This document shows positions 1-64,000 of a stretch of 64,000 nucleotides of DNA, piece by piece; the first letter of the stretch is position 1, and the number at the start of each line of letters is the position of its first letter. This stretch comes from Streptomyces hundungensis (GTDB lineage Bacteria; Actinomycetota; Actinomycetes; Streptomycetales; Streptomycetaceae): contig NZ_CP032698.1 in assembly GCF_003627815.1 (NCBI RefSeq), forward strand, positions 8,329,045-8,393,044. The letters are read 5' to 3'. Made by a program: the position numbers and the translations under genes. The notes below the pieces were generated by a model. It was not told the origin of the DNA. It saw nothing but the letters and a program-made list of their open reading frames with translations, and searched no databases.

Positions 1-187
1 CGCGCAACATGCGGGCGTTTTCGGCCGCAGTGGGCTTGTACAGCAGAGGCATTGTCGAACGTCGCGGAGCGAGGAATGCCTGACGGAGCTCTACCAGACG
101 GGCGCACGGCGCCTGCCGTTCGGCCTCCTCAATCTGCTCAACTGTCTCCGCCATCTCCATCTCAGCCCTAATGCCACTTTCAGCCAC
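1..187 (-). CDS. Partial hypothetical gene cut by window edge
   Basis: The left edge of the window cuts this gene. Reading leftward from a GTG at 187 gives an open frame of 62 codons that runs off the edge; ATG codons at 160 and 154 are alternative starts. The GTG lies 10 bases past the stop of the MarR-type gene on the same strand, so the two may share a transcript. The visible N-terminus is rich in Glu and then basic, ending near TAAENARMLR. I see no motif I recognise, so no function is proposed. Confidence 0.45.
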   Translation of the reverse strand, partial: MAESGIRAEMEMAETVEQIEEAERQAPCARLVELRQAFLAPRRSTMPLLYKPTAAENARMLR

Positions 188-197
188 AGCCGAAAGT

Positions 198-656
198 TCA
201 CCTGACCTGACCCGGCTCCTCCGGCGCCTGTGCTTCCAGCGCGGTGAGCAGTTCGGCGAGCGCCGGAATGGCCAGCCGCAGCGCCTCGCGGCTCTGCGGG
301 GCGAGGCCGTCCAGTGCATGGCGCAGGGAGGTGGTACTGGTTCGGTCGTAGCGGTCGAGCATGTCCAGCGCCTTGGGGGAGGCTGTGAGGCGGACCGTGC
401 GCAGATCAGTGGTGGACGGGGTCCGCTCCACCAGCCCGGCCGCGGTCATCGCGCGGACCAGATTACTGACTGTGGAGGGCGCGATCCTCAGCCGGGCCGC
501 CGCCTCGCGCGGGGTCGCGCCGTCCGTCTCGGCGAGCGTGCGCAGCAGCTCGATCTGAGCCTCGGGCAGATCGGGCAGGCCCTCCATGCGGCGGGTGCGC
601 AGCACGGCCCGACGGAGCGGGCCAATCAGTCGGCCGAATTCGGAGGCGGTGTCCAT
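198..656 (-). CDS. MarR-family transcriptional regulator
   Basis: A 152-residue cytoplasmic DNA-binding protein of usual MarR length. A winged helix lies at about residues 30-95, with the helix-turn-helix around REAAARLRIAPSTVSNLVRA and the wing around ERTPSTTDLRTVRLT; the flanking helices would form the dimer interface. The ATG at 656 starts MDTASEFGRL. The frame stays open upstream, but that extension is antisense to the decarboxylase gene and is rejected. The gene is divergent from the phenolic acid decarboxylase with a dyad between them, so it is inferred to repress that gene and itself and to be released by phenolic acids. In many bacteria padC is controlled by PadR or MarR-type repressors. 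Confidence 0.88.
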   Translation of the reverse strand: MDTASEFGRLIGPLRRAVLRTRRMEGLPDLPEAQIELLRTLAETDGATPREAAARLRIAPSTVSNLVRAMTAAGLVERTPSTTDLRTVRLTASPKALDMLDRYDRTSTTSLRHALDGLAPQSREALRLAIPALAELLTALEAQAPEEPGQVR

Positions 657-680
657 GGGGCCAGTCTGCCAGCAGACTCG

Positions 681-709
681 TTTTGCGACAAAAATGTTTT
701 GTGTCAAAA
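681..709. promoter_or_regulatory. Operator dyad between marR-type and decarboxylase genes
   Basis: Two 13-base arms, ttttgcgacaaaa (681-693) and ttttgtgtcaaaa (697-709), form an inverted repeat with a 3-base spacer and 11 of 13 positions matching. It is the only AT-rich stretch between the two divergent starts. This is the size and position expected of a MarR-family operator overlapping both promoters. Confidence 0.75.
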
Positions 710-761
710 TTGAATGGTCGGCGGGTACTCGGGCCGGCACCGCACCAATCAGGAGGTTCCC

Positions 762-1301
762 ATGACGAGCAACGGAGTATTCACCACCACTGTCGAGCAG
801 CCCATCCCCCCGCAGGACCTGTCCGGCATCGTCGGCCACCGCTTCATCTACACCTACGCCAACGGCTGGCAGTACGAGATGTATGTGAAGAACGACCACA
901 CGATCGACTACCGGATCCACTCCGGTCACGTCGGCGGCCGCTGGGTCAAGGGCCAGCAGGTCGACCTGGTCCAGCTGGACGACGACGTCTACAAGGTGTC
1001 CTGGACCGAGCCCACCGGCACCTCCGTCTCCGTGAACGTGCTGCCCGGGAAGCGCCGCCTGCACGGCGTCATCTTCTTCCCGGCCTGGATCCGTGAGCAT
1101 GGCGAGCGCACTGTGCTGTTCCAGAACGAGCACCTGGACGAGATGCGCACGTACCGCGACCAGGGCCCCACCTACCCGATCTACGAGGTTCCCGAGTTCG
1201 CGAAGATCACGCTCTTCGAGCACGTCGGCGCTGACGACGACAATGTCATCTCCGTCGCCCCCGGCAACCTCCCCGCAGGCTGGTCCGACCGCACCAACTG
1301 A
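762..1301 (+). CDS. padC: Phenolic acid decarboxylase (PAD family)
   Basis: A 179-residue cofactor-independent decarboxylase that converts p-coumaric, ferulic and related hydroxycinnamic acids to 4-vinylphenols, usually as detoxification. The family signature [10 protein letters not shown] is at 30-39. Tyr30, Tyr32, Arg60 and Glu83 fall at one constant offset (+19) from the catalytic Tyr11, Tyr13, Arg41 and Glu64 known in Bacillus PAD, so the active site looks complete. The ATG at 762 follows a strong aggagg site at 751-756; an upstream in-frame start lacks one. It is a single gene transcribed away from the MarR regulator, so substrate-induced expression is likely. Confidence 0.93.
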
Positions 1302-1526
1302 AGAGCACGGGGCCGATGAGCCCCCCACTCCCACAGACCGTCTGGCGACGCGCCGACATGGCGGTCGGACATGGCTCGATCCACAGGGGCGAAGGGAGCG
1401 AAATAGCCATGCAGGTCAGACGGCGTGGCCAACGGTGATGCTCAGAACGGCCAACTGAAGGCTGTTCCCGTAACTGCTGGTCACGTAGCTGTCCGGGGAG
1501 CGGAAACAGGCGCGCGGGGCAACGGC

Positions 1527-2171
1527 TCAGGCCGAGACAGGCGTGCGGGACAGAGCGGTGCGCAGCGCGTAGACGCCGAGCAAGCCGCCTGACGCGAACC
1601 GCTGAACAGCCATCACGCGGGGGCGGGCAGCCAGGAACCCTGATATCCGTGCCGCGCACAGCATGATCACAGCGTTCACGGTCATACCCACGATGATCTG
1701 CACTCCACCGAGCTGGAGCAATTGCCCCCAGGCCGGCCCTGCGTGCGGGTCCAGGAACTGGGGCAGTAGGGCGCCGTACAGAAGAGCGATCTTGGGGTTG
1801 AGCAGGTTGGTCAGCAGCCCCATGGAGAACAGACGGGCATCGGAGACCGGAGGCAGGTCCGCGGCCGGAGTGAAGGGCGATCGGCCGCCGGGCTTGAGCA
1901 TGCCCCAAGCGAGGTATGCGAGGTAGACGGCCCCGGCAAGCTTGACCACCGTGTACGTCACTGGCACAGCGGCGAACAACGCGGACAGACCCGCGGCGGC
2001 AGCCAGCAGATAGCACACGAAGCCCACGGCGGTCCCGCTGAGACTCACCAAACCCGCCCTGCGACCTTGGGTGATCGCCCGGGAAGCGAGATGGACCATG
2101 TTCGGTCCCGGGGTCAGAGCCATGCCGAATTCGACCAGGGCCACTGCCCCCGCCGTGGCCAGACTGATCAC
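1527..2171 (-). CDS. LysE/RhtB-family amino acid exporter
   Basis: A 214-residue inner-membrane protein of usual LysE/RhtB length, with about six hydrophobic segments. The family motif TPGPNMVHLASRA near residues 20-32 and the LLNPKIALLYGALLPQF segment near 123-139 identify the superfamily, which exports amino acids or related metabolites by proton exchange. The substrate cannot be read from sequence. It ends 225 bases from the convergent decarboxylase gene; that gap holds nothing I can name. No coupled regulator is seen. Confidence 0.88.
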   Translation of the reverse strand: MISLATAGAVALVEFGMALTPGPNMVHLASRAITQGRRAGLVSLSGTAVGFVCYLLAAAAGLSALFAAVPVTYTVVKLAGAVYLAYLAWGMLKPGGRSPFTPAADLPPVSDARLFSMGLLTNLLNPKIALLYGALLPQFLDPHAGPAWGQLLQLGGVQIIVGMTVNAVIMLCAARISGFLAARPRVMAVQRFASGGLLGVYALRTALSRTPVSA

Positions 2172-2290
2172 CGGTCAACTCCCTATCGTTTGCCAGGTAC
2201 CTGGTACCCGAGCGGGCGGCGCCCTGCTGCGACGGGCGGCACTGCCTGCATCGTCCGCCTCAGGATACGGCCCTGCCGTTTGGTGTCTCC

Positions 2291-2850
2291 GTGTACCCCT
2301 GCCTCCAGTCTGCGCAGGAGACCAACGACCGCAGCAGGATCGCTCACGAGCGCGACGGCTTCGAGCCGTATGACAGCGGGGAAGACCTGGGCAAGGTCGA
2401 TGTCCAGCTTCGTGAAGCCGATGGCCGACTGAGGGTCTTCCCGCGAGCGCAGCCCCTGTTCGCGCTGCCACCCCGGCAGCGACGGCCCCCGGCCGTCCGG
2501 CTCGGTCCTGGTCACCGGGTCCGCTGGCAGCTCAACTACCGCTTCAGCAGCGCGGCGGGGATCCGGGGTTGGACGTACTGGCTGGACACATTCAGCGTCG
2601 CATACGGCCCGGTGGATGCTGCCGCGTTCTTGTCCGCGCGACCGTGTCCATCGACGAGCGCGGACCGGGATCGCAGTGTCGACTCAGCGCGGCCAGCCGC
2701 CTGCCGACACTGCTCGGGGCGACCAGACGATACGGCTCCTACCGGTTTCCGGTCGCCAGCAACGACCAGCGCAGCCAGGTCTCGGTGCTCTTCCTCATCT
2801 CCGATCATGAGCAGGAAATGCAGACCCTGGAACGCGTATCCGTCCCCTGA
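2291..2850 (+). pseudogene. Frameshifted hypothetical gene
   Basis: Two consecutive plus-strand frames with strongly GC-biased third positions read as one protein. The first (from a GTG at 2291) contains VRWQLNYRFSSAAG and WLDTFSVAYGPVD. The second continues LVRATVSIDERGPG and ends at 2850 with EMQTLERVSVP. The switch lies near 2610-2630, so one indel separates them. I do not recognise the family. A minus-strand frame at 2183-2515 is also open but has weaker codon bias. The gene abuts an IS21 remnant just downstream. Confidence 0.45.
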
Positions 2851-2872
2851 AGTGCGGAGTCTCTGCTCGTAG

Positions 2873-2955
2873 TTCAGTCAACAGAAGGCTGTAGCGGTCG
2901 ACCCACAGGGTGAAGAGCCGGCCTGTCTCGAACGGCACGTCCGGCAACGTCGTCC
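2873..2955 (-). pseudogene. Fragment of IS21-type istA transposase
   Basis: Reading leftward, the frame gives VPFETGRLFTLWVDRYSLL. This nearly repeats the PFETGRLFTPRVDRYSQI segment of the intact IstA encoded at 11631-13268, and the DNA of the two stretches is visibly alike. Only about 80 bases are recognisable and no element ends are seen. It is a scar of a related IS21-family element. Confidence 0.6.
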
Positions 2956-2993
2956 TCACTCTGATCGGCTGGGCAGCCTGGGCGGCGTTCACC

Positions 2994-3098
2994 GGCTCCG
3001 TACTCCTCGAGACGGTGGCCCTCCTCCGCGGCCGCAGCCTCCAGCGCGGCCAGTACCCATAGGTGCTCATCGCCAGTCAGCTCAAGGGTCCATGGCAT
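2994..3098 (-). pseudogene. N-terminal stub of a hypothetical gene
   Basis: From an ATG at 3098 a clean frame reads MPWTLELTGDEHLWVLAALE and continues about 35 codons to EEYGA. It then runs into the istA fragment, where sense is lost. It looks like the front of a small gene truncated by that element. The family is not recognised. Confidence 0.35.
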
Positions 3099-3301
3099 CG
3101 CACGGTAGGTCAGCATCAAGGGGCATGCGGCGGGATCCGCCGCACTCAGGTGCGGTCCATGGGTTCGTCGCCGCAGCTGTGGGATACAGGCAGTTGCTGG
3201 ATTCGGCCAGGGCCTGTCCGGCCGATGAATCACGCTGGGCGGGAGTCCGGTGCTGCCTTTTTGCTGCTCTGGTCAGTCAACTAAGGTGCCGGGTTGTGAA
3301 T

Positions 3302-3721
3302 ATGCGGACGACCATCGAGGACCTGGCCGAGGAAGCCGACCGGCTGATCAGAGACCGCACATGGGTCGTGTCCCCAGCAGAGCGTCACATCGCCGACAAG
3401 GCGGCAGCCGATCTGCTGGCAGCCATCGCCGATCCGCAGAATCAACAGCGCCTCCCTGCGGTCCGTCGGCTGGAGCGCCTGCGAGAGGCCATCGAGGCCA
3501 TCGCCGCCGTGGCCATCGCCCTCGCTCACGTCCACGGACGCCTGGCATGGTTCCTCGGCGCAGCCGCCACAGCACTCACGCCGATCTTGCACTGGCGCGC
3601 CTTGCCCGCCGACGACAGTTCCACGTTCGGTGCCGTCGCGCCGTCCTTCCAGCAGTACATGGACGCCGAAGAGTCGGTCTGCCAGCTCCAGGTTGCCCTT
3701 GCCAGGATCGCGGTCGCCTGA
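3302..3721 (+). CDS. Hypothetical protein
   Basis: A 139-residue protein starting MRTTIEDLAEEADRLIRDRT. It is mostly helical: an acidic amphipathic N-terminal half, then an Ala-rich stretch (AIEAIAAVAIALAHVHGRLAWFLGAAATAL, about residues 60-90) that could be a weak membrane segment or a buried helix. A GTG at 3296 is an alternative start. The long upstream extension of the frame overlaps the fragment on the other strand and is not credible. No family is recognised and no operon partner is adjacent. Confidence 0.6.
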   Translation: MRTTIEDLAEEADRLIRDRTWVVSPAERHIADKAAADLLAAIADPQNQQRLPAVRRLERLREAIEAIAAVAIALAHVHGRLAWFLGAAATALTPILHWRALPADDSSTFGAVAPSFQQYMDAEESVCQLQVALARIAVA

Positions 3722-4225
3722 CGCTGCTCGGCTGGGACGGCAAACGACTTGATCGCGCGGACAGCGCCTGGACGATGCCATGCAGTGAAGCACGGTCGTC
3801 GTCTGCGGGCAGACGCCCGTGCGATCTGATCTTCCTGAGCAAGGGACTGGACCAAGCGGTCTCTCTGGGTTCCGGCCTGATCCAACGAGCCCGGTCCAGC
3901 CCCTCTGAAGGCGGAGTCCGGACATCAGAAGGCGGTGCTGTCGCACTCCCCGACCTGGAAAAAGCAGGATGACTTGACCCCAAAACGATCATTCGTTCAT
4001 TTCCGGCAACGTGGCGTCTTGTGGAATTCGACCAGGGAGGCGGCAGCGCCATCCTGCGAGAGCTCCGCCATTCCGTGAGCCGCATGGCTCAAATACGGCG
4101 GCCCCGCGCCACGACGTGCCTAGCCTTGGAAAATCAGACCGTGCACCTCATGAGGGCTGACCAGAAAGCTGGACCTGACGTTGGACGTCTCATCAACTGC
4201 GAATGGCCCTCGGAACGACGGAAGC
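3722..4225. other. Intergenic, nothing supported
   Basis: No open frame with convincing codon bias is present on either strand, and I see no repeat or hairpin that stands out. Confidence 0.4.
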
Positions 4226-4366
4226 ATGATCGGCCTGTTCTGGGTGACAGAGGCAGACGTCTACCTGGGCCTGCCGCCCGCCGCGCAGATGACAGGTGTA
4301 TCCATGTCCCCCAGCGAGCTGCGGCGCGTCGCCCTGATGAACGCGTCTGGGCCTGGCCGGAAGTGA
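4226..4366 (+). CDS. Small hypothetical protein, first of a coupled pair
   Basis: A 46-residue protein, MIGLFWVTEADVYLG followed by PPAAQMTGVSMSPSELRRV. Its stop overlaps the GTG of the next gene as GTGA (4363-4366), the usual sign of translational coupling in streptomycetes. No known domain is visible. Confidence 0.55.
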   Translation: MIGLFWVTEADVYLGLPPAAQMTGVSMSPSELRRVALMNASGPGRK

Positions 4367-4725
4367 CGGACCTACAGGTGGACCAGGTGCCGGTCCGCTC
4401 GGCCGTGGTCCGGTGGGCGACCCGCGCAACGACCTTCGCCGCCGCCGCCCTGGACGCCTGGATTCCCGGGAGCCCCGCGGAGATGACCGTCGCGATCAGC
4501 ACGGGAAAGCACCGGACCGAAGTGCCAGTCTTCTCCGCTGCGGCCACCGCGTACACCCAGCGCGAAGTCGACCTGTCGCACGCCTTGCTCGCACACTTCG
4601 TGAGAGGCACCTCATCACCCGCCATCCTGACCGACTGGTGGAAGGAAACCCGACCGGTGGGAGTCCTGCGGTCGCGTCAGCGCGAAGCCATCCTCGAAGG
4701 CTGGACAGCCCCGCTTCTCGCATAA
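4363..4725 (+). CDS. Hypothetical protein coupled to preceding small ORF
   Basis: A 120-residue soluble protein starting at a GTG that overlaps the preceding stop. Upstream codons in the same frame lack coding character, which supports this start. It contains VRWATRATTFAAAALDAWIPG, MTVAISTGKHRTEVPVFSAA and ILTDWWKETRPVG. Its frame has strong GC3 and it is almost certainly expressed with its partner. The family is not recognised. Confidence 0.6.
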   Translation: MTDLQVDQVPVRSAVVRWATRATTFAAAALDAWIPGSPAEMTVAISTGKHRTEVPVFSAAATAYTQREVDLSHALLAHFVRGTSSPAILTDWWKETRPVGVLRSRQREAILEGWTAPLLA

Positions 4726-4864
4726 CCCCGCAGCAGACAAGACCGCGCCCGACGCTTTCTCGACAGCACCCCACCCACCCGGCAAGCCGGGCCGCCGGCA
4801 CCGCACCGCGGCCCGGGAGCCCTGTCCACGCCCTATCTCCTGTGAACGAGAAGAGCCTCAGCCC

Positions 4865-5281
4865 GTGGAAAACACAGCGGTCACTAACAACGTCGCGTCC
4901 CCACAGCGCACTGTGCTGGCCTTCGACGGTGACTGCGGCTTCTGCCATGCAGCCATCCAGCAGATCCAGCATCGAGCGCAGCCGCAGATCGAGACTGCGC
5001 CCTGGCAATTCCTCCCCCCACAACTGACGCAGCCTCACCTTCGCCGGCTGGACCGTGAAGTCCTTCTCCTCGACGGAAGCCGGGTTCTGTACGGCGGCGC
5101 TGCTGCACTCGCATACTTCCTCGGCTCCTCGTCAGCCCGCCGCTATCGAGCAACGGCACGGCTCCTGCGCCTTCCTCCCCTCAGCCTGGCTGCTCACTTG
5201 GCCTATCGGTGGGTGGCAAGGAATCGGCACCGGATGCCTGCCGGCACCGCGGCCTGCGCGATCCCCCGCACCCCCAACTGA
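4865..5281 (+). CDS. DCC-family thiol-disulfide oxidoreductase (DUF393)
   Basis: A 138-residue protein whose N-terminus carries AFDGDCGFCH (Asp21, Cys24, Cys27), the DxDCxxC motif that defines the DCC/DUF393 thioredoxin-like family. The following LLDGSRVLYGGAAALAYFL also fits the family. The cysteine pair predicts a redox role, but the partner is unknown. The GTG at 4865 has only a weak purine-rich site (gagaag) upstream. Its last codons overlap the frame of the serine hydrolase downstream. Confidence 0.85.
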   Translation: MENTAVTNNVASPQRTVLAFDGDCGFCHAAIQQIQHRAQPQIETAPWQFLPPQLTQPHLRRLDREVLLLDGSRVLYGGAAALAYFLGSSSARRYRATARLLRLPPLSLAAHLAYRWVARNRHRMPAGTAACAIPRTPN

Positions 5282-6129
5282 AGGGCTGGCATGCGACCGG
5301 ACCCACGTGCATTCTCAGCAGCTTCGACGAACCAAGGGTCGAACACGGACATGACCTGGACAAGTTCGTCCAGATCGGCTCATTGACCAAAGCGCTTACC
5401 GGGACCGTGCTTACCAGTCTCGCGTCAGCAGGGATGCTGCAACTGGACGACCCGGTGGAGCAGTTCATCCCCGCCCCGGCCCACACCGGCATCACGCTGC
5501 GGCACCTGGCGGAGCACACCTCCGGCCTCCCGCGAGTTCCGCCAGGCCTGCACCGACGTGACCCCTATGCATCCTTCGACATCGCGGCCCTCGACGCTCT
5601 CATACAGCGACTGGACTCCCTCACCACCAGCGCCCCGGGACAAACCGAGGAGTACTCCAACCTCGGTTACGCCGTCCTCGGTGCCGCGCTCTGCGCCGCA
5701 TCCGGAGCGTCTTACGAGGACCTCCTCCAGGAGCACGTTCTCGCGCCCCTGGGCGTCGCCGAGGTGATGTCCGACCCCCCGCCGGACCTGCGCCTCTGCC
5801 GACGTGGAATGTTGGGACGACCACGTCGGCCGTGGACGATGGACGGCGCCATCCTTCCCGCCGGAGGGCTATGGGCTACCCCTCGCGCCGCCGCCCAGGT
5901 GATGACGGCGCTCCTCGTCGATCGGAAACTGGGCGAACCCGCCCCCTCCTGGCAGACAGCCGGCCCCCTTCTTTGGCACAACGGCGCCACCCGCGATGCT
6001 TCAGTCTTCACCGGGGCAATGCCGGACGGCACCTGGATTTTCGTCCACCGCCTCTCCGGCCAGGCCGAGGCCACCGACAAACTCGCCATCAACCTCCTGA
6101 AGCAGGCCAGCACCACATCGCCCCATTGA
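5209..6129 (+). CDS. Beta-lactamase-related serine hydrolase
   Basis: A class C beta-lactamase/PBP-like hydrolase. The SxxK nucleophile motif is GSLTKALTG and the YxN motif is EEYSNLGYAVLGAAL; a C-terminal GPLLWHNGATRDASVF fits the third active-site region. These proteins are serine peptidases or esterases, usually without a known substrate. The only in-frame start (GTG at 5209) lies inside the preceding DCC gene. The natural N-terminus may therefore have been altered by an indel near 5290, where a better-placed ATG sits in another frame. There is no obvious signal peptide. Confidence 0.75.
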   Translation: MGGKESAPDACRHRGLRDPPHPQLKGWHATGPTCILSSFDEPRVEHGHDLDKFVQIGSLTKALTGTVLTSLASAGMLQLDDPVEQFIPAPAHTGITLRHLAEHTSGLPRVPPGLHRRDPYASFDIAALDALIQRLDSLTTSAPGQTEEYSNLGYAVLGAALCAASGASYEDLLQEHVLAPLGVAEVMSDPPPDLRLCRRGMLGRPRRPWTMDGAILPAGGLWATPRAAAQVMTALLVDRKLGEPAPSWQTAGPLLWHNGATRDASVFTGAMPDGTWIFVHRLSGQAEATDKLAINLLKQASTTSPH

Positions 6130-6640
6130 GGGGTGTCATTCGGTCACCGCTCCCCGCCGTGGAGGAGAGGCCGTGCCAGCGACGATCGGCTAGCTGCCGT
6201 CGCCCTATTCTCGCCGTGCTCACTCGAGGTGTGCGTTCAGAGCGGCCCCCGGCGCGCAGCTGGTCGTGTCCTGAACACGTCTGCTGTAGGGGGCTTCCAC
6301 CCTTACGCTCGAACCTTCCTCTGCCCGCGGTGCCGGTACCTGCTGCTGCGGGGACTCCATCGAAGGAGTATGCCGCGCAGTCAAAAGCACGTTTTTGCAC
6401 CTCTGTTGACCTCGCACCCGCGCCACGGGAGGCCTCTGTACGCACAGGGTCTCCGTCCGCAGCGGTTGGACGCCTCCAGCCGCTGCGAACGCATATTCGC
6501 TGTTCGCCAGATCGGCACGCCGACGTTCTCTTCGGGTCAGAATTCGGCGTTGCCGCTCGCGAGTGCGGAAGGCCCCTTCAGTCTCGGCCCAGGCCGGCAC
6601 TCCCCGCCCTCGGAGCTTCACGAGTACAGGGCTCTGGCAG

Positions 6641-6954
6641 ATGTACGAGATCAACAGAGGTTCAAGGACGGGCTCTAGATCTGCGGCTGCCGCAGCCATT
6701 GCGGCCTCGCTCTGCTCGTGACTGCCACACCGCTGGTTCAAGCGGCGCCACCGCCGGCGCCCCCAACCGTCTCTGCGACCGTCGGAGGAGCGCCACTCGA
6801 CGCCGTGGGCAGCACAGTGGACGCGTGCAAGCCCAACCTGTCCGGTACCGGGGTCACCGGAGTCGGCGGTATCGCCGGCGGCACCCCGCACGCTCCGTAC
6901 TCCTGCTCCAGCGACGTCGACCTCGAGTTCTACGGCACGTTCTCCAGCCGATGA
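6641..6954 (+). pseudogene. Frameshifted small secreted protein
   Basis: From an ATG at 6641 the frame reads an Arg-rich start, RTGSRS, then AAAAAIAAS and a stop. One base over, the hydrophobic core continues as LALLVTATPLVQAA, followed by PPPAPPTVSATVGGAPLDAVG and a stop at 6952-6954. Joined, the two give a standard signal peptide and a mature part with two Cys. One indel near 6702-6710 separates them. No family is recognised. Confidence 0.45.
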
Positions 6955-7795
6955 CCGGTGGCACCAGTCCCCGGCAGTACAGGCGCCTGCCCCCAGGGAC
7001 GCACCACGGCCGCAGCGACCTGCGCGATACCGGCCCGTTGACTGGCAGAGGAAGGACGTGCACCCCTATGCGGGGACTGCCGACAATCGCGTACTCCTCA
7101 GCGAGGTCAGCCCTGGCGCCCGAACTCGACGCCGTGGAACGGTCCGTATGCCGATCCGCCCCGAGACCGCTACCGCTACCCCTCAAATGGCCGGAGAGCA
7201 GTGAGGCGATCAAGAACCGTGCCGGGTGACGGTGTGAGGTCGAAGGGGAGTGCGGAGGTGGCAGCCACACCGGCCGGTGCCCCAACCGGCACGGGCAATC
7301 CGCGCACGGCACGGGCTCCCGCGTCATCCTGACGACCGCTCACCTGATCACGCTCCGGAACACTGCGAGTCCGGGAGTCTCCGAGCAATGTGCCACGGCT
7401 GTCATCTGGACTACGACCGGGACCTCCACGCCCGCCCCCGAGCCGATGTCCGTCGTGAGTGTGTGGTTGTAGGTGGCCCCGCGGATCGTCCCCGTCCAGG
7501 AAGTGCTGGGGTGGCATCCCGTGCACGCCCAGGACGCGGCCCGCATCTGGCTGCGCGAGACTGTCGCTCGCGTCGGTGAGGAGGTGGGAACGGGGGAGTG
7601 GGCCCGCCCGACGCGCCGTCTGCTCGGACGCCGTGAAGCCCGCGTCCGTGTCGTCCTGTAGGTGTCCGCGTGCGCAAGGCCGTCAGGCGATCACATCGAG
7701 CGACGAACCATTCGAGGAAGCGGGACAGCATCCCTCGGGTAGTTACTGCCTTGCTCCCCGTCACACACCATCGTCGTGACGGGAGGCCGTGCTCG
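6955..7795. other. Long gap, no gene supported
   Basis: Several frames are open on both strands but none has consistent codon bias or a recognisable motif. A 62-codon plus frame at 7473-7661 is the best candidate and remains unconvincing. The stretch is probably decayed coding DNA. Confidence 0.4.
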
Positions 7796-8112
7796 CTATC
7801 TGAAGTAGAGCCAGACCATCAGCAGGCCGATCAGCGCGAACATGCCGGTGATCGCAACGGCGAACAGCTGGCCGAACAAGGGGGACCAAGCTCCGCCGGG
7901 GCCAATGACCGTCGCGGACAGTACGGGGCTTTCCGAGCGATACCGGACCGTCAGCGAGTCACCCTCGGCGAGCAGCATGACGTCTCCCTCGAATTCCACG
8001 TACTGGCCCTCAAGGGTGGTGAAGCCATGCACATGGTGCCATTGCGTGCCGTTGTCCGTGCTGTCCGTGGAATAGCGGCGCACACAGCGGCCCTTCACGG
8101 CTATGCCGCTAA

Positions 8113-8969
8113 GAAGCCATCTCATTTGGGCGACTCGGTATTCTGTGAGTCATGGTGGGGATCGTTGAGCGTCTGGTGCCGGACGAGTTGTGGGAGTTGT
8201 TCCAGCGGGTGGTGCCGGAGGCGCCGTCGAGGCCGCAGGGCGGTGGTCGGCGTCGGCACGGGGACCGGGAGGTGCTGGCCGCGATTGTCTTCGTGGCCAC
8301 GTCGGGTTGTACCTGGCAGCAGCTGCCTTCGGCGTCGTTCGGGCCGTCCGGAGCGACCGCCCACCGGCGGTTCTCGGAGTGGTCGAAGGCCAGAGTGTGG
8401 GCCAAGCTCCACCGCCTGGTCCTCGACGAACTCGGCGCCCGCGGCGAACTGGACTGGTCTAGGTGCGCGATCGACTCGGTGAACATGCGGGCCCTGAAAA
8501 GGGGGACCTGACGGGTCCGAATCCTGTCGACCGGGGCAAGTACGGCTCGAAGATCCACCTGATCACCGAACGGTCCGGTCTGCCCATATCCGTCGGAATC
8601 TCCGGGGCCAACCTGCACGACAGTCAGGCCCTGATCCCGCTCGTGAAGGGCATCCCGCCGATCCGCTCGCGCCGCGGCCCGCGCCGCCGCAAGCCCAGCA
8701 AACTCCACGCCGACAAGGGCTACGACTACGCCCACCTGCGGCAATGGTTACGCGAACGCGGCATCACCCACCGCATCGCCCGCAAGGGAGTCGAGTCCTC
8801 GCAACGGCTGGGCCGCCACCGCTGGACCGTGGAACGCACCATGGCCTGGCTCGCCGGCTGCCGACGACTCCACCGCCGCTACGAACGCAAGGCCGACCAC
8901 TTCCTCGCCTTCACCAGCATCGCCTGCACCCTCATCTGCTACCGCCGACTCGCCAAATGAGATGACTTC
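8113..8969 (+). mobile_element. IS5-family insertion sequence, 857 bp
   Basis: The ends carry imperfect inverted repeats beginning gaag(c/t)catctcatttgg. The element is flanked by TAA at 8110-8112 and 8970-8972, a TNA-type 3-base target duplication as in the IS1031 group of IS5. The boundaries are confirmed because excision restores the host reading frame. It encodes a two-frame transposase. Confidence 0.9.
8152..8960 (+). CDS. IS5-family transposase in two overlapping frames
   Basis: OrfA (8152-8511) has the N-terminal DUF4096-like domain and the first catalytic Asp (CAIDSVNMR). OrfB lies in the -1 frame (open 8463-8960) and supplies the second Asp (LHADKGYDY) and the Glu (TVERTMAWL). The frames overlap across a run aaaaggggg at about 8497-8505, a plausible slippery site for programmed -1 frameshifting, which is the normal arrangement in this group. 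The full DDE set is present, so the element is probably active. Confidence 0.88.
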
Positions 8970-9193
8970 TAAACACCGAGCGCAGACGGTTCATCAGCTG
9001 CCACGAAAGATAGGCGCATCCCGTGCCGCAGGCAGCTAGGAGAAGGATCCCCAGGAGAAGCATCCTGACAGACTATCCACCCAGGTCAGAGGAGCTCGCT
9101 CGGCAGTCTCCGATGTGGTGTGCGGCCCGTAGGTAGGGGTGCGTCGGAGGCCAGGTGTGTCCGGGTGTCTCCTGGCGGAACAGGGAAGGCGCG

Positions 9194-10202
9194 ATGACCG
9201 AAGAAGCCGGGAAGGTTGATGATGGCGAGCAGGCGGTGCTGGAGGCGCTCGGGGCGGTGCTCGCCGCGGTACCGTCGGCCGGAACGGGCTGGACCGATGA
9301 GCTCTGGGACGTCTATGGGGCGTACGAGGCAGGTCGGTTGGGGCAGGGGCAGCCGCCGCAACTCACGGCCGAACAGTCTGCCCGATTCGCTTCTCAGCGG
9401 CATCGCCAACAACTTTCCGACCAGGCACATGGACTGGTGCGCAGGCTCCGGGAGCGGGCGGAGCAGGCGCGGCTCCTGTCGCCTGCCACGGTGGCCGAGC
9501 TCGCCGTGCACCTCGTACATGCCCAACTGGCCGCACATGAGGCGGTCAACCTGCTGGCCGCTCTGGGAGCCCCGCACGGCGAGAGGGCGCTACTCGCCCT
9601 CGCCCGGGACACGGGGATCCCTGAGGGGGACAGGCTCTGGGTCCGCGAGCGGCTGTTCGTGTCGCGCCGGGACGGATACCGTGCCCGAGGCCGACTGGCA
9701 GTGGATGGCGAGGAGCCGCTGCTTCCGGCCGCCGTCCGCGAACTTCCCACCGGTATCGGGGGAACCCTGGCCCTTCCGGTCGATCCCGTCAGCGCCCGGG
9801 CGGCGCTCGACGCGTTGCTGCCGCCTGCCCCGCTCTCCTTGCCGGAGCCGCCGCCGGAGTGGACGGCCGGCTGGGACGGGCTCGACGAGCATGATGAGTA
9901 CCGTCCGGAATGGCTCGAAGTCCGTTTGCTCGTACGTGAGTTGATGCCCACGGCGCAGAAGGTCAGCCGGGAGCGGATGGCCGAGGCGGAGCGGGAGTGT
10001 GTGCTGCTCGGGCTCGGCGGTGGTGAGGGGGAGTTTGCGCCACTCTGGACCACCCGGATCGCCGCATGGCTGGCAAGCGAGGTCTTCGACGCCCTGAGCC
10101 GTGACCCCCACCCGGCCCGCCTGGCGCCCTGGGCGATGGACCTCGCTGGGCAGTACGTGTGGCGTGGCATGGCCGTCGAGGAAGCACGTGCCTTCCTGCG
10201 GC
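9194..10202 (+). pseudogene. Hypothetical gene, 5' part, interrupted by IS21-family element
   Basis: A helical, acidic protein beginning MTEEAGKVDDGEQAVLEALG, with a long Ala/Leu/Glu-rich middle (VAELAVHLVHAQLAAHEAVN) and no family I recognise. The frame runs through VEEARAFLR into the end of the IS21 element, where it picks up eleven foreign codons before a stop at 10240. Removing the element and one CTGCGGC copy joins it to 13421-13476 and gives an intact protein of 354 residues ending GHLPD. It is divergent from the membrane gene at 9063. The start ATG at 9194 has a ggaaggc site upstream. Confidence 0.8.
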
Positions 10203-10396
10203 TGGCTTTGTTCACGTTCAGCAGCAGCGTTTGTCGATGAGTTCCAGCAGCGGTTGGTCAGCATCTGGGTCGCGGATGTTCACGAGAAGTAGCGGCAGTG
10301 CGGTGTCGATGAGGCGATCATCGTGAGGGAGCACTGCTGCAGTTCACGTGGAGTCTCAACCGCTCGCATCCTGGACGAAGATGCGATGATCTGTTC

Positions 10397-10846
10397 GTGG
10401 TGACAGATGTCGAGTGGGCTCGGATTCGGAAGGGCCTGCGCTTCGGGCAGGTCTTCGAGGGCACTGTGGTGAAGGTTCCCAGACCCGGTGCGATCGGGAT
10501 CTTCGTAGACATCGGCCTGAGTGTCGGAGGCTTTGTCGACGTTCTGCTGCTGCCGAGCGAGGGCGAAGACTGGCCAGCGGAGGGCACTGTTGCCGATTTC
10601 GAGATCTGGTGGGCAGACAGCCGCCAGCAGATCCGGCTGAAGCCGTACGACTCTCGATATCTGCGGACCGACTTCACAGACTTCGTCGAACGCTTCCGTC
10701 CCAGTTGGCCTGCCGACGTCGGCCAGCCCGTTCATGACTCGGGGCCTGTCACTCCCGAAGAGTTGCGGGCCCTGCTTCGCTCCGATGGGTCGTCGGCCAG
10801 CTCCCCTGAGACCGGAGAAGTGGCCGACGCTCCCAGCGGAACCTAG
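10397..10846 (+). CDS. S1 RNA-binding domain protein, passenger in IS21-family element
   Basis: A 149-residue protein with one S1-like OB fold at about residues 12-65: GLRFGQVFEGTVVKV followed by IGIFVDIGLSVGGFVDVLLLP and a short strand-rich end (QIRLKPYDSRYL). S1 domains bind single-stranded RNA. The C-terminal third is acidic and disordered-looking. It starts at a GTG (10397, or 10400) and its stop overlaps the istB stop convergently. It lies wholly inside the element, so it moved with it. Its role is unknown; similar one-domain proteins are common in streptomycetes as ordinary genes. Confidence 0.82.
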   Translation: MVTDVEWARIRKGLRFGQVFEGTVVKVPRPGAIGIFVDIGLSVGGFVDVLLLPSEGEDWPAEGTVADFEIWWADSRQQIRLKPYDSRYLRTDFTDFVERFRPSWPADVGQPVHDSGPVTPEELRALLRSDGSSASSPETGEVADAPSGT

Positions 10847-11634
10847 CTGGCCGCGGCTTCGGCGCGGGCTCGGGTGCTGGCGAGGCGGTAGGAGTCGGTG
10901 CCGGTCTCGATGATGGTGCCGTTGAAGGTGAGGCGGTCGACGATGGCCGCGCAGAGGCGAGGGTCGGTGAACGTCTTGGTCCAGCCGCCGAAGGACTCGT
11001 TTGAGGCGATGGCCACGCTGTTCCTTTCCTCCCGCTCGGTCAGAACCTGGAACAGGAGCTCGGCGCCGCGGCGGTCGAGTTCCATGTAGCCGAGTTCGTC
11101 GATGCAGAGAAGGTCGACGCGGCCGTAGCGGGCGATCGTCTTGGAGAGCTGCTTCTCGTCGGCGGCCTCGACGAGTTCGTTGACCAGCTTCGTCGCCAGG
11201 ACGTACTTGACCCGGTAGCCGGCCATCGCCGCCTCGGTTCCCAGCGCGATGAGCATGTGGGACTTGCCTGTTCCGGAGTCGCCGATCAGGCAGAGCGGCT
11301 GGCTCTTCTTGATCCATTCGCAGCTGGCGAGGGTGTGGATGGTGGCCGCGTCGATGTTGGGGTTCGCGTCGAAGTCGAAGGTCCGTAGGGACTTGTCCCG
11401 GGGGAATCCGGCTGCTTTGATTCGGCGCTCGGAACGGCGTCGGGCCCGGTCGTCGCACTCGGCCATCAGCAGCTCGGCGAGGAAGCCGCGGTAGGTCATC
11501 TGGTCCTTCATAGCCCGGTCGGCGATGTCGGCGAACTCGTTCCTGATCGACGGCAGCCGCAACAGGCGGCATGCGGTGTCGATGGCCGTGTTGGCGGCCT
11601 GCTCGGTCAGTCCTCGCTGGCGGGGCAGGGTCAC
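10843..11634 (-). CDS. istB: IS21 helper ATPase IstB
   Basis: A 263-residue AAA+ ATPase that forms the target-loading helper complex for IstA. Walker A is GDSGTGKS (118-125), Walker B is VDLLCIDELGYM, and the N-terminal helical domain is complete. The GTG start overlaps the istA stop as GTGA at 11631-11634, the coupled arrangement usual for IS21. Length and motifs match working family members. It ends against the passenger S1 gene rather than near the element end, which is unusual. Confidence 0.95.
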   Translation of the reverse strand: MTLPRQRGLTEQAANTAIDTACRLLRLPSIRNEFADIADRAMKDQMTYRGFLAELLMAECDDRARRRSERRIKAAGFPRDKSLRTFDFDANPNIDAATIHTLASCEWIKKSQPLCLIGDSGTGKSHMLIALGTEAAMAGYRVKYVLATKLVNELVEAADEKQLSKTIARYGRVDLLCIDELGYMELDRRGAELLFQVLTEREERNSVAIASNESFGGWTKTFTDPRLCAAIVDRLTFNGTIIETGTDSYRLASTRARAEAAAS

Positions 11635-13268
11635 TGTGCTTCTCCCTCGCGGTGTTCACCGCCGCTGGCGCGACGGCGTCGGAGCAGTTGGTCGTAGTGG
11701 GTCACCGAGGGCAGCGGCCTGGTGTCCGGGGGAAGATGGGCGAGCCGCCATTCGTGCAGAAACGTCACGGTCGCCCTCGCGGCACCGGCCGACGAGGGTT
11801 TCCCGGTGGGTTCGGCTTCGGCCTGGGCGATCTTGCGGGCTTCGAGGGCGACCGCGTCCGCGGTCAGTGCCCCGGCCCGTAGAGCCATCGCGAGGCCGGC
11901 GACCAGGTGCTCGTGCGAGACGTGGCGGGCCAGCAGCAGAACCTCGATCAAGGCCCTGGTGCCGGCGGTGTCTCCGTGGGCCTTGACCGCCGCGGCCCAC
12001 CAGGCGTCATGGACCGGGGTGAACTTGCCCGCAGAGCGGGCTTGTTCGAGTGCGGTCGCGCCGGGGAAGGCACCCGGCTTGCGGATCAGAGCTTCGAGGT
12101 AGTGGTCCAGATCCAGGCGGCAGCCACCCTTCGCGATCAGCCGCTCATGCCGGGCCACTTCCACATTCCGATCGAAAACCACCAGGTGAGAGGCATGCAG
12201 TACGACCCGGACCCGTTTGCCGATCAGCCGGACCGGGACCGAGTAACGGTTCGTGCGGACCGCGATCTGGCTGTAGCGGTCGACTCGCGGAGTGAAGAGC
12301 CGGCCCGTCTCGAAGGGCTCTTCCGGCAGCGGCATCAGCAGCGGCCGCTCGACCTGGAAGTACTCGTCGATCGTCCGCGGCCGCGAACCGATCCGACGCC
12401 GCCCATCGTGAAGATCCCACTGGTCAACGAGTTCGTTCAGCTCGGCCAGCGAGTTGACCTCGGGCACCGGGGTGAAGTGGTTGCGACGGAAGTAGCCGAT
12501 CTGTCCCTCCACTCCGCCCTTCTCGTGTGCGCCCTCGATGCCCGGTCGGCAGTAGAAGCTCTCGATCCCGAAGTGCGACCTGAACGCAATCCACCGGTCG
12601 GCCTCCACCCGGGCCCGGCTCAGGCCCAGCACCCGGGCAACAGCGGCTTTGAGGTTGTCGTAACGGACCTTGCTCCGCGGGACCCCGCCCAGCGTCCGTA
12701 GCGCGTGGACGTGCCCTTCGAAGAAGGCTTCCTGCCCGCAAGATGCGAAGACGCGGTGGACGGCCTTGCCCGAGTAGGAAAGACGGAAGGAGAACAAGTA
12801 GCAGGTCACAAGCTCGCCAGCGAGCCGGATGGTCACGTCGCCGAAGTCGACCTCGGCCTCCATGCCGGGCTGGTGGGTCTGCGGCACGAACGCCTCGACC
12901 GGCGCCTTCCCCGACTCCACAAGGATCTGCGGTTTCCGGTCACTCACGTAGCGCCGGACCATCTGGTAAGAGACGTCCGCGGCGTGCTCCTCGACCAGGC
13001 GGTGGAAGATCCGCGTGATCGTGTGCCGCTGCTTGCGCGGCGCATCCAGATCTGCCAGCAGCATCCCGTCGATCAGCGACTTGTACGGGTCCAACGCGGT
13101 CGGTCGCGGCGGCAGCTGCTTCCTCGGCTCCGGCCAGACCGAGTCCACGGCCTTGCGGACCGTCCGCCACGACACGTTGTACTTGCGCTCGATCTCCCGG
13201 ATCTTCATGCCGCCGCGGTGGTCCCGACGGATCGCCGCGTACAGCTCTACCTTCGACATCTGCGGCAT
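11631..13268 (-). CDS. istA: IS21 transposase IstA
   Basis: A 545-residue transposase. It has an N-terminal helix-turn-helix (KIREIERKYNVSWRTVRKAV), then an RNase H-like core with catalytic residues in MEAEVDFGD, KVRYDNLKAAV and GAHEKGGVEGQI (D, D, E), and a C-terminal beta-barrel (NRYSVPVRLIGKRVRVVLHA). Length and motifs are complete. The ATG at 13268 lies about 145 bases inside the element end. A fragment of a close relative is at 2873-2955. Confidence 0.95.
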   Translation of the reverse strand: MPQMSKVELYAAIRRDHRGGMKIREIERKYNVSWRTVRKAVDSVWPEPRKQLPPRPTALDPYKSLIDGMLLADLDAPRKQRHTITRIFHRLVEEHAADVSYQMVRRYVSDRKPQILVESGKAPVEAFVPQTHQPGMEAEVDFGDVTIRLAGELVTCYLFSFRLSYSGKAVHRVFASCGQEAFFEGHVHALRTLGGVPRSKVRYDNLKAAVARVLGLSRARVEADRWIAFRSHFGIESFYCRPGIEGAHEKGGVEGQIGYFRRNHFTPVPEVNSLAELNELVDQWDLHDGRRRIGSRPRTIDEYFQVERPLLMPLPEEPFETGRLFTPRVDRYSQIAVRTNRYSVPVRLIGKRVRVVLHASHLVVFDRNVEVARHERLIAKGGCRLDLDHYLEALIRKPGAFPGATALEQARSAGKFTPVHDAWWAAAVKAHGDTAGTRALIEVLLLARHVSHEHLVAGLAMALRAGALTADAVALEARKIAQAEAEPTGKPSSAGAARATVTFLHEWRLAHLPPDTRPLPSVTHYDQLLRRRRASGGEHREGEAQ

Positions 13269-13413
13269 GACCAGGACCTTTCACCGGGAGCATCCCGATG
13301 CTCCCGTGGCAAGCACCCCGGCGACTTCAAAACTCGTGAACATCACCCGACCGTGGATCCGGGCGCCTCCCAAACCCATGAACAATGCGCTTCACAACCC
13401 GTGAACAAAGCCA

Positions 13414-13476
13414 CTGCGGCGGACCGGGGACGAGGTGCCGTACAGCCTGCTGGTGCTCGGGCATCTCCCTGACTGA
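13414..13476 (+). pseudogene. 3' tail of the gene interrupted by the IS21-family element
   Basis: After the second CTGCGGC copy the host frame resumes as RTGDEVPYSLLVLGHLPD and stops at 13474-13476. It continues the gene beginning at 9194. Beyond it, 13477-13637 shows no gene. Confidence 0.78.
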
Positions 13477-13637
13477 CCCGGCTACCCGTCAGTGCCAGCT
13501 GCCGCGCCCGGCCTGTTGTCGCGCTCGACCTCGCGCAGCATCCGCTCGCGGTCCGCCGTCTCGGGGGCCGCCCTGCCACAGATGCTTGGCTCGGACGGGG
13601 CCGACGGCGGACTAGGGCCTGTCCGATAGGTCGAGTC

Positions 13638-14108
13638 CTAGCGCAAGTCCAGCTCGCCGAGTGTTTGGCCTCCGCTGGTCTCACCCGTCAGACGAAATCC
13701 GAGCCCGAGGTAGAAACCTTCGGGGCCGCCCGGGCCCGGATGCCAAGTGGTGGTCAGGCGGGTGCCGCCGCGACTGCGGATTTCAGCAGCAACGGACTCG
13801 ACCGCGAAGCGACCGTACCCTCGACTCTGCTCGCCATCTGCGATGTTGAGCCGCCAGAGACCGGAACGGATATCGGTGCCTGTGTCGTCGCCCCTCCCGT
13901 CGATGTCGAAGAAGGCCATGAGGAAACCGACGGGACGGTTACCGTCAAAGATGAGGCGGGGCCAAGCTATGCCGGGATAGACGTACTCCTCTGCCAGAGA
14001 TTTTACGACCGGCGCGACCAAGTGCTCCTGATCCGGACGAACCCGCAGACCGATCGCTGCGTCGAAGTTGGCTGGGGTGATCTCCCGAAGACAGAGTGTG
14101 GTCGTCAT
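13638..14108 (-). CDS. GNAT-family N-acetyltransferase
   Basis: A 156-residue protein of usual GNAT length. It begins MTTTLCLREITPANFDAAIG. Strand 4 and the acetyl-CoA loop are around FLMAFFDIDGRGDD and GEQSRGYGRFAVESVAAE (Q/R-x-x-G-x-G/A pattern), and the C-terminal strand is FYLGLGFRLTGE. It transfers an acetyl group from acetyl-CoA to an unknown amine; N-terminal VRPDQEHLVAPV resembles spermidine/antibiotic acetyltransferase-like members. It is a single gene with no close partner. Confidence 0.85.
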   Translation of the reverse strand: MTTTLCLREITPANFDAAIGLRVRPDQEHLVAPVVKSLAEEYVYPGIAWPRLIFDGNRPVGFLMAFFDIDGRGDDTGTDIRSGLWRLNIADGEQSRGYGRFAVESVAAEIRSRGGTRLTTTWHPGPGGPEGFYLGLGFRLTGETSGGQTLGELDLR

Positions 14109-14199
14109 GCAGGAACCCTAAGCCGGTCGATCAAGCGGACTTTGCGCGGGTGCATCGTCAGACACGGGAACCCGGCTCGATAGCTCGTATGCCCCGTGC

Positions 14200-14345
14200 T
14201 CAGGCCCGGAGCCAGAGACGTATGGCTGCGGTGGTGACGGATCCCTGGAAGACGTAGGCCCGCTTGTCGAAGCGCATGGCCACTGCCCGGTTGATCTTCA
14301 ACTTCCCGATCAGCCGCTCGACTTCGTTTCTACGTTCCTGGAACT
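14200..14345 (-). pseudogene. C-terminal fragment of an IS5-family transposase
   Basis: Reading leftward, the frame gives ERRNEVERLIGKLKINRAVA, then MRFDKRAYVFQGSVTTAAIR and LWLRA with a stop at 14200-14202. This is the familiar end of a Streptomyces IS5 transposase, carrying the catalytic Glu (NEVERL). Sense is lost to the right at about 14345, so only about 48 codons remain. Confidence 0.75.
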
Positions 14346-14419
14346 CGCCAACAAAGCCACTCCCAACCCTCTTGGGAACTGAGGCATGACGGTCTCCGCC
14401 GCGCTCGTAGACTTATGAC

Positions 14420-14458
14420 GTGGCATTCATGAGCACCCCGCACTGCTGCTTCCTGTGA
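14420..14458 (+). CDS. Leader peptide upstream of rRNA methyltransferase
   Basis: A 9-codon ORF, ATG at 14429, encodes MSTPHCCFL, with an in-frame GTG at 14420 extending it by three codons. A tagact -10-like box at 14408-14413 would start transcription near 14420, so the message may be leaderless. A strong hairpin lies 12 bases past the stop. Short ORFs followed by terminators control several actinobacterial antibiotic-resistance genes by ribosome-mediated attenuation. I infer the same here. Confidence 0.55.
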   Translation: MAFMSTPHCCFL

Positions 14459-14470
14459 TCGGAAGGCGCT

Positions 14471-14498
14471 GAGGGCGACGCCGGACGGCGTCGCCCTC
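14471..14498 (+). terminator. Attenuator hairpin in methyltransferase leader
   Basis: Perfect 12-base stem (gagggcgacgcc / ggcgtcgccctc) with a ggac loop, between the leader peptide stop and the methyltransferase start. It is followed by cttggtgtg rather than a clean U-run, as is common in high-GC actinobacteria. Confidence 0.6.
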
Positions 14499-14614
14499 CT
14501 TGGTGTGCCTGCTGCGCGAACCACGTCCCGATGCTGCCCGTTCCTTTCTGACGCAGTGGCGCTCTGACCGCGCAGGCACGATCCCTTCCCTTCACCCCTT
14601 GCCAGGAGTGCCTC

Positions 14615-15466
14615 GTGCCCGTGTCGCTTCCCCCTGTCCTCGACCTGTTCCTCGACCTGCTGCGTTGCCCGGCGTGCCGTACGCGCCGCCTGCACCCTGG
14701 CCACGGTGCACTGCGTTGCCCTGTGGGCCATACCTTCGACATCGCCCGGCACGGCTATGCCAGCCTGCTGACGGGCACCCGCGCCACCAGCGGCGACGAT
14801 GCGGCCATGGTTCAAGCCCGAGACCGTTTTCTGTCCACCGGCGCCTACGCGCCCATCCGCGAAGTCGGGGCCCGCCTGGCGGTTGATGCCGTGTCCGAGC
14901 TGGGCACGGTGGTGGATGTCGGGTGCGGCACGGGCTACTACTTGGCTGGCGTACTCAACCAGATGCCTGGCGCCCGTGGTCTGGGGATGGACACATCGGC
15001 GCGCGCGCTGCGCTTGGCGGCCCGTGCCCACGACCGAGCCGCTGCGGTGGCCTGGGACGTCTTCCGTCCCTTTCCACTGGCCGGCGGGGCGGCCGATGTC
15101 GTGCTGAACGTGTTCGCCCCACGCAACCCGGCCGAGTTCCACCGCGTACTGCGCCCCACCGGCCGGCTGATCGTCGTCCGACCCACCGGGGGGCACCTGG
15201 CCGAGCTGCGTGGCCGGATGCCTGCAATGATCATGATCGATCCGGCCAAGGAACACCGTCTGCACCGAGCGCTCGACCCCTTCTTCGACGCCGTCGTCAC
15301 CGAGCAGGTGGAGTACTCCGTTCCCTTGACCAAGCTGGGTGCCCTGGACCTGGTTGAGATGACGCCGAGTGCACGCCACGTGAGCCGCGCAGACCTTAAC
15401 AACGGCGGCGTCCTGCCCGATCAGGTCACTGTCTCTGTGCTGGTCACCGCCTACCGGCCTCGGTGA
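14615..15466 (+). CDS. 23S rRNA guanine-N1 methyltransferase, RlmA(II)/TlrB type
   Basis: A 283-residue SAM-dependent methyltransferase of the RlmA family, whose members methylate G745 or G748 in hairpin 35 of 23S rRNA. The G748 enzymes (TlrB, MyrA) contribute to macrolide resistance. An N-terminal zinc site is visible at Cys18, Cys21, Cys35 and His39, followed by DIARHGYASLL. SAM motif I is DVGCGTG (101-107), and VVLNVFAPRNPAEFHRVLRP fits the family core. The GTG at 14615 has a ccaggag site. The leader peptide and hairpin upstream suggest induction by ribosome-stalling antibiotics. The exact target base cannot be decided from sequence. Confidence 0.85.
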   Translation: MPVSLPPVLDLFLDLLRCPACRTRRLHPGHGALRCPVGHTFDIARHGYASLLTGTRATSGDDAAMVQARDRFLSTGAYAPIREVGARLAVDAVSELGTVVDVGCGTGYYLAGVLNQMPGARGLGMDTSARALRLAARAHDRAAAVAWDVFRPFPLAGGAADVVLNVFAPRNPAEFHRVLRPTGRLIVVRPTGGHLAELRGRMPAMIMIDPAKEHRLHRALDPFFDAVVTEQVEYSVPLTKLGALDLVEMTPSARHVSRADLNNGGVLPDQVTVSVLVTAYRPR

Positions 15467-15480
15467 CCACGAGCGGGCGC

Positions 15481-16235
15481 ATGCCTCTGCTGACTGACGA
15501 GCAATAGGCGCGCCTAGTGCCCTGCCTTCCCCGCAGCGCGGGGAAGGCAGGGCGTCCGACCACCGCCGCATCGTCGAAGGGATCATTTATCGGTACCGCA
15601 CCGGAATCCCCTGGAGAGATCTGCCCCGCGAAGCATTCGGTCCCCGGCAGACGGTATGGAAGCGCCACCGAGGGTGCGCGGCCGACGGCACCTGGGACAC
15701 AGTTCCGGCCCAAGTGACCGCCCAGACGGACTCGATCAAAGGGATCGACTGGACAGTCTCGGTCGACTCGACCATCAACCGAGCCCACCAGCACGCCACG
15801 AATACGACCCGGCCGGAGAAGGACATCAGCGCTGTCACCTGCCAAAGCAAGAACCAAACTCCGCCTACCGCTGGCCAGGTCCACGACGTACAGGTCCTCC
15901 CTCTCTTGCTGGGCGACATCCGAGTCCCACGACTTGGCCGTGACAGGCCGCGCACCACACCGGACGCACTGCTCGCAGACAAGGAGTATTCCTCCAAACG
16001 GGTCCACGACGACCTCGCGGTCCGTGGCATCCGCACGGTGATTCCCGAGCGTGCCGATCAACAGGCCAACCGCAAGAGGAAAGGCCGCGGCGGCGGACGG
16101 CCCCGGACTCTGGACACCGAGACCTACAAGCGCAGGAACGTCGTGGAACGATCATTCAGCCTGCTCAAGCAGTGGCGAGGCCTGGCCACCTGTTACGACA
16201 AACTCGCGGTCGTCTACCGCTCCGCAGCGCTGCTG
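15481..16235 (+). pseudogene. Degenerate IS5-family transposase
   Basis: Begins MPLLTDEQ, then an in-frame stop at about 15505 and a shift into GIIYRYRTGIPWRDLPREAF and WTVSVDSTINRAHQHATNTT. Catalytic-type motifs VDST, LLADKEYSS and NVVERSFSLL are visible. Some codons usual for this group are missing after NTTRPE, and sense fades past VYRSAALL. A nonsense codon, at least one frameshift and a small deletion make it inactive. Element ends were not found. Confidence 0.82.
15519..15553. terminator. Strong hairpin downstream of methyltransferase
   Basis: A perfect 16-base stem (15519-15534 with 15538-15553, gccctgccttccccgc and its complement) closed by a 3-base loop, 53 bases after the methyltransferase stop. 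It has no U-run. It lies in the damaged front of the IS5 pseudogene and could serve as a terminator. Confidence 0.45.
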
Positions 16236-16504
16236 CCCGACAAACCGAAGACCGACCGGGCCGGCGCCCGCGCTGAACGTGACTCCTGCCAGGACTCGTT
16301 CCGGTACCTGCGTATTTCCCGCCTGTCCGCGGAGTGCCCGCCCTGGGTCCTGGGCCGGGAACTGGGCTGGTCACTGCGCTCCCCGCTCACCGTCACGATG
16401 CGGCCTCTGGAATGTATTCGGGCTCCTCTTCACATGCGCCGGAGAAGAACGCCTTCGTCTCTTGCGGGGGGAAGACCGGGGCCAGCCGGCCGTTCAGGGA
16501 ACCG

Positions 16505-16548
16505 CGCGTTGCGAACAGTCATCCCTCGCGTTGCGAACAGTCATCCCT
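16505..16548. repeat. 22-bp tandem duplication
   Basis: Two identical adjacent copies of cgcgttgcgaacagtcatcc plus ct (16505-16526 and 16527-16548). It falls in the DUF397-like remnant and looks like a slippage duplication. Confidence 0.8.
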
Positions 16549-16611
16549 CCGCCCGCAAGGGCGGCAACCTCCACGCAAGCGCCGCTGCCGTTGCTGTGTT
16601 CGGTGGCTGCC
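16505..16611 (-). pseudogene. DUF397-like fragment
   Basis: Reading leftward, NGSGACVEVAALAGGGMTVR matches the DUF397 core pattern (NGGxCVEVA...VRDSK). The 22-base duplication then disrupts it. The stretch 16236-16504 to its left shows no gene I can support. Confidence 0.4.
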
Positions 16612-17205
16612 TCACGTGCCTCGCCCAGGCCCGGAACGCCTTTCGCGGCCTGGCCTGAAACCGTGACCTCGGTTTGACTGAACGGGGTCGGGCGGCACGT
16701 GACAGCTTCGCCGTCTGCTAGGGCTTGCGGTATCACATGCCGATCCTGGCAGCCGCGCGCGTTGTTGCCGCGTCTGAGGACGCCTTGCGCCGGCTTCGTG
16801 ACGCACGCGATCTCGCGGCCCGCGGGAACGCCCGCCGGGGATGAGGCGTACTCCCGCGGGCGCGACGCGTACGAGGGCGCGCTTGTTGTCTGCGTTACGT
16901 ACTGCGCCTCGACCTCGGTGCCGGCCGGGGATGTCCCTGAGGGCCGGTCACGCCGGCTGTCCTTTGATCCGGGGTCTGTCAGCCGGCGCCTGCGTGGGCG
17001 CGGTCGGCAACCAGGACGGCGCGGGGTGTGTGCAGGTCTACCGGGTCCTCTCCGCGGGGTCGGGGCGGTGCTGTGGGCCGTCAGTGGTCCACGCTGCCCT
17101 GGGGGGTGGCTTCCGCATCGGCTTTTGGTCCTGTTCGGGCGACGGGTCCGCTGGTGGGAGCGCGTGTCGCGTACGGTGTGCGGCGTGCGGCGTGATGGGG
17201 GTCGG
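16612..17205. other. Gap, no gene supported
   Basis: Open frames on both strands here have no motif and conflicting codon bias. Probably decayed sequence downstream of the CGNR gene. Confidence 0.4.
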
Positions 17206-17685
17206 TCAGCGGGTGCGCTCGTAGTGGCGACGTGCTTTTTCGCGGTTGCCGCAGGCGGCCATCGAGCACCAGCGGGCGCGGTTGGCGCGGCTGCGGTCGA
17301 GCAGGAACAACTGGCACGCATCGTTGGCGCAGGGGCGTAGCCGGCCGGGCAGTTGCTTTTCGGTGGCGGCCCAGGCGAGGACCACCTCTACGGCCAGCCT
17401 GGCGTGCGGGGGAGTGGTGAGTGTCCACTGAAGGCCGCCGGAGGTGACCTCCGGGGTCTGGTGGACCCCTTCGAGCAGCGGGTTCAGCGCGGTGGGCGAG
17501 CTCTCTCCGCGCACTGTGTCCCGGAGGATGTCCCGCGTCTGGCGCAGCAACGCCAGTTCCGCGAGGCTGCCTTCGCCGCCGTGTTCCCGCGCCCAGCGCC
17601 TGCCTCCGGCCGGGTCTGCCAGCGCGTCCTGTTCCTCGCCGTTGACCAGGGGCCTGCTGTTGAGCAGGTCCAGCAGCGTGTCCAT
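17206..17685 (-). CDS. CGNR zinc-finger regulator (ABATE domain)
   Basis: A 159-residue protein with an N-terminal ABATE-type domain (LLDLLNSRPLVNGEEQDALA) and a C-terminal CGNR zinc finger. Metal ligands are Cys in RPCANDACQLFLLD and in ARWCSMAACGNREKARRHYE, where CGNR is the signature. CGNR proteins are thought to be transcriptional regulators of stress or detoxification genes. It is divergent from the hydrolase gene with repeated operators between, so it probably controls that gene. Confidence 0.88.
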   Translation of the reverse strand: MDTLLDLLNSRPLVNGEEQDALADPAGGRRWAREHGGEGSLAELALLRQTRDILRDTVRGESSPTALNPLLEGVHQTPEVTSGGLQWTLTTPPHARLAVEVVLAWAATEKQLPGRLRPCANDACQLFLLDRSRANRARWCSMAACGNREKARRHYERTR

Positions 17686-17703
17686 CGGTTAACCGCTCCC
17701 ATC

Positions 17704-17776
17704 TAACCTGATTGAGTCACTTGACAGGTTAGCGGCCCAGTGCTTGCATGGCGAGCGCCTAACCTGATCAAATCAC
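17704..17776. promoter_or_regulatory. Repeated operator sites between CGNR gene and hydrolase
   Basis: taacctgattgagtcac (17704-17720) recurs as taacctgatcaaatcac (17760-17776), 56 bases apart. The first copy also pairs with caggtta (17725-17731) as an inverted repeat, and the second with ggttag near the hydrolase start (17784-17789). A ttgaca box sits at 17721-17726. These are good candidate binding sites for the CGNR protein. Confidence 0.6.
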
Positions 17777-17790
17777 CAAAGGGGTTAGAT

Positions 17791-18660
17791 ATGCGCTCGG
17801 TGCACCACCGGACTGCCACCGTCGACGGCCACAGGATCTTCTACCGGGAAGCCGGCCCCGCCGACGCCCCCGCAATCGTTCTGCTGCACGGCTACCCCAC
17901 CAGCTCGTACATGTTCCGCGAGCTCATCCCGCTGCTGGCCGACGACTACCACGTCATCGCACCGGACCATCTGGGCTTCGGCCACTCCGACGCCCCGCTC
18001 GTGGACGAGTTCACGTACACCTTCGACGCCCTCGCCGAACTCACCTCCGGGCTCCTCGACCAGCTGGGCCTGGAGCGCTATGCCCTCTACGTCCAGGACT
18101 ACGGCGCCCCCATCGGATGGCGCGTCGCGCTCAAGCACCCCGAACGGATCTCCGCCCTCGTCACCCAGAACGGCAACGGCTACGAGGACGGTTTCGTCGA
18201 GTCGTTCTGGACCGACGTCTGGGCCTACGGGGCACACCCCGGCCCCGGGACCGAACCCGCTGTCCGCACCGCGCTGAGCGTCGATGCCATCCGCTGGCAG
18301 TATGTGCACGGCGTGCCCGACCCGAGTACGGTCAGCCCGGACACCTGGGAGCACGACTTCGCCCTCGTCTCCCGCGAGGGCAACGACAAGGTCCAGCTGG
18401 CGCTGTTCCGCGACTACCGGAACAACCGCCCGCTCTACCCGCTGCTGCACGAATTCCTGCGCACCAGCGAGGTCCCGGTGCTCGCTGTGTGGGGCCGCAA
18501 CGACGAAATCTTCGGCCCGGCCGGCGCTCGGGCCTTCGCCCGCGATGCCAAGGACGCGGAGGTGCACCTGGTCAACGGTGGGCACTTCCTGCTGGAGAGC
18601 CACCTGGACGTCGTCGCGGGTTACCTGCGCGGCTTCCTCGGACGGGTGCTGGACAAGTAG
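17791..18660 (+). CDS. Alpha/beta hydrolase, epoxide hydrolase/haloalkane dehalogenase-like
   Basis: A 289-residue alpha/beta-hydrolase. The oxyanion motif is HGYPTSSYMF (33-42), and DHLGFGHSD follows. The nucleophile elbow is VQDYGAPIGW with Asp103, not Ser, which places it with epoxide hydrolases and dehalogenases rather than esterases. The catalytic His is in NGGHFLLESH (about 265) and an acid in WGRNDEIFGP. The ATG at 17791 has an aaagggg site. It probably detoxifies a small electrophile under control of the divergent CGNR regulator. Confidence 0.87.
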   Translation: MRSVHHRTATVDGHRIFYREAGPADAPAIVLLHGYPTSSYMFRELIPLLADDYHVIAPDHLGFGHSDAPLVDEFTYTFDALAELTSGLLDQLGLERYALYVQDYGAPIGWRVALKHPERISALVTQNGNGYEDGFVESFWTDVWAYGAHPGPGTEPAVRTALSVDAIRWQYVHGVPDPSTVSPDTWEHDFALVSREGNDKVQLALFRDYRNNRPLYPLLHEFLRTSEVPVLAVWGRNDEIFGPAGARAFARDAKDAEVHLVNGGHFLLESHLDVVAGYLRGFLGRVLDK

Positions 18661-18797
18661 GTTCGCCTTGCGCTCGCGGGGTTGCCCGCCGCACGGGGGC
18701 CCGAAGTGCCGCGTGGTATACGGCTACTGCGTTCCGCGCCCGCTCGGCATGTGCGTGCTCTGCGCCTTCCCCGAGGAACAGCTCTCTGCATGAGCAG

Positions 18798-18953
18798 TCA
18801 GGAGAAGAGTTGCAGCACAACCGCCAACGGCCACATCAAGTACTGCTTGAGCCGGTGCCAGCCGGTGCAGTAGCGCTTCACGCCCCACCGGCCGCGTCGA
18901 GTGACCGGCCGCTGGCACCACCGGCACGGCCGACTGTCGTTCGTCCCCTCCAT
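18798..18953 (-). CDS. Small zinc-ribbon-like protein
   Basis: A 51-residue ORF starting with an ATG at 18953. CRWCQRPVTRRGRWGVKRYC followed by TGWHRL gives a CxxC...CxxxH set spaced like a short treble-clef zinc finger, then a hydrophobic end (WPLAVVLQLFS). It resembles the longer zinc protein at 27314-27625 in style. Function unknown. It was too short to be prominent and overlaps plus-strand shadow frames. Confidence 0.5.
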   Translation of the reverse strand: MEGTNDSRPCRWCQRPVTRRGRWGVKRYCTGWHRLKQYLMWPLAVVLQLFS

Positions 18954-19065
18954 GGCCGTGACTTTAGCCGCCCCCCTGCGCGCTGAATGCGCCGGCCCCG
19001 CCGGTGCCGCCCTGAGTCGCGGCGGAAACGCGGGGAGTTCGGATGAGGCTCGGCCCTCGGGCTCC

Positions 19066-19131
19066 GTGAGGGTGGAGCGGCCCCCGCGAGGGGGAGCGGC
19101 CCCCGTGAGGGTGGAGCGGCCCCCGCGAGGC
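19066..19131. repeat. GC-rich 20-bp tandem repeat
   Basis: About 3.3 copies of an alternating unit, gtgagggtggagcggccccc and gcgagggggagcggccccc. It sits just past the stop of the DUF1963 gene. Confidence 0.8.
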
Positions 19132-19136
19132 GCGGA

Positions 19137-19940
19137 TCAGTGCTGGTCGAAGACGTAGCCGTGTCCTTCTCCGGCTGGACAGGCAAAGATCCGGAAGTCG
19201 CCCCACCTGCCCACCGTGATCCCGGTGGTGTGGTCGCTGGCTACGGTGAACAGCAGGTGGCACGGGGCGCCGCAGGTCAGGCACAGGATGTCGTACGGGT
19301 CGGTCAGGTGCCAGGTGGGCCACCCGCCGAACTTGATCCCGGCCACCCGGGTGATGACATCGCTTCCGTCTCCGGTCGCCTTCGCGTACTGCTGTACGGA
19401 CTTGCTGAGTTCTCCGTCCAGCAGGGTCTGTGGGTGGGGAAAGTCGATGAGGGGCACGGGGGTGAGCGTGCACGGCACCGGGGTGTATCCGTAGTCCGGG
19501 TCCTCCTGCCGAACGGGCAGCGGGGGTGAGGTGCGTGTGCGTTTCACGTCTGCGCTGTCGCGCCAGCGGATCTCCGCGACCGGGCTGACGTCGGCATGCG
19601 GAGCCGGCGGATCCCAGTGCACGTTGGGGCACCACAGGAGCTGAAACACATCCTTGCCCTCGGGCCACCAGTCGCCCGGTGCATCCCTCCGGTACACCTG
19701 CGCCACCGCCACCATGGCGGTCGCCGGCGTACCGGAATCAGACTTCTCGTCCGGGAGGTCGCAGCACGGCCACGCCTCGTCGGCCGGCCAGAGCAACGGC
19801 CCACCCACGGAACTCTGGTGGACGGTCGGTTCCCCCGGTGTGGGGGCCAGCACCACGGCCGGCAAGGCGTACGGTGCGAGTCCGGGCACAGCGGCGAGGA
19901 TGTCCTCCGCGCAGGGCCTGGTTGTGTGGGGCTGATCCAT
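19137..19940 (-). CDS. DUF1963 domain protein
   Basis: A 267-residue soluble protein. GGPLLWPADEAWPCCDLP and later GIKFGGWPTWH match the repeated GGxPxWP pattern of DUF1963 (YwqG-like) proteins, a beta-rich family of unknown function. Cys pairs occur at LTCGAPCHLLF. The ATG at 19940 gives MDQPHTTRPCAED. It stands alone, with a tandem repeat after its stop. Confidence 0.8.
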   Translation of the reverse strand: MDQPHTTRPCAEDILAAVPGLAPYALPAVVLAPTPGEPTVHQSSVGGPLLWPADEAWPCCDLPDEKSDSGTPATAMVAVAQVYRRDAPGDWWPEGKDVFQLLWCPNVHWDPPAPHADVSPVAEIRWRDSADVKRTRTSPPLPVRQEDPDYGYTPVPCTLTPVPLIDFPHPQTLLDGELSKSVQQYAKATGDGSDVITRVAGIKFGGWPTWHLTDPYDILCLTCGAPCHLLFTVASDHTTGITVGRWGDFRIFACPAGEGHGYVFDQH

Positions 19941-20447
19941 GGCGGGAGAGTAGCCAGCCCCTCCGGCAACGACGCTGAGCGGGTCCGCCCCTCATGGGCG
20001 AACTCCGGGGTCCACAGGCGCAGGTGGTGGTCATGCCGGCTCGGCCACGGCGGTGCGCCAGAGCGAGCGCAGTGGCAGCGCCTGGCAGGGGGCAGGGGGC
20101 AGGGGGCAGGGGGCAGAGGGGGCAGGGGGACCTGGGGGGGCATGGTGGGTCATGAGGTGCTCTCGGCCGGCGCGGCACCTCACCGCGGGAGCGGAGCCGC
20201 CGACAGCGGTCTGTGGCGTGGGCCGGCCATCCCTTGGGTGGCTGAGTCACTGCACCCGTCATGGCTCGGCCCGGAGTTGGTCATGCCAGGCACCCCATGG
20301 GCGCGGCGAAGACCGCCGTGGGTCGGATGCCTGCGCACGACGCTTTCCCCGCGTGCGCTGCTCCTGCTCATCAGTCACCGAGCCAGCGCAGAGAGCCCCA
20401 CTCCTTGTGGCGGGAGGGGGCGACCGCACGAGGGCGTAGGGGGCGCG
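19941..20447. other. Intergenic with G-rich tandem repeat
   Basis: No gene is supported. The only marked structure is a 7-base tandem repeat at about 20084-20126 (ggcaggg, about six copies). Confidence 0.5.
20084..20126. repeat. ggcaggg heptamer tandem repeat
   Basis: About six copies of ggcaggg with one change. The G-runs at regular spacing could fold as a G-quadruplex on the plus strand. Confidence 0.85.
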
Positions 20448-21572
20448 TCAGCGTACGTCGGCGAAGGTGGCCGACGGCCGTTCCTCGTTCTGAGCCTGGC
20501 GGGCGCGCTCGACCACCATGCGGGCGAGTCGCGGCAGCACCGTCGGATCCAGTGGGTGACTGCCCCCGCCGTAGACGACGGTGAGCATGATCGTTCCCGC
20601 TCGGGCGACCGTCTGTAGGTGATAGGTGGTCCCCGACTCCGTGGGTTCCTGTCCGGAATAGAACACGCTCTGATCGCCGATGGCGCCGGCGGATCCAGGC
20701 GACACGAGCGAGTCCTTGCCCTCCCTCGCGATCCCGTCGCTCCACCTCTTGTACCCGGCCGCCGCCGTCTCGGCACTGTCGAACGCCTCGATCGCGAAGT
20801 ACGCCTTGTTGACCGAGCCCGGATCCGCGAAGGCGACCCCGGCGTTGCTCCCCAGCCCGTCGCAGCCACCCTGCCGGCAGCTGTTGTCCGTGGTCGCAGC
20901 CTGCACGTCCGCCGGCTCGACCAATGACCAGCCGGACGGCATGCTCTGTACGTCGGGCAGGACGCTTTTGAGGAGCTCAAGATCCTTGATGGCGGCTGTC
21001 TTTCGCCCCTTCCCGGCGCCGCTTCCCTCGCCGCTGCCCGCCGCCAACGTCCCCGATCCGTCGCGGCCCTCACCCGAGCCCACCGAAGGCGCCCCCGCGG
21101 CACCGTCGTCACCACCCACCACCTTGGTGACTCCGTAGGCTCCCAGCCCCATGACGAGCGCCACGACGAGCAGCAGCGCCGCTACCGTCATCGGTGTGAG
21201 GTTCTCCTTGCGCAGGGTCAGGGGGCCGAACGAGATGGTGTTGTGCTTGGAGTGGTCGCCGATGTGGGCGTGGTGGATGTCCCGTCCGGCGTGCATCGCC
21301 GGGGAGCTGGGCCGCGTCGACTCGTACAACCGCGTTATGTGGCGCGCGAGTTCGGGATCCGCGGCGAGGGTGGCGGCCACCTGGCGCTCCGTCTCGTCGG
21401 TGCTCGCGCTCGCCGGATCGAGGGCCTGGCGGCCTTCGGGGGACGACCCCAGTCGCTCCCTCATCAGCCGTGCCGCCTCAGCCCCAGCCGCTCCGCCGAT
21501 GGCACCCGCCGCCCCATTCGATGCCTGGGTCAGCAGCGCCATGACCCAGGTCGTCACTTCGGATGCTTCCAT
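20448..21572 (-). CDS. Membrane-anchored hypothetical protein
   Basis: A 374-residue protein. It has an Ala/Gly-rich N-terminus (GAAGAIGGAAGAEAARLMRE), a histidine-rich patch (AGRDIHHAHIGDHSKHN), one membrane helix (MTVAALLLVVALVMGLGAYG, about residues 128-147), a Gly/Ser-rich linker and an exported C-terminal domain (LKSVLPDVQSMPSGWSLVEP, then a pair of Cys in CRQGGCDG). This fits a cytoplasmic tail with an extracellular sensor or lipid-proximal domain. The outer domain resembles secreted actinobacterial proteins of unknown function. It is monocistronic. Confidence 0.72.
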   Translation of the reverse strand: MEASEVTTWVMALLTQASNGAAGAIGGAAGAEAARLMRERLGSSPEGRQALDPASASTDETERQVAATLAADPELARHITRLYESTRPSSPAMHAGRDIHHAHIGDHSKHNTISFGPLTLRKENLTPMTVAALLLVVALVMGLGAYGVTKVVGGDDGAAGAPSVGSGEGRDGSGTLAAGSGEGSGAGKGRKTAAIKDLELLKSVLPDVQSMPSGWSLVEPADVQAATTDNSCRQGGCDGLGSNAGVAFADPGSVNKAYFAIEAFDSAETAAAGYKRWSDGIAREGKDSLVSPGSAGAIGDQSVFYSGQEPTESGTTYHLQTVARAGTIMLTVVYGGGSHPLDPTVLPRLARMVVERARQAQNEERPSATFADVR

Positions 21573-21693
21573 GAAGTGAGTATCGGCAAGAGCATCGTCG
21601 TTCCGTGGATCGTTTCCAGCCCTTCGGCTCGAACGTCATCTCAATCACGTAACGCCCCAAACTCCTTTCGGGGCAGTGTAGTTGGACGCGCCG

Positions 21694-22245
21694 ATGGTCA
21701 GTGCTACTGCCTGCCTTCGCGATACCGAGGGGCCGCATCCGCTGGCCGTGTGGGTGCACACCCGGGACACCCCGCACATGCTGGCCTGGGCGCTGACCGG
21801 CACCATGCCGCCCGCGCTCGCCGAGCGGTTAACGAGATCCCGGCGGGGACTGGTCGCTCCTCCGGCACCACAATTGGCGCCGGCCGAGCGGACGGTGTTC
21901 TTCGACCACCAGCGGGGCACTACCGAGCACGCCACGACCCGAGGCGGACCGTGGGCGCTGCTGCACCGCCAGGCGCTTTACCCGGCCTCGTACGACGACG
22001 GGCCGGACGCGGCGGCGTGGACCGTGCACACACTGCACCGCCGGCGTGACGTGCTGGGGCGGCGGGGCTGGTTACGATACTGGCCGGAGGCTCGTTCGAC
22101 CGCCACGGCGCTCGCCCGGCTCGGTGACCCGCAGCCCCTCCTTGACTTCGTCGACCCGACGACCAGGCGGGTGTCGGCGTCGATGACGACCGGGCAGGTG
22201 TCCACGCACTGTCGCAGCCCGCTGCCGCGGTCCGGACGTTGCTGA
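21694..22245 (+). CDS. Hypothetical protein
   Basis: A 183-residue ORF from an ATG at 21694, with good codon bias through about 22170. It contains LAVWVHTRDTPHMLAWALTG, RTVFFDHQRGTTEHATTRGG and LRYWPEARSTATALARLGDP. The last 25 codons are less convincing and may follow an indel. The family is not recognised. A short hairpin (gcccc...ggggc) lies between it and the gene at 21572. Confidence 0.5.
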   Translation: MVSATACLRDTEGPHPLAVWVHTRDTPHMLAWALTGTMPPALAERLTRSRRGLVAPPAPQLAPAERTVFFDHQRGTTEHATTRGGPWALLHRQALYPASYDDGPDAAAWTVHTLHRRRDVLGRRGWLRYWPEARSTATALARLGDPQPLLDFVDPTTRRVSASMTTGQVSTHCRSPLPRSGRC

Positions 22246-22389
22246 CTCAGCCGCATCCAGGCCGCAGCCGCTGAGTCTCTGTCTACGTGCGGTGCAGGTG
22301 AAGGCTTCGCCGCGGAGTGCAGCTGACCAGCGGGTGAAAGGCATACCCGGTCAGGGGCCTCCACGGTCCGGTATGGAGCCAGGTTGAGG

Positions 22390-22956
22390 TCACAGCAGCC
22401 GGTCGACCAGTCCGTCGATGTAGTCCGGGGTGAGCGGCACCATGCCGAACAGGACACGGATGTACATCGGGGCCAGGACGTGGTCCAGCACGTCGAGTGC
22501 GTCGGGTGCCGGCTCGCCGCGCTCGCGGGCGCGATCGAGCATGGACTGTAGCTGCCTGGTGCGCTCGGCGCGGAGGTCGGCACCGGCCTGTCGGCCTTGC
22601 TGGCCACTGCTCGACAGGGCGACGGCCAGGTGCAGCACCGCTGGACCGTCGGGTCCGGTGATTTCTCGGGCCACTTGGGCCGCGTACGTGCGCAGGTCGC
22701 CGTCCAGGCTCCCGGTGTCGGGCATCGGCGACTGGGCATTGAGGCGGGTGAGCACCACCTCGGTGAGCAGGGTTTCCAGACCCCCCCATCGGCGGTAAAT
22801 GCTGCTGTCGGCCACGCCTGCGCGGGCTGCGACGTCGCCGACGGCGAAATTTCCGTAGCCGCGCTCGCCGATCAGGTCGGTGACGGCTTGGTGCACCTGG
22901 GCGGCGACGCGTGCGCTGCGCCCGCCGGGCCGCCGGGCTCGCTGTTGTTCGTTCAC
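22390..22956 (-). CDS. TetR-family regulator
   Basis: A 188-residue protein of usual TetR length. The helix-turn-helix is FAVGDVAARAGVADSSIYRR at about 38-57, followed by WGGLETLLTEVV, and the ligand-binding half resembles TetR_C members (DHVLAPMYIRVLFGMVPLTP). It is divergent from the MFS exporter with inverted repeats between, so it is inferred to repress that pump and respond to one of its substrates. Confidence 0.88.
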   Translation of the reverse strand: MNEQQRARRPGGRSARVAAQVHQAVTDLIGERGYGNFAVGDVAARAGVADSSIYRRWGGLETLLTEVVLTRLNAQSPMPDTGSLDGDLRTYAAQVAREITGPDGPAVLHLAVALSSSGQQGRQAGADLRAERTRQLQSMLDRARERGEPAPDALDVLDHVLAPMYIRVLFGMVPLTPDYIDGLVDRLL

Positions 22957-22965
22957 ACCCTCACC

Positions 22966-23022
22966 TTAACGCAGTCGGCTCTTGCGTTTATGCGGCACGC
23001 TGCCGTACATTTCCTTAACGCA
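22966..23022. promoter_or_regulatory. TetR operator repeats
   Basis: ttaacgca (22966-22973) pairs with tgcgttta (22983-22990) as an inverted repeat around 9 bases, and ttaacgca recurs at 23015-23022. The three half-sites sit between the divergent TetR and MFS starts, next to the regulator's start codon. Confidence 0.65.
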
Positions 23023-23108
23023 GGCGCCGACGGCTTTAAGGGCGCTGTGTCGTATCACCACCCGCGTCGACCCGACCAGGTGAACCTGACCGATCGAAGG
23101 GAAAGCTC

Positions 23109-24638
23109 TTGGCTGCATCCATGGCTGCGTCGCATGCGACCGCAGGCGGTCGATCAAGCAGGGCCGTGCTGTTCACGGTGGCCTGCCTGGGCCAGTTCAT
23201 GGTCCTGCTGGACAACACGATCGTCGGAGCGGCGCTGCCCGATATGCAGCACAGGCTGCACACTCAACTGACCGGTCTGCAATGGATCGTCGACGCGTAC
23301 GTCCTGTTGGTCGCCATGCTGCTTCTGGCCGGCGGTGTCTTCGCCGACCGGTTCGGTCGCAAGCGGGTGTACCTGACCGGCGTGGCCGTTTTCACCACCG
23401 CGTCCCTCATATGCGCCCTCGCCCCAACGGTTGGTTGGCTGATCGCCGGCCGGGTATTGCAGGGCATCGGCGCCGCGGCGCTGGCCCCCGCCTCACTCTC
23501 CCTGCTCACCGCCGCATACCCCGTGCCGCAGGAACGCATCAAGGCGATCGGGCTGTGGGCCGGCCTCAGCGGCATCGGCCTGGCCGCAGGCCCCGTGGCC
23601 GGCGGCGTGTTGACGGACGCCTACGGCTGGCCCGCTATCTTCCTGGTCAATCTGCCCATCGGCGTGATCCTGCTCCTTGTCGGTGTGCGCCGCCTCGGCG
23701 AGTCCCGCAATCCGAGCGCCCCCGCGATCGACATCCCGGGCACGGTGTTGTCCGTACTGGGGGTTGGGGCGCTGACATACGGGCTGATCGAGGGTGGTTC
23801 CCGAGGGTGGACCTCGCCGGTCATCCTGGGAAGCTTCGCCGCCGCGCAGGTCCTCCTCGCCGCCTTCGTCGCCGTCCAAGCGCGTCGTTCTGCTCCGATG
23901 CTGCCGTTGCGGCTGTTCCGGCAGCGACTGTTCACCGTGTCCAACGCCGCCGTGGTCGTGGTGGGCTTCGCGCTCATGGGCTCGTCGTTCTTCTTTTCCC
24001 AGTTCTTCGTCTACGTCCAGGGCAGTTCGATTCTGCGGGCCGGCCTACAGACCCTGCCGATGTCCCTGGCCATGGTGATCGTCAGCCCGTACGCGGGCCG
24101 GCTCGCCGCCCGGTACGGCTTCCGCATCGTGGTCACCGCCGGCCTCGCCCTCGCAGGCCTGGGACTGCTGGCGCTCGGCATGGTGCACGCCCACACGGCC
24201 TATGGGGACGTGTGGTGGCGACTGGCACTCGCCGGCACCGGCTTCGCCCTCGCCATGTCCCCCCTGACCGGCGCCGCCATCCAAGCCGTCAGTCCGCAGG
24301 AAGGCGGCCTCGCATCGGGCATCAGCAGCACCACGCGGCAGATCGGCGCGGTGCTGGGAGTAGCGGTACTTGGAGCCGTCGTCCGCGCCCGACAGTCCAG
24401 CGGCGCCTCCTTCGAGACCGGCCTCAACAGCGCCTTTGTCGCGGCCGGCGCCGTCACTTTGGCGAGCGCCGTGTTCACCGGCCTGTGGCTGACTCGGTCC
24501 GAGCCCGCGGAAGGCTCCGCGGCGCCGCACCGTTCCACAGGTCCACAAACGGTCACCACTTTGAGTGCCTGTTTTCGATTTCGGGGACTGAAGCGGGTCT
24601 GGTCTGGGAGTTGGAGTGGGTTGAGAATGTGGACATGA
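23109..24638 (+). CDS. MFS drug exporter, DHA2 (14-TM) family
   Basis: A 509-residue inner-membrane proton antiporter. DHA2 motifs are visible: LDNTIVGAALP (motif D1) and GGVFADRFGRKRVYLTG (motif A), and GLAAGPVAGGVLTDAYGWPAIFLVNLPIG (motif C) follows in the fifth helix. Fourteen hydrophobic segments can be counted. The TTG at 23109 follows a gaaggga site; an ATG at 23121 is an alternative. The last 35 residues (after PHRSTGP) look foreign and may result from the insertion next door. Control by the divergent TetR protein is inferred. Confidence 0.9.
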   Translation: MAASMAASHATAGGRSSRAVLFTVACLGQFMVLLDNTIVGAALPDMQHRLHTQLTGLQWIVDAYVLLVAMLLLAGGVFADRFGRKRVYLTGVAVFTTASLICALAPTVGWLIAGRVLQGIGAAALAPASLSLLTAAYPVPQERIKAIGLWAGLSGIGLAAGPVAGGVLTDAYGWPAIFLVNLPIGVILLLVGVRRLGESRNPSAPAIDIPGTVLSVLGVGALTYGLIEGGSRGWTSPVILGSFAAAQVLLAAFVAVQARRSAPMLPLRLFRQRLFTVSNAAVVVVGFALMGSSFFFSQFFVYVQGSSILRAGLQTLPMSLAMVIVSPYAGRLAARYGFRIVVTAGLALAGLGLLALGMVHAHTAYGDVWWRLALAGTGFALAMSPLTGAAIQAVSPQEGGLASGISSTTRQIGAVLGVAVLGAVVRARQSSGASFETGLNSAFVAAGAVTLASAVFTGLWLTRSEPAEGSAAPHRSTGPQTVTTLSACFRFRGLKRVWSGSWSGLRMWT

Positions 24639-24689
24639 CGCCGGTGGCAGCCCGTCGATGGACGTGAGGGCTGTGGGGTGGGTCAGGGT

Positions 24690-24711
24690 CGTGACGGTCG
24701 CGACCGTCACG
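24690..24711. promoter_or_regulatory. Perfect 22-bp palindrome
   Basis: An uninterrupted palindrome with 11-base arms (cgtgacggtcg and its complement), between the MFS gene and the IS5 transposase. A loopless dyad is more like a protein-binding site than a terminator. It may belong to the insertion element. Confidence 0.5.
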
Positions 24712-24727
24712 AATTTGATGTTGGCCG

Positions 24728-25579
24728 TCAGGCGGCGGTAGCCATCGCCGCCGGGGTTGCCCGTGAGGACCGTCGCGCCGGTTTCCGGGTGAGGCGGCGG
24801 GTCATCAGCGTGATGGACGCCCACGTGATCAGTGACTCGCTGACCTGCGGGAGCCGTTCGTGGTCCCGGCAGTGTCGGCGGGCCCGCATGATCCACGACA
24901 GCGAGCGTTCGACGACCCAGCGGCGGGGTAGGACAATGAAACCCGTGGTGTTCGGCGGCCTGCGAACCGTTTTGAGGGTGATGTTCACACGGTCTTTTGC
25001 CCAGGTCACGAGCTGTCCGGCATAGGCCGAGTCGGCCCAGACAGTGGCAATCTCGGGGTGCATCAGGTGCAGCCGGAACAGGATCTCCTTGGCCGCGTCG
25101 CGGTCCTGGATGTCGGCCGGGGTGACCATGACGAGCAGGACCAGGCCACGGGTGTCGACGACCAAGTGCCTCTTGCGGCCGTTGATTTTCTTCGCTCCGT
25201 CATAGCCGCGGCTGTCCTTGCCGACGGTCTCGGACGCCTTGACGCTCTGGGAGTCGACGACCACGGCGACGGCCTGCGGGGGCTTGCCGGAGGAGAGCCG
25301 GACGGCCCGCCGGAGGTGGTCACGGATGAGGCTGATGACGCCGGTGGCGGCCCAGCGCCGGGCGAACCCGTAGATCGTGCGCCAGGGTGGGTAGTCGGCG
25401 GGCATCGCCCGCCACTTGATCCCGTTGTCGACGACATAGCGGATGCCGTCGACGATGTCGCGGCGGTGCCATTTCTCCGGCCGGCCCCGGCCGGTCTCGC
25501 AGGCCGGAGGCGGCAACAGCGGCTCCAGCAGGGCCCATTCGGCGTCCGTCATGTCGGACGGGTAGCTGCATCGGCGCAT
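24728..25579 (-). CDS. IS5-family transposase, single frame
   Basis: A 283-residue DDE transposase. The N-terminal domain starts with YPSDMTDAEWALLEPLLPPP and the catalytic motifs are VVDSQSVKA (D), VWADSAYAG (D) and WVVERSLSW (E). Unlike the IS5 element at 8113 it is encoded in one frame. The C-terminus carries about 15 extra Arg/Ala-rich residues, perhaps read-through to a nearby stop. I could not find matching inverted ends, so the element limits are open. Confidence 0.9.
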   Translation of the reverse strand: MRRCSYPSDMTDAEWALLEPLLPPPACETGRGRPEKWHRRDIVDGIRYVVDNGIKWRAMPADYPPWRTIYGFARRWAATGVISLIRDHLRRAVRLSSGKPPQAVAVVVDSQSVKASETVGKDSRGYDGAKKINGRKRHLVVDTRGLVLLVMVTPADIQDRDAAKEILFRLHLMHPEIATVWADSAYAGQLVTWAKDRVNITLKTVRRPPNTTGFIVLPRRWVVERSLSWIMRARRHCRDHERLPQVSESLITWASITLMTRRLTRKPARRSSRATPAAMATAA

Positions 25580-25673
25580 CGTGAACCGGAGGGGCCCTGG
25601 CCGGGCTGGTGCGGGAGGGAGCCGGCCAGGACCCCGGTCCTTCCGGTCACTTCGGCGTCCCGGGACAGGAGGT

Positions 25674-26090
25674 TCATCCGCTCTGTGAGGCTGCCATCTC
25701 CAAGGTGGCCTTGACCGCCTCGATCTGCGTGTTCAGGTAGTTCGCCCACCGGCTCCTGGGGAACAGAGCCAGGTGCGGAGCGAGCGTGCCCGTGATCATC
25801 CGCTTGAACTGGGTGAGCTTCTCACTGACCCAGGCCCTCTCCCACTCCTCCAGCTCGATCTCGCTCGCGCAGAAGTGGTAACCCCGTTCACGGGTCCAGA
25901 GCAGTGGGGGCCAGCCCTTCTGAGCGGCCAGGTCACGCAGGGCGGTCAGCCCGCTGCGGGTCTGGTACTGGCTCAGCTCACAGGCCCCCATCAGGCGTTT
26001 GAACGGCAGCCCCGACGGGGCTGCCTCCAGCAGAGCGATCTGAATCAGCTCGGCGTGACGCTCTGCGGCCGGGGAGCGCTTGCGCGCCAC
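25674..26090 (-). CDS. RacP-like protein, coupled to DUF6192-type gene
   Basis: A 138-residue basic protein, MARKRSPAAERHAELIQIAL. A winged-helix-like stretch spans GLPFKRLMGACELSQYQTRS and LTALRDLAA. From memory it resembles Streptomyces proteins annotated RacP, but I cannot verify that. Its GTG overlaps the preceding stop by one base (TAGTG), so it is translated with the larger gene upstream. Together they look like a two-gene DNA-binding module of the sort carried by plasmids and chromosome arms. Function unknown. Confidence 0.6.
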   Translation of the reverse strand: MARKRSPAAERHAELIQIALLEAAPSGLPFKRLMGACELSQYQTRSGLTALRDLAAQKGWPPLLWTRERGYHFCASEIELEEWERAWVSEKLTQFKRMITGTLAPHLALFPRSRWANYLNTQIEAVKATLEMAASQSG

Positions 26091-27142
26091 TACTCACCCC
26101 GCAACATGCGGGCGAGTTCTTCGTCCATGTCGACCCGCCCGGTGGACACCGCGGTCTCCAGCCAGTCCAGCACCGCCCGAGCACGGCCGATGTTGTTCAA
26201 AACGACCTCGCGCTCGTCCCCGCTCCACTCACGGCCCCGCAGCTTGGGGACCGACTGCGAGGCTTCGCGCACGAACCGGTGGATCGAGCCGAGCAGATCG
26301 ACGAAGTCCTCGGTCCGCTCGATCCGCCGGATCGCCGGCGCGACCGGCGACTCCCGCCGGAAGGCCTCAGCCTGCTGGCGCGAGCGTTCGACCTGGGCCC
26401 GGTTGACCGCCAGCCGGGCCCGGTCATCAGCTGCCACCCGGGCAGCAACCTCCGGCCGACGCAGCACGTCAGAGGCCAGCTTGGCCGCAGCGACGTCGTC
26501 GGTGACCACATGGTGCACGGCCTCCACGCGATGCTCGGGCGTCTGGGCATCGTTCAGGGTGCGGCGCACGTCGATGTCCTGGAGCAGCCGCGCCGCCACC
26601 GCCGGCCGCCGCAGCACGTCCCGCGCCGCAGTGACCGCGACGTCCTCGTCGAGAGCCAGATCGTGGATGCGCTCCACCTTCTCCTGGACAGTCCCGGGAC
26701 GCTCAGGCCGGTGGCCGGCCCGTTTCTTGGCCAGGTCCGCCGTCCACCGCCGCACCCCGGTGACCTCGTCGACGGGCACCTTGTCGATCGCGGCGAACCG
26801 TTCCTCGTCGTCGGGGATGTTGGCCAGCACGGCGTGGACCTTGTGGGAGACGCCGTCGCGGCGTTGGCCGACGGGCCACCGGTGTGAGGTGAACCGGTAG
26901 TGCAACACGGTCTTGAGCGTCAAGCCGATGTCGTCGGCATAGATCTGCAACGACGCCTTCACCCCGAACAGCGTGTCCGAGGTCGGCGCCGAACCCCCGA
27001 CCGGTCGCATCGGCTCGATCTCCAGCGCGTGGTCGCCGATGGTGAACATCGCGCGGCCGATCTGAGCGACCAACTGCCGGTCACCGGAGACGATTTCGTC
27101 GTAACGGCGCCGGGAAACCTGTCCGACTTTCTCTTCCGACAT
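26090..27142 (-). CDS. DUF6192-type DNA-binding protein
   Basis: A 350-residue soluble protein. The N-terminal half (RAMFTIGDHALEIEPMRP, then ASLQIYADDIGLTLKTVLHY) contains a ParB-like helix-turn-helix followed by HRWPVGQRRDGVSHKVHAVL. The second half is a run of charged helices with repeated DVLRRPxVAAR motifs (three copies between about 185 and 255). From memory it matches DUF6192 proteins. The ATG at 27142 with an aaagggg site is preferred to the longer frame. The palindrome upstream at 27273 may be its own operator. Confidence 0.65.
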   Translation of the reverse strand: MSEEKVGQVSRRRYDEIVSGDRQLVAQIGRAMFTIGDHALEIEPMRPVGGSAPTSDTLFGVKASLQIYADDIGLTLKTVLHYRFTSHRWPVGQRRDGVSHKVHAVLANIPDDEERFAAIDKVPVDEVTGVRRWTADLAKKRAGHRPERPGTVQEKVERIHDLALDEDVAVTAARDVLRRPAVAARLLQDIDVRRTLNDAQTPEHRVEAVHHVVTDDVAAAKLASDVLRRPEVAARVAADDRARLAVNRAQVERSRQQAEAFRRESPVAPAIRRIERTEDFVDLLGSIHRFVREASQSVPKLRGREWSGDEREVVLNNIGRARAVLDWLETAVSTGRVDMDEELARMLRGE

Positions 27143-27272
27143 GGGGAACACCACCCCTTTGTCCGAGGCCGGGCGCGGCACGAAGCGCCGCAAGGAACCC
27201 GCGGCCCCTTGCTCCATTCGGAGGGTCCTCCCGCCGCGAGATCGTCAACAAGACGTGACGCCAACTCGGTCA

Positions 27273-27287
27273 AACTCGGCGCGAGTT
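27273..27287. promoter_or_regulatory. Operator-like palindrome upstream of DUF6192 gene
   Basis: aactcg-gcg-cgagtt, a perfect 6-base-arm dyad. It is preceded by another aactcgg ten bases away, inside the AT-rich promoter region of the minus-strand operon. Confidence 0.5.
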
Positions 27288-27306
27288 AAACAAATAGGGC
27301 GTTCAT

Positions 27307-27329
27307 AACAGCGTCACTGTGACGCTGTT
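27307..27329. terminator. Hairpin at the end of zinc-protein gene
   Basis: Perfect 10-base stem aacagcgtca / tgacgctgtt with a ctg loop, overlapping the stop codon of the minus-strand gene. Placed to terminate that gene before the DUF6192 operon. Confidence 0.6.
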
Positions 27330-27625
27330 CCGGACGCTTCATGTCGCTGCCGCCAGGCCCTTGTCCGGCACCTCGGCGAGCAGTAGACCGTGCCCGCCGG
27401 ATGCTCCACCCCCGGCGTCCACCGCGTCCCGCACGACGGACACTCCGCGGCGTCCCGGGCCTTGGTCAACGCCACCACCCTCGCCCGCACGCGGCGGGCC
27501 TGATGCCAGTGCCTGGAGCGACACACCGCTGAACAGAACCGGGCCCGCGGGCCGGCGTCCAGCCGAAGCCGTTCACCACAGACCGGGCAGTACCGGACCA
27601 CCGCCCGGCCATCACCATCGGCCAC
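27314..27625 (-). CDS. Double zinc-ribbon hypothetical protein
   Basis: A 103-residue basic protein with two similar zinc modules: CPVCGERL...RFCSAVCRSRHWHQAR (about 13-43) and CPSCGTRW...VYCSPRCRTRAWRQRH (about 63-93). Each is CxxC...CxxxC followed by Arg/His, like FCS or DUF2116-type fingers. Nucleic-acid binding is likely but unproven. It ends in a hairpin and lies in the same direction as the DUF6192 operon. Confidence 0.7.
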   Translation of the reverse strand: MADGDGRAVVRYCPVCGERLRLDAGPRARFCSAVCRSRHWHQARRVRARVVALTKARDAAECPSCGTRWTPGVEHPAGTVYCSPRCRTRAWRQRHEASGTASQ

Positions 27626-27784
27626 GACCCCAGGCTAGGGCTGACCAGAAGATCACTTCAGCAACTTCGAAAACGGGCACTGAACGAGGCAGTCGCGAAC
27701 AGCCCGCGCTGACCAGATCACCTGACGGCCCGTTTCTGCCGTACCCAGGCCCCAATCCCACCCGAGAGAGGCACCACCGCCGCG

Positions 27785-28436
27785 ATGCCGCCCCTTCCCG
27801 CCGGCCCCACCGTGCTCCACCCGATGCCGGAGCACCCTCGCGTGGTCCTGCTCAAGCCGCTGGTGACATCACCGCTGATAGAGGTCGGCGACTTCTCCTA
27901 CTACGACGACCCGGACGACCCGCCCGCGTTCGAGACCCGCAACGTCCTCCACCACTACGGTCCCGAACGGCTCGTCATCGGCAAGTAACTGCGCGCTGGG
28001 GACGGGCACCCGGTTCATCATGAACGGAACCAACCACCGCATGGACGGCCCGTCCACCTTCCCGTTCCCCACCATGGGCGGCTCCTGGGCCGAGCACTTC
28101 GACCTGATCGCGAACCTGCCCGGCCGCGGCGACACGGTCGTCGGCAACGACATCTGGTTCGGCCACGGCGCCACTGTCATGCCCGGGGTGTCTATCGGCC
28201 ACGGCGCGATCATCGCCTCCGGCGCCGTGGTCAGCGGCGACGTCCCTGACTACGGCATCGTCGGCGGCAACCCGGCCCGGCTCATCCGCACCCGTTTCGA
28301 CGCCGCCGACATCGCCCGGCTCCTCGCCGTGGCGTGGTGGGATTGACCCGTGCAGCACATCACCCGGCACCTGCGCACGATCATGTCGGGGACCGTCGCC
28401 GATCTGGAGGAGGCCGCCACGCAGCCCGACCGGTAA
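27785..28436 (+). pseudogene. vat: Vat-type acetyltransferase pseudogene
   Basis: A hexapeptide-repeat xenobiotic acetyltransferase (streptogramin A/chloramphenicol type) of about 216 codons with two lesions. EVGDFSYYDDPDDPPAFETR and HYGPERLVIGK are followed by a stop at 27986-27988. Dropping one a there restores KYCALGTGTRFIMNGTNHRM in the next frame, and the left-handed helix repeats (IWFGHGATVMPGVSIGHGAI) follow. A second lesion turns the conserved WWDW into WWD-stop (TGA, 28344-28346). The rest of the tail, PVQHITRHLRTIMSGTVADL, runs on to a stop at 28434. The gene would have acetylated an antibiotic; it is now inactive unless the lesions are sequencing errors. Confidence 0.85.
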
Positions 28437-28519
28437 CAAGCCTGACGTCGCGTCGCCGCCGGACCGCCCGGGCCGTGCCCCGGTCTCCTACGCCGGCATC
28501 GAGTGGCCCTTGTCCCGTC

Positions 28520-28697
28520 GCCGACCCCGTGTCATCTCGATGGTCCGCGTACCCTTCGTCATCCCCGCCTGCCCAGCCTCGCGTTCATCCGTGAGCTGAT
28601 GGCACGTGGGCGCCGGGTCACCTGCGCGAACGAGCCGCCGATGGCCGACCGGATCGAGTCCGCCGGCGCGGAGCCGGTGGAACGCTGCCGCGCCTGA
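28520..28697 (+). pseudogene. N-terminal remnant of macrolide-type glycosyltransferase
   Basis: SRRRPRVISMVRVPFV in one frame is followed, after a one-base shift near 28560, by LPSLAFIRELMARGRRVTCA and ADRIESAGAEPVE in another. This is the start of MGT-family (GT1) UDP-glycosyltransferases that inactivate macrolides. Only about 55 codons survive before a stop. It directly follows the broken vat-like gene. Confidence 0.6.
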
Positions 28698-28742
28698 CGC
28701 ATGAGACCCGCAGCGACTGTGCCGGTCCACGGTCGCTGCGGG

Positions 28743-29100
28743 TTCGAGGTGGCTTGGGCGGGCTACTGGCTTTCGATCCAGGTACGGTACCTGGCGACGC
28801 CGGTGAAGACGGACGGCGAGTTGGTTGCCGTGCCGCACTCGGCATCGCCCCTGGAGGCGATGCCGACGAGGCCCGTTCATGCCCCGTGCTCCGGCGTCGA
28901 GTGTCTCCGTGATGCTGAGCGCGGCCAGGCCCTGCATTTGGTCATTGGCCTGTTGCAGAGTGCTGGCCGCGATCGCCTCAGAGACCCGGGCCGCGTGCTC
29001 CAGTGCCCTGGCCACGCCGGTCGGCGGCTCTCGGTAGGCGGTCAGCCACTGGAATCCCGCGCGGAGTGCGGCCGTGAGGTCGCCGTCATGGTTTCGGGGG
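28743..29100 (-). pseudogene. Possible decayed hypothetical gene
   Basis: Leftward, the frame DGDLTAALRAGFQWLTAYRE then TGVARALEHAARVSEAIAAS and LQQANDQMQGLAALSITETL reads like helical protein. It degrades into Arg-rich nonsense near the end (YLDRKPVARP). The family is unknown. The rest of 28698-29630 shows no gene; the Rhs frame is open here but lacks coding character. Confidence 0.35.
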
Positions 29101-29630
29101 CGTTGGTGGATGCGTGGAGGCACAGGTCGGCATGGGCGGCACGTCGCGGCGAAGGGACGGTAGTCCGTGACGGTGCCGCGCCGGCACCTGGCGCCCTCGG
29201 AGCGGCGCCGCCCAGGCCAGTTGTCGGCCAGCCACCGGTGGCAGCGGCAGACCCCGTGGCGATAGTCCCTGGCCGATCCCAGGCGCGGTTGCGGCGTTCG
29301 ATGACGACGATCGACGGTGCGGTGCTCGTGGTGATCTGGCACAGGACCGGCTGCTTGTTGCGGTGCCCCGACGAGAGGGACCCGCCTGCGTGCGTGAGGT
29401 GCCTTGGGCTGGGAGCAGCCCCCGGACCAGATCGTCTCCAAATTGCCGTTGCTGCCTGCAAGTTGGAGAGTGTTGGTCACCGCCTGTCGGTGGAGGGTGG
29501 TTGCTGTTTGCCCGTCTACGCCTGTGCCTTGGACGGCAAGGTTCTGTGCCCAACTTGTGTGATCTCTGTGTTGGCATGTACAAAGCTCCTTGCTATTGAT
29601 CTTTTGAGTGTTTCCTGGTGGGGGATCCCT

Positions 29631-32600
29631 GTGCGCCCTGCGCGTCCATTGGTGCTTTGCATTGCCTTCTTGCTGGCCGTATTGGCCGGTACGGAGCAAG
29701 CAGCACTTGCTCTGCAGTCCAACGCGGCGCGCGCGACGGGTGAACTCCCGCGCCAGGGCTGGGGCTCCGCTGCCGGACGGGAACATGAGGCGTCCACGGA
29801 CGCCACCACTGCCCAAACATCTGGCGGTAACAGCGGACCTCTGAAGGCCCCTGGCGAGCTGCCGCGCGACCTCGCCGGGTCGGGAAACGCACCCCTTGAT
29901 GTCAAGCCCGCGCAACCTGTCGCGGGGGCGGCGGAGCCCGTTAAGGCACCCACGACCTCACCTGCGCCCGGTTTCGACGAGAAAACCAGCAGGGAACTGG
30001 TTGCAGAGCGCGCCAAGCAGGCTCGGACTTACCTCAACGCGGACGGCACCCGCACCACTCGCTTCTACGACGAGCCGGTCAACTTTCAGGACGGCGGTCA
30101 ATGGAAAGAGGTGGACACGCGGTTGGTGCGTTCGGACGGCCCACGTGTGATGTCAGCGTCGGACCAGGGATGGGCGCCGGCCGCGACGGAGTCGCCGATT
30201 TCCTTCGGAGACTATGCGAACAGCGACCCTGTCGTGCAGATCTCGTACGGTCAGAACACGTCCGTCGGCTACGCGGTGGAAGGCGCTGCCGTCTCCAAGG
30301 GCACCGTGAACGGCAGCGTCATCCGTTACCCGGGCATCCGTACCGCCGCAGACCTCGAACTGCTGGCGGGCAGTGACTCGGTGAAGGAGACGCTCGTCCT
30401 CAAGGGTAAGGACGCGCCTGTCGAGTGGCGGTTCCCGCTCGCGCTGAACGGGCTGACCGCGCGACTGGCGGACAAGGGCGGAGTGGACTTCGTGGATGGG
30501 GCCGGATCCGTGCGGGCGTGGATGCCGCCGGGCTGGATGGAAGACGCCAATGTCGCCGAGAACAGCAACCAGGGAGAGATTTCCACCGGGGTACGCTACA
30601 GCCTCGCCGAGGAGTCCGGACGCCAGGTTCTCGTCGTCTCGCTGGACCAGCAGTGGCTTGCCGATCCGGCGCGTGTCTTCCCCGTCAAGGTGGACCCCTC
30701 CGTCACCGGGTTCGACGCGACGGTGGCTACGTATGTGCAGGCTCCGTACAACCAGAACTTCACCAGCGACACGGTGATGAAGGTCGGAACGCCCAACGGT
30801 GGCTCCAGCAAGGCTGTCGGCCTGATGCGTTTCGCCGGCCTGGAGAACTCCCTCAAGAACGCATGGGTGCTCAGCGCCGACCTCATGCTCTACAACTCCT
30901 GGTCCTACTCGTGCACCCCCCGGCCGGTGGCCGTGCACCCCATCACGTCCAACTGGTCCGAGAAGACCACCACGGCCTACCCGGGCCCGGCGACCGGGGA
31001 CGCACTAGCTTCCAAGAGCTTCGCCCACGGTTGGCGTCCCTCCGGTACCAATACGTGGTCCTGTGGGGCCGCTTGGGAGGGCATCCCGCTCGGCAGCGAC
31101 GGTCGTCAGCTAGTCGATGACTGGACTCACCAGCGCAAGCCGAACTACGGCCTGGCCCTGAAAACGTCCACCTCTGACAGCACCAGCTGGAAGCAGTTCG
31201 GGTCGGTGAACTACCCGGGTGGCAAACCGAGTCTGAACGTCACCTGGGTCAAGTACGGGGCTACGTATAAGACGAGTGGTTTCGTCACGCCGGTCACGGC
31301 CACCTCCGAAGGGTCGATGAACGTCACGGTCACCAACCAGGGCCAGGAAATTTGGACCAAGGGCGGCAACTACGACCTGCAGTACAACCTGTACGACCCC
31401 AGCGGCAAGGAGCTGACCAACTCCGGCAACGTACGCAAGACGCTCATGCCCCGTGACGTGCCGCCGGGAGACACCGTCACCCTGACTGCGAACATCGCGC
31501 CGATGGCGCCGGGGACGTACGTCCTCGAGTGGACGATGAACGACCTGAAGGGCAATCGTTTCACCAGCGTCGGAGTACCCGGCTACACAATCAAGTTCGA
31601 CGCGGTCAACATTCCTCCGCAGCTCACCGAGGAAGCGCCGTCCAGTGGTGCGCAGGTGAACTCCCTGACCCCGACGCTGTGGGCTCAGGGCAAGGACGCC
31701 GACCGCTTCCCGGCGGGACAGCTTCAGTACTCATTCGAAGTGTGCGAGGTGAACGGCAAGGACACCCGGGTCAATTGCCGCCGTTCCGCCAGGGCCCCCG
31801 CACAGCAGTGGGCTGTTCCTGACGGCTGGCTTTCCTGGGGGAAGAGGTATGCCTGGTACGCGTATGCCTCTGACAGCAAGGACTGGTCGGCGCAGCCCAA
31901 CCCCGCGTTCTTCACGACGGACGTTCCGCAGCCGCCCGTGACCTCACACCTCGGTGGAGATGACGGCCGAGAAGTGGGGTACCGAGCGGGCAACTATGCC
32001 ACGGCTTCAACGGACGCCGCACTGCCCACGGTGGGACCGGAACTGTCCGTTACGCGTACCTACAATTCCTTGGGCCCGAGCAGCCAGAGCGCGTTCGGTG
32101 CGGGCTGGGTCACCCGTTTCGACACGAGACTGCGCCAGGAAGACGCGGGCCGCTCTGTAGTGATCACCATGGAGGACGGCTCGCGGGTGCGGTTCGCCCG
32201 CAACCCCGACGGCTCCTATGCAGGAGCCTCCGGCGGCACGTCGACGATCACCCGTGGTCAAGCCGGTACATGGACGCTCCGCCTGAGATCGGGTGTTATT
32301 TACACCTACCTTGACTCCGGTGCGCTTCAGAGCATCACTGACAGCGCAGGGCGCAGCCAGCGGCTGTCGTACAGCGCGGACGGAAGCGGCACCCTTCAGT
32401 CCGTCACAGACGCGCAATCGGGCCGGTCCCTCACCTTCACCTGGGCCGGCGGACATGTCAGCTCGGTGGCAACCAACGCCGTTGGCCCCAGCGCGCCCGG
32501 CCTGACCTGGACGTACACCTACAGCGGGGACCGACTCACCAAGGTGTGTCCACCTACTTCCTCCACTGCGTGCACGCAGTACGCATATGAGGACGGTTCG

Positions 32601-35600
32601 CTCTACCGGGCAAGAGTCCTGGACGAAAACCCGATCTCCTATTGGCGACTGGGCGAGAGCGACGACACTGGCACCGCAGCGAGCGAGGCACCCTCAGCCA
32701 CTGGTCTCAACAACGCCCGCTACCGCAATGTGCAGCTCCAGCAGCCTGGTGCGCTCGCAGCCACCAGCAGCACGGCAGCCGGCTTCGACGGCACGAGCTC
32801 CTCGGTGGAGCTCCCTGAGAACACGCTGCGCACCAGCACGTTCCTCTCGGTGGAACTGTGGTTCCAGACGACCAAGCCGGGTGTCCTGATGGGCTTCCAG
32901 AACAGCCGCCTCGAAGACACGCCCGGTAACTGGACCCCCACCTTGGCAGTCAGCGCCGACGGCAAGCTGCATGGTCAGTACTGGAACGGCAAGGTCCAGC
33001 CGCTGATCAGCAGCAGCCAGGTAGCGGACGGAGCCTGGCACCATGCTGTGCTCACCGGAGCCGGCACCACCCAGTCTCTCTATCTGGACGGTGCCCTGGT
33101 CGGTACCCTCGCGGGCCCGATCGACCACCAGGACCAGTCGTACACCTATCTCGGTGCCGGATACACCAGCAACGGCTGGGACGTGCCCGCCACGGCCTCC
33201 GCGGTCCAGCGCTTCACTGGTCGGATGCAGGACGTCGCGGTCTACCAGCACACCCTGGATGCCGCAACCGTGGCCGAACATTTCGCGGCCCGCACGGCAA
33301 CCGGACGCATGACCAAGGTCACCAATCCGTCCGGCCGGGTCCACGCCACCGTGGCCTACGACCCCAGCAGTGGACGGGTCACGCAGACCACCGACCAGAA
33401 CGGTGGTACCTGGAAGCTGTCGGCCCCTGCCTACTCGGCCGGATCGGCCGCCTACAGCGACGCGATCACCGCCACCGGACCCCTGAACTACTGGCGCCTC
33501 GGCGAGCGCAGCGGCGCCGTCGCAGCCGACGAGATGTCCACAGGCACCAGCGGGTCCTACCGCGACGGAGTGACGCTCGGCGACACGGGCGTTTTCGCAG
33601 ACGGCGACAGCACAGCCATCACCTTGGACGGCAGCAAGGGAGCGGTCTCCGTACCCATCGAGCCGCTGACCCAGTCTCCGGCCATGTCGGTGGAGCTGTG
33701 GTTCCGCACCAGCAAGGCCGGTGTCCTCCTGGGACTCCAGAACGCCGACCTCGGCTCGACCCCCACCAACTGGAACCCGAGTCTGCTGGTGGACTCCGAC
33801 GGCCTGCTGCGCGGTCACCTTTGGAACGCAGGCGGCTCCACCGGCGCCATCAAGTCCCGCGACAAGGTGACCGACAACGACTGGCACCATGTCGTCCTGA
33901 CGGGATCCAGCACGGGCCAATCCCTCTACCTGGATGGCGTCAAACTCGGCAGCGTCGCGGGAGCTGCCAAGCCCGAGGCTGTCGACCACGCATACCTAGG
34001 TGCCGGCTACTCCAGCACGCCCTGGGACATCGGAACTGCCGGAACCCGCTACTTCAGCGGCCAGCTCGCCGAAGCCGCCTTCTACGGTAAGGAATTGGAC
34101 GAGCAGACGGTCGCCAACCACTTCCGGGCCCGTACCCGGCTCGTCTCCGGCGGCGGCGACCACTATCAGGGAGCCGTCCTGTCCGGTGCGCCTGCGCAGT
34201 ACTGGAGGCTGGACGAAACGACCGGCACGCAGGCCCGCAACAAGATCGGCGCCTATGGCGGCTACGGCACCTACTACAACACCACCCTTGGAGCCACCGG
34301 CCCGTTCGGCACCGGTGACGGCGCCGCAGTCACGCTGAACGGCAATGACCACAGCAACATCTCCCTGCCCATGGACATCCTCGGTTCACCGAACGAGGTC
34401 ACGGCGGAACTGTGGTTCCGCACAACAAAGGCAGGTGTCCTGCTGGGGTTGCAGAACACCGAACTCGGCTCGACTCCGACCAACTGGCAGCCGATCCTCC
34501 TGGTGGACTCCGATGGCCTGCTGCGCGGTCACCTGTGGAACAGCGGCGGCTCCACCGGCGCCATCAAATCCGCGGACAAGGTGACCGATAACGACTGGCA
34601 CCACGTCGCACTCGCGGGATCGGCAACCGGACAAGCCCTCTTCCTGGACGGCGTCAAGCTCGGCACTGTCCCGGGCGCAGTCAAGACCGAGGCACTCAGC
34701 CACGCCTACCTGGGCGCCGGCTACTCCAGCGCCACCTGGGACGGCGGTGCCTCCGGCACGCGCTACTTCACCGGCCAACTCGCCGAAGCAGCCATGTATG
34801 GCCGCGCCCTTACAGACGACCAGATCGCCTCGCACTACCAGGCGATGCGCACCTCGGGTGCCTCGGCTCTGGCCTCCACCATCACCCTCACCGACCCGGC
34901 AGGCGGCACCCAGAGCACGACCTACGACGTGCTGCGAGGCCAGCGCACCATCAGCGCCGTAGACGCCGGCGGCGGCCGGACCGTCTTCGCCTACGACACC
35001 GGCGGCTTCCTCAACACCATTACGGATCCCAACGGCCACTCCACGATCACCGGCCACGACACGCGCGGCAACACGGTCTCCACCACGAAATGCCGTGACG
35101 CAAACACCTGTTGGACGTCTTTCACGGAGTACTACTACAACGCCTCTGACTCCAATGACCTGAGGAACGACAAGCCGGTCGCCATCCGCGATGCCCGCTC
35201 GGCCAACCCTGCGGACAACCGGTACAAGACCACGACCAGCTACACAACGCTGGGGCTGCCCGCGTCGGTCACCCTGGCCGACGGCCGGAGCTCGTCCACG
35301 GCCTACACCACCGGCACGGAGCCGGCTGTGGGCGGCGGCACCACCCCGAGCGGTCTGGTGGCTTCCACCACCACACCTGCGGGAGCGATTACCGCCTACA
35401 CCTACTTCGCCAGCGGAGACGTCGCGCGGGCCACCGCTCCATCCGGCCTGATCACCGCATACACCTACGACGGCCTCGGGCGGAAGACCACGGAGACCCA
35501 GATCTCCAAGAGCTCACCTGACGGTGTCACGACCACCTACGCCTACGACTCCATGTCCCGGGTCACCACCGAGACGGGCGCCACGGTCAAGAACGAGATA

Positions 35601-38600
35601 TCGGGCACCAACCACGCCGCAAAGATCAGCCGGACCTTCGACGACGACGGCAACCTCCTCACCCAGACCACGGAGGACACCGCGGGCAGCGACCCCAAGC
35701 GCGTTGCCAGCAACCACTACGACGACCACGGCCTCAACGACAGCGCCACCGACGCGGCAGGCAACCAGACCGCGTTCGGGCACGATGGTCTGGGCCGAGT
35801 GAACCGGCAGACCGATGCGGCAGGTAACACGTACACGTACACCTATACTCCGCGCGGACAGCACGCCGAAACGACACTCCAGGACTGGACCGGGGATATC
35901 TCCGGGCAGGCTCACGACCTGGTCGTCGCCTCCAACGCCTATGACCCGGCGGGCCGCCTCGCCACCACCACCGACGCCATGGGCGCTACCACCGCCTACA
36001 CCTACTTCGACGACAATCTGCCGGCCACAACCACCGCCAAGCAGATCACCCAGGGAGACGGCAGCAAGCACGACATCGTCCTGGAGTCCAACTCCTATGA
36101 CGGTGCGGGCGACCTGACCCAGAAGGTCACGGGGGGCGGACGCACCACTGTCGTCAACACCGTGGACGCCACGGGCCGCACCACCACCAGCACCATCGAT
36201 CCTGCCGGCCTGAACCGCACCACCACCTACACGTACGACAACGACGACCGCGTCACCAACGAAGCCCACACGGTCGACTCATCCGGCAACAAGCAGACCG
36301 TCTCCACTGTCTACGACACGGCCGGCAATCCCACCAAGTCGACCCTGACCGACGGCACCACCAGCCGTGTCACGACACAGACATACGACGACCGCGGCCT
36401 GTTGACCTCGCAGGTCAGCCCCCGCGGCAACACCTCCGGCGCCGATCCTGCGGCGTACACGACCACGAACCGCTACGACGTACTCGGCCGCCCGGTACAG
36501 CAGACCGCGCCGCCGGTCGCAGTGGAGGAGAACGGTGCAACGGCCCGCACCACGCAGGTCACGACCCGCACCGGCTACAACACCTTCGGTGAGCCCACCG
36601 AATCCCAGGACGCCCGCGGCACTGTGACACGCAGCGAGGTCGACAGCCTCGGCCGAACCACCGCCATCACGCTGCCCGACTACACCCCGCCGGGAGGCGC
36701 GAAGATCACCGCTACCTCGCGCACCCGCTACGACGTCCTGGGACACGTCGCCAGCACCATCGATCCGCTGGGCCGCACCACCACCTTCACCTACGACCAG
36801 CTTGGCCAGGTCATCCAGAAGACTGACCCGTCCCTGGGCAAGAGCCTCAACCAGAACCTCACCAGCAGCGCGATGACGGACGTCAGCGGTGCCGGTGTGA
36901 GCCGGTACGCCTGGACGCCCACCGGCCTCCAGCTCTCCGCCACTGGCCCCACCGGAGCGCGGACCGAATCGACCTACGACGAACTCGGCCGCCGGATCAC
37001 AGCAACCACCGTCGAGCGCTACCCCGCCCAGCAGAACTTGACGACCCGCTACACGTGGGACGACGCGAGTAACCAGACCTCTTCCACCACACCCGGCAAC
37101 CACACCACCGCCGTCACCTATGACGCGGCCGGTGAGCCGATGACCGCCACTGATGCGATGGGCGGCATCACCAAGTCCGGCTACGACGGCCTCGGCCGTC
37201 AGACCCAGACCATGGATGCCACCGGCCGCAAGACCACCACGGCCTATGACATCCTCGGCAACCAGACTTCGCAAACCGACTACGGCACGGGAACCACCGC
37301 CTTGCGCACCGCCTCCGCGGAGTACGACGCGGACGGCAACCGCACGGCCTCCATCTCGGCGACCGGTACCCGCATGACATACAGCTTCGATGCCATGGGC
37401 CGTATGACCCAGCAGGTCGAACCGGTCTCCGACGGCCGCGCCATCACTACACGCTTCGGCTACGACGCGGCCGGCAACCGCACCCGCCTCACGGACGGAC
37501 GCGGCAACTCCACCGCCTACACCTTCACCCCGTGGAACCTGCCGGAATCCACCATCGAACCGGCGACCGTCGCCCACCCAGCCGCAGCGGACCGCACCTG
37601 GACCACGGTCTACGACGCGGCGGGCCAGAGCGTCTCGCAATCCTTGCCCGGCGGAGTCAAGCGCGACCGCACCTATGATGCGCTCGGTCGCCTGACCGCC
37701 GAGACCGGAACCGGATCCGAAGCCGCCACCACCGCCAGATCCCTGGACTACGACCTGGCCGGCCACATGACGTCCGCCGGAACGGACGGACTGCTGGGCC
37801 GCAACACCTACACCTATAACGACCGTGGCCAACTCCTCACCAGCGACGGCCCGTCCGGCAAGACCGGCTACGCCTACGACGCCGACGGCAACATGACTCA
37901 GCGCACCACCAAGGCCGGGACCACGCTCTACGGATACGATGCAGCAGACCGCATGACCTGGACCCAGGACGCGATCACCCAGAACCAGATCTGGTCCTCC
38001 TACGACGCCGTCGGCAGGCCCACCCAGAACCAGTACGCTGTCATACCGCGGGGTGGAAAGAGCTGGGCCGACGCCGTCATTTCGGCCCGCCGCGCCTACG
38101 ACTACGACAGCCTCGGCCGTCTCACCAGTGACAAGATCACCGACCCGAACGGAACCGGCGAACTAGCGTCGACCACATACGCCTACGACCTCGACGACCG
38201 CCTCACGAAGAAGAACACCAAGGGAACCGCCGGGGCAGCCGACAACACCTACGGCTATGACCAGGCAGGTCGCATGACCTCCTGGAACAACGGCACTTCG
38301 ACCACCGCATACGGCTGGGACGACGCGGGCAACCGCACCACCGCGGGCACCGCGACCTCGACCTACGACGAACGCAACCGCCTGCTCACCGACGGCACCG
38401 CCACCTACTCCTACACGGCCCGAGGCACCCTCTCCACAGTCACCGGCCTTGCCGGTGGCCCACGAAACCTGACCTTCGACGCCTTCGAGCGGAAGATCAC
38501 TGACGGGGCGGCAACGTTCGCCTATGACGCCCTGGACCGCGTCCGTCAGAGCGGCCAGAACACCTTCAGCTACGACGGCGGCTCCAACAACATCACCGAC

Positions 38601-40091
38601 GACGGCACCAGCCAGTACACCCGCACCCCGAGTGGAGCCCTGCAAGGCATAGCCAACGGCACCACCAGTCAGTGGGCAGTCACCGACCAGCACAGCGATC
38701 TGGTTGCCGGCCTCACCCCCGATGGCAAGGCCCTCACCGGCTCCACCGCCTACACCCCCTTCGGCCAGAAGACCGCCTCCACCGGCAGCAACTCAACACT
38801 TGGCTACCAGTCAGGCTGGACAGACCCGGCATCCGAAGACGTCAACATGGCCTCGCGCTGGTACACGCCCGGCACCGGCGGATTCGAGTCGCGCGACACT
38901 TGGCAGCTCTCCGCAACTCCCTCTGCCCAGGACAACCGCTACGGCTATGGCAACGGTGCCCCGCTCAACGGGACTGACCCGAACGGACACTGCCTCGAAG
39001 ACCTGTGCATCGGAGAGGCTTACGTCGCCACCGTCCTAGGCGCCGCGGCGCTGGGCTGGGCCAAGTCCTACCAAAGCCAACAGCACAGCAGTTGGAACTG
39101 GTCGTTTGACTGGCACTGGAACTGGCCCTGGTCCTCGTCGGCTGGGTCCTCTGCAGGTAGCTACCCGGGGGCGCTCACCTGGAACTACTCAGGCAGTATC
39201 GCCTCGTCTCTTTCGGCTCAAGCAGCCCGCCTCCGTGCCGCCGCCGATGACGCGGAGCCCGATGCCGGTGACGGCGAAACCGATGACACCACACCGAGGG
39301 CACGCGCGCCTCGAAAAGCGAGAGGTACGACCAAGGTCCGTAAGCCGATCCGCACCCGGCCCAAGAAGCCGCAGATCGACCAGAACCCCAACAACGGCGC
39401 ACACCCTAGGCCCGCCCTCACTCGCCCGACTCCGAGACCGAACTGGGACCCCAGGGGCAACGGGTGGGATCCGAAGGACGGCTGGAAACTTCTTTACACC
39501 GCAGCCAACATCCTTTCGCAATTCGGGAGTAGCCAGTACACGCCGAACACGCAGGGATCCCCTGCTCCTCAGCCGGGAACTGCTGCTGGAGGAAGCCTCG
39601 GAGGCGGGTCGGGCGGAAGTGATCCATGTTCCCAACCCCGTACCGCGCGCTATAACTATCAGCCGTTGGTGGACGGCGCTCCCACAGGGGCTGTCGCTCT
39701 GATGTGCCCGAGTGATCTGAAGCCGCCCAACTCCCGTGGTTCCCGAAAGGGAACCTGGGAGCCCCCGGGGTATGTGTCCGGTGTAGACAAAAATAACGTT
39801 CCCGTCTTTAATCGCTCCCACATAGTGGCAGACCGTTTCAATGGTGACTGGGTGAAGGAAAATATCTTTACCGGCTTCAAGCAGATGAATGATCCAGTTA
39901 TGAAGCAATGTGAAAGTAGGATGGCGCAGCAGCTGAAGGAAGGGAAGCGTGTGCTGTACTCTGGACAGCTTGAGTACGGAAACGGGCGAAATAATATCCC
40001 GACCGCAATCAGAATGACGGCTAGCACCCCCAGTGGCCCGCTTTTCGACATCAATATTTCTAATATGCCTGGAAAGGTGAAATCCTGTTGA
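29631..40091 (+). CDS. Giant secreted Rhs/YD-repeat polymorphic toxin with nuclease tip
   Basis: 3,486 residues. The GTG at 29631 follows a ggggga site and begins a Sec signal peptide (core PLVLCIAFLLAVLAG, cleavage after ALA27). Then: an N-terminal Rhs-associated region (TRTTRFYDEPVNFQDGGQW, about 139); a DNRLRE-like domain (about 350-550); an Ig-like domain (about 550-650); DUF6531 (SVTRTYNSLGPSSQSAFGAG, about 810); three LamG domains, each opening with YWRLGE-type motifs (about 1000, 1286, 1523); many YD repeats (about 1750-3000); and the Rhs core end RYGYGNGAPLNGTDPNGH (about 3103). A Pro-rich linker leads to the tip. The last 150 residues carry NRSHIVADRF (from 3394) and ENIFTGFKQMND, the pattern of His-metal DNA/RNA non-specific endonucleases. 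The tip DNA is clearly less GC-rich than the rest, typical of swapped toxin modules. It overlaps its immunity gene. Confidence 0.93.
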   Translation: MRPARPLVLCIAFLLAVLAGTEQAALALQSNAARATGELPRQGWGSAAGREHEASTDATTAQTSGGNSGPLKAPGELPRDLAGSGNAPLDVKPAQPVAGAAEPVKAPTTSPAPGFDEKTSRELVAERAKQARTYLNADGTRTTRFYDEPVNFQDGGQWKEVDTRLVRSDGPRVMSASDQGWAPAATESPISFGDYANSDPVVQISYGQNTSVGYAVEGAAVSKGTVNGSVIRYPGIRTAADLELLAGSDSVKETLVLKGKDAPVEWRFPLALNGLTARLADKGGVDFVDGAGSVRAWMPPGWMEDANVAENSNQGEISTGVRYSLAEESGRQVLVVSLDQQWLADPARVFPVKVDPSVTGFDATVATYVQAPYNQNFTSDTVMKVGTPNGGSSKAVGLMRFAGLENSLKNAWVLSADLMLYNSWSYSCTPRPVAVHPITSNWSEKTTTAYPGPATGDALASKSFAHGWRPSGTNTWSCGAAWEGIPLGSDGRQLVDDWTHQRKPNYGLALKTSTSDSTSWKQFGSVNYPGGKPSLNVTWVKYGATYKTSGFVTPVTATSEGSMNVTVTNQGQEIWTKGGNYDLQYNLYDPSGKELTNSGNVRKTLMPRDVPPGDTVTLTANIAPMAPGTYVLEWTMNDLKGNRFTSVGVPGYTIKFDAVNIPPQLTEEAPSSGAQVNSLTPTLWAQGKDADRFPAGQLQYSFEVCEVNGKDTRVNCRRSARAPAQQWAVPDGWLSWGKRYAWYAYASDSKDWSAQPNPAFFTTDVPQPPVTSHLGGDDGREVGYRAGNYATASTDAALPTVGPELSVTRTYNSLGPSSQSAFGAGWVTRFDTRLRQEDAGRSVVITMEDGSRVRFARNPDGSYAGASGGTSTITRGQAGTWTLRLRSGVIYTYLDSGALQSITDSAGRSQRLSYSADGSGTLQSVTDAQSGRSLTFTWAGGHVSSVATNAVGPSAPGLTWTYTYSGDRLTKVCPPTSSTACTQYAYEDGSLYRARVLDENPISYWRLGESDDTGTAASEAPSATGLNNARYRNVQLQQPGALAATSSTAAGFDGTSSSVELPENTLRTSTFLSVELWFQTTKPGVLMGFQNSRLEDTPGNWTPTLAVSADGKLHGQYWNGKVQPLISSSQVADGAWHHAVLTGAGTTQSLYLDGALVGTLAGPIDHQDQSYTYLGAGYTSNGWDVPATASAVQRFTGRMQDVAVYQHTLDAATVAEHFAARTATGRMTKVTNPSGRVHATVAYDPSSGRVTQTTDQNGGTWKLSAPAYSAGSAAYSDAITATGPLNYWRLGERSGAVAADEMSTGTSGSYRDGVTLGDTGVFADGDSTAITLDGSKGAVSVPIEPLTQSPAMSVELWFRTSKAGVLLGLQNADLGSTPTNWNPSLLVDSDGLLRGHLWNAGGSTGAIKSRDKVTDNDWHHVVLTGSSTGQSLYLDGVKLGSVAGAAKPEAVDHAYLGAGYSSTPWDIGTAGTRYFSGQLAEAAFYGKELDEQTVANHFRARTRLVSGGGDHYQGAVLSGAPAQYWRLDETTGTQARNKIGAYGGYGTYYNTTLGATGPFGTGDGAAVTLNGNDHSNISLPMDILGSPNEVTAELWFRTTKAGVLLGLQNTELGSTPTNWQPILLVDSDGLLRGHLWNSGGSTGAIKSADKVTDNDWHHVALAGSATGQALFLDGVKLGTVPGAVKTEALSHAYLGAGYSSATWDGGASGTRYFTGQLAEAAMYGRALTDDQIASHYQAMRTSGASALASTITLTDPAGGTQSTTYDVLRGQRTISAVDAGGGRTVFAYDTGGFLNTITDPNGHSTITGHDTRGNTVSTTKCRDANTCWTSFTEYYYNASDSNDLRNDKPVAIRDARSANPADNRYKTTTSYTTLGLPASVTLADGRSSSTAYTTGTEPAVGGGTTPSGLVASTTTPAGAITAYTYFASGDVARATAPSGLITAYTYDGLGRKTTETQISKSSPDGVTTTYAYDSMSRVTTETGATVKNEISGTNHAAKISRTFDDDGNLLTQTTEDTAGSDPKRVASNHYDDHGLNDSATDAAGNQTAFGHDGLGRVNRQTDAAGNTYTYTYTPRGQHAETTLQDWTGDISGQAHDLVVASNAYDPAGRLATTTDAMGATTAYTYFDDNLPATTTAKQITQGDGSKHDIVLESNSYDGAGDLTQKVTGGGRTTVVNTVDATGRTTTSTIDPAGLNRTTTYTYDNDDRVTNEAHTVDSSGNKQTVSTVYDTAGNPTKSTLTDGTTSRVTTQTYDDRGLLTSQVSPRGNTSGADPAAYTTTNRYDVLGRPVQQTAPPVAVEENGATARTTQVTTRTGYNTFGEPTESQDARGTVTRSEVDSLGRTTAITLPDYTPPGGAKITATSRTRYDVLGHVASTIDPLGRTTTFTYDQLGQVIQKTDPSLGKSLNQNLTSSAMTDVSGAGVSRYAWTPTGLQLSATGPTGARTESTYDELGRRITATTVERYPAQQNLTTRYTWDDASNQTSSTTPGNHTTAVTYDAAGEPMTATDAMGGITKSGYDGLGRQTQTMDATGRKTTTAYDILGNQTSQTDYGTGTTALRTASAEYDADGNRTASISATGTRMTYSFDAMGRMTQQVEPVSDGRAITTRFGYDAAGNRTRLTDGRGNSTAYTFTPWNLPESTIEPATVAHPAAADRTWTTVYDAAGQSVSQSLPGGVKRDRTYDALGRLTAETGTGSEAATTARSLDYDLAGHMTSAGTDGLLGRNTYTYNDRGQLLTSDGPSGKTGYAYDADGNMTQRTTKAGTTLYGYDAADRMTWTQDAITQNQIWSSYDAVGRPTQNQYAVIPRGGKSWADAVISARRAYDYDSLGRLTSDKITDPNGTGELASTTYAYDLDDRLTKKNTKGTAGAADNTYGYDQAGRMTSWNNGTSTTAYGWDDAGNRTTAGTATSTYDERNRLLTDGTATYSYTARGTLSTVTGLAGGPRNLTFDAFERKITDGAATFAYDALDRVRQSGQNTFSYDGGSNNITDDGTSQYTRTPSGALQGIANGTTSQWAVTDQHSDLVAGLTPDGKALTGSTAYTPFGQKTASTGSNSTLGYQSGWTDPASEDVNMASRWYTPGTGGFESRDTWQLSATPSAQDNRYGYGNGAPLNGTDPNGHCLEDLCIGEAYVATVLGAAALGWAKSYQSQQHSSWNWSFDWHWNWPWSSSAGSSAGSYPGALTWNYSGSIASSLSAQAARLRAAADDAEPDAGDGETDDTTPRARAPRKARGTTKVRKPIRTRPKKPQIDQNPNNGAHPRPALTRPTPRPNWDPRGNGWDPKDGWKLLYTAANILSQFGSSQYTPNTQGSPAPQPGTAAGGSLGGGSGGSDPCSQPRTARYNYQPLVDGAPTGAVALMCPSDLKPPNSRGSRKGTWEPPGYVSGVDKNNVPVFNRSHIVADRFNGDWVKENIFTGFKQMNDPVMKQCESRMAQQLKEGKRVLYSGQLEYGNGRNNIPTAIRMTASTPSGPLFDINISNMPGKVKSC

Positions 40092-40612
40092 GTATCCATT
40101 CTTTTGAAGAGGCCCTTCCGGGATTGAGGGCCTTGCGGAGCACGTCACCCCGGCAGGTCGATTGGGGCGCAATCTCCCGTGAACTCGGCGTGTCTCTTCC
40201 ATCGGATTACCGTCAGCTTTCTGAAAGCTACCCCAGGTTTTCGATCTCGGATTTTCTATTCGTCTCCATTCCGCAGCCGGGGGAGGAGCGAGGATTTGTT
40301 GCAGGCATCAGAGAGCAGCTAGATGATCTGGGCAGTCTGGTGGACTCCGAGATGAATCACGGATACCTTCCGTACCCGAAAGCTGGAGGCCTCATCCCCT
40401 GGGGTTCCTCCTTTGAAGGTGACACGTTCTACTGGCACACGGACCAGACGTGTGGAGATTGGAGTGTCGTAATCGCTGGTCATAACGACGACTGGGTGGC
40501 TTATTCCGGCACCATGACGGAATATCTGACAGGCCTGGTTTCAGGCGTCATTTCCCCAGATGGGCTACCTGACGGATTTCCCGGACCTACGCCCAACGTT
40601 GAGGCTCTCTGA
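40088..40612 (+). CDS. SUKH/SMI1-KNR4 immunity protein
   Basis: A 174-residue cytosolic protein. The TTG at 40088 overlaps the toxin stop (TTGA) and has a ggaaagg site. WGAISRELGVSLPSDYRQLS and GLIPWGSSFEGDTFYWHT carry the SMI1/KNR4 (SUKH) fold motifs, a family widely used to neutralise nuclease toxins. GC is lower than in neighbouring genes, matching the toxin tip. It is inferred to bind the C-terminal endonuclease and protect the producer and its kin. Confidence 0.9.
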   Translation: MSIHSFEEALPGLRALRSTSPRQVDWGAISRELGVSLPSDYRQLSESYPRFSISDFLFVSIPQPGEERGFVAGIREQLDDLGSLVDSEMNHGYLPYPKAGGLIPWGSSFEGDTFYWHTDQTCGDWSVVIAGHNDDWVAYSGTMTEYLTGLVSGVISPDGLPDGFPGPTPNVEAL

Positions 40613-40968
40613 ACCTGAACCTCTATCGTTCCGTCATTCAATGAGTGAAGGCCTGCGGCGATTCCCGCGCCGGAGAAAGGGGATTCACGGGCTGACGTTA
40701 TGGGGCTAGGCCTGCTCGTTAATCCCCTGGTGCGGGCTGCTCAGCCGCGGTACGACAAATTGTGGGTTCACTCGAGCACCGTCAAAACCATCAGGATCCC
40801 CACCGACTCCACAAGCATCACGAGTGACCCGTATCCGAGGATCTGACGGACAGACCAACCCGGCGACCCGCGTCCGCGCGCACAACCGCGCTATGCGGGG
40901 CCAGCACTGCCGGCATGGAAAGGTAGAGAAGGGCTGAGCTTGCCGTTTGACGTCGTGCCTGAACTCGC
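40613..40968. other. Intergenic, nothing supported
   Basis: No gene, second immunity cassette or orphan toxin tip is recognisable here. Confidence 0.4.
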
Positions 40969-41337
40969 TCAGTACGAGTTGTCGAGTTGGTCTACGAGGA
41001 ATCGAAGTTCGCGAGCTCGGCGCCGGGACATGCCGTGGATCACGGCATCCAGGAACTCCCGTGCTTCGAAGGGGCTGCCGCAGCATTCCCACACACCGCA
41101 ACCGCCGTCCTCGTACTCACTCCAGAGGTTGCGGTACGGGTCTCGCACGAACCCTCGCCGAATCCTCACGGACTCGGCCGTGACGCCAGGCCACAGGTAG
41201 TTCCGGTTCCGCTCGACCCTGGCAACTTCGGCAAGAGCAGGCGGGGACAGGCCAGCAATAGGGGGTAAGCCGGTGCCGCGGCCACTGCTCGGCGCGGACA
41301 CGCCCGGGCCGTCTACGCGGCATGGGCCTTTCTGCAT
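40969..41337 (-). CDS. Hypothetical protein, possibly 5'-truncated
   Basis: The convincing part is the last 85 codons: ARVERNRNYLWPGVTAESVR, RRGFVRDPYRNLWSEYEDGG, then CGVWECCGSPFEAREFLDAV. An ATG at 41337 keeps the frame open, but the first 35 residues have little coding character. The true start may therefore have been lost to the transposase gene immediately upstream. The family is not recognised. Confidence 0.5.
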   Translation of the reverse strand: MQKGPCRVDGPGVSAPSSGRGTGLPPIAGLSPPALAEVARVERNRNYLWPGVTAESVRIRRGFVRDPYRNLWSEYEDGGCGVWECCGSPFEAREFLDAVIHGMSRRRARELRFLVDQLDNSY

Positions 41338-41393
41338 AACGTCATGGGGTGATCCTGCCAGAGACGGCTGCACCGAGGCACCTGACTTGCAGC

Positions 41394-42868
41394 TCAGTCC
41401 GTTCGTCGCGGCTTCGTCCCCTTCTGGTGGTGTGCGGGGCGGCTGTATGCCTCGCCGGTGGCGAGGACTCGTCCGACGTCGTAGCGGGTGGCGGTCCGCC
41501 GGTTCTTCGATCCGAGTGGACGGCCGGGGCCGGGCCTGGTGGGTTTTGGTGCACTGGCTGGCGTGCCCGTCTTCGCCCGCAGGTTCCTGAACCCGCGGCG
41601 GACTCGGGCAGGGGTGAGTCTGTTCGGTTCCGCCGGCCGCTCCCAAGGCCGACGCAGATCCCGTGTAAGCGGGCGAGGCGGAGCTGAGCGTGCGCGGCCA
41701 GGACGAGCCATGTCCAGCGGTCGGCGGCCTGCGAGTCCCGCAGTTTGGGCCGGGTCCAGCCGAGAGAGTCTGCTTGAGCAGTCGGAAGGTGTGCTCCACG
41801 TCGAACCGGCGAAGGAACGCCTGCCAACAGCGGTCGATGTCGTGGGGATCGGCGCCGGTGCCCGACCACCACAGCCAGACGGGCTTGTTCACACCGCCGC
41901 TGGGCAGCTTCTCAACCGAAAGGCGGATCACGGTGCCCTCGATGATCGGCAGCGGCCCTTCGTGATCGCCCCATGCCGCCCGGCGGGTGAGCCTGGGATG
42001 CAACCGGTCCCACGCTTGCGCCGTCGCCGTCCCATACCTGTCGGTGTCCGTGAGGGTGAGGACGTCTGGATCACCCCAGGTCCCGGGCCGGCCGAAGACG
42101 AACTCACCGCCATGCTTGGGCGGGCGGCCGCCCTGCGGCGGGCAGATCCACGGCACCGGAACGGGCTTGCGCATCACCCGGTCCGAGCGGAGCCTGCCCA
42201 GGACCTCCACGGGCAGGTCGGCCAGGAGGTGGGCGATGCGGGGCCCGTCGTAACCCGCGTCCAGCACGACCAGGACCTTCGGGTCCCCGTCGCGCCACTG
42301 GCCGGCGTCCACGAGACGTTGGACAACTTCTCTGACTTGGTCGGCGGTGACCGCGGCCAAGTCGGCGCCGGGCTCCAGCCGGATCGCGTCCAGCAGCGCG
42401 GTCCACGAGGTTCGGCCGGTCTCCAGCGCGGCGACGATCGAGTACGGCCAGCCGGGCACCATCCGGTGCTTGCCCAGGCCCCGGCCGAAGGTATGGCAGA
42501 AGGAGCGGTCCGAAGAGGTGTCGGCGTCCGGACGCAACCAACGCAACCAAGGGGAGACGTCTACCGCCAGCACCAGCCGACCGTCACCGGCTCGGGGAAG
42601 CGGGACATTGGCCAGTGCCCGCCGCAGCCGGGCGACGTCGATCCGACCGTGGTTGATCCCGGAGTACAAGGCCCCGTGCCCGCGGCGATGCTCGGGAGCG
42701 AGCGCCAGGTCCACGAGGGTGCGGGCCGGACCGGCGGTGCACAACAGCGCGTCGCACAGCTCGAACAGGGGCGTCGCTCCGCGCAGTCAGGCACGCGTAC
42801 AACTCCGACCGGAACTCCGCCACCACCGTGAACGCGTCTCGTTGAACCTCATGCTCGACCAGTCCCAC
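41394..42868 (-). pseudogene. Transposase pseudogene (NF041680-like/IS701-related)
   Basis: Starts VEHEVQRDAFTVVAEFRSEL near 42868. It shifts frame in a cccc run at about 42776, continues LALAPEHRRGHGALYSGINH and VLAVDVSPWLRWLRPDADTS, then shifts twice more (after FRLLKQTL at about 41770 and after QLRLAR at about 41690) to reach GRPLGSKNRRTATRYDVGRV. A DDE-like core (LVLAVDVSPW, LVVLDAGYDG, DVEHTFRLLKQ) is visible. At least three indels inactivate it. I know this family as a common Streptomyces transposase, from memory. Element ends were not identified. Confidence 0.8.
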
Positions 42869-42996
42869 GATCCCGGCCTCCGTGCTGCGTTGTCGCTCAG
42901 CACAGGATCGGCCCGCGGCCCCTCACACATCTCGTGAACTGGGGAAACACCGAACAAGTTCGAGTCCCGTTCGACGGCGGACCTTAAACGGCAAGC

Positions 42997-43300
42997 TCAG
43001 GGCGAACCAGATTTTGGTCGGCGCTGTCCGTAAAGAACGTCACTCCGTAGTCGGGGCGCCGGCCCCAGACCGCAGGTCGACCACGGCTCGGCTTCGCGTT
43101 CTGCGCGCAGCAGCATGAACGCCGCCGCGCCGACGAACCGCCCGTGGCGCCGCCGTTCCGTCGGCCACCAGACGCAGCAGAGCAGTCTCGAACGGCGTGG
43201 CGACCGGCACCACCAGAACCCCGCCCCCACGGACAGTTGGCTCAACCACACGGGAGGGATCCGGTACACGCTGCCGGCCGCGATGATCCCGGCATACGGT
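42997..43300 (-). pseudogene. Remnant of PCMT-like methyltransferase
   Basis: Leftward, AGIIAAGSVYRIPPVWLSQL, then after a shift GVLVVPVATPFETALLRLVA, then after another shift GRFVGAAAFMLLRAERE. Together they match the end of the protein-L-isoaspartate methyltransferase fold and the start of the C-terminal domain found in peptide-modifying members (FxLD or ATP-grasp RiPP systems). The SAM-binding part is missing. No precursor peptide is seen nearby. Confidence 0.5.
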
Positions 43301-43878
43301 GCGCCCGCCGTATGTCCCGCTTCACAGTCCCCAGTGATTTCGTCGGCCTCACCCAGCCGCCGTCGGCCAGGACCACCGTGCCTGTGTGGCGATCGAGGAG
43401 GGAGGTGAGCGCCGCGACGCAGGCGTAGCGCAGTAGTCGATGCTCACGCCAACTTGGTCCGCCCGTGGACGGGGGCGACGGGCCTCGTCATCTCGGTGCC
43501 CGTTCTTTGAGGGATTCTGCGAGGCAGGGGACAGGGAATCGTTTCGGGCTGTGGCCCGTGGCCGTGGGATGCGACACCCGCGCATGTTTCTCGCCCGGCT
43601 GACGGGCGCGGAAGTCACCCGTGCAGCGGGCCCCTCCAGTGCGCACTCCCGGTGGAGGGGCCCCTCCACCGGTCCCTCCATGGCGCCCGGCGTCGAACGT
43701 CATCGGATCGTGACGCCTGGTGGGGGCATCCGGTCGGCGTTCCGGTCGGAGGCCGCGGGTGGACTCAAGGCATGGAACATGCGCACGACGCCTCACCGCT
43801 CGCTCCGGACATCACCGCCTCACCGACTACGGGTTCCGGCACCCGCCGACCTGCCGTGACGTCGGCGGGAGGCTCGCG
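43301..43878. other. Gap with palindromic cluster
   Basis: No gene is supported. The notable content is the palindrome cluster at 43628-43680 upstream of the winged-helix gene. Confidence 0.5.
43628..43680. promoter_or_regulatory. Palindrome GGTGGAGGGGCCCCTCCACC with flanking half-sites
   Basis: A perfect 20-base palindrome occupies 43651-43670. A matching half-site gggcccctcca lies to its left (43628-43638) and ggtccctcca to its right (43671-43680). This could be the operator or origin-like site bound by the winged-helix protein at 43879. Confidence 0.6.
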
Positions 43879-44967
43879 ATGAGCGGCTACGGGGCGGGGA
43901 TCCGGCGCGGTGTGATGGCCGGGGACCGCTTCACGCAGATCTCCAACGCCCTCTTCCGCGACCCGCGGATCAGCTTCAAGGCCAAGGGGTTGTTCGGGCT
44001 GATCTCCACTCACCGGGACGGCTGGCGGGTCACGGTGGCCGAGCTCGCCAGGTGCGCCACTAATGGGCGGGACGCGGTCAGTAGCGGCCTCAAGGAGCTG
44101 GAGCAGCACGGCTACTTGACCCGGGACCGTGAGCGGAACGAGGACGGGACGCTCGGTGAAGCCGTCTATGCCATCACCGATATGCCCGCGCACCTGTACG
44201 ACCTGCTGGGGGATGCGGCCTCCACCGTCCTGCTGCCGCGAACGCGCAGGTCGCAGCCAATGACGGAAAATTCGGCATTGGATAACCCTGTTCTGGCTGA
44301 TCCGGCACCAAAGAACACCAAGAGAAAGAAGACCAACAAGCAGAACACCAACCCCGTCCATCCGTCCGTCCGTTCCGCGCCCGCGCGCGAAAACGACGAC
44401 ACCCCGGCCCCCACCGAGGCGCCCGAGGCGCCGGACCGGATCGAGTCCACCGCGGGCGTCCGGCTGCTGCTCGCCATCGGGATGCGGCACCCGAACCTGC
44501 TGCTGACCGGATCGGCGCTCCGAGACCAGGGGCAGATCGCCACCGCCCTTCTGGACAACGGCTGGAGCGCCGAGCAGCTCGAGCACCTCATCGCCGACCG
44601 TCCGCTGCCCCACCCGGTCCGTACGTCGGTTGCTGCGATCATCGCCGCCCGGCTCCGCGCCGCCCAGAGCACCCCGACGCCCCACTCCGCCGGGCTCACC
44701 GTCTACGAGCGGACCGGGGCGGGTGGCGCCGACCGATCCCCGGCTGAGGCCGTCGCCCGCCGGGTGCTCGTCGAATGCGCCGCCTGCGGCAACCCCGGCC
44801 CGGCACCGGCAGAAGACCTCTGCCCGGCCTGCCTCAACTGGCCGCTCTGCACCACCTGCACAGGACCCACCCCGCGTCGCGCCCGCCCGGGCAGCGACGG
44901 CCGCTGCACCCCCTGCACCCTTGCCGCCGCTTCCCCGTGGGATCCGGCAGAGCCGAGCGGCACCTGA
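43879..44967 (+). CDS. Winged-helix DNA-binding protein with zinc-ribbon C-terminus
   Basis: 362 residues. The N-terminal winged helix (about 15-100) contains RFTQISNALFRDPRISFKAK, GLFGLISTHRDGW and VTVAELARCATNGRDAVSSG, the arrangement of Streptomyces plasmid/ICE replication- or transfer-associated regulators. A Lys/Asn-rich linker follows. The C-terminal part has an Ala-rich helical region and a CxxC...CxxC zinc ribbon (ECAACGNPG, LCPACLNWPLCTTC). The ATG at 43879 has a gggagg site. It is first in an operon with two membrane proteins, which suggests a plasmid-maintenance or transfer role, not proven. Confidence 0.7.
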   Translation: MSGYGAGIRRGVMAGDRFTQISNALFRDPRISFKAKGLFGLISTHRDGWRVTVAELARCATNGRDAVSSGLKELEQHGYLTRDRERNEDGTLGEAVYAITDMPAHLYDLLGDAASTVLLPRTRRSQPMTENSALDNPVLADPAPKNTKRKKTNKQNTNPVHPSVRSAPARENDDTPAPTEAPEAPDRIESTAGVRLLLAIGMRHPNLLLTGSALRDQGQIATALLDNGWSAEQLEHLIADRPLPHPVRTSVAAIIAARLRAAQSTPTPHSAGLTVYERTGAGGADRSPAEAVARRVLVECAACGNPGPAPAEDLCPACLNWPLCTTCTGPTPRRARPGSDGRCTPCTLAAASPWDPAEPSGT

Positions 44968-45010
44968 CCCTCCATCACACGCACGCGCTTCCGAGCGAAC
45001 CGAGGAGATC

Positions 45011-46084
45011 ATGACCACCGAACCCCACCACCCCCTGCCGGAGCCGGAGCTGCGCCCCTTCGCCACTGAGCCCGGGCGCTGGCACCGTGAACTCCAGCGG
45101 ACCCAGGCCCGGCTCGCAGCCGGGGCCCTCGACCAAGGCCCCGGCTACCGCCGGGAGAGCCACCGCGTGGAGGAGCACACCCGGATCGACGAGCGAACCG
45201 CGTGGGGATGGCTGCGCTGGCCGGCCCCGCTGTCCGAGGACGCGCCGGTAGTGCCGCTACAGATCGCCGTGCTGTCGCCGATGCCGTCCCGTGCCGCGCG
45301 GCTGGCCAGCCGCTGGCTCACCCGGCGTCCGCCTCTGCGGATCTACTTCGACGCGCGCTGCCGGTTCTGGGTCACCAGCACCACCGTGCTCGCCGCCTTC
45401 CTCGCGCTGACCTTTGTGGGCGCGGCGATGGCCAAGGGACTACCGGCCGACGTCGGGGTGCCCCTGATGCTGCTCATCCCAGCACTCGCCGAGCATGTGC
45501 CCGGGCGCCTGGACGCGCGGGCCCGGGTGCACGCACGGATCGTCCAGGATGAAACCGGTCTGCGGGAGATGCAGCGCTTCCTGGGCTGCCATCAGATCAT
45601 CCAGGCAGCCGACGACCGCGAGACACCCGAACTGGCCCGTGCCGTCGAGCTCGGCCATCACCTGCTGTGGGATATCGCCGGGGTGCTGACCCGGCCCGCC
45701 GCAGCCCCGGTCCACGAACTGCTCCTTGCCCGCGAGTACCGGTTCACTCAACTCGCCTCCCAGGCTGTTGAGACTCAAACCGCGAAGCAGGAGCGGGACC
45801 GTCGCATCACCCGCACCGGATGGGACAGGGACACAGCCATGACCGTGGGGCGGCCGGTCGAGAGCGCACTGGAACGGCAGCTCCTGCCCGATGCGTTGAT
45901 CGAGGAGGCGATCCACGCACTGCACCAGGCCGCGACCGCGTACCGGGCGGCCACGGAGCATCTTCACCAGTTGGACCATTCGCATTCGGGCTGGAGCCCG
46001 CGCCCCACGGGTACTTCCGACTCGGAGTTCGGCTGCCTCACCGCATCATCTCTCCACTCGCGCGAAGGAGGGAGCGACCAGTGA
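45011..46084 (+). CDS. Hypothetical membrane protein, operon gene 2
   Basis: 357 residues from the ATG at 45011 (gaggagatc site). A charged N-terminal domain (RWHRELQRTQARLAAGALDQ) precedes two adjacent membrane helices (TVLAAFLALTFVGAAMAKG and ADVGVPLMLLIPALAEHV, about 118-160). A long helical C-terminal domain (REMQRFLGCHQIIQAADDRE) follows. The pattern recalls ATPase-less membrane components found beside the preceding winged-helix gene in Streptomyces plasmids. Its stop overlaps the GTG of the next gene. Confidence 0.7.
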   Translation: MTTEPHHPLPEPELRPFATEPGRWHRELQRTQARLAAGALDQGPGYRRESHRVEEHTRIDERTAWGWLRWPAPLSEDAPVVPLQIAVLSPMPSRAARLASRWLTRRPPLRIYFDARCRFWVTSTTVLAAFLALTFVGAAMAKGLPADVGVPLMLLIPALAEHVPGRLDARARVHARIVQDETGLREMQRFLGCHQIIQAADDRETPELARAVELGHHLLWDIAGVLTRPAAAPVHELLLAREYRFTQLASQAVETQTAKQERDRRITRTGWDRDTAMTVGRPVESALERQLLPDALIEEAIHALHQAATAYRAATEHLHQLDHSHSGWSPRPTGTSDSEFGCLTASSLHSREGGSDQ

Positions 46085-47051
46085 CCGGGCAGCGATCGAC
46101 CAGTGTGCTTCCGCCCGACAGGATCGTCGACCCCGGCCTGCCCCAACGCCGGCGCACCGTGGTGCTACTGGCGCCCCACGCTCTGCTGACCCCGCTGGCG
46201 CGGAGGCCGTCCCCCGTCCCCGGCTGCGCTCGCCGTTGCGGCCCGCCCTGGCGGTGCTGCTCAAGGGCAGCGTCCCGGTCTCGGTCGGTGCGTTCCTTCT
46301 GTACGGACTGGACCGAGCCGCCGCCCCATCGGGCGGCCGTCACCGGTTCGCTCTTGAGGCCCTGGCACAGGCCTTGTCGCAGAAGGCCGTGCCGTACGTG
46401 CACGCCGGGGTGATGGTTCTCGCGGCGCTCGTCGGGGTGTTCGCCCTATTCGCTGCTCTGGAGTGTGCCAGTGACAACCGGTGGCTCAAGGCACTCGCTG
46501 ACGCGCACGGCCACTACGTCCTGGTCGACGAACTCAGCGACCCCGCCTGGGACTTGCTGCGCCGTGCCCATCGTGCCCAGCACGTCATGCTGAAGTCCCG
46601 GGTGCACGGCGAGGATCTGATCGACCGCGCTGCGAATGAGTACATGTTCCCCGCGCAGCTGTGGGAGATCGCGTTGTCGCTGGCCCTGTACAGCAAACTG
46701 TGCCGCCAGGAACCTGACCATCCACAGGGCACCGCCCTGATCAGCGTATTGCGGGACCGGCGGCGCGCGCTGGGGGCCGGTCTGCGCGGGATCACGAGCC
46801 GAGTGCGGGCGCTGGAGGACTACGCGCAGCAGACCGCGGAGGCGGACGCGCGGTACGCGGAGCTCGAACAGATCCGCTACCTCAACGACCGGAGCGATCA
46901 AGTGCCTGACCTGGTGGCCCGGACCGCCGGGGACGAGCACGCCGTCGAGGAGGTCGAGGGTAAGGCTGCGTGGGCTGAGACGGTCACGGACGCCTTCGGC
47001 CAAGCGTTGCGCGAGGCCCAGGAGGCAGGGCGGGAGGCCTTTCCCCGATGA
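46081..47051 (+). pseudogene. Membrane protein, operon gene 3, frameshifted
   Basis: The GTG at 46081 overlaps the previous stop (GTGA) and reads QRRRTVVLLAPHALLTPLAR. A one-base shift in a C-run near 46210-46225 then moves sense into the frame LRSPLRPALAVLLKGSVPVS, and VGAFLLYGLDR follows. Two membrane segments (PALAVLLKGSVPVSVGAFLL; VPYVHAGVMVLAALVGVFALFAALE as a single span) are followed by a long helical cytoplasmic domain ending REAFPR. A TTG at 46236 could start a shorter intact protein. The lesion may be a sequencing error. Confidence 0.6.
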
Positions 47052-47433
47052 GCCGGCAGGCGCTGTCCGCCCGGCGCCACCGGGCGAGCACGGCTCCGTA
47101 CCGTGGGAGTGACAGGCTGTCTCCACGGCCTTCCGCTTCCGCGTGACACTTCAGCTCCGGCCCGGGGGGCGCAGGTCTACGGCTACTGGCATGACCGCGA
47201 CGTCGGCGAGCGCAAGTTCTTCGCCGACGCGGCGTCTACGGCGTCGGCGAAGCGGTCGTCGCTTGGCCGAGAGGGCGGCTCCTACGCCGTCAATCGGTCC
47301 TGCAGCAGACCGGCATGATCAGCGGCGACGTGCCGTAACCGGCAGACGGATCGCGCTGCTCTCGGGCGCACCGCAATCCGGACCACGATGGGAACGCGTG
47401 GCACAAATGATAGAAGCTAAGTATCATTGCGTC
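47052..47433. other. Gap upstream of Fic gene
   Basis: No gene is supported. A short plus frame (VYGYWHDRDVGERKFFADAA) is suggestive but has no family. The only AT-rich spot is the promoter at 47406-47428. Confidence 0.4.
47406..47428 (+). promoter_or_regulatory. Palindromic promoter of Fic gene
   Basis: aatgata (47406-47412) and tatcatt (47422-47428) form an inverted repeat. The second arm holds tatcat, a good -10 box whose start point would fall on or near the ATG at 47434, giving a leaderless message. The dyad would place an operator over the promoter. Confidence 0.55.
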
Positions 47434-48576
47434 ATGCTGTACTCGATGCCCCGCCTCACTCCCGCCGACGTCCAGGTCCTGGAGCAGGTCGACGCGATGC
47501 GGGACCAGCTGCGCCACGCGGTGCAGCAGGCCCCCATGAAGTGGACCCTCGACCTGCGCAAGGCGCTGACCGCGAGCGCGATCGCCGCCTCCAACACAAT
47601 CGAGGGCTACCGGGTCGACGCCACCGACGTGGCCGACCTGATGGACGGCGAGCGCGAGGGGGTCGACGCGAGCGAGGAGAACAAGGCCGAGACGCTCGCC
47701 TACCAGCAGGCCATGACCTACATCCAGTCCCTCCACGACGTCGAAGACTTCCACTACAACAAGGAACTCCTCAACGCACTGCACTGGATGCTCCAGGGCC
47801 ACCACCACCCGCTGAAGACCGCGGGCCAGTGGCGCAAGACCTCCATCCGCATCACCGCCCCCGGCGACGAGCTAGCCACCGACTACGAAGGCCCCGACCA
47901 GGACCTGGTGCCCCACCTGATGGGCGAGTTCGTGGACTGGCTCAACGCCGGCGACCTGGACCACCACGTGCTGATCCGGGCGGCCATGGCCCACCTGAAC
48001 CTGGTGAAGATCCACCCCTGGTCGGACGGCAACGGACGGATGTCCCGCTCCCTGCAAACCCTCCTCATCGCCCGCGGTGGCGTCCTGGCCCCCGAGTTCT
48101 CCTCGATCGAGGAGTGGCTGGGCATGCCCGGCAACACCTGGGAGTACTACAAGGTGCTCCGCGAGGTCGGCGGCCCCGTCTGGTCCCCCGAACGCGACAC
48201 CCTGCCGTGGATCAAGTTCAGCCTCCTCGCCTACCACCAGCAGGCCCAGCGCGTGCAGTTCCGCGTGGACCGCTCCAACGGCTGCTGGATGCAGCTCATG
48301 GACGCCCAGGGCGAACTCGGGCTGAGCGAGCGGCAGCTGACCGCCCTGCACGAGGTCGCGATGACGGGCCGGGTGCGGCGCTCGCGCTACGAGAAGGCCG
48401 AAGCCATCAACACCCAGCAGGCCACCCGTGATCTCCAGGCCCTGACAAAGGCCCAGGTGCTCACGGCGGTCGGCCAGACCAAGGGCCGCCACTACACCGC
48501 CGGCCCCCGCTTCCCCCAGGACGTCCTGACCACCGCCCGACGACCCCACACCATCATCGATCCGTACGCCACGTAG
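47434..48576 (+). CDS. Fic-family AMP transferase
   Basis: A 380-residue protein. The catalytic loop HPWSDGNGRMSR is at 194-205, a complete HPFxDGNGRxxR-type motif that transfers AMP (or a related nucleotide moiety) to Ser/Thr/Tyr of target proteins. The inhibitory helix SNTIEG (Ser53-Gly58) matches (S/T)xxxE(G/N) in the N-terminal part, so the enzyme is self-inhibited (class II). A C-terminal winged helix (LSERQLTALHEVAMTGRVRR) follows, as in Fic/DOC regulators. The ATG at 47434 sits just after a promoter with a dyad; autoregulation is plausible. It stands alone. Confidence 0.92.
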   Translation: MLYSMPRLTPADVQVLEQVDAMRDQLRHAVQQAPMKWTLDLRKALTASAIAASNTIEGYRVDATDVADLMDGEREGVDASEENKAETLAYQQAMTYIQSLHDVEDFHYNKELLNALHWMLQGHHHPLKTAGQWRKTSIRITAPGDELATDYEGPDQDLVPHLMGEFVDWLNAGDLDHHVLIRAAMAHLNLVKIHPWSDGNGRMSRSLQTLLIARGGVLAPEFSSIEEWLGMPGNTWEYYKVLREVGGPVWSPERDTLPWIKFSLLAYHQQAQRVQFRVDRSNGCWMQLMDAQGELGLSERQLTALHEVAMTGRVRRSRYEKAEAINTQQATRDLQALTKAQVLTAVGQTKGRHYTAGPRFPQDVLTTARRPHTIIDPYAT

Positions 48577-48597
48577 CCGGGGTCACTGCGCCTGTTG

Positions 48598-48860
48598 TCA
48601 GTCTTCGCCGGGGAGATCGCGCCCGGTGAGCTTCCCGTCGGGAGTGAGCGTGAAAGTAGCGGGGGCCATGCTCGTGGTGACGTGGGACCCTCGCCGCACG
48701 CCTCGAGCGTGATCGACTCGGCCTTGCCCAGGTGGACCTCCGCCTCGGCGGCGTGCGCCCGCCTGTTGACGCGGATGTGCGCCCACCAGTGGGGTACCTC
48801 CTGGGACCGCCAGATGCCCCAGGTCGCGTCGAGGAGAACGCCTGCCGCAGGGCCCTGCCG
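48598..48860 (-). pseudogene. Frameshifted hypothetical gene fragment
   Basis: Leftward, GIWRSQEVPHWWAHIRVNRR and AHAAEAEVHLGKAESITLEA run in one frame, then HVTTSMAPATFTLTPDGKLT and GRDLPGED in another, ending at 48598. One indel separates them near 48680. The 5' part is not recognisable. Family unknown. Confidence 0.4.
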
Positions 48861-49177
48861 GAGGGCAAAGACAGCAATACGGCGGCCAGGATGCGGCAGA
48901 TCACCATCGCGCGAGACCGGCTGCGCAGGGCGGGCACCAAGACCCTGCCGGTCGGGCGGCGGCCGGGTCGCGTCGCAGCCCCGCGCGCCACAGCAGAGGC
49001 TGTGCAACAGGCGTAGGGCTGATACTCCCTCAAGACCGCGCGCACACGGAGCCGACTAACTGTGATCACTCCGGCTTGAGCGGCAGCCACGAGATCCTTA
49101 GCTTCATTCCTGGGCTTGCAGCTTCGCCTCGTGGCTTTGTTCACGTTGCGTGCTGCTGGAGCCCCACTGCACGAGCT

Positions 49178-49939
49178 CTACCTGCGCTCACTCCCCGAAG
49201 AGGGGAGGTTCGCGGCTGTGTACTCATCCGCGACGCCGAATCTGCTGGCACACCGCGGGCATTCAGCCATTCCGAAAAGGTAGGTGAGACCGTTCGCGAG
49301 CCAGCTCTGGTCATCACGGACTGCCGTGTCGTACATCCAGCGTCCGGTGCCTACGAAGTCTTCCGGCGGCACGGGCTGCAGATCGCGTCGCTCAATGTCT
49401 CCGGCATGCCAGTCCCGGATTGCTGAGTACCGCCCATGGTCGCCGATGGCGACCGTCACTTCCACGTCGCAGTGAGGGCAGCGCAGGTCGTAGAAGTCGT
49501 CCGAGAGGTCTCCAAGTACGGCACTCCAGTGGTACTGCCCATTGGCTGCCAGCAGGTCACGGAAGGCATGCAGATAGCCGACCGGCCGCAATGTCAGGCG
49601 TTGGTCCAGAAGTGCCTGAAGTCGGGGCACCACGCCGGTGCAGCACCTCAGCAGGTCGTCAGCGCCATGGTTTTGGAGGGCTCCCCGCATGATTGATCCG
49701 GCCAGGCTGAGCGCCTCAGGGCTTTTTGCACCGATCGCCACCAGGCGTGGAAGTGCGGCGAAGCTCGCCGGAACCACGGTCTCACCTTCGAGACATAGCG
49801 CATCCCCAAGGTCGTCCCATGCTTCAGCACTGCTTTCGGTCTCCACCTGGTCCAGGAGTGCGGGCACGCGGCCGGCGGTTCCTAGGGGGTCGAGCACTTG
49901 TGTCCAGTCGATCACATGGGTATTCAATCGCCGTGGCAC
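49178..49939 (-). CDS. Hypothetical protein with late CxxC pairs
   Basis: 253 residues. DWTQVLDPLGTAGRVPALLD, AEAWDDLGDALCLEGETVVP and ASFAALPRLVAIGAKSPEAL form a helical repeat-like start of a type seen in many streptomycete proteins of unknown function. The second half has RCPHCDVEVTVAIG and ECPRCASRFG, a likely zinc site. The frame opens at 49939, but a GTG at 49915 (VIDWTQ) is also possible. No operon partner is adjacent. Confidence 0.65.
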   Translation of the reverse strand: MPRRLNTHVIDWTQVLDPLGTAGRVPALLDQVETESSAEAWDDLGDALCLEGETVVPASFAALPRLVAIGAKSPEALSLAGSIMRGALQNHGADDLLRCCTGVVPRLQALLDQRLTLRPVGYLHAFRDLLAANGQYHWSAVLGDLSDDFYDLRCPHCDVEVTVAIGDHGRYSAIRDWHAGDIERRDLQPVPPEDFVGTGRWMYDTAVRDDQSWLANGLTYLFGMAECPRCASRFGVADEYTAANLPSSGSERR

Positions 49940-50198
49940 TAATCATGGTCAAGCTGGTCTGGGACCCGTGCTCGTCAGGAGGCGAGCAGGACTCGCCTCC
50001 TCCTCCCAGATCTTCCAGGCGTCGCTGCATCCCTCGTTCCAGCGGTCGTCGCGGTAGGTCTTGTTACTCGTCGAGGACGCAGGTCCCGTTCTGCCACTGG
50101 CCAGTGAACAGCTCCTCCGGCGACGTAGCGTCGGCGAAGCGCTGGGACCGTTCGCCAGGTCATGCCAAGCTGACGCTGAATCGACCCTCGGTGGTGGT

Positions 50199-52891
50199 CT
50201 ATCGGGCGGCCCGCAGACGATCGGCACGCGCAGTGACCAGGGCACGCCAGCGGTCGCGCGTGACCTGCTGGCCGTCGAGCCAGCGTGCGCCCGAGCCGGG
50301 CTCGGCAAGCGGCAGGTCAGCCATGAAGCGGGCGATGTCGGAGTAGTACGCGCGGTCGCCGCCCTGGGTCAGGTCGTGGAGCCGGGAGAGGGCGGCGGTC
50401 ACGCCATCGCGATCGTCGTGTACGGCGTGGTGGAAGGCGAGGGCCAGTTCGAGGGCGGGGAGCTGCGCGGAGTTGAGGCCGGCGACGCTGATCTCGGTGC
50501 GCAGCCGTTGTGCACGGTCCTCAATATCACCGCTGATTCCGGCGTCCTGGATGAGGGCGGCGATGCGGGTGGTGATGGTGGTGGCGCGCAGGTCGACGCC
50601 GGCCAAGAGCTGCTCAGCGAGCTCCAGTTCGACGGCGGCACGGTCGGGGTCGGTGAAGGCGGTGGCGAAGGCGAGCTGTGCTTGTGCGGTGGCCCGTTCG
50701 CCGGCCACTGCGTGCTGTTCGGCCTGAGCGCGGTCTTGCTCGTACGCGGCAATCGCGCCCGTCATGTCGCCCTGAACCCAGCGGACGTCGCCTTCGACGC
50801 GGTGCTGACGGCCCTCCCAGCCCAGGCTCTGCGCGGTCTGGAGGGCGGCGGGGAAGTCCCCGTCGAGGCGGGCGAGGTGGGCGAGGCCACGTCGTGCGGC
50901 GGGCGCGAGCCGCCCTCCGCCGTCGGCGACGCGCTGCATCCCGAGACGCGATTCGGTGGCGTGGCCGAGGTCGCGATGGGCTTTGGCCAGGTAGTACACG
51001 GCCAGTTCGGTCAGGTCGGCGGGCAGCAGATCGGCAGCGACGACTGCGGTCAGGCGGGTGACGGTGCGCTCGCGGTGCTCGTGCTGGCGGCGGGCGAGGG
51101 CGCTGAGTGTCTCCACCAGGGCCTCGGCGGCCGTAGCCAGCGGCACCGGACCACCGGCCGGGTCGGGGGCGGCGGGGAGGGCGATCGGCTCCCAGATCTC
51201 GTCGGCCACATACGCCCAGGTAGCGTCCGCGAGCCAGTCCAGGTCGAGACGGAAGTCGCGGGCGATTGCGAGGCCTTGGCGCAGGGCACCGGTCAGCAGA
51301 AGGCGATCGCGTCCACTGTGGGCGGCCCACTGCCCGCCCAGGGCGGCGAAGGCGCGGCGGGCGGCGTGGTCCCAGTCGCGCGGCGACCATCGGTCATCGG
51401 CCTGGTCGTCGGCGGACCGGATGGTGGAGCGGATCAGTGCGTGGAGGCTGAAGGGCCACCGGGACAAGGCGTTTTCCCGGACGAACGGCCGCTCCGTCAG
51501 GCGCAACGCGGGTGCCTCGTGCGTCAGGCCCGCGGCCTGGGCCGCGAGCGTGAGATCGAAAGAGTCGAACAGGCTCACCGACCGCAGGACATGCCGTTCG
51601 TCGGGAGTGAGGTCTTGCAGGGTGCGGGCGACCAACGCTGGGAAGTCGGCGGCGAAGTCGTCCGGCTGCGGGGTCCGGCCGGAGCGGCGGATCTCCAGGA
51701 AGCGCATCGCGGACAGGTCCAGGTGCAGGGGCAGGCCGTGCGAGCGCTCCGCGATCACGGCGCGGATCGCCGGCTCGATCAGCGGCCGGCCGTCGCGGGT
51801 CAGGCGCCGGGCGAGGTAGTCGTCGGCGTCCTCACGGCTGAAGTCACCGATCAGGACCTGCCCGCGCGGCGCCGGTGCCGCAGATCCGGCGGCCGCGGTA
51901 CGCGGGGACGGCACGGGGCCGGCGGCGAGTCCGGGCCAGGCGGCCGGCCCCGTCCAGTCGAGCTGGCCCTCCAGACCGACATCACCCCACTGGAGGCGGG
52001 CGCGTCCAGTGATGACGAAGAAGGTCTGCGGCATGAGCCAGACGACCCTCTGCAAAAGGCGCTCCAGGTCGCGTGGGTACGGTCGCCGATCTCCTCCCAT
52101 GTGTCGAACAACACGACCGGGACGACCCGCTGCTTGGCGGGAAGCTGGGAGATGTCCCAGGACAGCAGGTGCGGGTAGAAGGAAAGCGCGTCGAGGGTGG
52201 GCTCGGCCTCCAAGAGGTCGGCCAAGCGCGTACATCCGGCGAGCGCGCGGACGGCCTGGCGCCGCTCGCGCAGCGCGGTGACCAGCGCTCCGGTGACCTT
52301 CCCGACGGCGGAGCCGACAATGCCGGGCAGCAGCAGCGCCTGGGCGACTTCGCCGAGCACACCCTCCATCTGCTGGGGCAGCACCTTCCCGAATTGTGCG
52401 AGGAGGCCGCTGCGGCGCAGGTACTCCTCCAGCGGCTCACCGGGGTGGGCGTTCTCCCAATAGCGGCGCAGCGTCAAGTCGAAGGCGGGCATCGGGCGGC
52501 CGGTCGCGGCGAGGGCGAGGCGGAGCAGCAACACGACCCGCTCGAAGTCGATCCCCTCGGAGCGGGCCAGGTCGATCCGGACGGGCAGAATCCGCACCTG
52601 CTCCGGCCAGGGAGGCGCGCCCCACTGGGCGGGCCGGCGCGAGGTGTCGGCGAGTGCTGCCTCGACGGTCCGGGACAACGCCGTCTTGCCGACGCCTCCG
52701 ACACCGTGGAGCGCCACCACATTGCGGCGGGCCGCCTCCAGGTCCTCCACGTCGAAGCCGGGCAACGAAATCGTGTGCAGATGCTCAGCGAGCGCCTCGG
52801 CGATGATCTGCCACTGGGCCTGCCGGTTGGTGAACGCTTCCTCCGCGCGCAGAGCGCGGTCGTTCGTGCTGAACAGCGTGCGCAGATCCAT
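50199..52891 (-). pseudogene. STAND-type NTPase with helical repeats, one frameshift
   Basis: From an ATG at 52891 the frame reads DLRTLFSTNDRALRAEEAF, Walker A GVGGVGKT (63-70), and Walker B-like VVPVVLFDTWEEIGDRTH. At about 52077 a single missing C breaks DRTH-RDLERLLQRVVWLMPQ, and the protein continues one frame over with FFVITGRARLQW (sensor) and GLPLHLDLSAMRFLEI. A long TPR-like C-terminus (AALQTAQSLGWEGRQHRVEG, AEQLLAGVDLRATTITTRIA) ends at 50199. Together it is about 897 residues, with NB-ARC/STAND architecture. Such ATPases are signalling or defence switches. If the indel is a sequencing error the gene is intact. Confidence 0.78.
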
Positions 52892-53022
52892 GCCCCGCTC
52901 GACCACGACACCCCCATAGAAGATCAACTGCCTCCACTGTAGGCAGCGTTGGAGCTGTGCGCCGCGCCATCGCGGAACCGTGTGACCGCCACCGCCGTGC
53001 TTTGGCCAACAACTGGCGGACA

Positions 53023-53379
53023 ATGGTCCTTCCCTTCCCGAAACAGCAAGGTGGCAGCCGTGCACGAACCCGAGTCCACGCCCGGTCGGATTCCTCCCGG
53101 GAAGGAGCCTCGGGAGCGTTTGAGCCGGACGACTCCCGATACGAGGGGGACGCGTTCGAGGAGGCCCGGGCGGTGCTGCGCCGCTTCATCCGCAGGTGCA
53201 TGCAGCAGATCCTTGAGGAGCGGCGTGCCGCGCGGCCTGATGCGGCACGGACCGAGGAGCTGACGGCCGCAGTGAAGACAGCCAAGGCGGACGAGAAGGC
53301 GCTGCTCGCTGATCCGGGCCAGGCGTCCCGGATCACCGCCCTCTACGCGGTGCGGTTCAGCGAACTGGAGGCCGAGTAG
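53023..53379 (+). CDS. Hypothetical protein divergent from STAND gene
   Basis: 118 residues, mostly charged helix in its second half (AFEEARAVLRRFIRRCMQQI, EELTAAVKTAKADEKALLAD). The start is uncertain: the ATG at 53023 has no strong ribosome site, and the first 40 residues are basic and low in coding character. It is divergent from the STAND ATPase with about 130 bases between starts, so the pair may be co-regulated. The 297 bases after its stop hold nothing I can support. Confidence 0.5.
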   Translation: MVLPFPKQQGGSRARTRVHARSDSSREGASGAFEPDDSRYEGDAFEEARAVLRRFIRRCMQQILEERRAARPDAARTEELTAAVKTAKADEKALLADPGQASRITALYAVRFSELEAE

Positions 53380-53676
53380 GTGGAGCCGGGGCTGGAGACC
53401 GTCCTGCTTCGTCCGGCCCTCATCGATCAGCTTGCGCCGCCGTCAGGCCGCGCGGCCGGCGTGATGACGCGATGGGGCGGGCCGCCGAAAGCGCCGGGCC
53501 AGCCGAGGACTTGGACTGCACGATGCCCGCAGGCTTCTAGGTGCCGGCCACCGCGCTCCTGCCGGAAGCGCGAAGGCGCAGGGGCGCCCGGCAGGTCACG
53601 TGCTGGCCCTCTCACATGCGTCGCCATGCGGGGAATGCTCGTGCTAGCCGGGTATGCCACGGCTCGGCGTGTCTCC

Positions 53677-55494
53677 TCACAACCGCTCCGGCAGCGGCAC
53701 GGGCAGGTAAAGCGCCTGACCTGGGCGGGGAAGGCAGGGTGGGCGAAATACGGCGGGCATCAGCGGGTGCGCGAGTGCGAGGGTGTGGTGGAGGTCGTCG
53801 CGATGCTGCGGGAGCGCGGCACGCAGGGCGCGGTGGGTAGTGAGGAAGCAGTGCGCCTCCTTAAGGGTGTAGGGCTGCACCCGCGCCCGGGTCAGCGCCG
53901 CTGCCGCGCGGACCGGCCTGGTCAGTGCTCCGCTGGTGGTCCGCTCGTTGCGGTGGACCGCGTTGCCGTCCGGCCCGAGGACGAGCACGGAGGTAAGGGC
54001 GGGGTGAGTCTCGGCGGTCCGCGCGAGCTGGGCGACCGTGTGGCGGACCCGGTCGTGGCGAGTCCGCGAGATGTAGCGGCTCGGGACCCCTTGCCGTTGC
54101 AGCAGGGCGTGGAGGCGGGCGGTGGCCTGGCGGCTGTCGGCTGCACGCGTGCTGAGCAGGACCATATCGACCCGGAAGCCGGCCGAGACGTACAGCGCGG
54201 CCTCACCGAGCATTTCCTGAACGCTGCCCGGGTGGCTCTCCACGATCACGTGAGCGCGCAGGTTGCGGAGAGCCGTGGTGATCCTCGCCATCCACGCCTC
54301 GACATCGGAGCGGATCTCTGCTCCGTCGGTGAACGGGTGCTCGGAACACAGTTGCTCGGAGTCCGGGTGGAACGCCTCGAAATCCTGGTACGCCAGCCGG
54401 ACTGGGGCCCGGCCGGGCATCGCACGCTGCACGAGGTTGGCGGTCCGGCTCACCTCTGCGCCGGGCTCGCCGACCACGATTACCGCTACCGGTGCTTCCT
54501 GGGAGGTGACGCTGTCCAGGTATGACGGTGCGATCAGCTCGTCGTAGAGCCACTGGTGTTCGGACCGCGACAACTGGTGGTAGTGGACCCCTGGGGCGTC
54601 AGCGCGGACCTGGGCGATCCTGCGGACCGGTTCGGCCAGCGCGCGGGCCCGCTCGATCGGCCCGGCCACCACCAGGCGCTGATCCCGTGTCACCTGCGGC
54701 TGGTGGACCTGCTCCTGGGCCTCGTACAGCTCCGTGCTGAACGCGGCTGTCTGCCGTGCCGACCACGGGCGCCCGCGTTCGGTCCGCACGGCCCGCACGG
54801 CGGCGCCGTTGCCTCCCGTCCACGCTCCGCTGACCACCTCGCTGCGGTACACGAAGTCGATGCCGGGCCCCACCACGGTGACCTGGTCGGCGAGCTGCTC
54901 GGCCTCGATAACCGCGAGCGTCTCCAGCAGGCCACGGGCGCATAGGTCGTGGTTCTCCCACGACACATGGCGGTGTTCCCTCAGATAGCGGCTGACTGCT
55001 CGCAGTTGGGTCAGGGCCTCGGCCGCTATGACGACCACGAGCTCGATCCGGTATCCGGATGCCCGGTAGGCGAGCGCGTCGGCACGGAACTGACCGGGAT
55101 CGGCCGCGGCGCTCTCCACCACGGCGTCGAACCCATGGCGCCGTACGTACTCCTCGACTTCAGCCTGCCACCGGCGGGTGTCGGGCCGCACCCGGACCCC
55201 CGCGGTCCGGTCGTTCTCCGCGACCAGCGCGCTGTAGTGGGGGTGACGGTGCTTGTAGAGGTCGGAGCCGATCCGTACCGCGCCGCCACGCTGGCCCAGT
55301 CCGGCGTGGATCACGTCCGCGACGGCCGTCTTGCTGCTGCCCGGAGGCCCGGCGACAACGATCAGGACCGGCTGCTCCTGGCGGACCGCGCCGCGCGTCC
55401 AGTCCGGCAGGATCAGGTTGTTCAGGATGGCTCGGTGCTCGCCCTCGCCGAGCAGCACCGGCGCGACGTCGCTGTCTCTCACCAAGTCCCCCAA
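53677..55494 (-). CDS. Tandem zeta-toxin-like ATPase (two domains)
   Basis: 605 residues. The first domain has Walker A AGPPGSSKT (48-56), then VRIGSDLYKHRHPHYSALVA, the zeta-toxin layout in which Asp and Arg act on UDP-sugar phosphorylation; VVESAAADPGQFRADALAYR follows. After a linker, a second copy of the fold begins near 335 with VIVVGEPGAEVSRTANLVQ, where the P-loop Lys-Thr is lost. Its later motifs (DFEAFHPDSEQL, VIVESHPGSVQEMLGEA) are kept. One active and one degenerate domain suggests a built-in regulator. No epsilon-like antitoxin gene is adjacent. Confidence 0.85.
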   Translation of the reverse strand: MGDLVRDSDVAPVLLGEGEHRAILNNLILPDWTRGAVRQEQPVLIVVAGPPGSSKTAVADVIHAGLGQRGGAVRIGSDLYKHRHPHYSALVAENDRTAGVRVRPDTRRWQAEVEEYVRRHGFDAVVESAAADPGQFRADALAYRASGYRIELVVVIAAEALTQLRAVSRYLREHRHVSWENHDLCARGLLETLAVIEAEQLADQVTVVGPGIDFVYRSEVVSGAWTGGNGAAVRAVRTERGRPWSARQTAAFSTELYEAQEQVHQPQVTRDQRLVVAGPIERARALAEPVRRIAQVRADAPGVHYHQLSRSEHQWLYDELIAPSYLDSVTSQEAPVAVIVVGEPGAEVSRTANLVQRAMPGRAPVRLAYQDFEAFHPDSEQLCSEHPFTDGAEIRSDVEAWMARITTALRNLRAHVIVESHPGSVQEMLGEAALYVSAGFRVDMVLLSTRAADSRQATARLHALLQRQGVPSRYISRTRHDRVRHTVAQLARTAETHPALTSVLVLGPDGNAVHRNERTTSGALTRPVRAAAALTRARVQPYTLKEAHCFLTTHRALRAALPQHRDDLHHTLALAHPLMPAVFRPPCLPRPGQALYLPVPLPERL

Positions 55495-55778
55495 CCACTC
55501 GAAACATCTTCCAACGTAAGCACCTGAGGAGAACTTACATCACGTCCGCGGTATTCCCGCGCGGTCGACTCGCTCGGCCCCATGGGCCATGCAATGCCCG
55601 TGCTAAATAGGGGAGATGGGGGCTGGTCGCCGCAATGGACCCGTAAACCGGCGCCGCCTGCACTGCTCTACCGCTGCATGCTGAAGTAGATGTAAGCTCT
55701 TGCTGCCTGGTGTCAGAAGCGAACAGCAGGAGGAGGGGGCCGGCCGACGGCTCCGCGTCGAACCCGGGAGGTCCGCAC

Positions 55779-56194
55779 ATGCCCACACTCAGCATCCACT
55801 TCGATCCCGCCGTGTTCGCTCACCTCGCCAAGGCCGGCGGAGACGACACCGTCCACGTCACGCTCTCCCTGGGCGGAGGGAGCAAAACAGCTCTCCTGTG
55901 GCGCCCGTGGTTCCCCACGGACCGCTCGCCGAGCTCATGAAGGCGGGGCTGCTCGCAGAGGGCACCATCCTCGCGTTCCATCAGCGACGGGCAGGCCGCC
56001 AGGGGCGAGCCGTGGTTACCAGTGATGGCCAACTCATCGTGGATGGCCAGGCCGCCGTCTTCCCCTCCCCGTCCAAGGCCGCCGAGGCCATCACCGGCAA
56101 CGTCATCAACGGCTGGACCCTGTGGCAGTTGCCGGACGGCCGTACCTTGGACGACCTGCGGCGCGACCTGGCCCAGGGCCGCCACGGCGGCTGA
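55779..56194 (+). pseudogene. RAMA-domain protein, frameshifted
   Basis: The ATG at 55779 reads MPTLSIHFDPAVFAHLAKAG and VTLSLGGGSK. An indel near 55886 then moves sense to VAPVVPHGPLAELMKAGLLA. The RAMA domain follows: GTILAFHQRRAGRQGRAVVT, then SPSKAAEAITGNVINGWTLW, the SPSxAA...NGWxxW signature. RAMA domains accompany restriction and modification enzymes and are thought to bind modified DNA. It precedes the Uma2 nuclease gene by about 100 bases, on the same strand. Confidence 0.72.
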
Positions 56195-56292
56195 ACCGGA
56201 CACCGTCACCCGGCCGACTGCGGAATCGCCCACGACACCAGCCGCCTGGCAGGCCACACTGGTCAGTGCTACGCGATGAGGAGGTGGAAGGA

Positions 56293-56862
56293 ATGAGCGT
56301 TGCCAGCTTCACGCACCACAACGGGCCCTGGACCGTCCCCGACGTCCTGTCTCTGCCCGAAGACCGGACCGTTCGCTACGAACTGCTCGGGGAGTCACTC
56401 GTGATGTCTCCCGCCCCTGGGCTGCGCCATCAGCGCGCCAGCTTCCGCCTCCATGTCGCCCTCGACGCCGCAGCACGGGCCGCTGGGACCCCGGTCGAGG
56501 TACTCGAAGCCATCAACGTCACGTTGCCCTCCGGTCTGGTCGTGCCGGACATCGTCGTCGCCGACGCGGGCGCGACCGCAGAGGACCAGGCCAGTATCGA
56601 TGCCGACGCGGTCCAGCTGGTCATCGAGCTGGTCTCGCCCGGCAACAAGACCATGGACCGCAAACTCAAGCCCCTGCTGTATGCCGAAGCCGCGATCCCC
56701 CACTACTGGCGTCTGGAATTCGACCCGGCCCCCCGCCTGATCATCAGCGAACTGGACAGCGGCCGGTACACGGAAACCGCTATCGCGCTCCCCGGGACCG
56801 CCACCCGGATCGAGACCCCGTTCCCCTTCGAGATCGACCCCGCCGGGCTCGCCCGGCAATAG
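56293..56862 (+). CDS. Uma2-family (DUF820) endonuclease-fold protein
   Basis: 189 residues of the PD-(D/E)XK-like Uma2 family. It contains YELLGESLVMSPAPGLRHQR near 35-55, LVVPDIVVADAGA (the catalytic-type Asp), LVIELVSPGNKTMDRKLKPL (ExxSPxN...K) and YAEAAIPHYWRLE. Uma2 genes are numerous in actinobacteria and cyanobacteria; their biological role is unsettled. The ATG at 56293 has a ggaagg site. Linked to the RAMA gene upstream. Confidence 0.88.
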   Translation: MSVASFTHHNGPWTVPDVLSLPEDRTVRYELLGESLVMSPAPGLRHQRASFRLHVALDAAARAAGTPVEVLEAINVTLPSGLVVPDIVVADAGATAEDQASIDADAVQLVIELVSPGNKTMDRKLKPLLYAEAAIPHYWRLEFDPAPRLIISELDSGRYTETAIALPGTATRIETPFPFEIDPAGLARQ

Positions 56863-57009
56863 CACGAACGGCTGCAAGGCACACAGGCGGGCACTTCCCC
56901 CGATCCGTGGGCTCGGACCGCCAGTCGAACGCCCTGGTTGCGACACCTCTCGGCAGGAGCCGCTGACACGGGTGACGGTCACATCGCGCAGGCCACCCGC
57001 CGAGCGGAA

Positions 57010-57779
57010 CTACTCGGTACGAGGCAGGACGCCGTACTCGTAGGCGACTTCCCACCGGACGTCGGGAACCACGATGTCGGCGGTTTCCACAGGGCGGCCA
57101 TCAGAGTCGTAGAAGGTGCGCTCAATGACCAGGACGAGGTCGCCGAGGCTGATGCCGAGCAGGTTGGCCTGCGCCTGAGTGGCGCGGGCAGGCCGGGGGA
57201 CCTCAACCGCTTCATCGACGTCGATCCCGATGGACCGCATCCGCTCGACCACTCCCTTGCCGGCCATCGGCCCCATCTCCGGCAGCAGCACCGGAGTATC
57301 GCCGGTGATCGCCATGGGTTCCCAGCTGACGGAGGTCTGCACGGCTGGCCGTCAGCGAGGAACTCGTACGCGGTGCGCACACAGAGGTCCCCTGGGGCGA
57401 TGCCGAGCCGCTGCGCGATGCCGTCCGGGGCTGGCGTACGGGCCTGTGAGTGGGCATCCCAACTTCCGCTGACGCCCAACTCGTCCATGGCGGCCTTGAA
57501 CGGGCTGGTCCCACGCTGCTCCCGGTGACGGGAGCGGACCAGGCGCCGCCGCTCTCGGGGCGCCCGCACGTAAGTGCCAGAACCCGACCGGCCTTCAAGC
57601 AGCCCTTCGACGATCAGGCGCTCCTGCGCCTTCTGAAGGACGTTGGGGCCGACCTGGTAGTGGGCGGCGAGCTGGGCGCGGGAGGGCAGCTTATCGCCGA
57701 CGGTCCATTCCCCACCTGTGAGCCTGCGGCGTAGATCGTCGGCGACCTTCAGATAGGGCGGCGGCTCGTCGGGGACCAT
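57010..57779 (-). pseudogene. GntR/UTRA-family regulator, frameshifted
   Basis: The winged helix DLRRRLTGGEWTVGDKLPSR, then AQLAAHYQVGPNVLQKAQER, spans about 10-70. The UTRA effector domain begins with GIAQRLGIAPGDLCVRTAYE and is broken after ADGQP by a missing G at about 57345. One frame over it continues QTSVSWEPMAITGDTPVLLP and ends at 57010 with WEVAYEYGVLPRTE. It is divergent from the small-gene operon at 57891 with repeated operators between. Intact relatives bind small ligands. The lesion may be a sequencing indel. Confidence 0.75.
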
Positions 57780-57841
57780 CCGGGATCTCCGTAGTGCTCG
57801 GACGACAGTGGTGGGACGGCTGCTGGCCTCCGATTGACAAG

Positions 57842-57872
57842 TTAATGCATTAGGAACAAACTAATGCATCAG
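57842..57872. promoter_or_regulatory. GntR operator pair
   Basis: ttaatgcattag (57842-57853) and ctaatgcatcag (57861-57872) are two copies of one palindromic site, TAATGCATTA-like, 19 bases apart. They lie between the GntR gene and the divergent operon. A ttgaca box lies at 57834-57839, so binding would cover a promoter. Confidence 0.7.
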
Positions 57873-57890
57873 CACTACGTTAGGTAATTG

Positions 57891-58163
57891 ATGGTGTGCC
57901 GGGGGACTGTGGAGTCGTCGGGGGCAGCTGCGGCCACAGCGGTCGCTTCGATGCTGAAAGCCGAACTCGGCACGACCCCCCGCACCGACGAGACCCCCGG
58001 CCTGATCCGTATAGAGGCCGACGTGCCCGACGACCTGAGCGAGACAGCCCACACCAGACTCCTCGCCGCCCTCACCAGCGCAGATGTCCGCTTCGGACAC
58101 GACCTGACCGGAGGCAACAAGAAGTCGGTCTTCTGGGTAGAACTCGATCGGAGGGAGCCGTGA
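57891..58163 (+). CDS. Small hypothetical protein, operon gene 1
   Basis: About 90 residues. VASMLKAELGTTPRTDETPG, LIRIEADVPDDLSETAHTRL and LAALTSADVRFGHDLTGGNK look like a compact alpha/beta domain. ATG 57891 and GTG 57894 are both possible starts. Its stop overlaps the next GTG (58160-58163), so the operon is tightly coupled. Unknown function. Confidence 0.6.
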   Translation: MVCRGTVESSGAAAATAVASMLKAELGTTPRTDETPGLIRIEADVPDDLSETAHTRLLAALTSADVRFGHDLTGGNKKSVFWVELDRREP

Positions 58164-58639
58164 CCCTCTCGAGCTCTCCCGCACACAGCCCGCAGCTCGG
58201 CTGGCCTGCGGATGGCATCGCGCCCGGGACACCGAGGCCGTTGGACGCCGACGACATCACCGAGACGATCGACAGCATCCTCGACCGCTGCTCGACCGTG
58301 CCTTCGCCAGAAACGAGTGCTCGCCGGCAGAAACGTCTGCGCGAGTACCTGCGCCCCCTGGCCTCCACCATGGCCGAACGTATCTCCGTCGAACTCCGCG
58401 AGGGCAACCCATCCGCTGAACTACTCGCACTCGCCCTTCTGTTCATCCAGGACAAGGCCACGGCCAGCCTGCCCAGCGACCCGGAACTCGCTCACGACGC
58501 TGTACGCGACCTCGCACGCCACTGCCGCGCACTCCTGCGCCTGACTACCGAGGACCCGACAGTCCAGCGGCAGGAGCAACCCGCGGAAAGAGCGCGACTG
58601 ATACCAGCGAACCGAACGCTCCCGCGAGGGTTGTCATGA
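58160..58639 (+). CDS. Hypothetical protein, operon gene 2
   Basis: 159 residues, GTG start with a ggaggga site. It is helical: DADDITETIDSILDRCSTVP, REYLRPLASTMAERISVELR and ELLALALLFIQDKATASLPS. The tail is Arg/Gln-rich. Its stop overlaps the next ATG as ATGA (58636-58639). No family is recognised. Confidence 0.6.
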   Translation: MTLSSSPAHSPQLGWPADGIAPGTPRPLDADDITETIDSILDRCSTVPSPETSARRQKRLREYLRPLASTMAERISVELREGNPSAELLALALLFIQDKATASLPSDPELAHDAVRDLARHCRALLRLTTEDPTVQRQEQPAERARLIPANRTLPRGLS

Positions 58640-59237
58640 GCAGCCAGACAGACCGCACAGTTCCGCTCCGCGCGGAGAGAACCCACGATGGTCCGTCGGC
58701 GCCTCTGATCATTACGTCCACGCACGCCTTTGCCGGGCAAAACCCCCCGGAGTCCTCGACGGCATCTGCCCTGCGGGGCTCGAGGACCTCGGCACGCTAG
58801 AACGAAAGATCCTGGAACTCCTCGTCATCGGCAGCACGGACAGGGCCATCGCAGAAGCACTCGCCGTCAGTCCTGACCAAGTGTCGTGGTGCGTCCGGAA
58901 ACTGATCAAACGTGTCGGCCATCGGACCACCCGCGCCGGCCTGGTCGCCCTCGCGCTGCGCCATCGCCTGGTAGACCACCCACGTCCCCAGCATCCCGGC
59001 CACCTCCCGGACGAGAGCATGGCTCTGCTGTGGTCCCTGGCCTGCGGCCAGACCTTCAAGGCCTTCGCGGAGGGGATCGGTACATGGGAGGCAGAGAGAA
59101 TCCGAACCAACCTACGCATGCGACTCTGCGGCTTGCCCAATCCCGAACGATCGGCGACGGCACCGCTGACCCCCGGCCATGCCGTGTATATGGGGTGGCC
59201 CACCCTGGCAGAAGAAGCCGGATGGGGATCAGCCTGA
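58636..59237 (+). pseudogene. LuxR-type helix-turn-helix protein, frameshifted, operon gene 3
   Basis: The ATG overlaps the previous stop. About 35 codons (MSSQTDRTVPLRAERT...) lead to a run aaaacccccc at 58738-58747, where a one-base shift is needed. The other frame then gives GLEDLGTLERKILELLVIGS and TDRAIAEALAVSPDQVSWCV, a LuxR/GerE HTH, and RTTRAGLVALALRHRLV follows. A second HTH-like stretch (ALLWSLACGQTFKAFAEGIG) ends the protein. It is probably the regulatory output of the operon. The indel in a C-run may be a sequencing error. Confidence 0.65.
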
Positions 59238-59360
59238 CGGTCGTCTGCGGCGCGTACTGACCCGGCACCGAGGCTTTACCCACTGTGGCTGTCTGGCCAT
59301 CTAATCCTGGGTCAGGTTTGGTACCGCCGCGACGGTTCGGGTCGCGTACGGCAGGTCATC

Positions 59361-59532
59361 GTCGCGGACGGCCGACTGGGAGAATGACAGCATCGGACTG
59401 TCCATCGGCGACGACCCGCTGGACGCCCTGATGCCGATCTGGAGGGATGACTTGGACCGCCGAGGCTTCCTGTCCGGCGCCGCGTACTCGGTCGACGGCG
59501 AACTGGCCGCGCTGAACAAGATCGAGTAGGAA
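59361..59532 (+). pseudogene. Remnant of regulator with RRGFLSGAAY motif
   Basis: The plus frame SIGDDPLDALMPIWRDDLDR, then RGFLSGAAYSVDGELAALN, ends in a stop. The D-x-x-RRxFLxGAAYS pattern is common in the middle of Streptomyces XRE-type regulators; the rest of such a gene is missing. Confidence 0.4.
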
Positions 59533-59710
59533 CTCGGCACCACGATCAAAGGCGTCGACAACCCGGAAGCTCTCCGCTGACCCGACCGGGACCGTAGCCC
59601 GGCTGCGAACAGGTGAGGCGCTCAGTACGGAGCACTCGCCGGGTTCTATGCGCCGGTGGCGAGCCCGTGCGCCCTGCTTTCCGACGCCCTGTCGGTATCT
59701 ACTCGACCCC

Positions 59711-60560
59711 ATGACGCTCACCGCTCAGGGACACCGCTGCCCTGCCGGATCAACCCGGTGCGGGCGCGCAGCGCCATCCGCAGTCTGTACCGCGGCCCCG
59801 TCCTCACGGCGGCCGACCTCAGCGCGCCGCTCCTCGCACTTCCCGACGATCACCCCGTCACCACCGATCTTCCCGGCGCGTCCCCTGCCGGTGAGATCCC
59901 GGAGACCGTCGCGCGCTGGGCCGCCCTCGCATCGTCGGCGTGAAGGTGTTCGCCTACGGCCACGACCGCGATGCCACGCCACGGGCGCCCTCGCGCCCGG
60001 GAACCGCATGGTCCGGGCGATCGGGTTCGTGAAGGCGACCGCTCCCGGCCTCGCCGTCACCACGAAGGTTTGTGGCTGCTCGTGGACCGACCACGGCGAA
60101 TGCGTGCTGCGCACCGCCGACGGGGACTTCGACCTGCCTGCGACGTACGGGCTGATGGCCGCGATGGCGGTGCAGCACGCGGACGCCGGGGCGGACGCCG
60201 TCTCGCCGACCGCCATGCTCGACGGCTCCATCCGTGCGGTCCGCACCGCGTTGGACGAAGCCGGGCACCGCGACGTCGCCGTGAACCCGAACGTGGCCGT
60301 ACACACCAGCCTGTACGACCCGTTCAAAGCTCTTATGGCGACCGATCCGCGGGCCGGTCACCGGCGCGGTCTCCAGCTCGAACCCGGCCGTGCGGACCGT
60401 GACGTCCTGGTGCAGGCCGCCCGCTGGATCGGCGAGGGCGCCGACTCCCTCACGCTCCAGCCCGTGATGACGGCCTCGATCCTGCGACCCTCGGCACAGC
60501 CGTCGCAGTCTCTCTGCTCCGGCAAGGCGCCCGCGAGATCATCGACGGCATCGCCCACTG
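59711..60560 (+). pseudogene. hemB: hemB-like (porphobilinogen synthase) pseudogene
   Basis: Segments of 5-aminolevulinate dehydratase are spread over three frames. MTLT (59711) shifts to TPLPCRINPVRARSAIRSLY and GEIPETVARWAAL, then IVGVKVFAYGHDRDA, then HATGALAPGNRMVRAIGFVK and VTTKVCGCSWTDHGECVLRT, with the metal-site Cys. After these come ADAGADAVSPTAMLDGSIRA and [19 protein letters not shown]. At least three indels are needed and the C-terminus is lost. Being separate from other haem genes, it is an extra copy, not the housekeeping hemB. Confidence 0.82.
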
Positions 60561-60812
60561 ACGACACCGCAAGCTGGCCCGGGGACCTCTGGGACAATGG
60601 CAGACGTGCGGGCCCTCCCGGCCCAGCACGGCAGCGTACGAACGGGCTCACGGCGTACGCACCGCTCAGGGCTGCGTCACACCTGCCGAGTCGTGGTAGC
60701 CGGCAGGTCAGCGCCAGGCGAGGTGCTGGTAGTGCACGAGGCGCGAGCGGGCCGCCTCCTGGGTCATGCCGAGGTCCGCGGCGCCCGGGCCAGGGTTTCG
60801 GCCTGGTCGCGG

Positions 60813-61423
60813 TCAAGAATCGGCGGCTTCCGGGCCGGTCGCGGCGATGATCGCCTCCATCTCGTCGCAGGCCTTCAGCACCGTCGCGAGCGCGTCGTCG
60901 TCCTCCATCATGAGCCGGTTCAACCGCTCGTGAACCTGCTTCAGCAGCCCGGTTAGGTCATCGGGCAGCTGAACGGCCCGCTCGGCAACCTCATCCAGGT
61001 GGGCCGCCCAGTCTGTGTACGGTCCTGAAGTGTCGTACGCGTCGGGGTCGCCGTTCTCGCGGACTTCCTCCCAGTTGATGGGGTAGGTCGTCGTCCGCGC
61101 CAGCCGCACGCGCACCGGCCTCGCATCGAGGCCGCTACCGGCCGGCGGAACTTCCCGTCGTAGTGGCGCCAGAAGGCCGATTCGTGGAAATTGCTGCCGC
61201 TGCCCAGGTCGAAAAGCGCTGGCTTCGGCTCGCTGCCATCAGCCAGCAGCACCCCCACCATGCCCTCATGCGACACAAACCCGTCCCTGCACCATCCGCT
61301 CCGCTCCCCGTACAACACAGTCCCCTTCCACCGGAGCCGACTGCCCAGCCATGGCGGCCAAGCTTCCGGAACCCACGATGCGCCCCGCCCGGCTGCCCGC
61401 AGCCAGATCGCCACACAGCACAC
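60813..61423 (-). pseudogene. Hypothetical gene with one frameshift
   Basis: Leftward, AIWLRAAGRGASWVPEAWPP, LRWKGTVLYGERSGWCRDGF and SHEGMVGVLLADGSEPKPAL lead to HYDGKFRRPVAASMRG. One base over, RVRLARTTTYPINWEEVREN and GPYTDWAAHLDEVAERAVQL end at 60813. The indel lies near 61115. The GTG at 61423 is the last in-frame start, though coding character extends above it. Unknown family. Confidence 0.55.
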
Positions 61424-61555
61424 CGCCAGTTCCAGTGCGCGCGGCTCCGCACGCTCCCGCTGGCACCGACCTGCTAGTGCTGTGACCGCATGGTTCGCCG
61501 TGTAGGAGCTCGTTCGTCACTGCGCGGTGCGCTCTCCGGTGAGGGGAGTCAGCGG

Positions 61556-62103
61556 TCAAGGGTGGCCTGGCGGCGGGAGAGGACGAGCCTGCGTTGTTCC
61601 CGATCGACTTCGGTGACGATGACCGTGGTCTTGTCGCCGAGTCGGACGACATCTTCCGGTGCGTCCGCGGGCGTCCGGGCGAGCTCTCGCAAGTGGACTA
61701 GCCCTCGATGCCGTCGGCGACCTGCACGAAGGCGCCGAACGGCACCAGCTTGGTGACCCGTCCGTGCAGTTTCTGGCCCACCGCGGTGCGGTCGGCGAAC
61801 GCCTGGAAGGGGTCGGGTTGCGTCGCCCGCAGGGACAGTCTGGCCTCTGCGTTCCACGTGTCGAACTGGAGAAACTCACAGGTGATGCGCTGCCGACCTG
61901 ACGACGTCTGAGGCTGCTTCGATGCGCCGCCATGACAGTTCGGGGCTCGTGATGAACCCGACGCCGCCGGGGAAGACCGGGTGGTCGGGGCCTTCGTCCA
62001 GGGCGACGAACACGCCGAAGGGTTCGATCGCTGCGACAGTGCCGGAAAGGAGCTCGCCGCTGTGCAGTGATTCCAGGAACACCTGAAGTTCTGGTTTCTT
62101 CAA
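61556..62103 (-). pseudogene. Two-S1-domain protein, degraded
   Basis: MKKPELQVFLESLHSGELLS starts at 62103. S1 domain 1 follows (GTVAAIEPFGVFVALDEGPD), then the frame is lost. S1 domain 2 appears in pieces, ending LVHLRELARTPADAPEDVVR and VIVTEVDREQRRLVLSRRQA before the stop at 61556. At least two shifts and an in-frame stop near 61700 are visible. It belongs to the common streptomycete S1-domain proteins and differs from the IS21 passenger. Confidence 0.75.
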
Positions 62104-62297
62104 ACGGCCCGCTCATGCTGTCCAGCCTTTCACGAGGGGGCCGTGCGCCGTATGTCCGAGTGGTTCTGCGGTGGTCACGCCGCGGTGTTGAGGGGCGCCC
62201 ACCCAGCGGATGCCCTTCTCGCTGCGGATGCCGAGGAGCTGACCTGCGTCAGGATGCGCCGGTAGGCTGACGGCGCCTTCGGGTACGTATGTACGAC

Positions 62298-62341
62298 ACT
62301 GGCCCGCTTCCCCGCACTCGACGTGGGGGAAGCGGGCCAGT
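62298..62341. terminator. Strong terminator hairpin
   Basis: Perfect 16-base stem (actggcccgcttcccc at 62298-62313 with its complement at 62326-62341) and a 12-base loop, 18 bases past the stop of the minus-strand regulator gene. Confidence 0.75.
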
Positions 62342-62358
62342 CCTCTAGGTGGCGCGGC

Positions 62359-63465
62359 TCAGATCCGACCGTGGGCGACGTCGCCGATGAAGCCCGCGAA
62401 CACCTGCGGGTCGAGCAGCAGCGCTGGGCCGGCGGGGTTCTTCGAGTCGCGGACGGCGACGCCCGCGTACGAGGTGTCGATAAGGTCGGCTACCTCCACG
62501 CACTGGCCCGAGTTGTCACCGCTGTACGACGACTTCCGCCAGTGGGCGCCTACCAGCTCCGGCGCGTGTAGATCTTCTTGTTGCTCACTTGTGGAGTCCT
62601 TCAGGTACTCGCTGATGAGATCCCGTGTCTTGTCCACGGGAAGTGCTGTGTTCGCCAACTTGTCGAATAGCGTTGCGTGGTAGTCGACTGTCTCTGCGTC
62701 CTCGGTGTGCGTGCCGCCCATCGAGTTGTCCAGGCTTGCGACCGGCGACCAGGGTGGCGGAACGACATGACGGTGATCGGCCGTTGGAGCCGACGCCGGC
62801 CTTGCCGTCAGGGGAACGATCTGCACCTTCGTGCTCGGTCTCTCCGCGATGTCGAGCAGCTTGCGTAGCTGATCACGCATGACCGCAGGGTTTTCGAAGC
62901 GTGCGTGCAGAGCTGATTCGGGCAGGATCGCGTGGACGTTGACCGGCGTGTCAGTGCGGCTGAGCAGTTCTTGACGTGCCAGGCGAATCGAAACTAGCTG
63001 TTCGGCGGTTTGCTCCTTGACTGGTGAGAGCGGGTCGCGGCCAATGATCTCGCGTACGTAGCCTGCGGATTGCAACAGACCAGGAATCACAACCGGGTGG
63101 TGTGTACAGATCGTCTCTGCTTCAGCTTCCAGCTCCACGAAGTCGAGGTAGGGCTGGCTCACGCGGCCGACGTATGGCGCCCACCATCCACCGCCAGGTG
63201 GCTCCTCCGCGACCTTCGCCACCTCCTCGATCGCCGAGTTGTCCTCGATGCCGTAGAAGCCGCAGATCTTGCGCACGTCCGTGGCCGAGATCTTGTACAA
63301 CCCTCGCTCCACCCTGCTCAGGCGCGGACTGCTCCAGCCCATGAGCTTCGCTGCCTCACCTGATGGCATCTCCGCACGCCAGCGCCTCAGTTGGGCGCCG
63401 ACCCGGCGGCGCTTGATGGTCGGCAGCGCCGTTTTTCCCGTCATGGGCGCGGACTTCTGAGTCAT
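62359..63465 (-). CDS. HTH-DUF5753 regulator fused to DUF397
   Basis: 368 residues from the ATG at 63465 (MTQKSAPMTGKTALPTIKRR). The XRE helix-turn-helix is GAQLRRWRAEMPSGEAAKLM through SRVERGLYKISATDV. The DUF5753 (Scr1-type) domain runs from about residue 80 to 290 (PYLDFVELEAEAETICTHHP, VQIVPLTARPASAP). After TRDLISEYLKDST the frame continues directly into a DUF397 domain, LVGAHWRKSSYSGDNSGQCV. These are usually two adjacent genes. A 2-base difference at acacgcgccgg joins them here. Within the fusion, the DUF397 gene's own likely GTG start can still be seen in another frame. Confidence 0.85.
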   Translation of the reverse strand: MTQKSAPMTGKTALPTIKRRRVGAQLRRWRAEMPSGEAAKLMGWSSPRLSRVERGLYKISATDVRKICGFYGIEDNSAIEEVAKVAEEPPGGGWWAPYVGRVSQPYLDFVELEAEAETICTHHPVVIPGLLQSAGYVREIIGRDPLSPVKEQTAEQLVSIRLARQELLSRTDTPVNVHAILPESALHARFENPAVMRDQLRKLLDIAERPSTKVQIVPLTARPASAPTADHRHVVPPPWSPVASLDNSMGGTHTEDAETVDYHATLFDKLANTALPVDKTRDLISEYLKDSTSEQQEDLHAPELVGAHWRKSSYSGDNSGQCVEVADLIDTSYAGVAVRDSKNPAGPALLLDPQVFAGFIGDVAHGRI

Positions 63466-63762
63466 GGGCGCAGTCTGGCACGTCGTCGACTGGTCTGACG
63501 ATGCCGTCCGGCCGAATGTTTTTTGCGGGTCTCGACGTTCATATTGCATCACTCCCCGCAATGGGTCCATGCTGAACGAGCAACAGGCCCTGGCCGTACC
63601 AGTTGGTGGGATTTTTCTATGTTCACCCTGCCTCGCCTGTGGCTGCTCAAGGCCGGGCTTACCCCTCGCCGGCTGTCTGGGCGCCGCTCCTGACACCCCC
63701 TCCACGCGGTCAGGGGCGGTGCTCGCCAGACCACTAGACGTCCCACTGACGGAGACACCCCC

Positions 63763-64000
63763 ATGTCACCGAGCACGGCACGACGAGCACGATCCGACTG
63801 GATGGACCGCGACCACGAGTCGCACGCCGAGATCACCGGGATACGCGGCCAGCAGCCGACGGCTGGTGAGCTGCTGTTCCGGAAGCGTCAGCGTATGAAC
63901 GACATGGCCCTTGCGGGCCGGGCCTGCCGCCGCGCGCGTCGCCGGGTACGTCCAGGTCACGTTCGGCGAGGCCCCGGCCGACGTCGAGCAGATGCTCCGC
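63763..64000 (+). CDS. Partial hypothetical gene at window edge
   Basis: The ATG at 63763 reads MSPSTARRARSDWMDRDHES and TAGELLFRKRQRMNDMALAG. Near 63930, in a gccgccgcgcgcg run, sense moves to RVAGYVQVTFGEAPADVEQM and runs off the edge. One indel is suspected. It is divergent from the HTH-DUF5753 gene. Unknown family. Confidence 0.45.
   Translation, partial: MSPSTARRARSDWMDRDHESHAEITGIRGQQPTAGELLFRKRQRMNDMALAGRACRRARRRVRPGHVRRGPGRRRADAP

Follow-up and report, generated by a model that had tools for sequence, protein, structure and literature searches.

The window, the 64-kb stretch of DNA that was analysed, is the right-end terminal part of a linear chromosome of 8.39 Mb (one contig) and contains a complete IS21 element of 3211 bp (10203-13413) with istA, istB, both ends and target repeats (Table 1). 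The element is bounded by a perfect 14-bp inverted repeat (TGGCTTTGTTCACG and CGTGAACAAAGCCA at the IRR and IRL ends, respectively), and each end contains subterminal repeats, three at IRL and two to three at IRR. In an alignment with IstA of IS5376, for which a structure is available, the window IstA retains the catalytic D, D and E. A passenger gene is placed between the istB stop and IRR, convergent with istB, with a GC3 of 73.8% versus 90.5% in istB and 85.0% in istA.

Table 1. Features of the IS21 element in the window and of its insertion site
Feature	Position	Strand	Basis or remark
Interrupted host gene, left part	9155..10202	+	No significant Pfam match
Target repeat CTGCGGC, left copy	10196..10202		7-bp direct repeat outside the element
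IRR, 14-bp terminal inverted repeat, istB side	10203..10216	+	Repeat analysis
IRR end module, about 95 bp	10203..10297	+	Retained in relatives; conserved box 10275-10296
Passenger gene, 149 aa, S1-like domain, GTG start	10397..10846	+	Stop codon overlaps that of istB
Weak hairpin at the 3' end of the S1 gene	10790..10830		z -2.0; not clearly the hairpin of the relatives
istB, AAA+ helper ATPase	10843..11634	-	NCBIfam NF038214, 258.9 bits (cut-off 200); PF01695
istA, DDE transposase	11631..13268	-	NCBIfam NF033546, 230.7 bits (cut-off 160)
IRL end, three subterminal repeats	13325..13413	-	14-bp inverted repeat at 13400-13413
Target repeat CTGCGGC, right copy	13414..13420		7-bp direct repeat outside the element
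Interrupted host gene, right part	13421..13476	+	Frame restored after in-silico removal

Taking out the element together with one repeat lengthens the host frame, which at present encodes 361 aa and ends inside the element, to 367 aa. Of its homologues, a distant one (L187) can be aligned through the junction, while a closer one (L184) stops just short of it; as few genomes have this gene (4 of 61, the window genome included), only distant homologues are available for an empty-site comparison. The limits given in the first-pass annotation on the strength of the CTGCGGC duplication, the matching ends, the subterminal repeats and the restored host frame are confirmed on all four counts.

A second copy (G000:C1:109201-112411), located 109 kb from the opposite chromosome end, is 100% identical over all 3211 bp, the S1 gene included, and thus the S1 gene moves with the element. 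The same copy bears out the earlier statement that a complete gene in opposite orientation lies beyond istB and inside the element. It has no target repeat, and its flanks resemble two separate parts of one transposase gene, which we take, judging from these flanks, to be of the IS256 type; an intact version of this gene was not found in the window genome. The missing repeat, together with flanks that are separate parts of one gene, fits a deletion adjoining the insertion, and deletions next to an IS21-family insertion are reported for ISPve1 in the part of PMC9330008 that was available. With a third gene (10397-10846) enclosed by the ends in both identical copies, the element departs from the strict two-gene IS21 layout, and the arrangement is not that of a composite transposon either, as the cargo lies inside one element and the other copy near the far chromosome end.

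The S1-like passenger and its homologues

The passenger is predicted to have an S1-like fold. The model is of modest quality (mean pLDDT 66.4, pTM 0.56, two C-terminal stretches below 50), and its best PDB matches are S1-domain proteins, ribosomal protein S1 among them (best E 9.5e-6). A sequence search of solved structures returned just two weak methyltransferase matches (E about 0.04), the Pfam S1 match stays below the curated cut-off (17.8 bits versus 22), and NCBIfam gives no match for the protein; the S1 identity assigned in the first-pass annotation is thus backed by the predicted fold and not by the family models. The dN/dS values of the S1 gene are 0.15-0.66 (45 pairs) and all below 1, while those of istB are 0.04-0.13 (21 pairs); one S1 copy (L078) contains an in-frame stop.

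S1 homologues lie behind the same IRR end at 11 distinct places. The objection, raised in advance, that the gene might always be found alone at this locus does not hold. When rows recognised as the same place are merged, 19 of 36 loci with at least 70% identity contain IRR or istAB remnants (the remnant of L071 being a small distant piece) and 17 contain none; below 70% identity, such remnants occur in none of the 25 loci. The S1 gene thus exists without IS21, with one branch tied to the element, and it persists at loci where istAB is reduced or lost. An S1 element of S. virginiae (L067), which appears to occupy the same place as L038, has both ends, is 91% identical to the window element and is flanked by the target repeat CCCCAG, while that of S. 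antimicrobicus (L073) has both ends and the repeat GATGTG, with broken istA and istB frames. Together with the second copy, these answer the check that had been suggested, namely a search for further insertions that share the ends, differ in their target duplications and retain the S1 gene. The plasmid locus L180 contains S1, istB and istA with no IRR.

It is a fair guess, and should be taken as such, that the S1 protein has a part in immunity or in protection, possibly that of RNA. In an S1 relative on a plasmid (L182), the S1 part is followed by a SUKH-3 immunity domain (E 3.8e-27). PADLOC, consulted for a link to defence, gives no match for the S1 protein, and no S1 relative was found in viral contigs, where 18 stretches fitted a pattern and none was confirmed.

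The slot behind istB in Streptomyces relatives

The IRR motif occurs in 174 of 392 Streptomyces genomes, and a reversed control pattern in 2. Eighty stretches were chosen and read from about 165 places among the matches listed, mostly with two mismatches at most, the sampling being guided by similarity to the window element or its IRR motif; of the related loci, 32 of 33 records are named Streptomyces and one Actinacidiphila. Sixteen elements with both ends and istA/istB homology were drawn from these stretches and a whole-element similarity search, plus L073. Their slots, from IRR to the istB end, measure 551-1257 bp and contain 14 kinds of cargo. The istA or istB frames are broken in at least six relatives (L042, L046, L049, L051, L073 and L121), and hence not all are active.

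Relatives with the same kind of ends and istAB 83-93% identical contain other genes in the slot. Twenty cargo proteins, one chosen per slot, were compared with Pfam at E ≤0.01. The matches comprise peptidase S51 (L041), YdjC (L043), methyltransferases (L044, L048, L112 and L124), APH (L045), acetyltransferases (L049, L052 and L119), FolD (L110) and RidA (L154), while six of the 20 proteins (L039, L050, L055, L113, L121 and L134) have no match at E 0.01. SUKH and YunG proteins, also matched by Pfam, are the cargo of L046 and L042. Seven of these loci (L110, L112, L119, L124, L154, L055 and L113) are outside the sixteen-element set. From the best 30 of 308 matching plasmid records, 12 were read in addition to L180, and the plasmid cargo comprises HAD-type hydrolases (L203-L206, which are one element, L207 and L210), a SnoaL-like and MarR pair (L211), a methyltransferase (L212), a YdjC-type deacetylase (L213), an 83-aa protein (L214) and a 326-aa protein (L208). 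As two-gene slots exist (L176, L144/L211), one gene is the common case and not a rule.

Extra DNA beyond istB is not peculiar to the window element, being present, with another gene, in the majority of the relatives examined. In the whole-element similarity sample (29 loci, L038-L066), a strong IRR is present in 14, of which 13 have a slot of at least 551 bp and the remaining one (L058) has 183 bp between IRR and istB; the other 15 loci, with no strong IRR in the fetched stretch, are uninformative, and the IRR profile was partly built from the same elements. Among 88 distinct strong IRR ends, 36 have the 3' part of istB within 1.7 kb; the slot measures 527-1320 bp in 34 of them and is short in the other two (L058, 180 bp; L101, 128 bp). 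Behind these 88 ends, 12 cargo families recur in two or more loci, each in a single orientation, while none of 85 host-side flanks recurs at 200 bp or more. Judged from the sequences, the ends of the elements are the borders.

In the istAB tree of 16 backbones, the window element and L038, both with S1, form a pair (100/100) whose sister (100/99) is L039 with a 258-aa gene as cargo, while L073, also with S1, is placed elsewhere, apart from both. Four sister pairs at 100/100 contain different cargo (L046/L049, L050/L052, L041/L042 and L043/L121), and L048 and L051, with the same methyltransferase, are separate in the tree, which indicates that cargo changed more than the backbones; the turnover that the tree shows is over the longer time scale only. 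Recent cassette exchange between backbones is not supported, as the divergence between elements with the same cargo is broadly similar in slot and backbone, and slot identity was not consistently above backbone identity in seven such pairs. The window element and L038 share 95.6% identity in the slot, 93.4% in istB and 91.8% in istA; with L073 the respective values are 78.2%, 88.3% and 82.0%. Capture by a second, outer IRR was also considered. A blastn comparison of L209 with L041 seemed to give part of the end module twice, and a leave-one-out profile of the conserved box gave no convincing second copy in 33 slots, the best case being equalled by 12 of 200 shuffles, so that this route is not supported.

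Movement with cargo, empty forms and shortened forms

Relatives transpose as a unit with their cargo. In G165, two copies of a methyltransferase element differ by 1 mismatch in 3588 bp and are flanked by CAACCG and AGCATC, while NBC_01650 contains identical HAD-carrying elements of 3600 bp on two plasmids (0 mismatches; target repeats GGCGGC and CTGCAG). The same element is found in NBC_01005 and NBC_01592 at the GGCGGC site of NBC_01650, and these are thus not independent insertions. Target repeats of 6-8 bp flank 9 of the 15 two-flanked members of the sixteen-element set and are absent from the other 6 (L039, which fills its own contig and has no flanks, is excluded); among 11 further complete insertions, such repeats are present at 7, three of them at one site, and absent at 4.

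A complete empty element of 2742 bp on a plasmid (L209) has both ends, istA and istB, with no cargo. The L058/L151 form ends just after istB and has no S1 gene, with no IRL found; the ends of relatives can be 156-183 bp beyond istB. Such S1-less relatives ending just after istB had been named as what would refute the S1 gene as part of the element. They do occur, yet the finding stands, as the S1 gene is shown by the identical second copy to belong to the element, and what they indicate is that this gene is a passenger. Between the empty L209 and the loaded L041, identity is 95.8% in the first 95 bp and 93.1% in a stretch of 2698 columns, L041 being 962 bp longer.

Shortened forms are also found. 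No 3' part of istB is present within 1.7 kb of 52 of the 88 IRR ends, some of which retain istA scraps. L144, L145 and L147 have both ends and 6-bp target repeats with no complete istA or istB, while L113 and L171, also with both ends, lack a target repeat.

The empty elements contain a strong hairpin between IRR and istB (z -4.8 in L209, z -7.7 in the L058/L151 stretch), and in 14 loaded slots with a clear hairpin it lies on the 3' side of the cargo in 13, the exception being L112. Nine of these 13 have cargo on the plus strand and a hairpin adjoining istB, and four have cargo on the minus strand and a hairpin adjoining IRR. The p-value of this tally (0.005) overstates the case, as the tally was compiled by hand with close kin (L045/L129 and L117/L154) counted apart; slots with no clear hairpin, S1 elements included, are excluded from it, and the 3' end of S1 folds weakly (z -2.0). 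The hairpin may be a transcription terminator.

A probable passenger-carrying form of IS21

In the parts available of PMC10122671 and PMC11208146, IS21 is described as two genes between two ends, and the former gives ends with several repeated sites as a requirement of the family. The window element resembles IS21 and IS5376 in that its IstA and IstB pass curated models and in its repeated-site ends and short target repeats, but differs in the extra gene between istB and IRR. Transporter insertion sequences (tIS), which are IS copies with passenger genes unrelated to transposition, and the mobile insertion cassette (MIC) are described in the available parts of PMC3129680 and PMC9330008. As in a tIS, the passenger in the window is unrelated to transposition, replaced in relatives and absent in L209, but here many passengers share one fixed slot of one backbone group. 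The shortened L144, L145 and L147 resemble MICs, a kind of element that a related transposase can move in trans, in that istAB is incomplete while the two ends and a 6-bp target repeat are present, whereas the window element has its own istA and istB and is not transposase-free. IstA and IstB are given as relatives of TnsB and TnsC in the part of PMC10293859 that was available; the window element shares with Tn7-like elements a DDE transposase, an AAA+ partner and cargo behind both, but consists of three genes in 3.2 kb, with no spare gene for a target selector.

The window element and its relatives are very probably a transporter-IS form of IS21, where a motor (istA, istB and the two ends) is combined with a passenger slot, mostly for one gene. 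By analogy with the IS21 literature, IstA would bind the repeated sites in both ends and IstB would supply the target; the DNA from one end to the other transposes as a unit with its passenger and leaves a target repeat of 6-8 bp. The slot, bordered by the istB stop and IRR, mostly holds one transposition-unrelated gene, in the window the S1-domain gene, and passengers are not parts of the motor, being replaced by unrelated genes in relatives or absent. The istAB genes are often lost while the end and the passenger stay; some shortened copies, which retain both ends and target repeats, may have moved in trans, and the cargo may benefit the host. The tIS concept is already known. No IS21 example of it was found in the open-access literature, ISfinder, TnPedia and most subscription papers lying outside this scope, and the available parts of PMC7371123, PMC10293859, PMC2516522 and PMC11092175 contain no IS21 element with a passenger. 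An IS21 group with a variable slot was likewise not found in the open-access literature, which is no proof of its absence.

A wider reading, put forward tentatively, is a cassette-like IS21 system in Streptomyces, where single genes would be loaded into and exchanged in a fixed slot, and motors would spread genes and then be lost, leaving end-marked genes across the genus. In such a system the slot lies between the istB stop and the end module of about 95 bp, often marked by a strong hairpin.

Of the alternatives to the transporter-IS reading, the one that survives best, although rather unlikely, is that the cargo is neutral DNA trapped by chance, with no slot gene mattering to host or element. 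The mixed kinds of cargo, the six of 20 proteins with no Pfam match and the weaker constraint on S1 than on istB agree with it, but the open frames, the same families in the same orientation in different genomes, the dN/dS below 1 in all 45 S1 pairs and the persistence of S1 where istAB is reduced or lost argue against it.

It is considerably less probable that this branch of IS21 uses the S1 protein as a third factor for transposition, acting in regulation, at the RNA level or in target choice. Such a role would suit the occurrence of S1 in several elements, its 11 places behind IRR and the purifying selection on it. Against it, backbones 83-92% identical contain unrelated genes instead, L209 is complete with no S1, S1 homologues with no IS21 traces account for 17 of the 36 loci with at least 70% identity and for all 25 below, and istB is under far stronger constraint. 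The first-pass annotation had left it undecided whether the passenger helps the element or is cargo; as related elements contain unrelated genes in its place, cargo fits better and a helper less well. The element, then put forward as the best candidate for an undescribed element type, does contain the S1 gene, and this gene is one case of a variable slot.

That the S1 gene is a host gene adjoining an ordinary IS21 copy can practically be dismissed: related elements may indeed end 156-183 bp after istB, but an identical copy has the same limits elsewhere, the target repeat lies outside the S1 gene, and the host frame is restored only when that gene is removed as well.

Read as a transporter-IS form, the window element looks less like an ordinary insertion sequence of two genes than like a small carrier of genes, in a form common in Streptomyces. 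If each element of the group routinely moves one host-type gene, many genes next to istB in Streptomyces that are labelled 'hypothetical' or resistance-like would be mobile cargo, for which the IRR end motif may serve as a handle, and the empty and loaded pair at 93-96% identity offers a tractable case for studying the gain of cargo by a minimal transposon. Across 296 genomes of the class, the IRR motif occurs in 12 of the 28 from Streptomyces and in 3 of the remaining 268, all three at 3 mismatches, the permitted maximum, and the control matched once. DNA similar to istAB is distributed more widely, with plasmids of Rhodococcus, Mycobacterium and others matching at lower identity.

Cargo genes between istB and the right terminal repeat, and an S1-like gene on a plasmid

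The interval between the istB stop and the istB-side terminal inverted repeat (IRR) holds, in L110, a FolD-type enzyme as IS21 cargo (PF02882, E 1.2e-57), whose gene adjoins the IRR and an istB remnant, and which is an additional copy of a housekeeping-type enzyme. In L050 and L145, the same interval encodes a 98-aa cargo protein, which has no match in Pfam and weakly matches the end of AbiEii (PADLOC, E 4.8e-7). On plasmid L182, an S1-like part is joined to a SUKH-3 immunity domain in one protein, and two tyrosine recombinase genes adjoin this gene.

IRR-like ends and neighbouring transposase genes

Two genomes each contain an inverted pair of IRR-like ends spanning ~4.54 kb. Neither interval matches istA or istB, and these ends may belong to another transposon whose termini are related to IRR. 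The second, identical copy of the 3211-bp element sits within what looks like a transposase gene of another IS, a gene that seems to have lost one portion, and its flanks carry no target repeat. Near the copy in the window lie two overlapping frames that resemble a split IS5-type transposase.

Coordinates of the features
Feature	Location
IRR-like end pair	L178:301-4842
IRR-like end pair	L179:301-4841
Flanks of second copy	L002:1201-1500 and 4712-5200
S1-like/SUKH-3 gene	L182:5992-6801
Overlapping frames	window 8152-8960
Element	window 10203-13413
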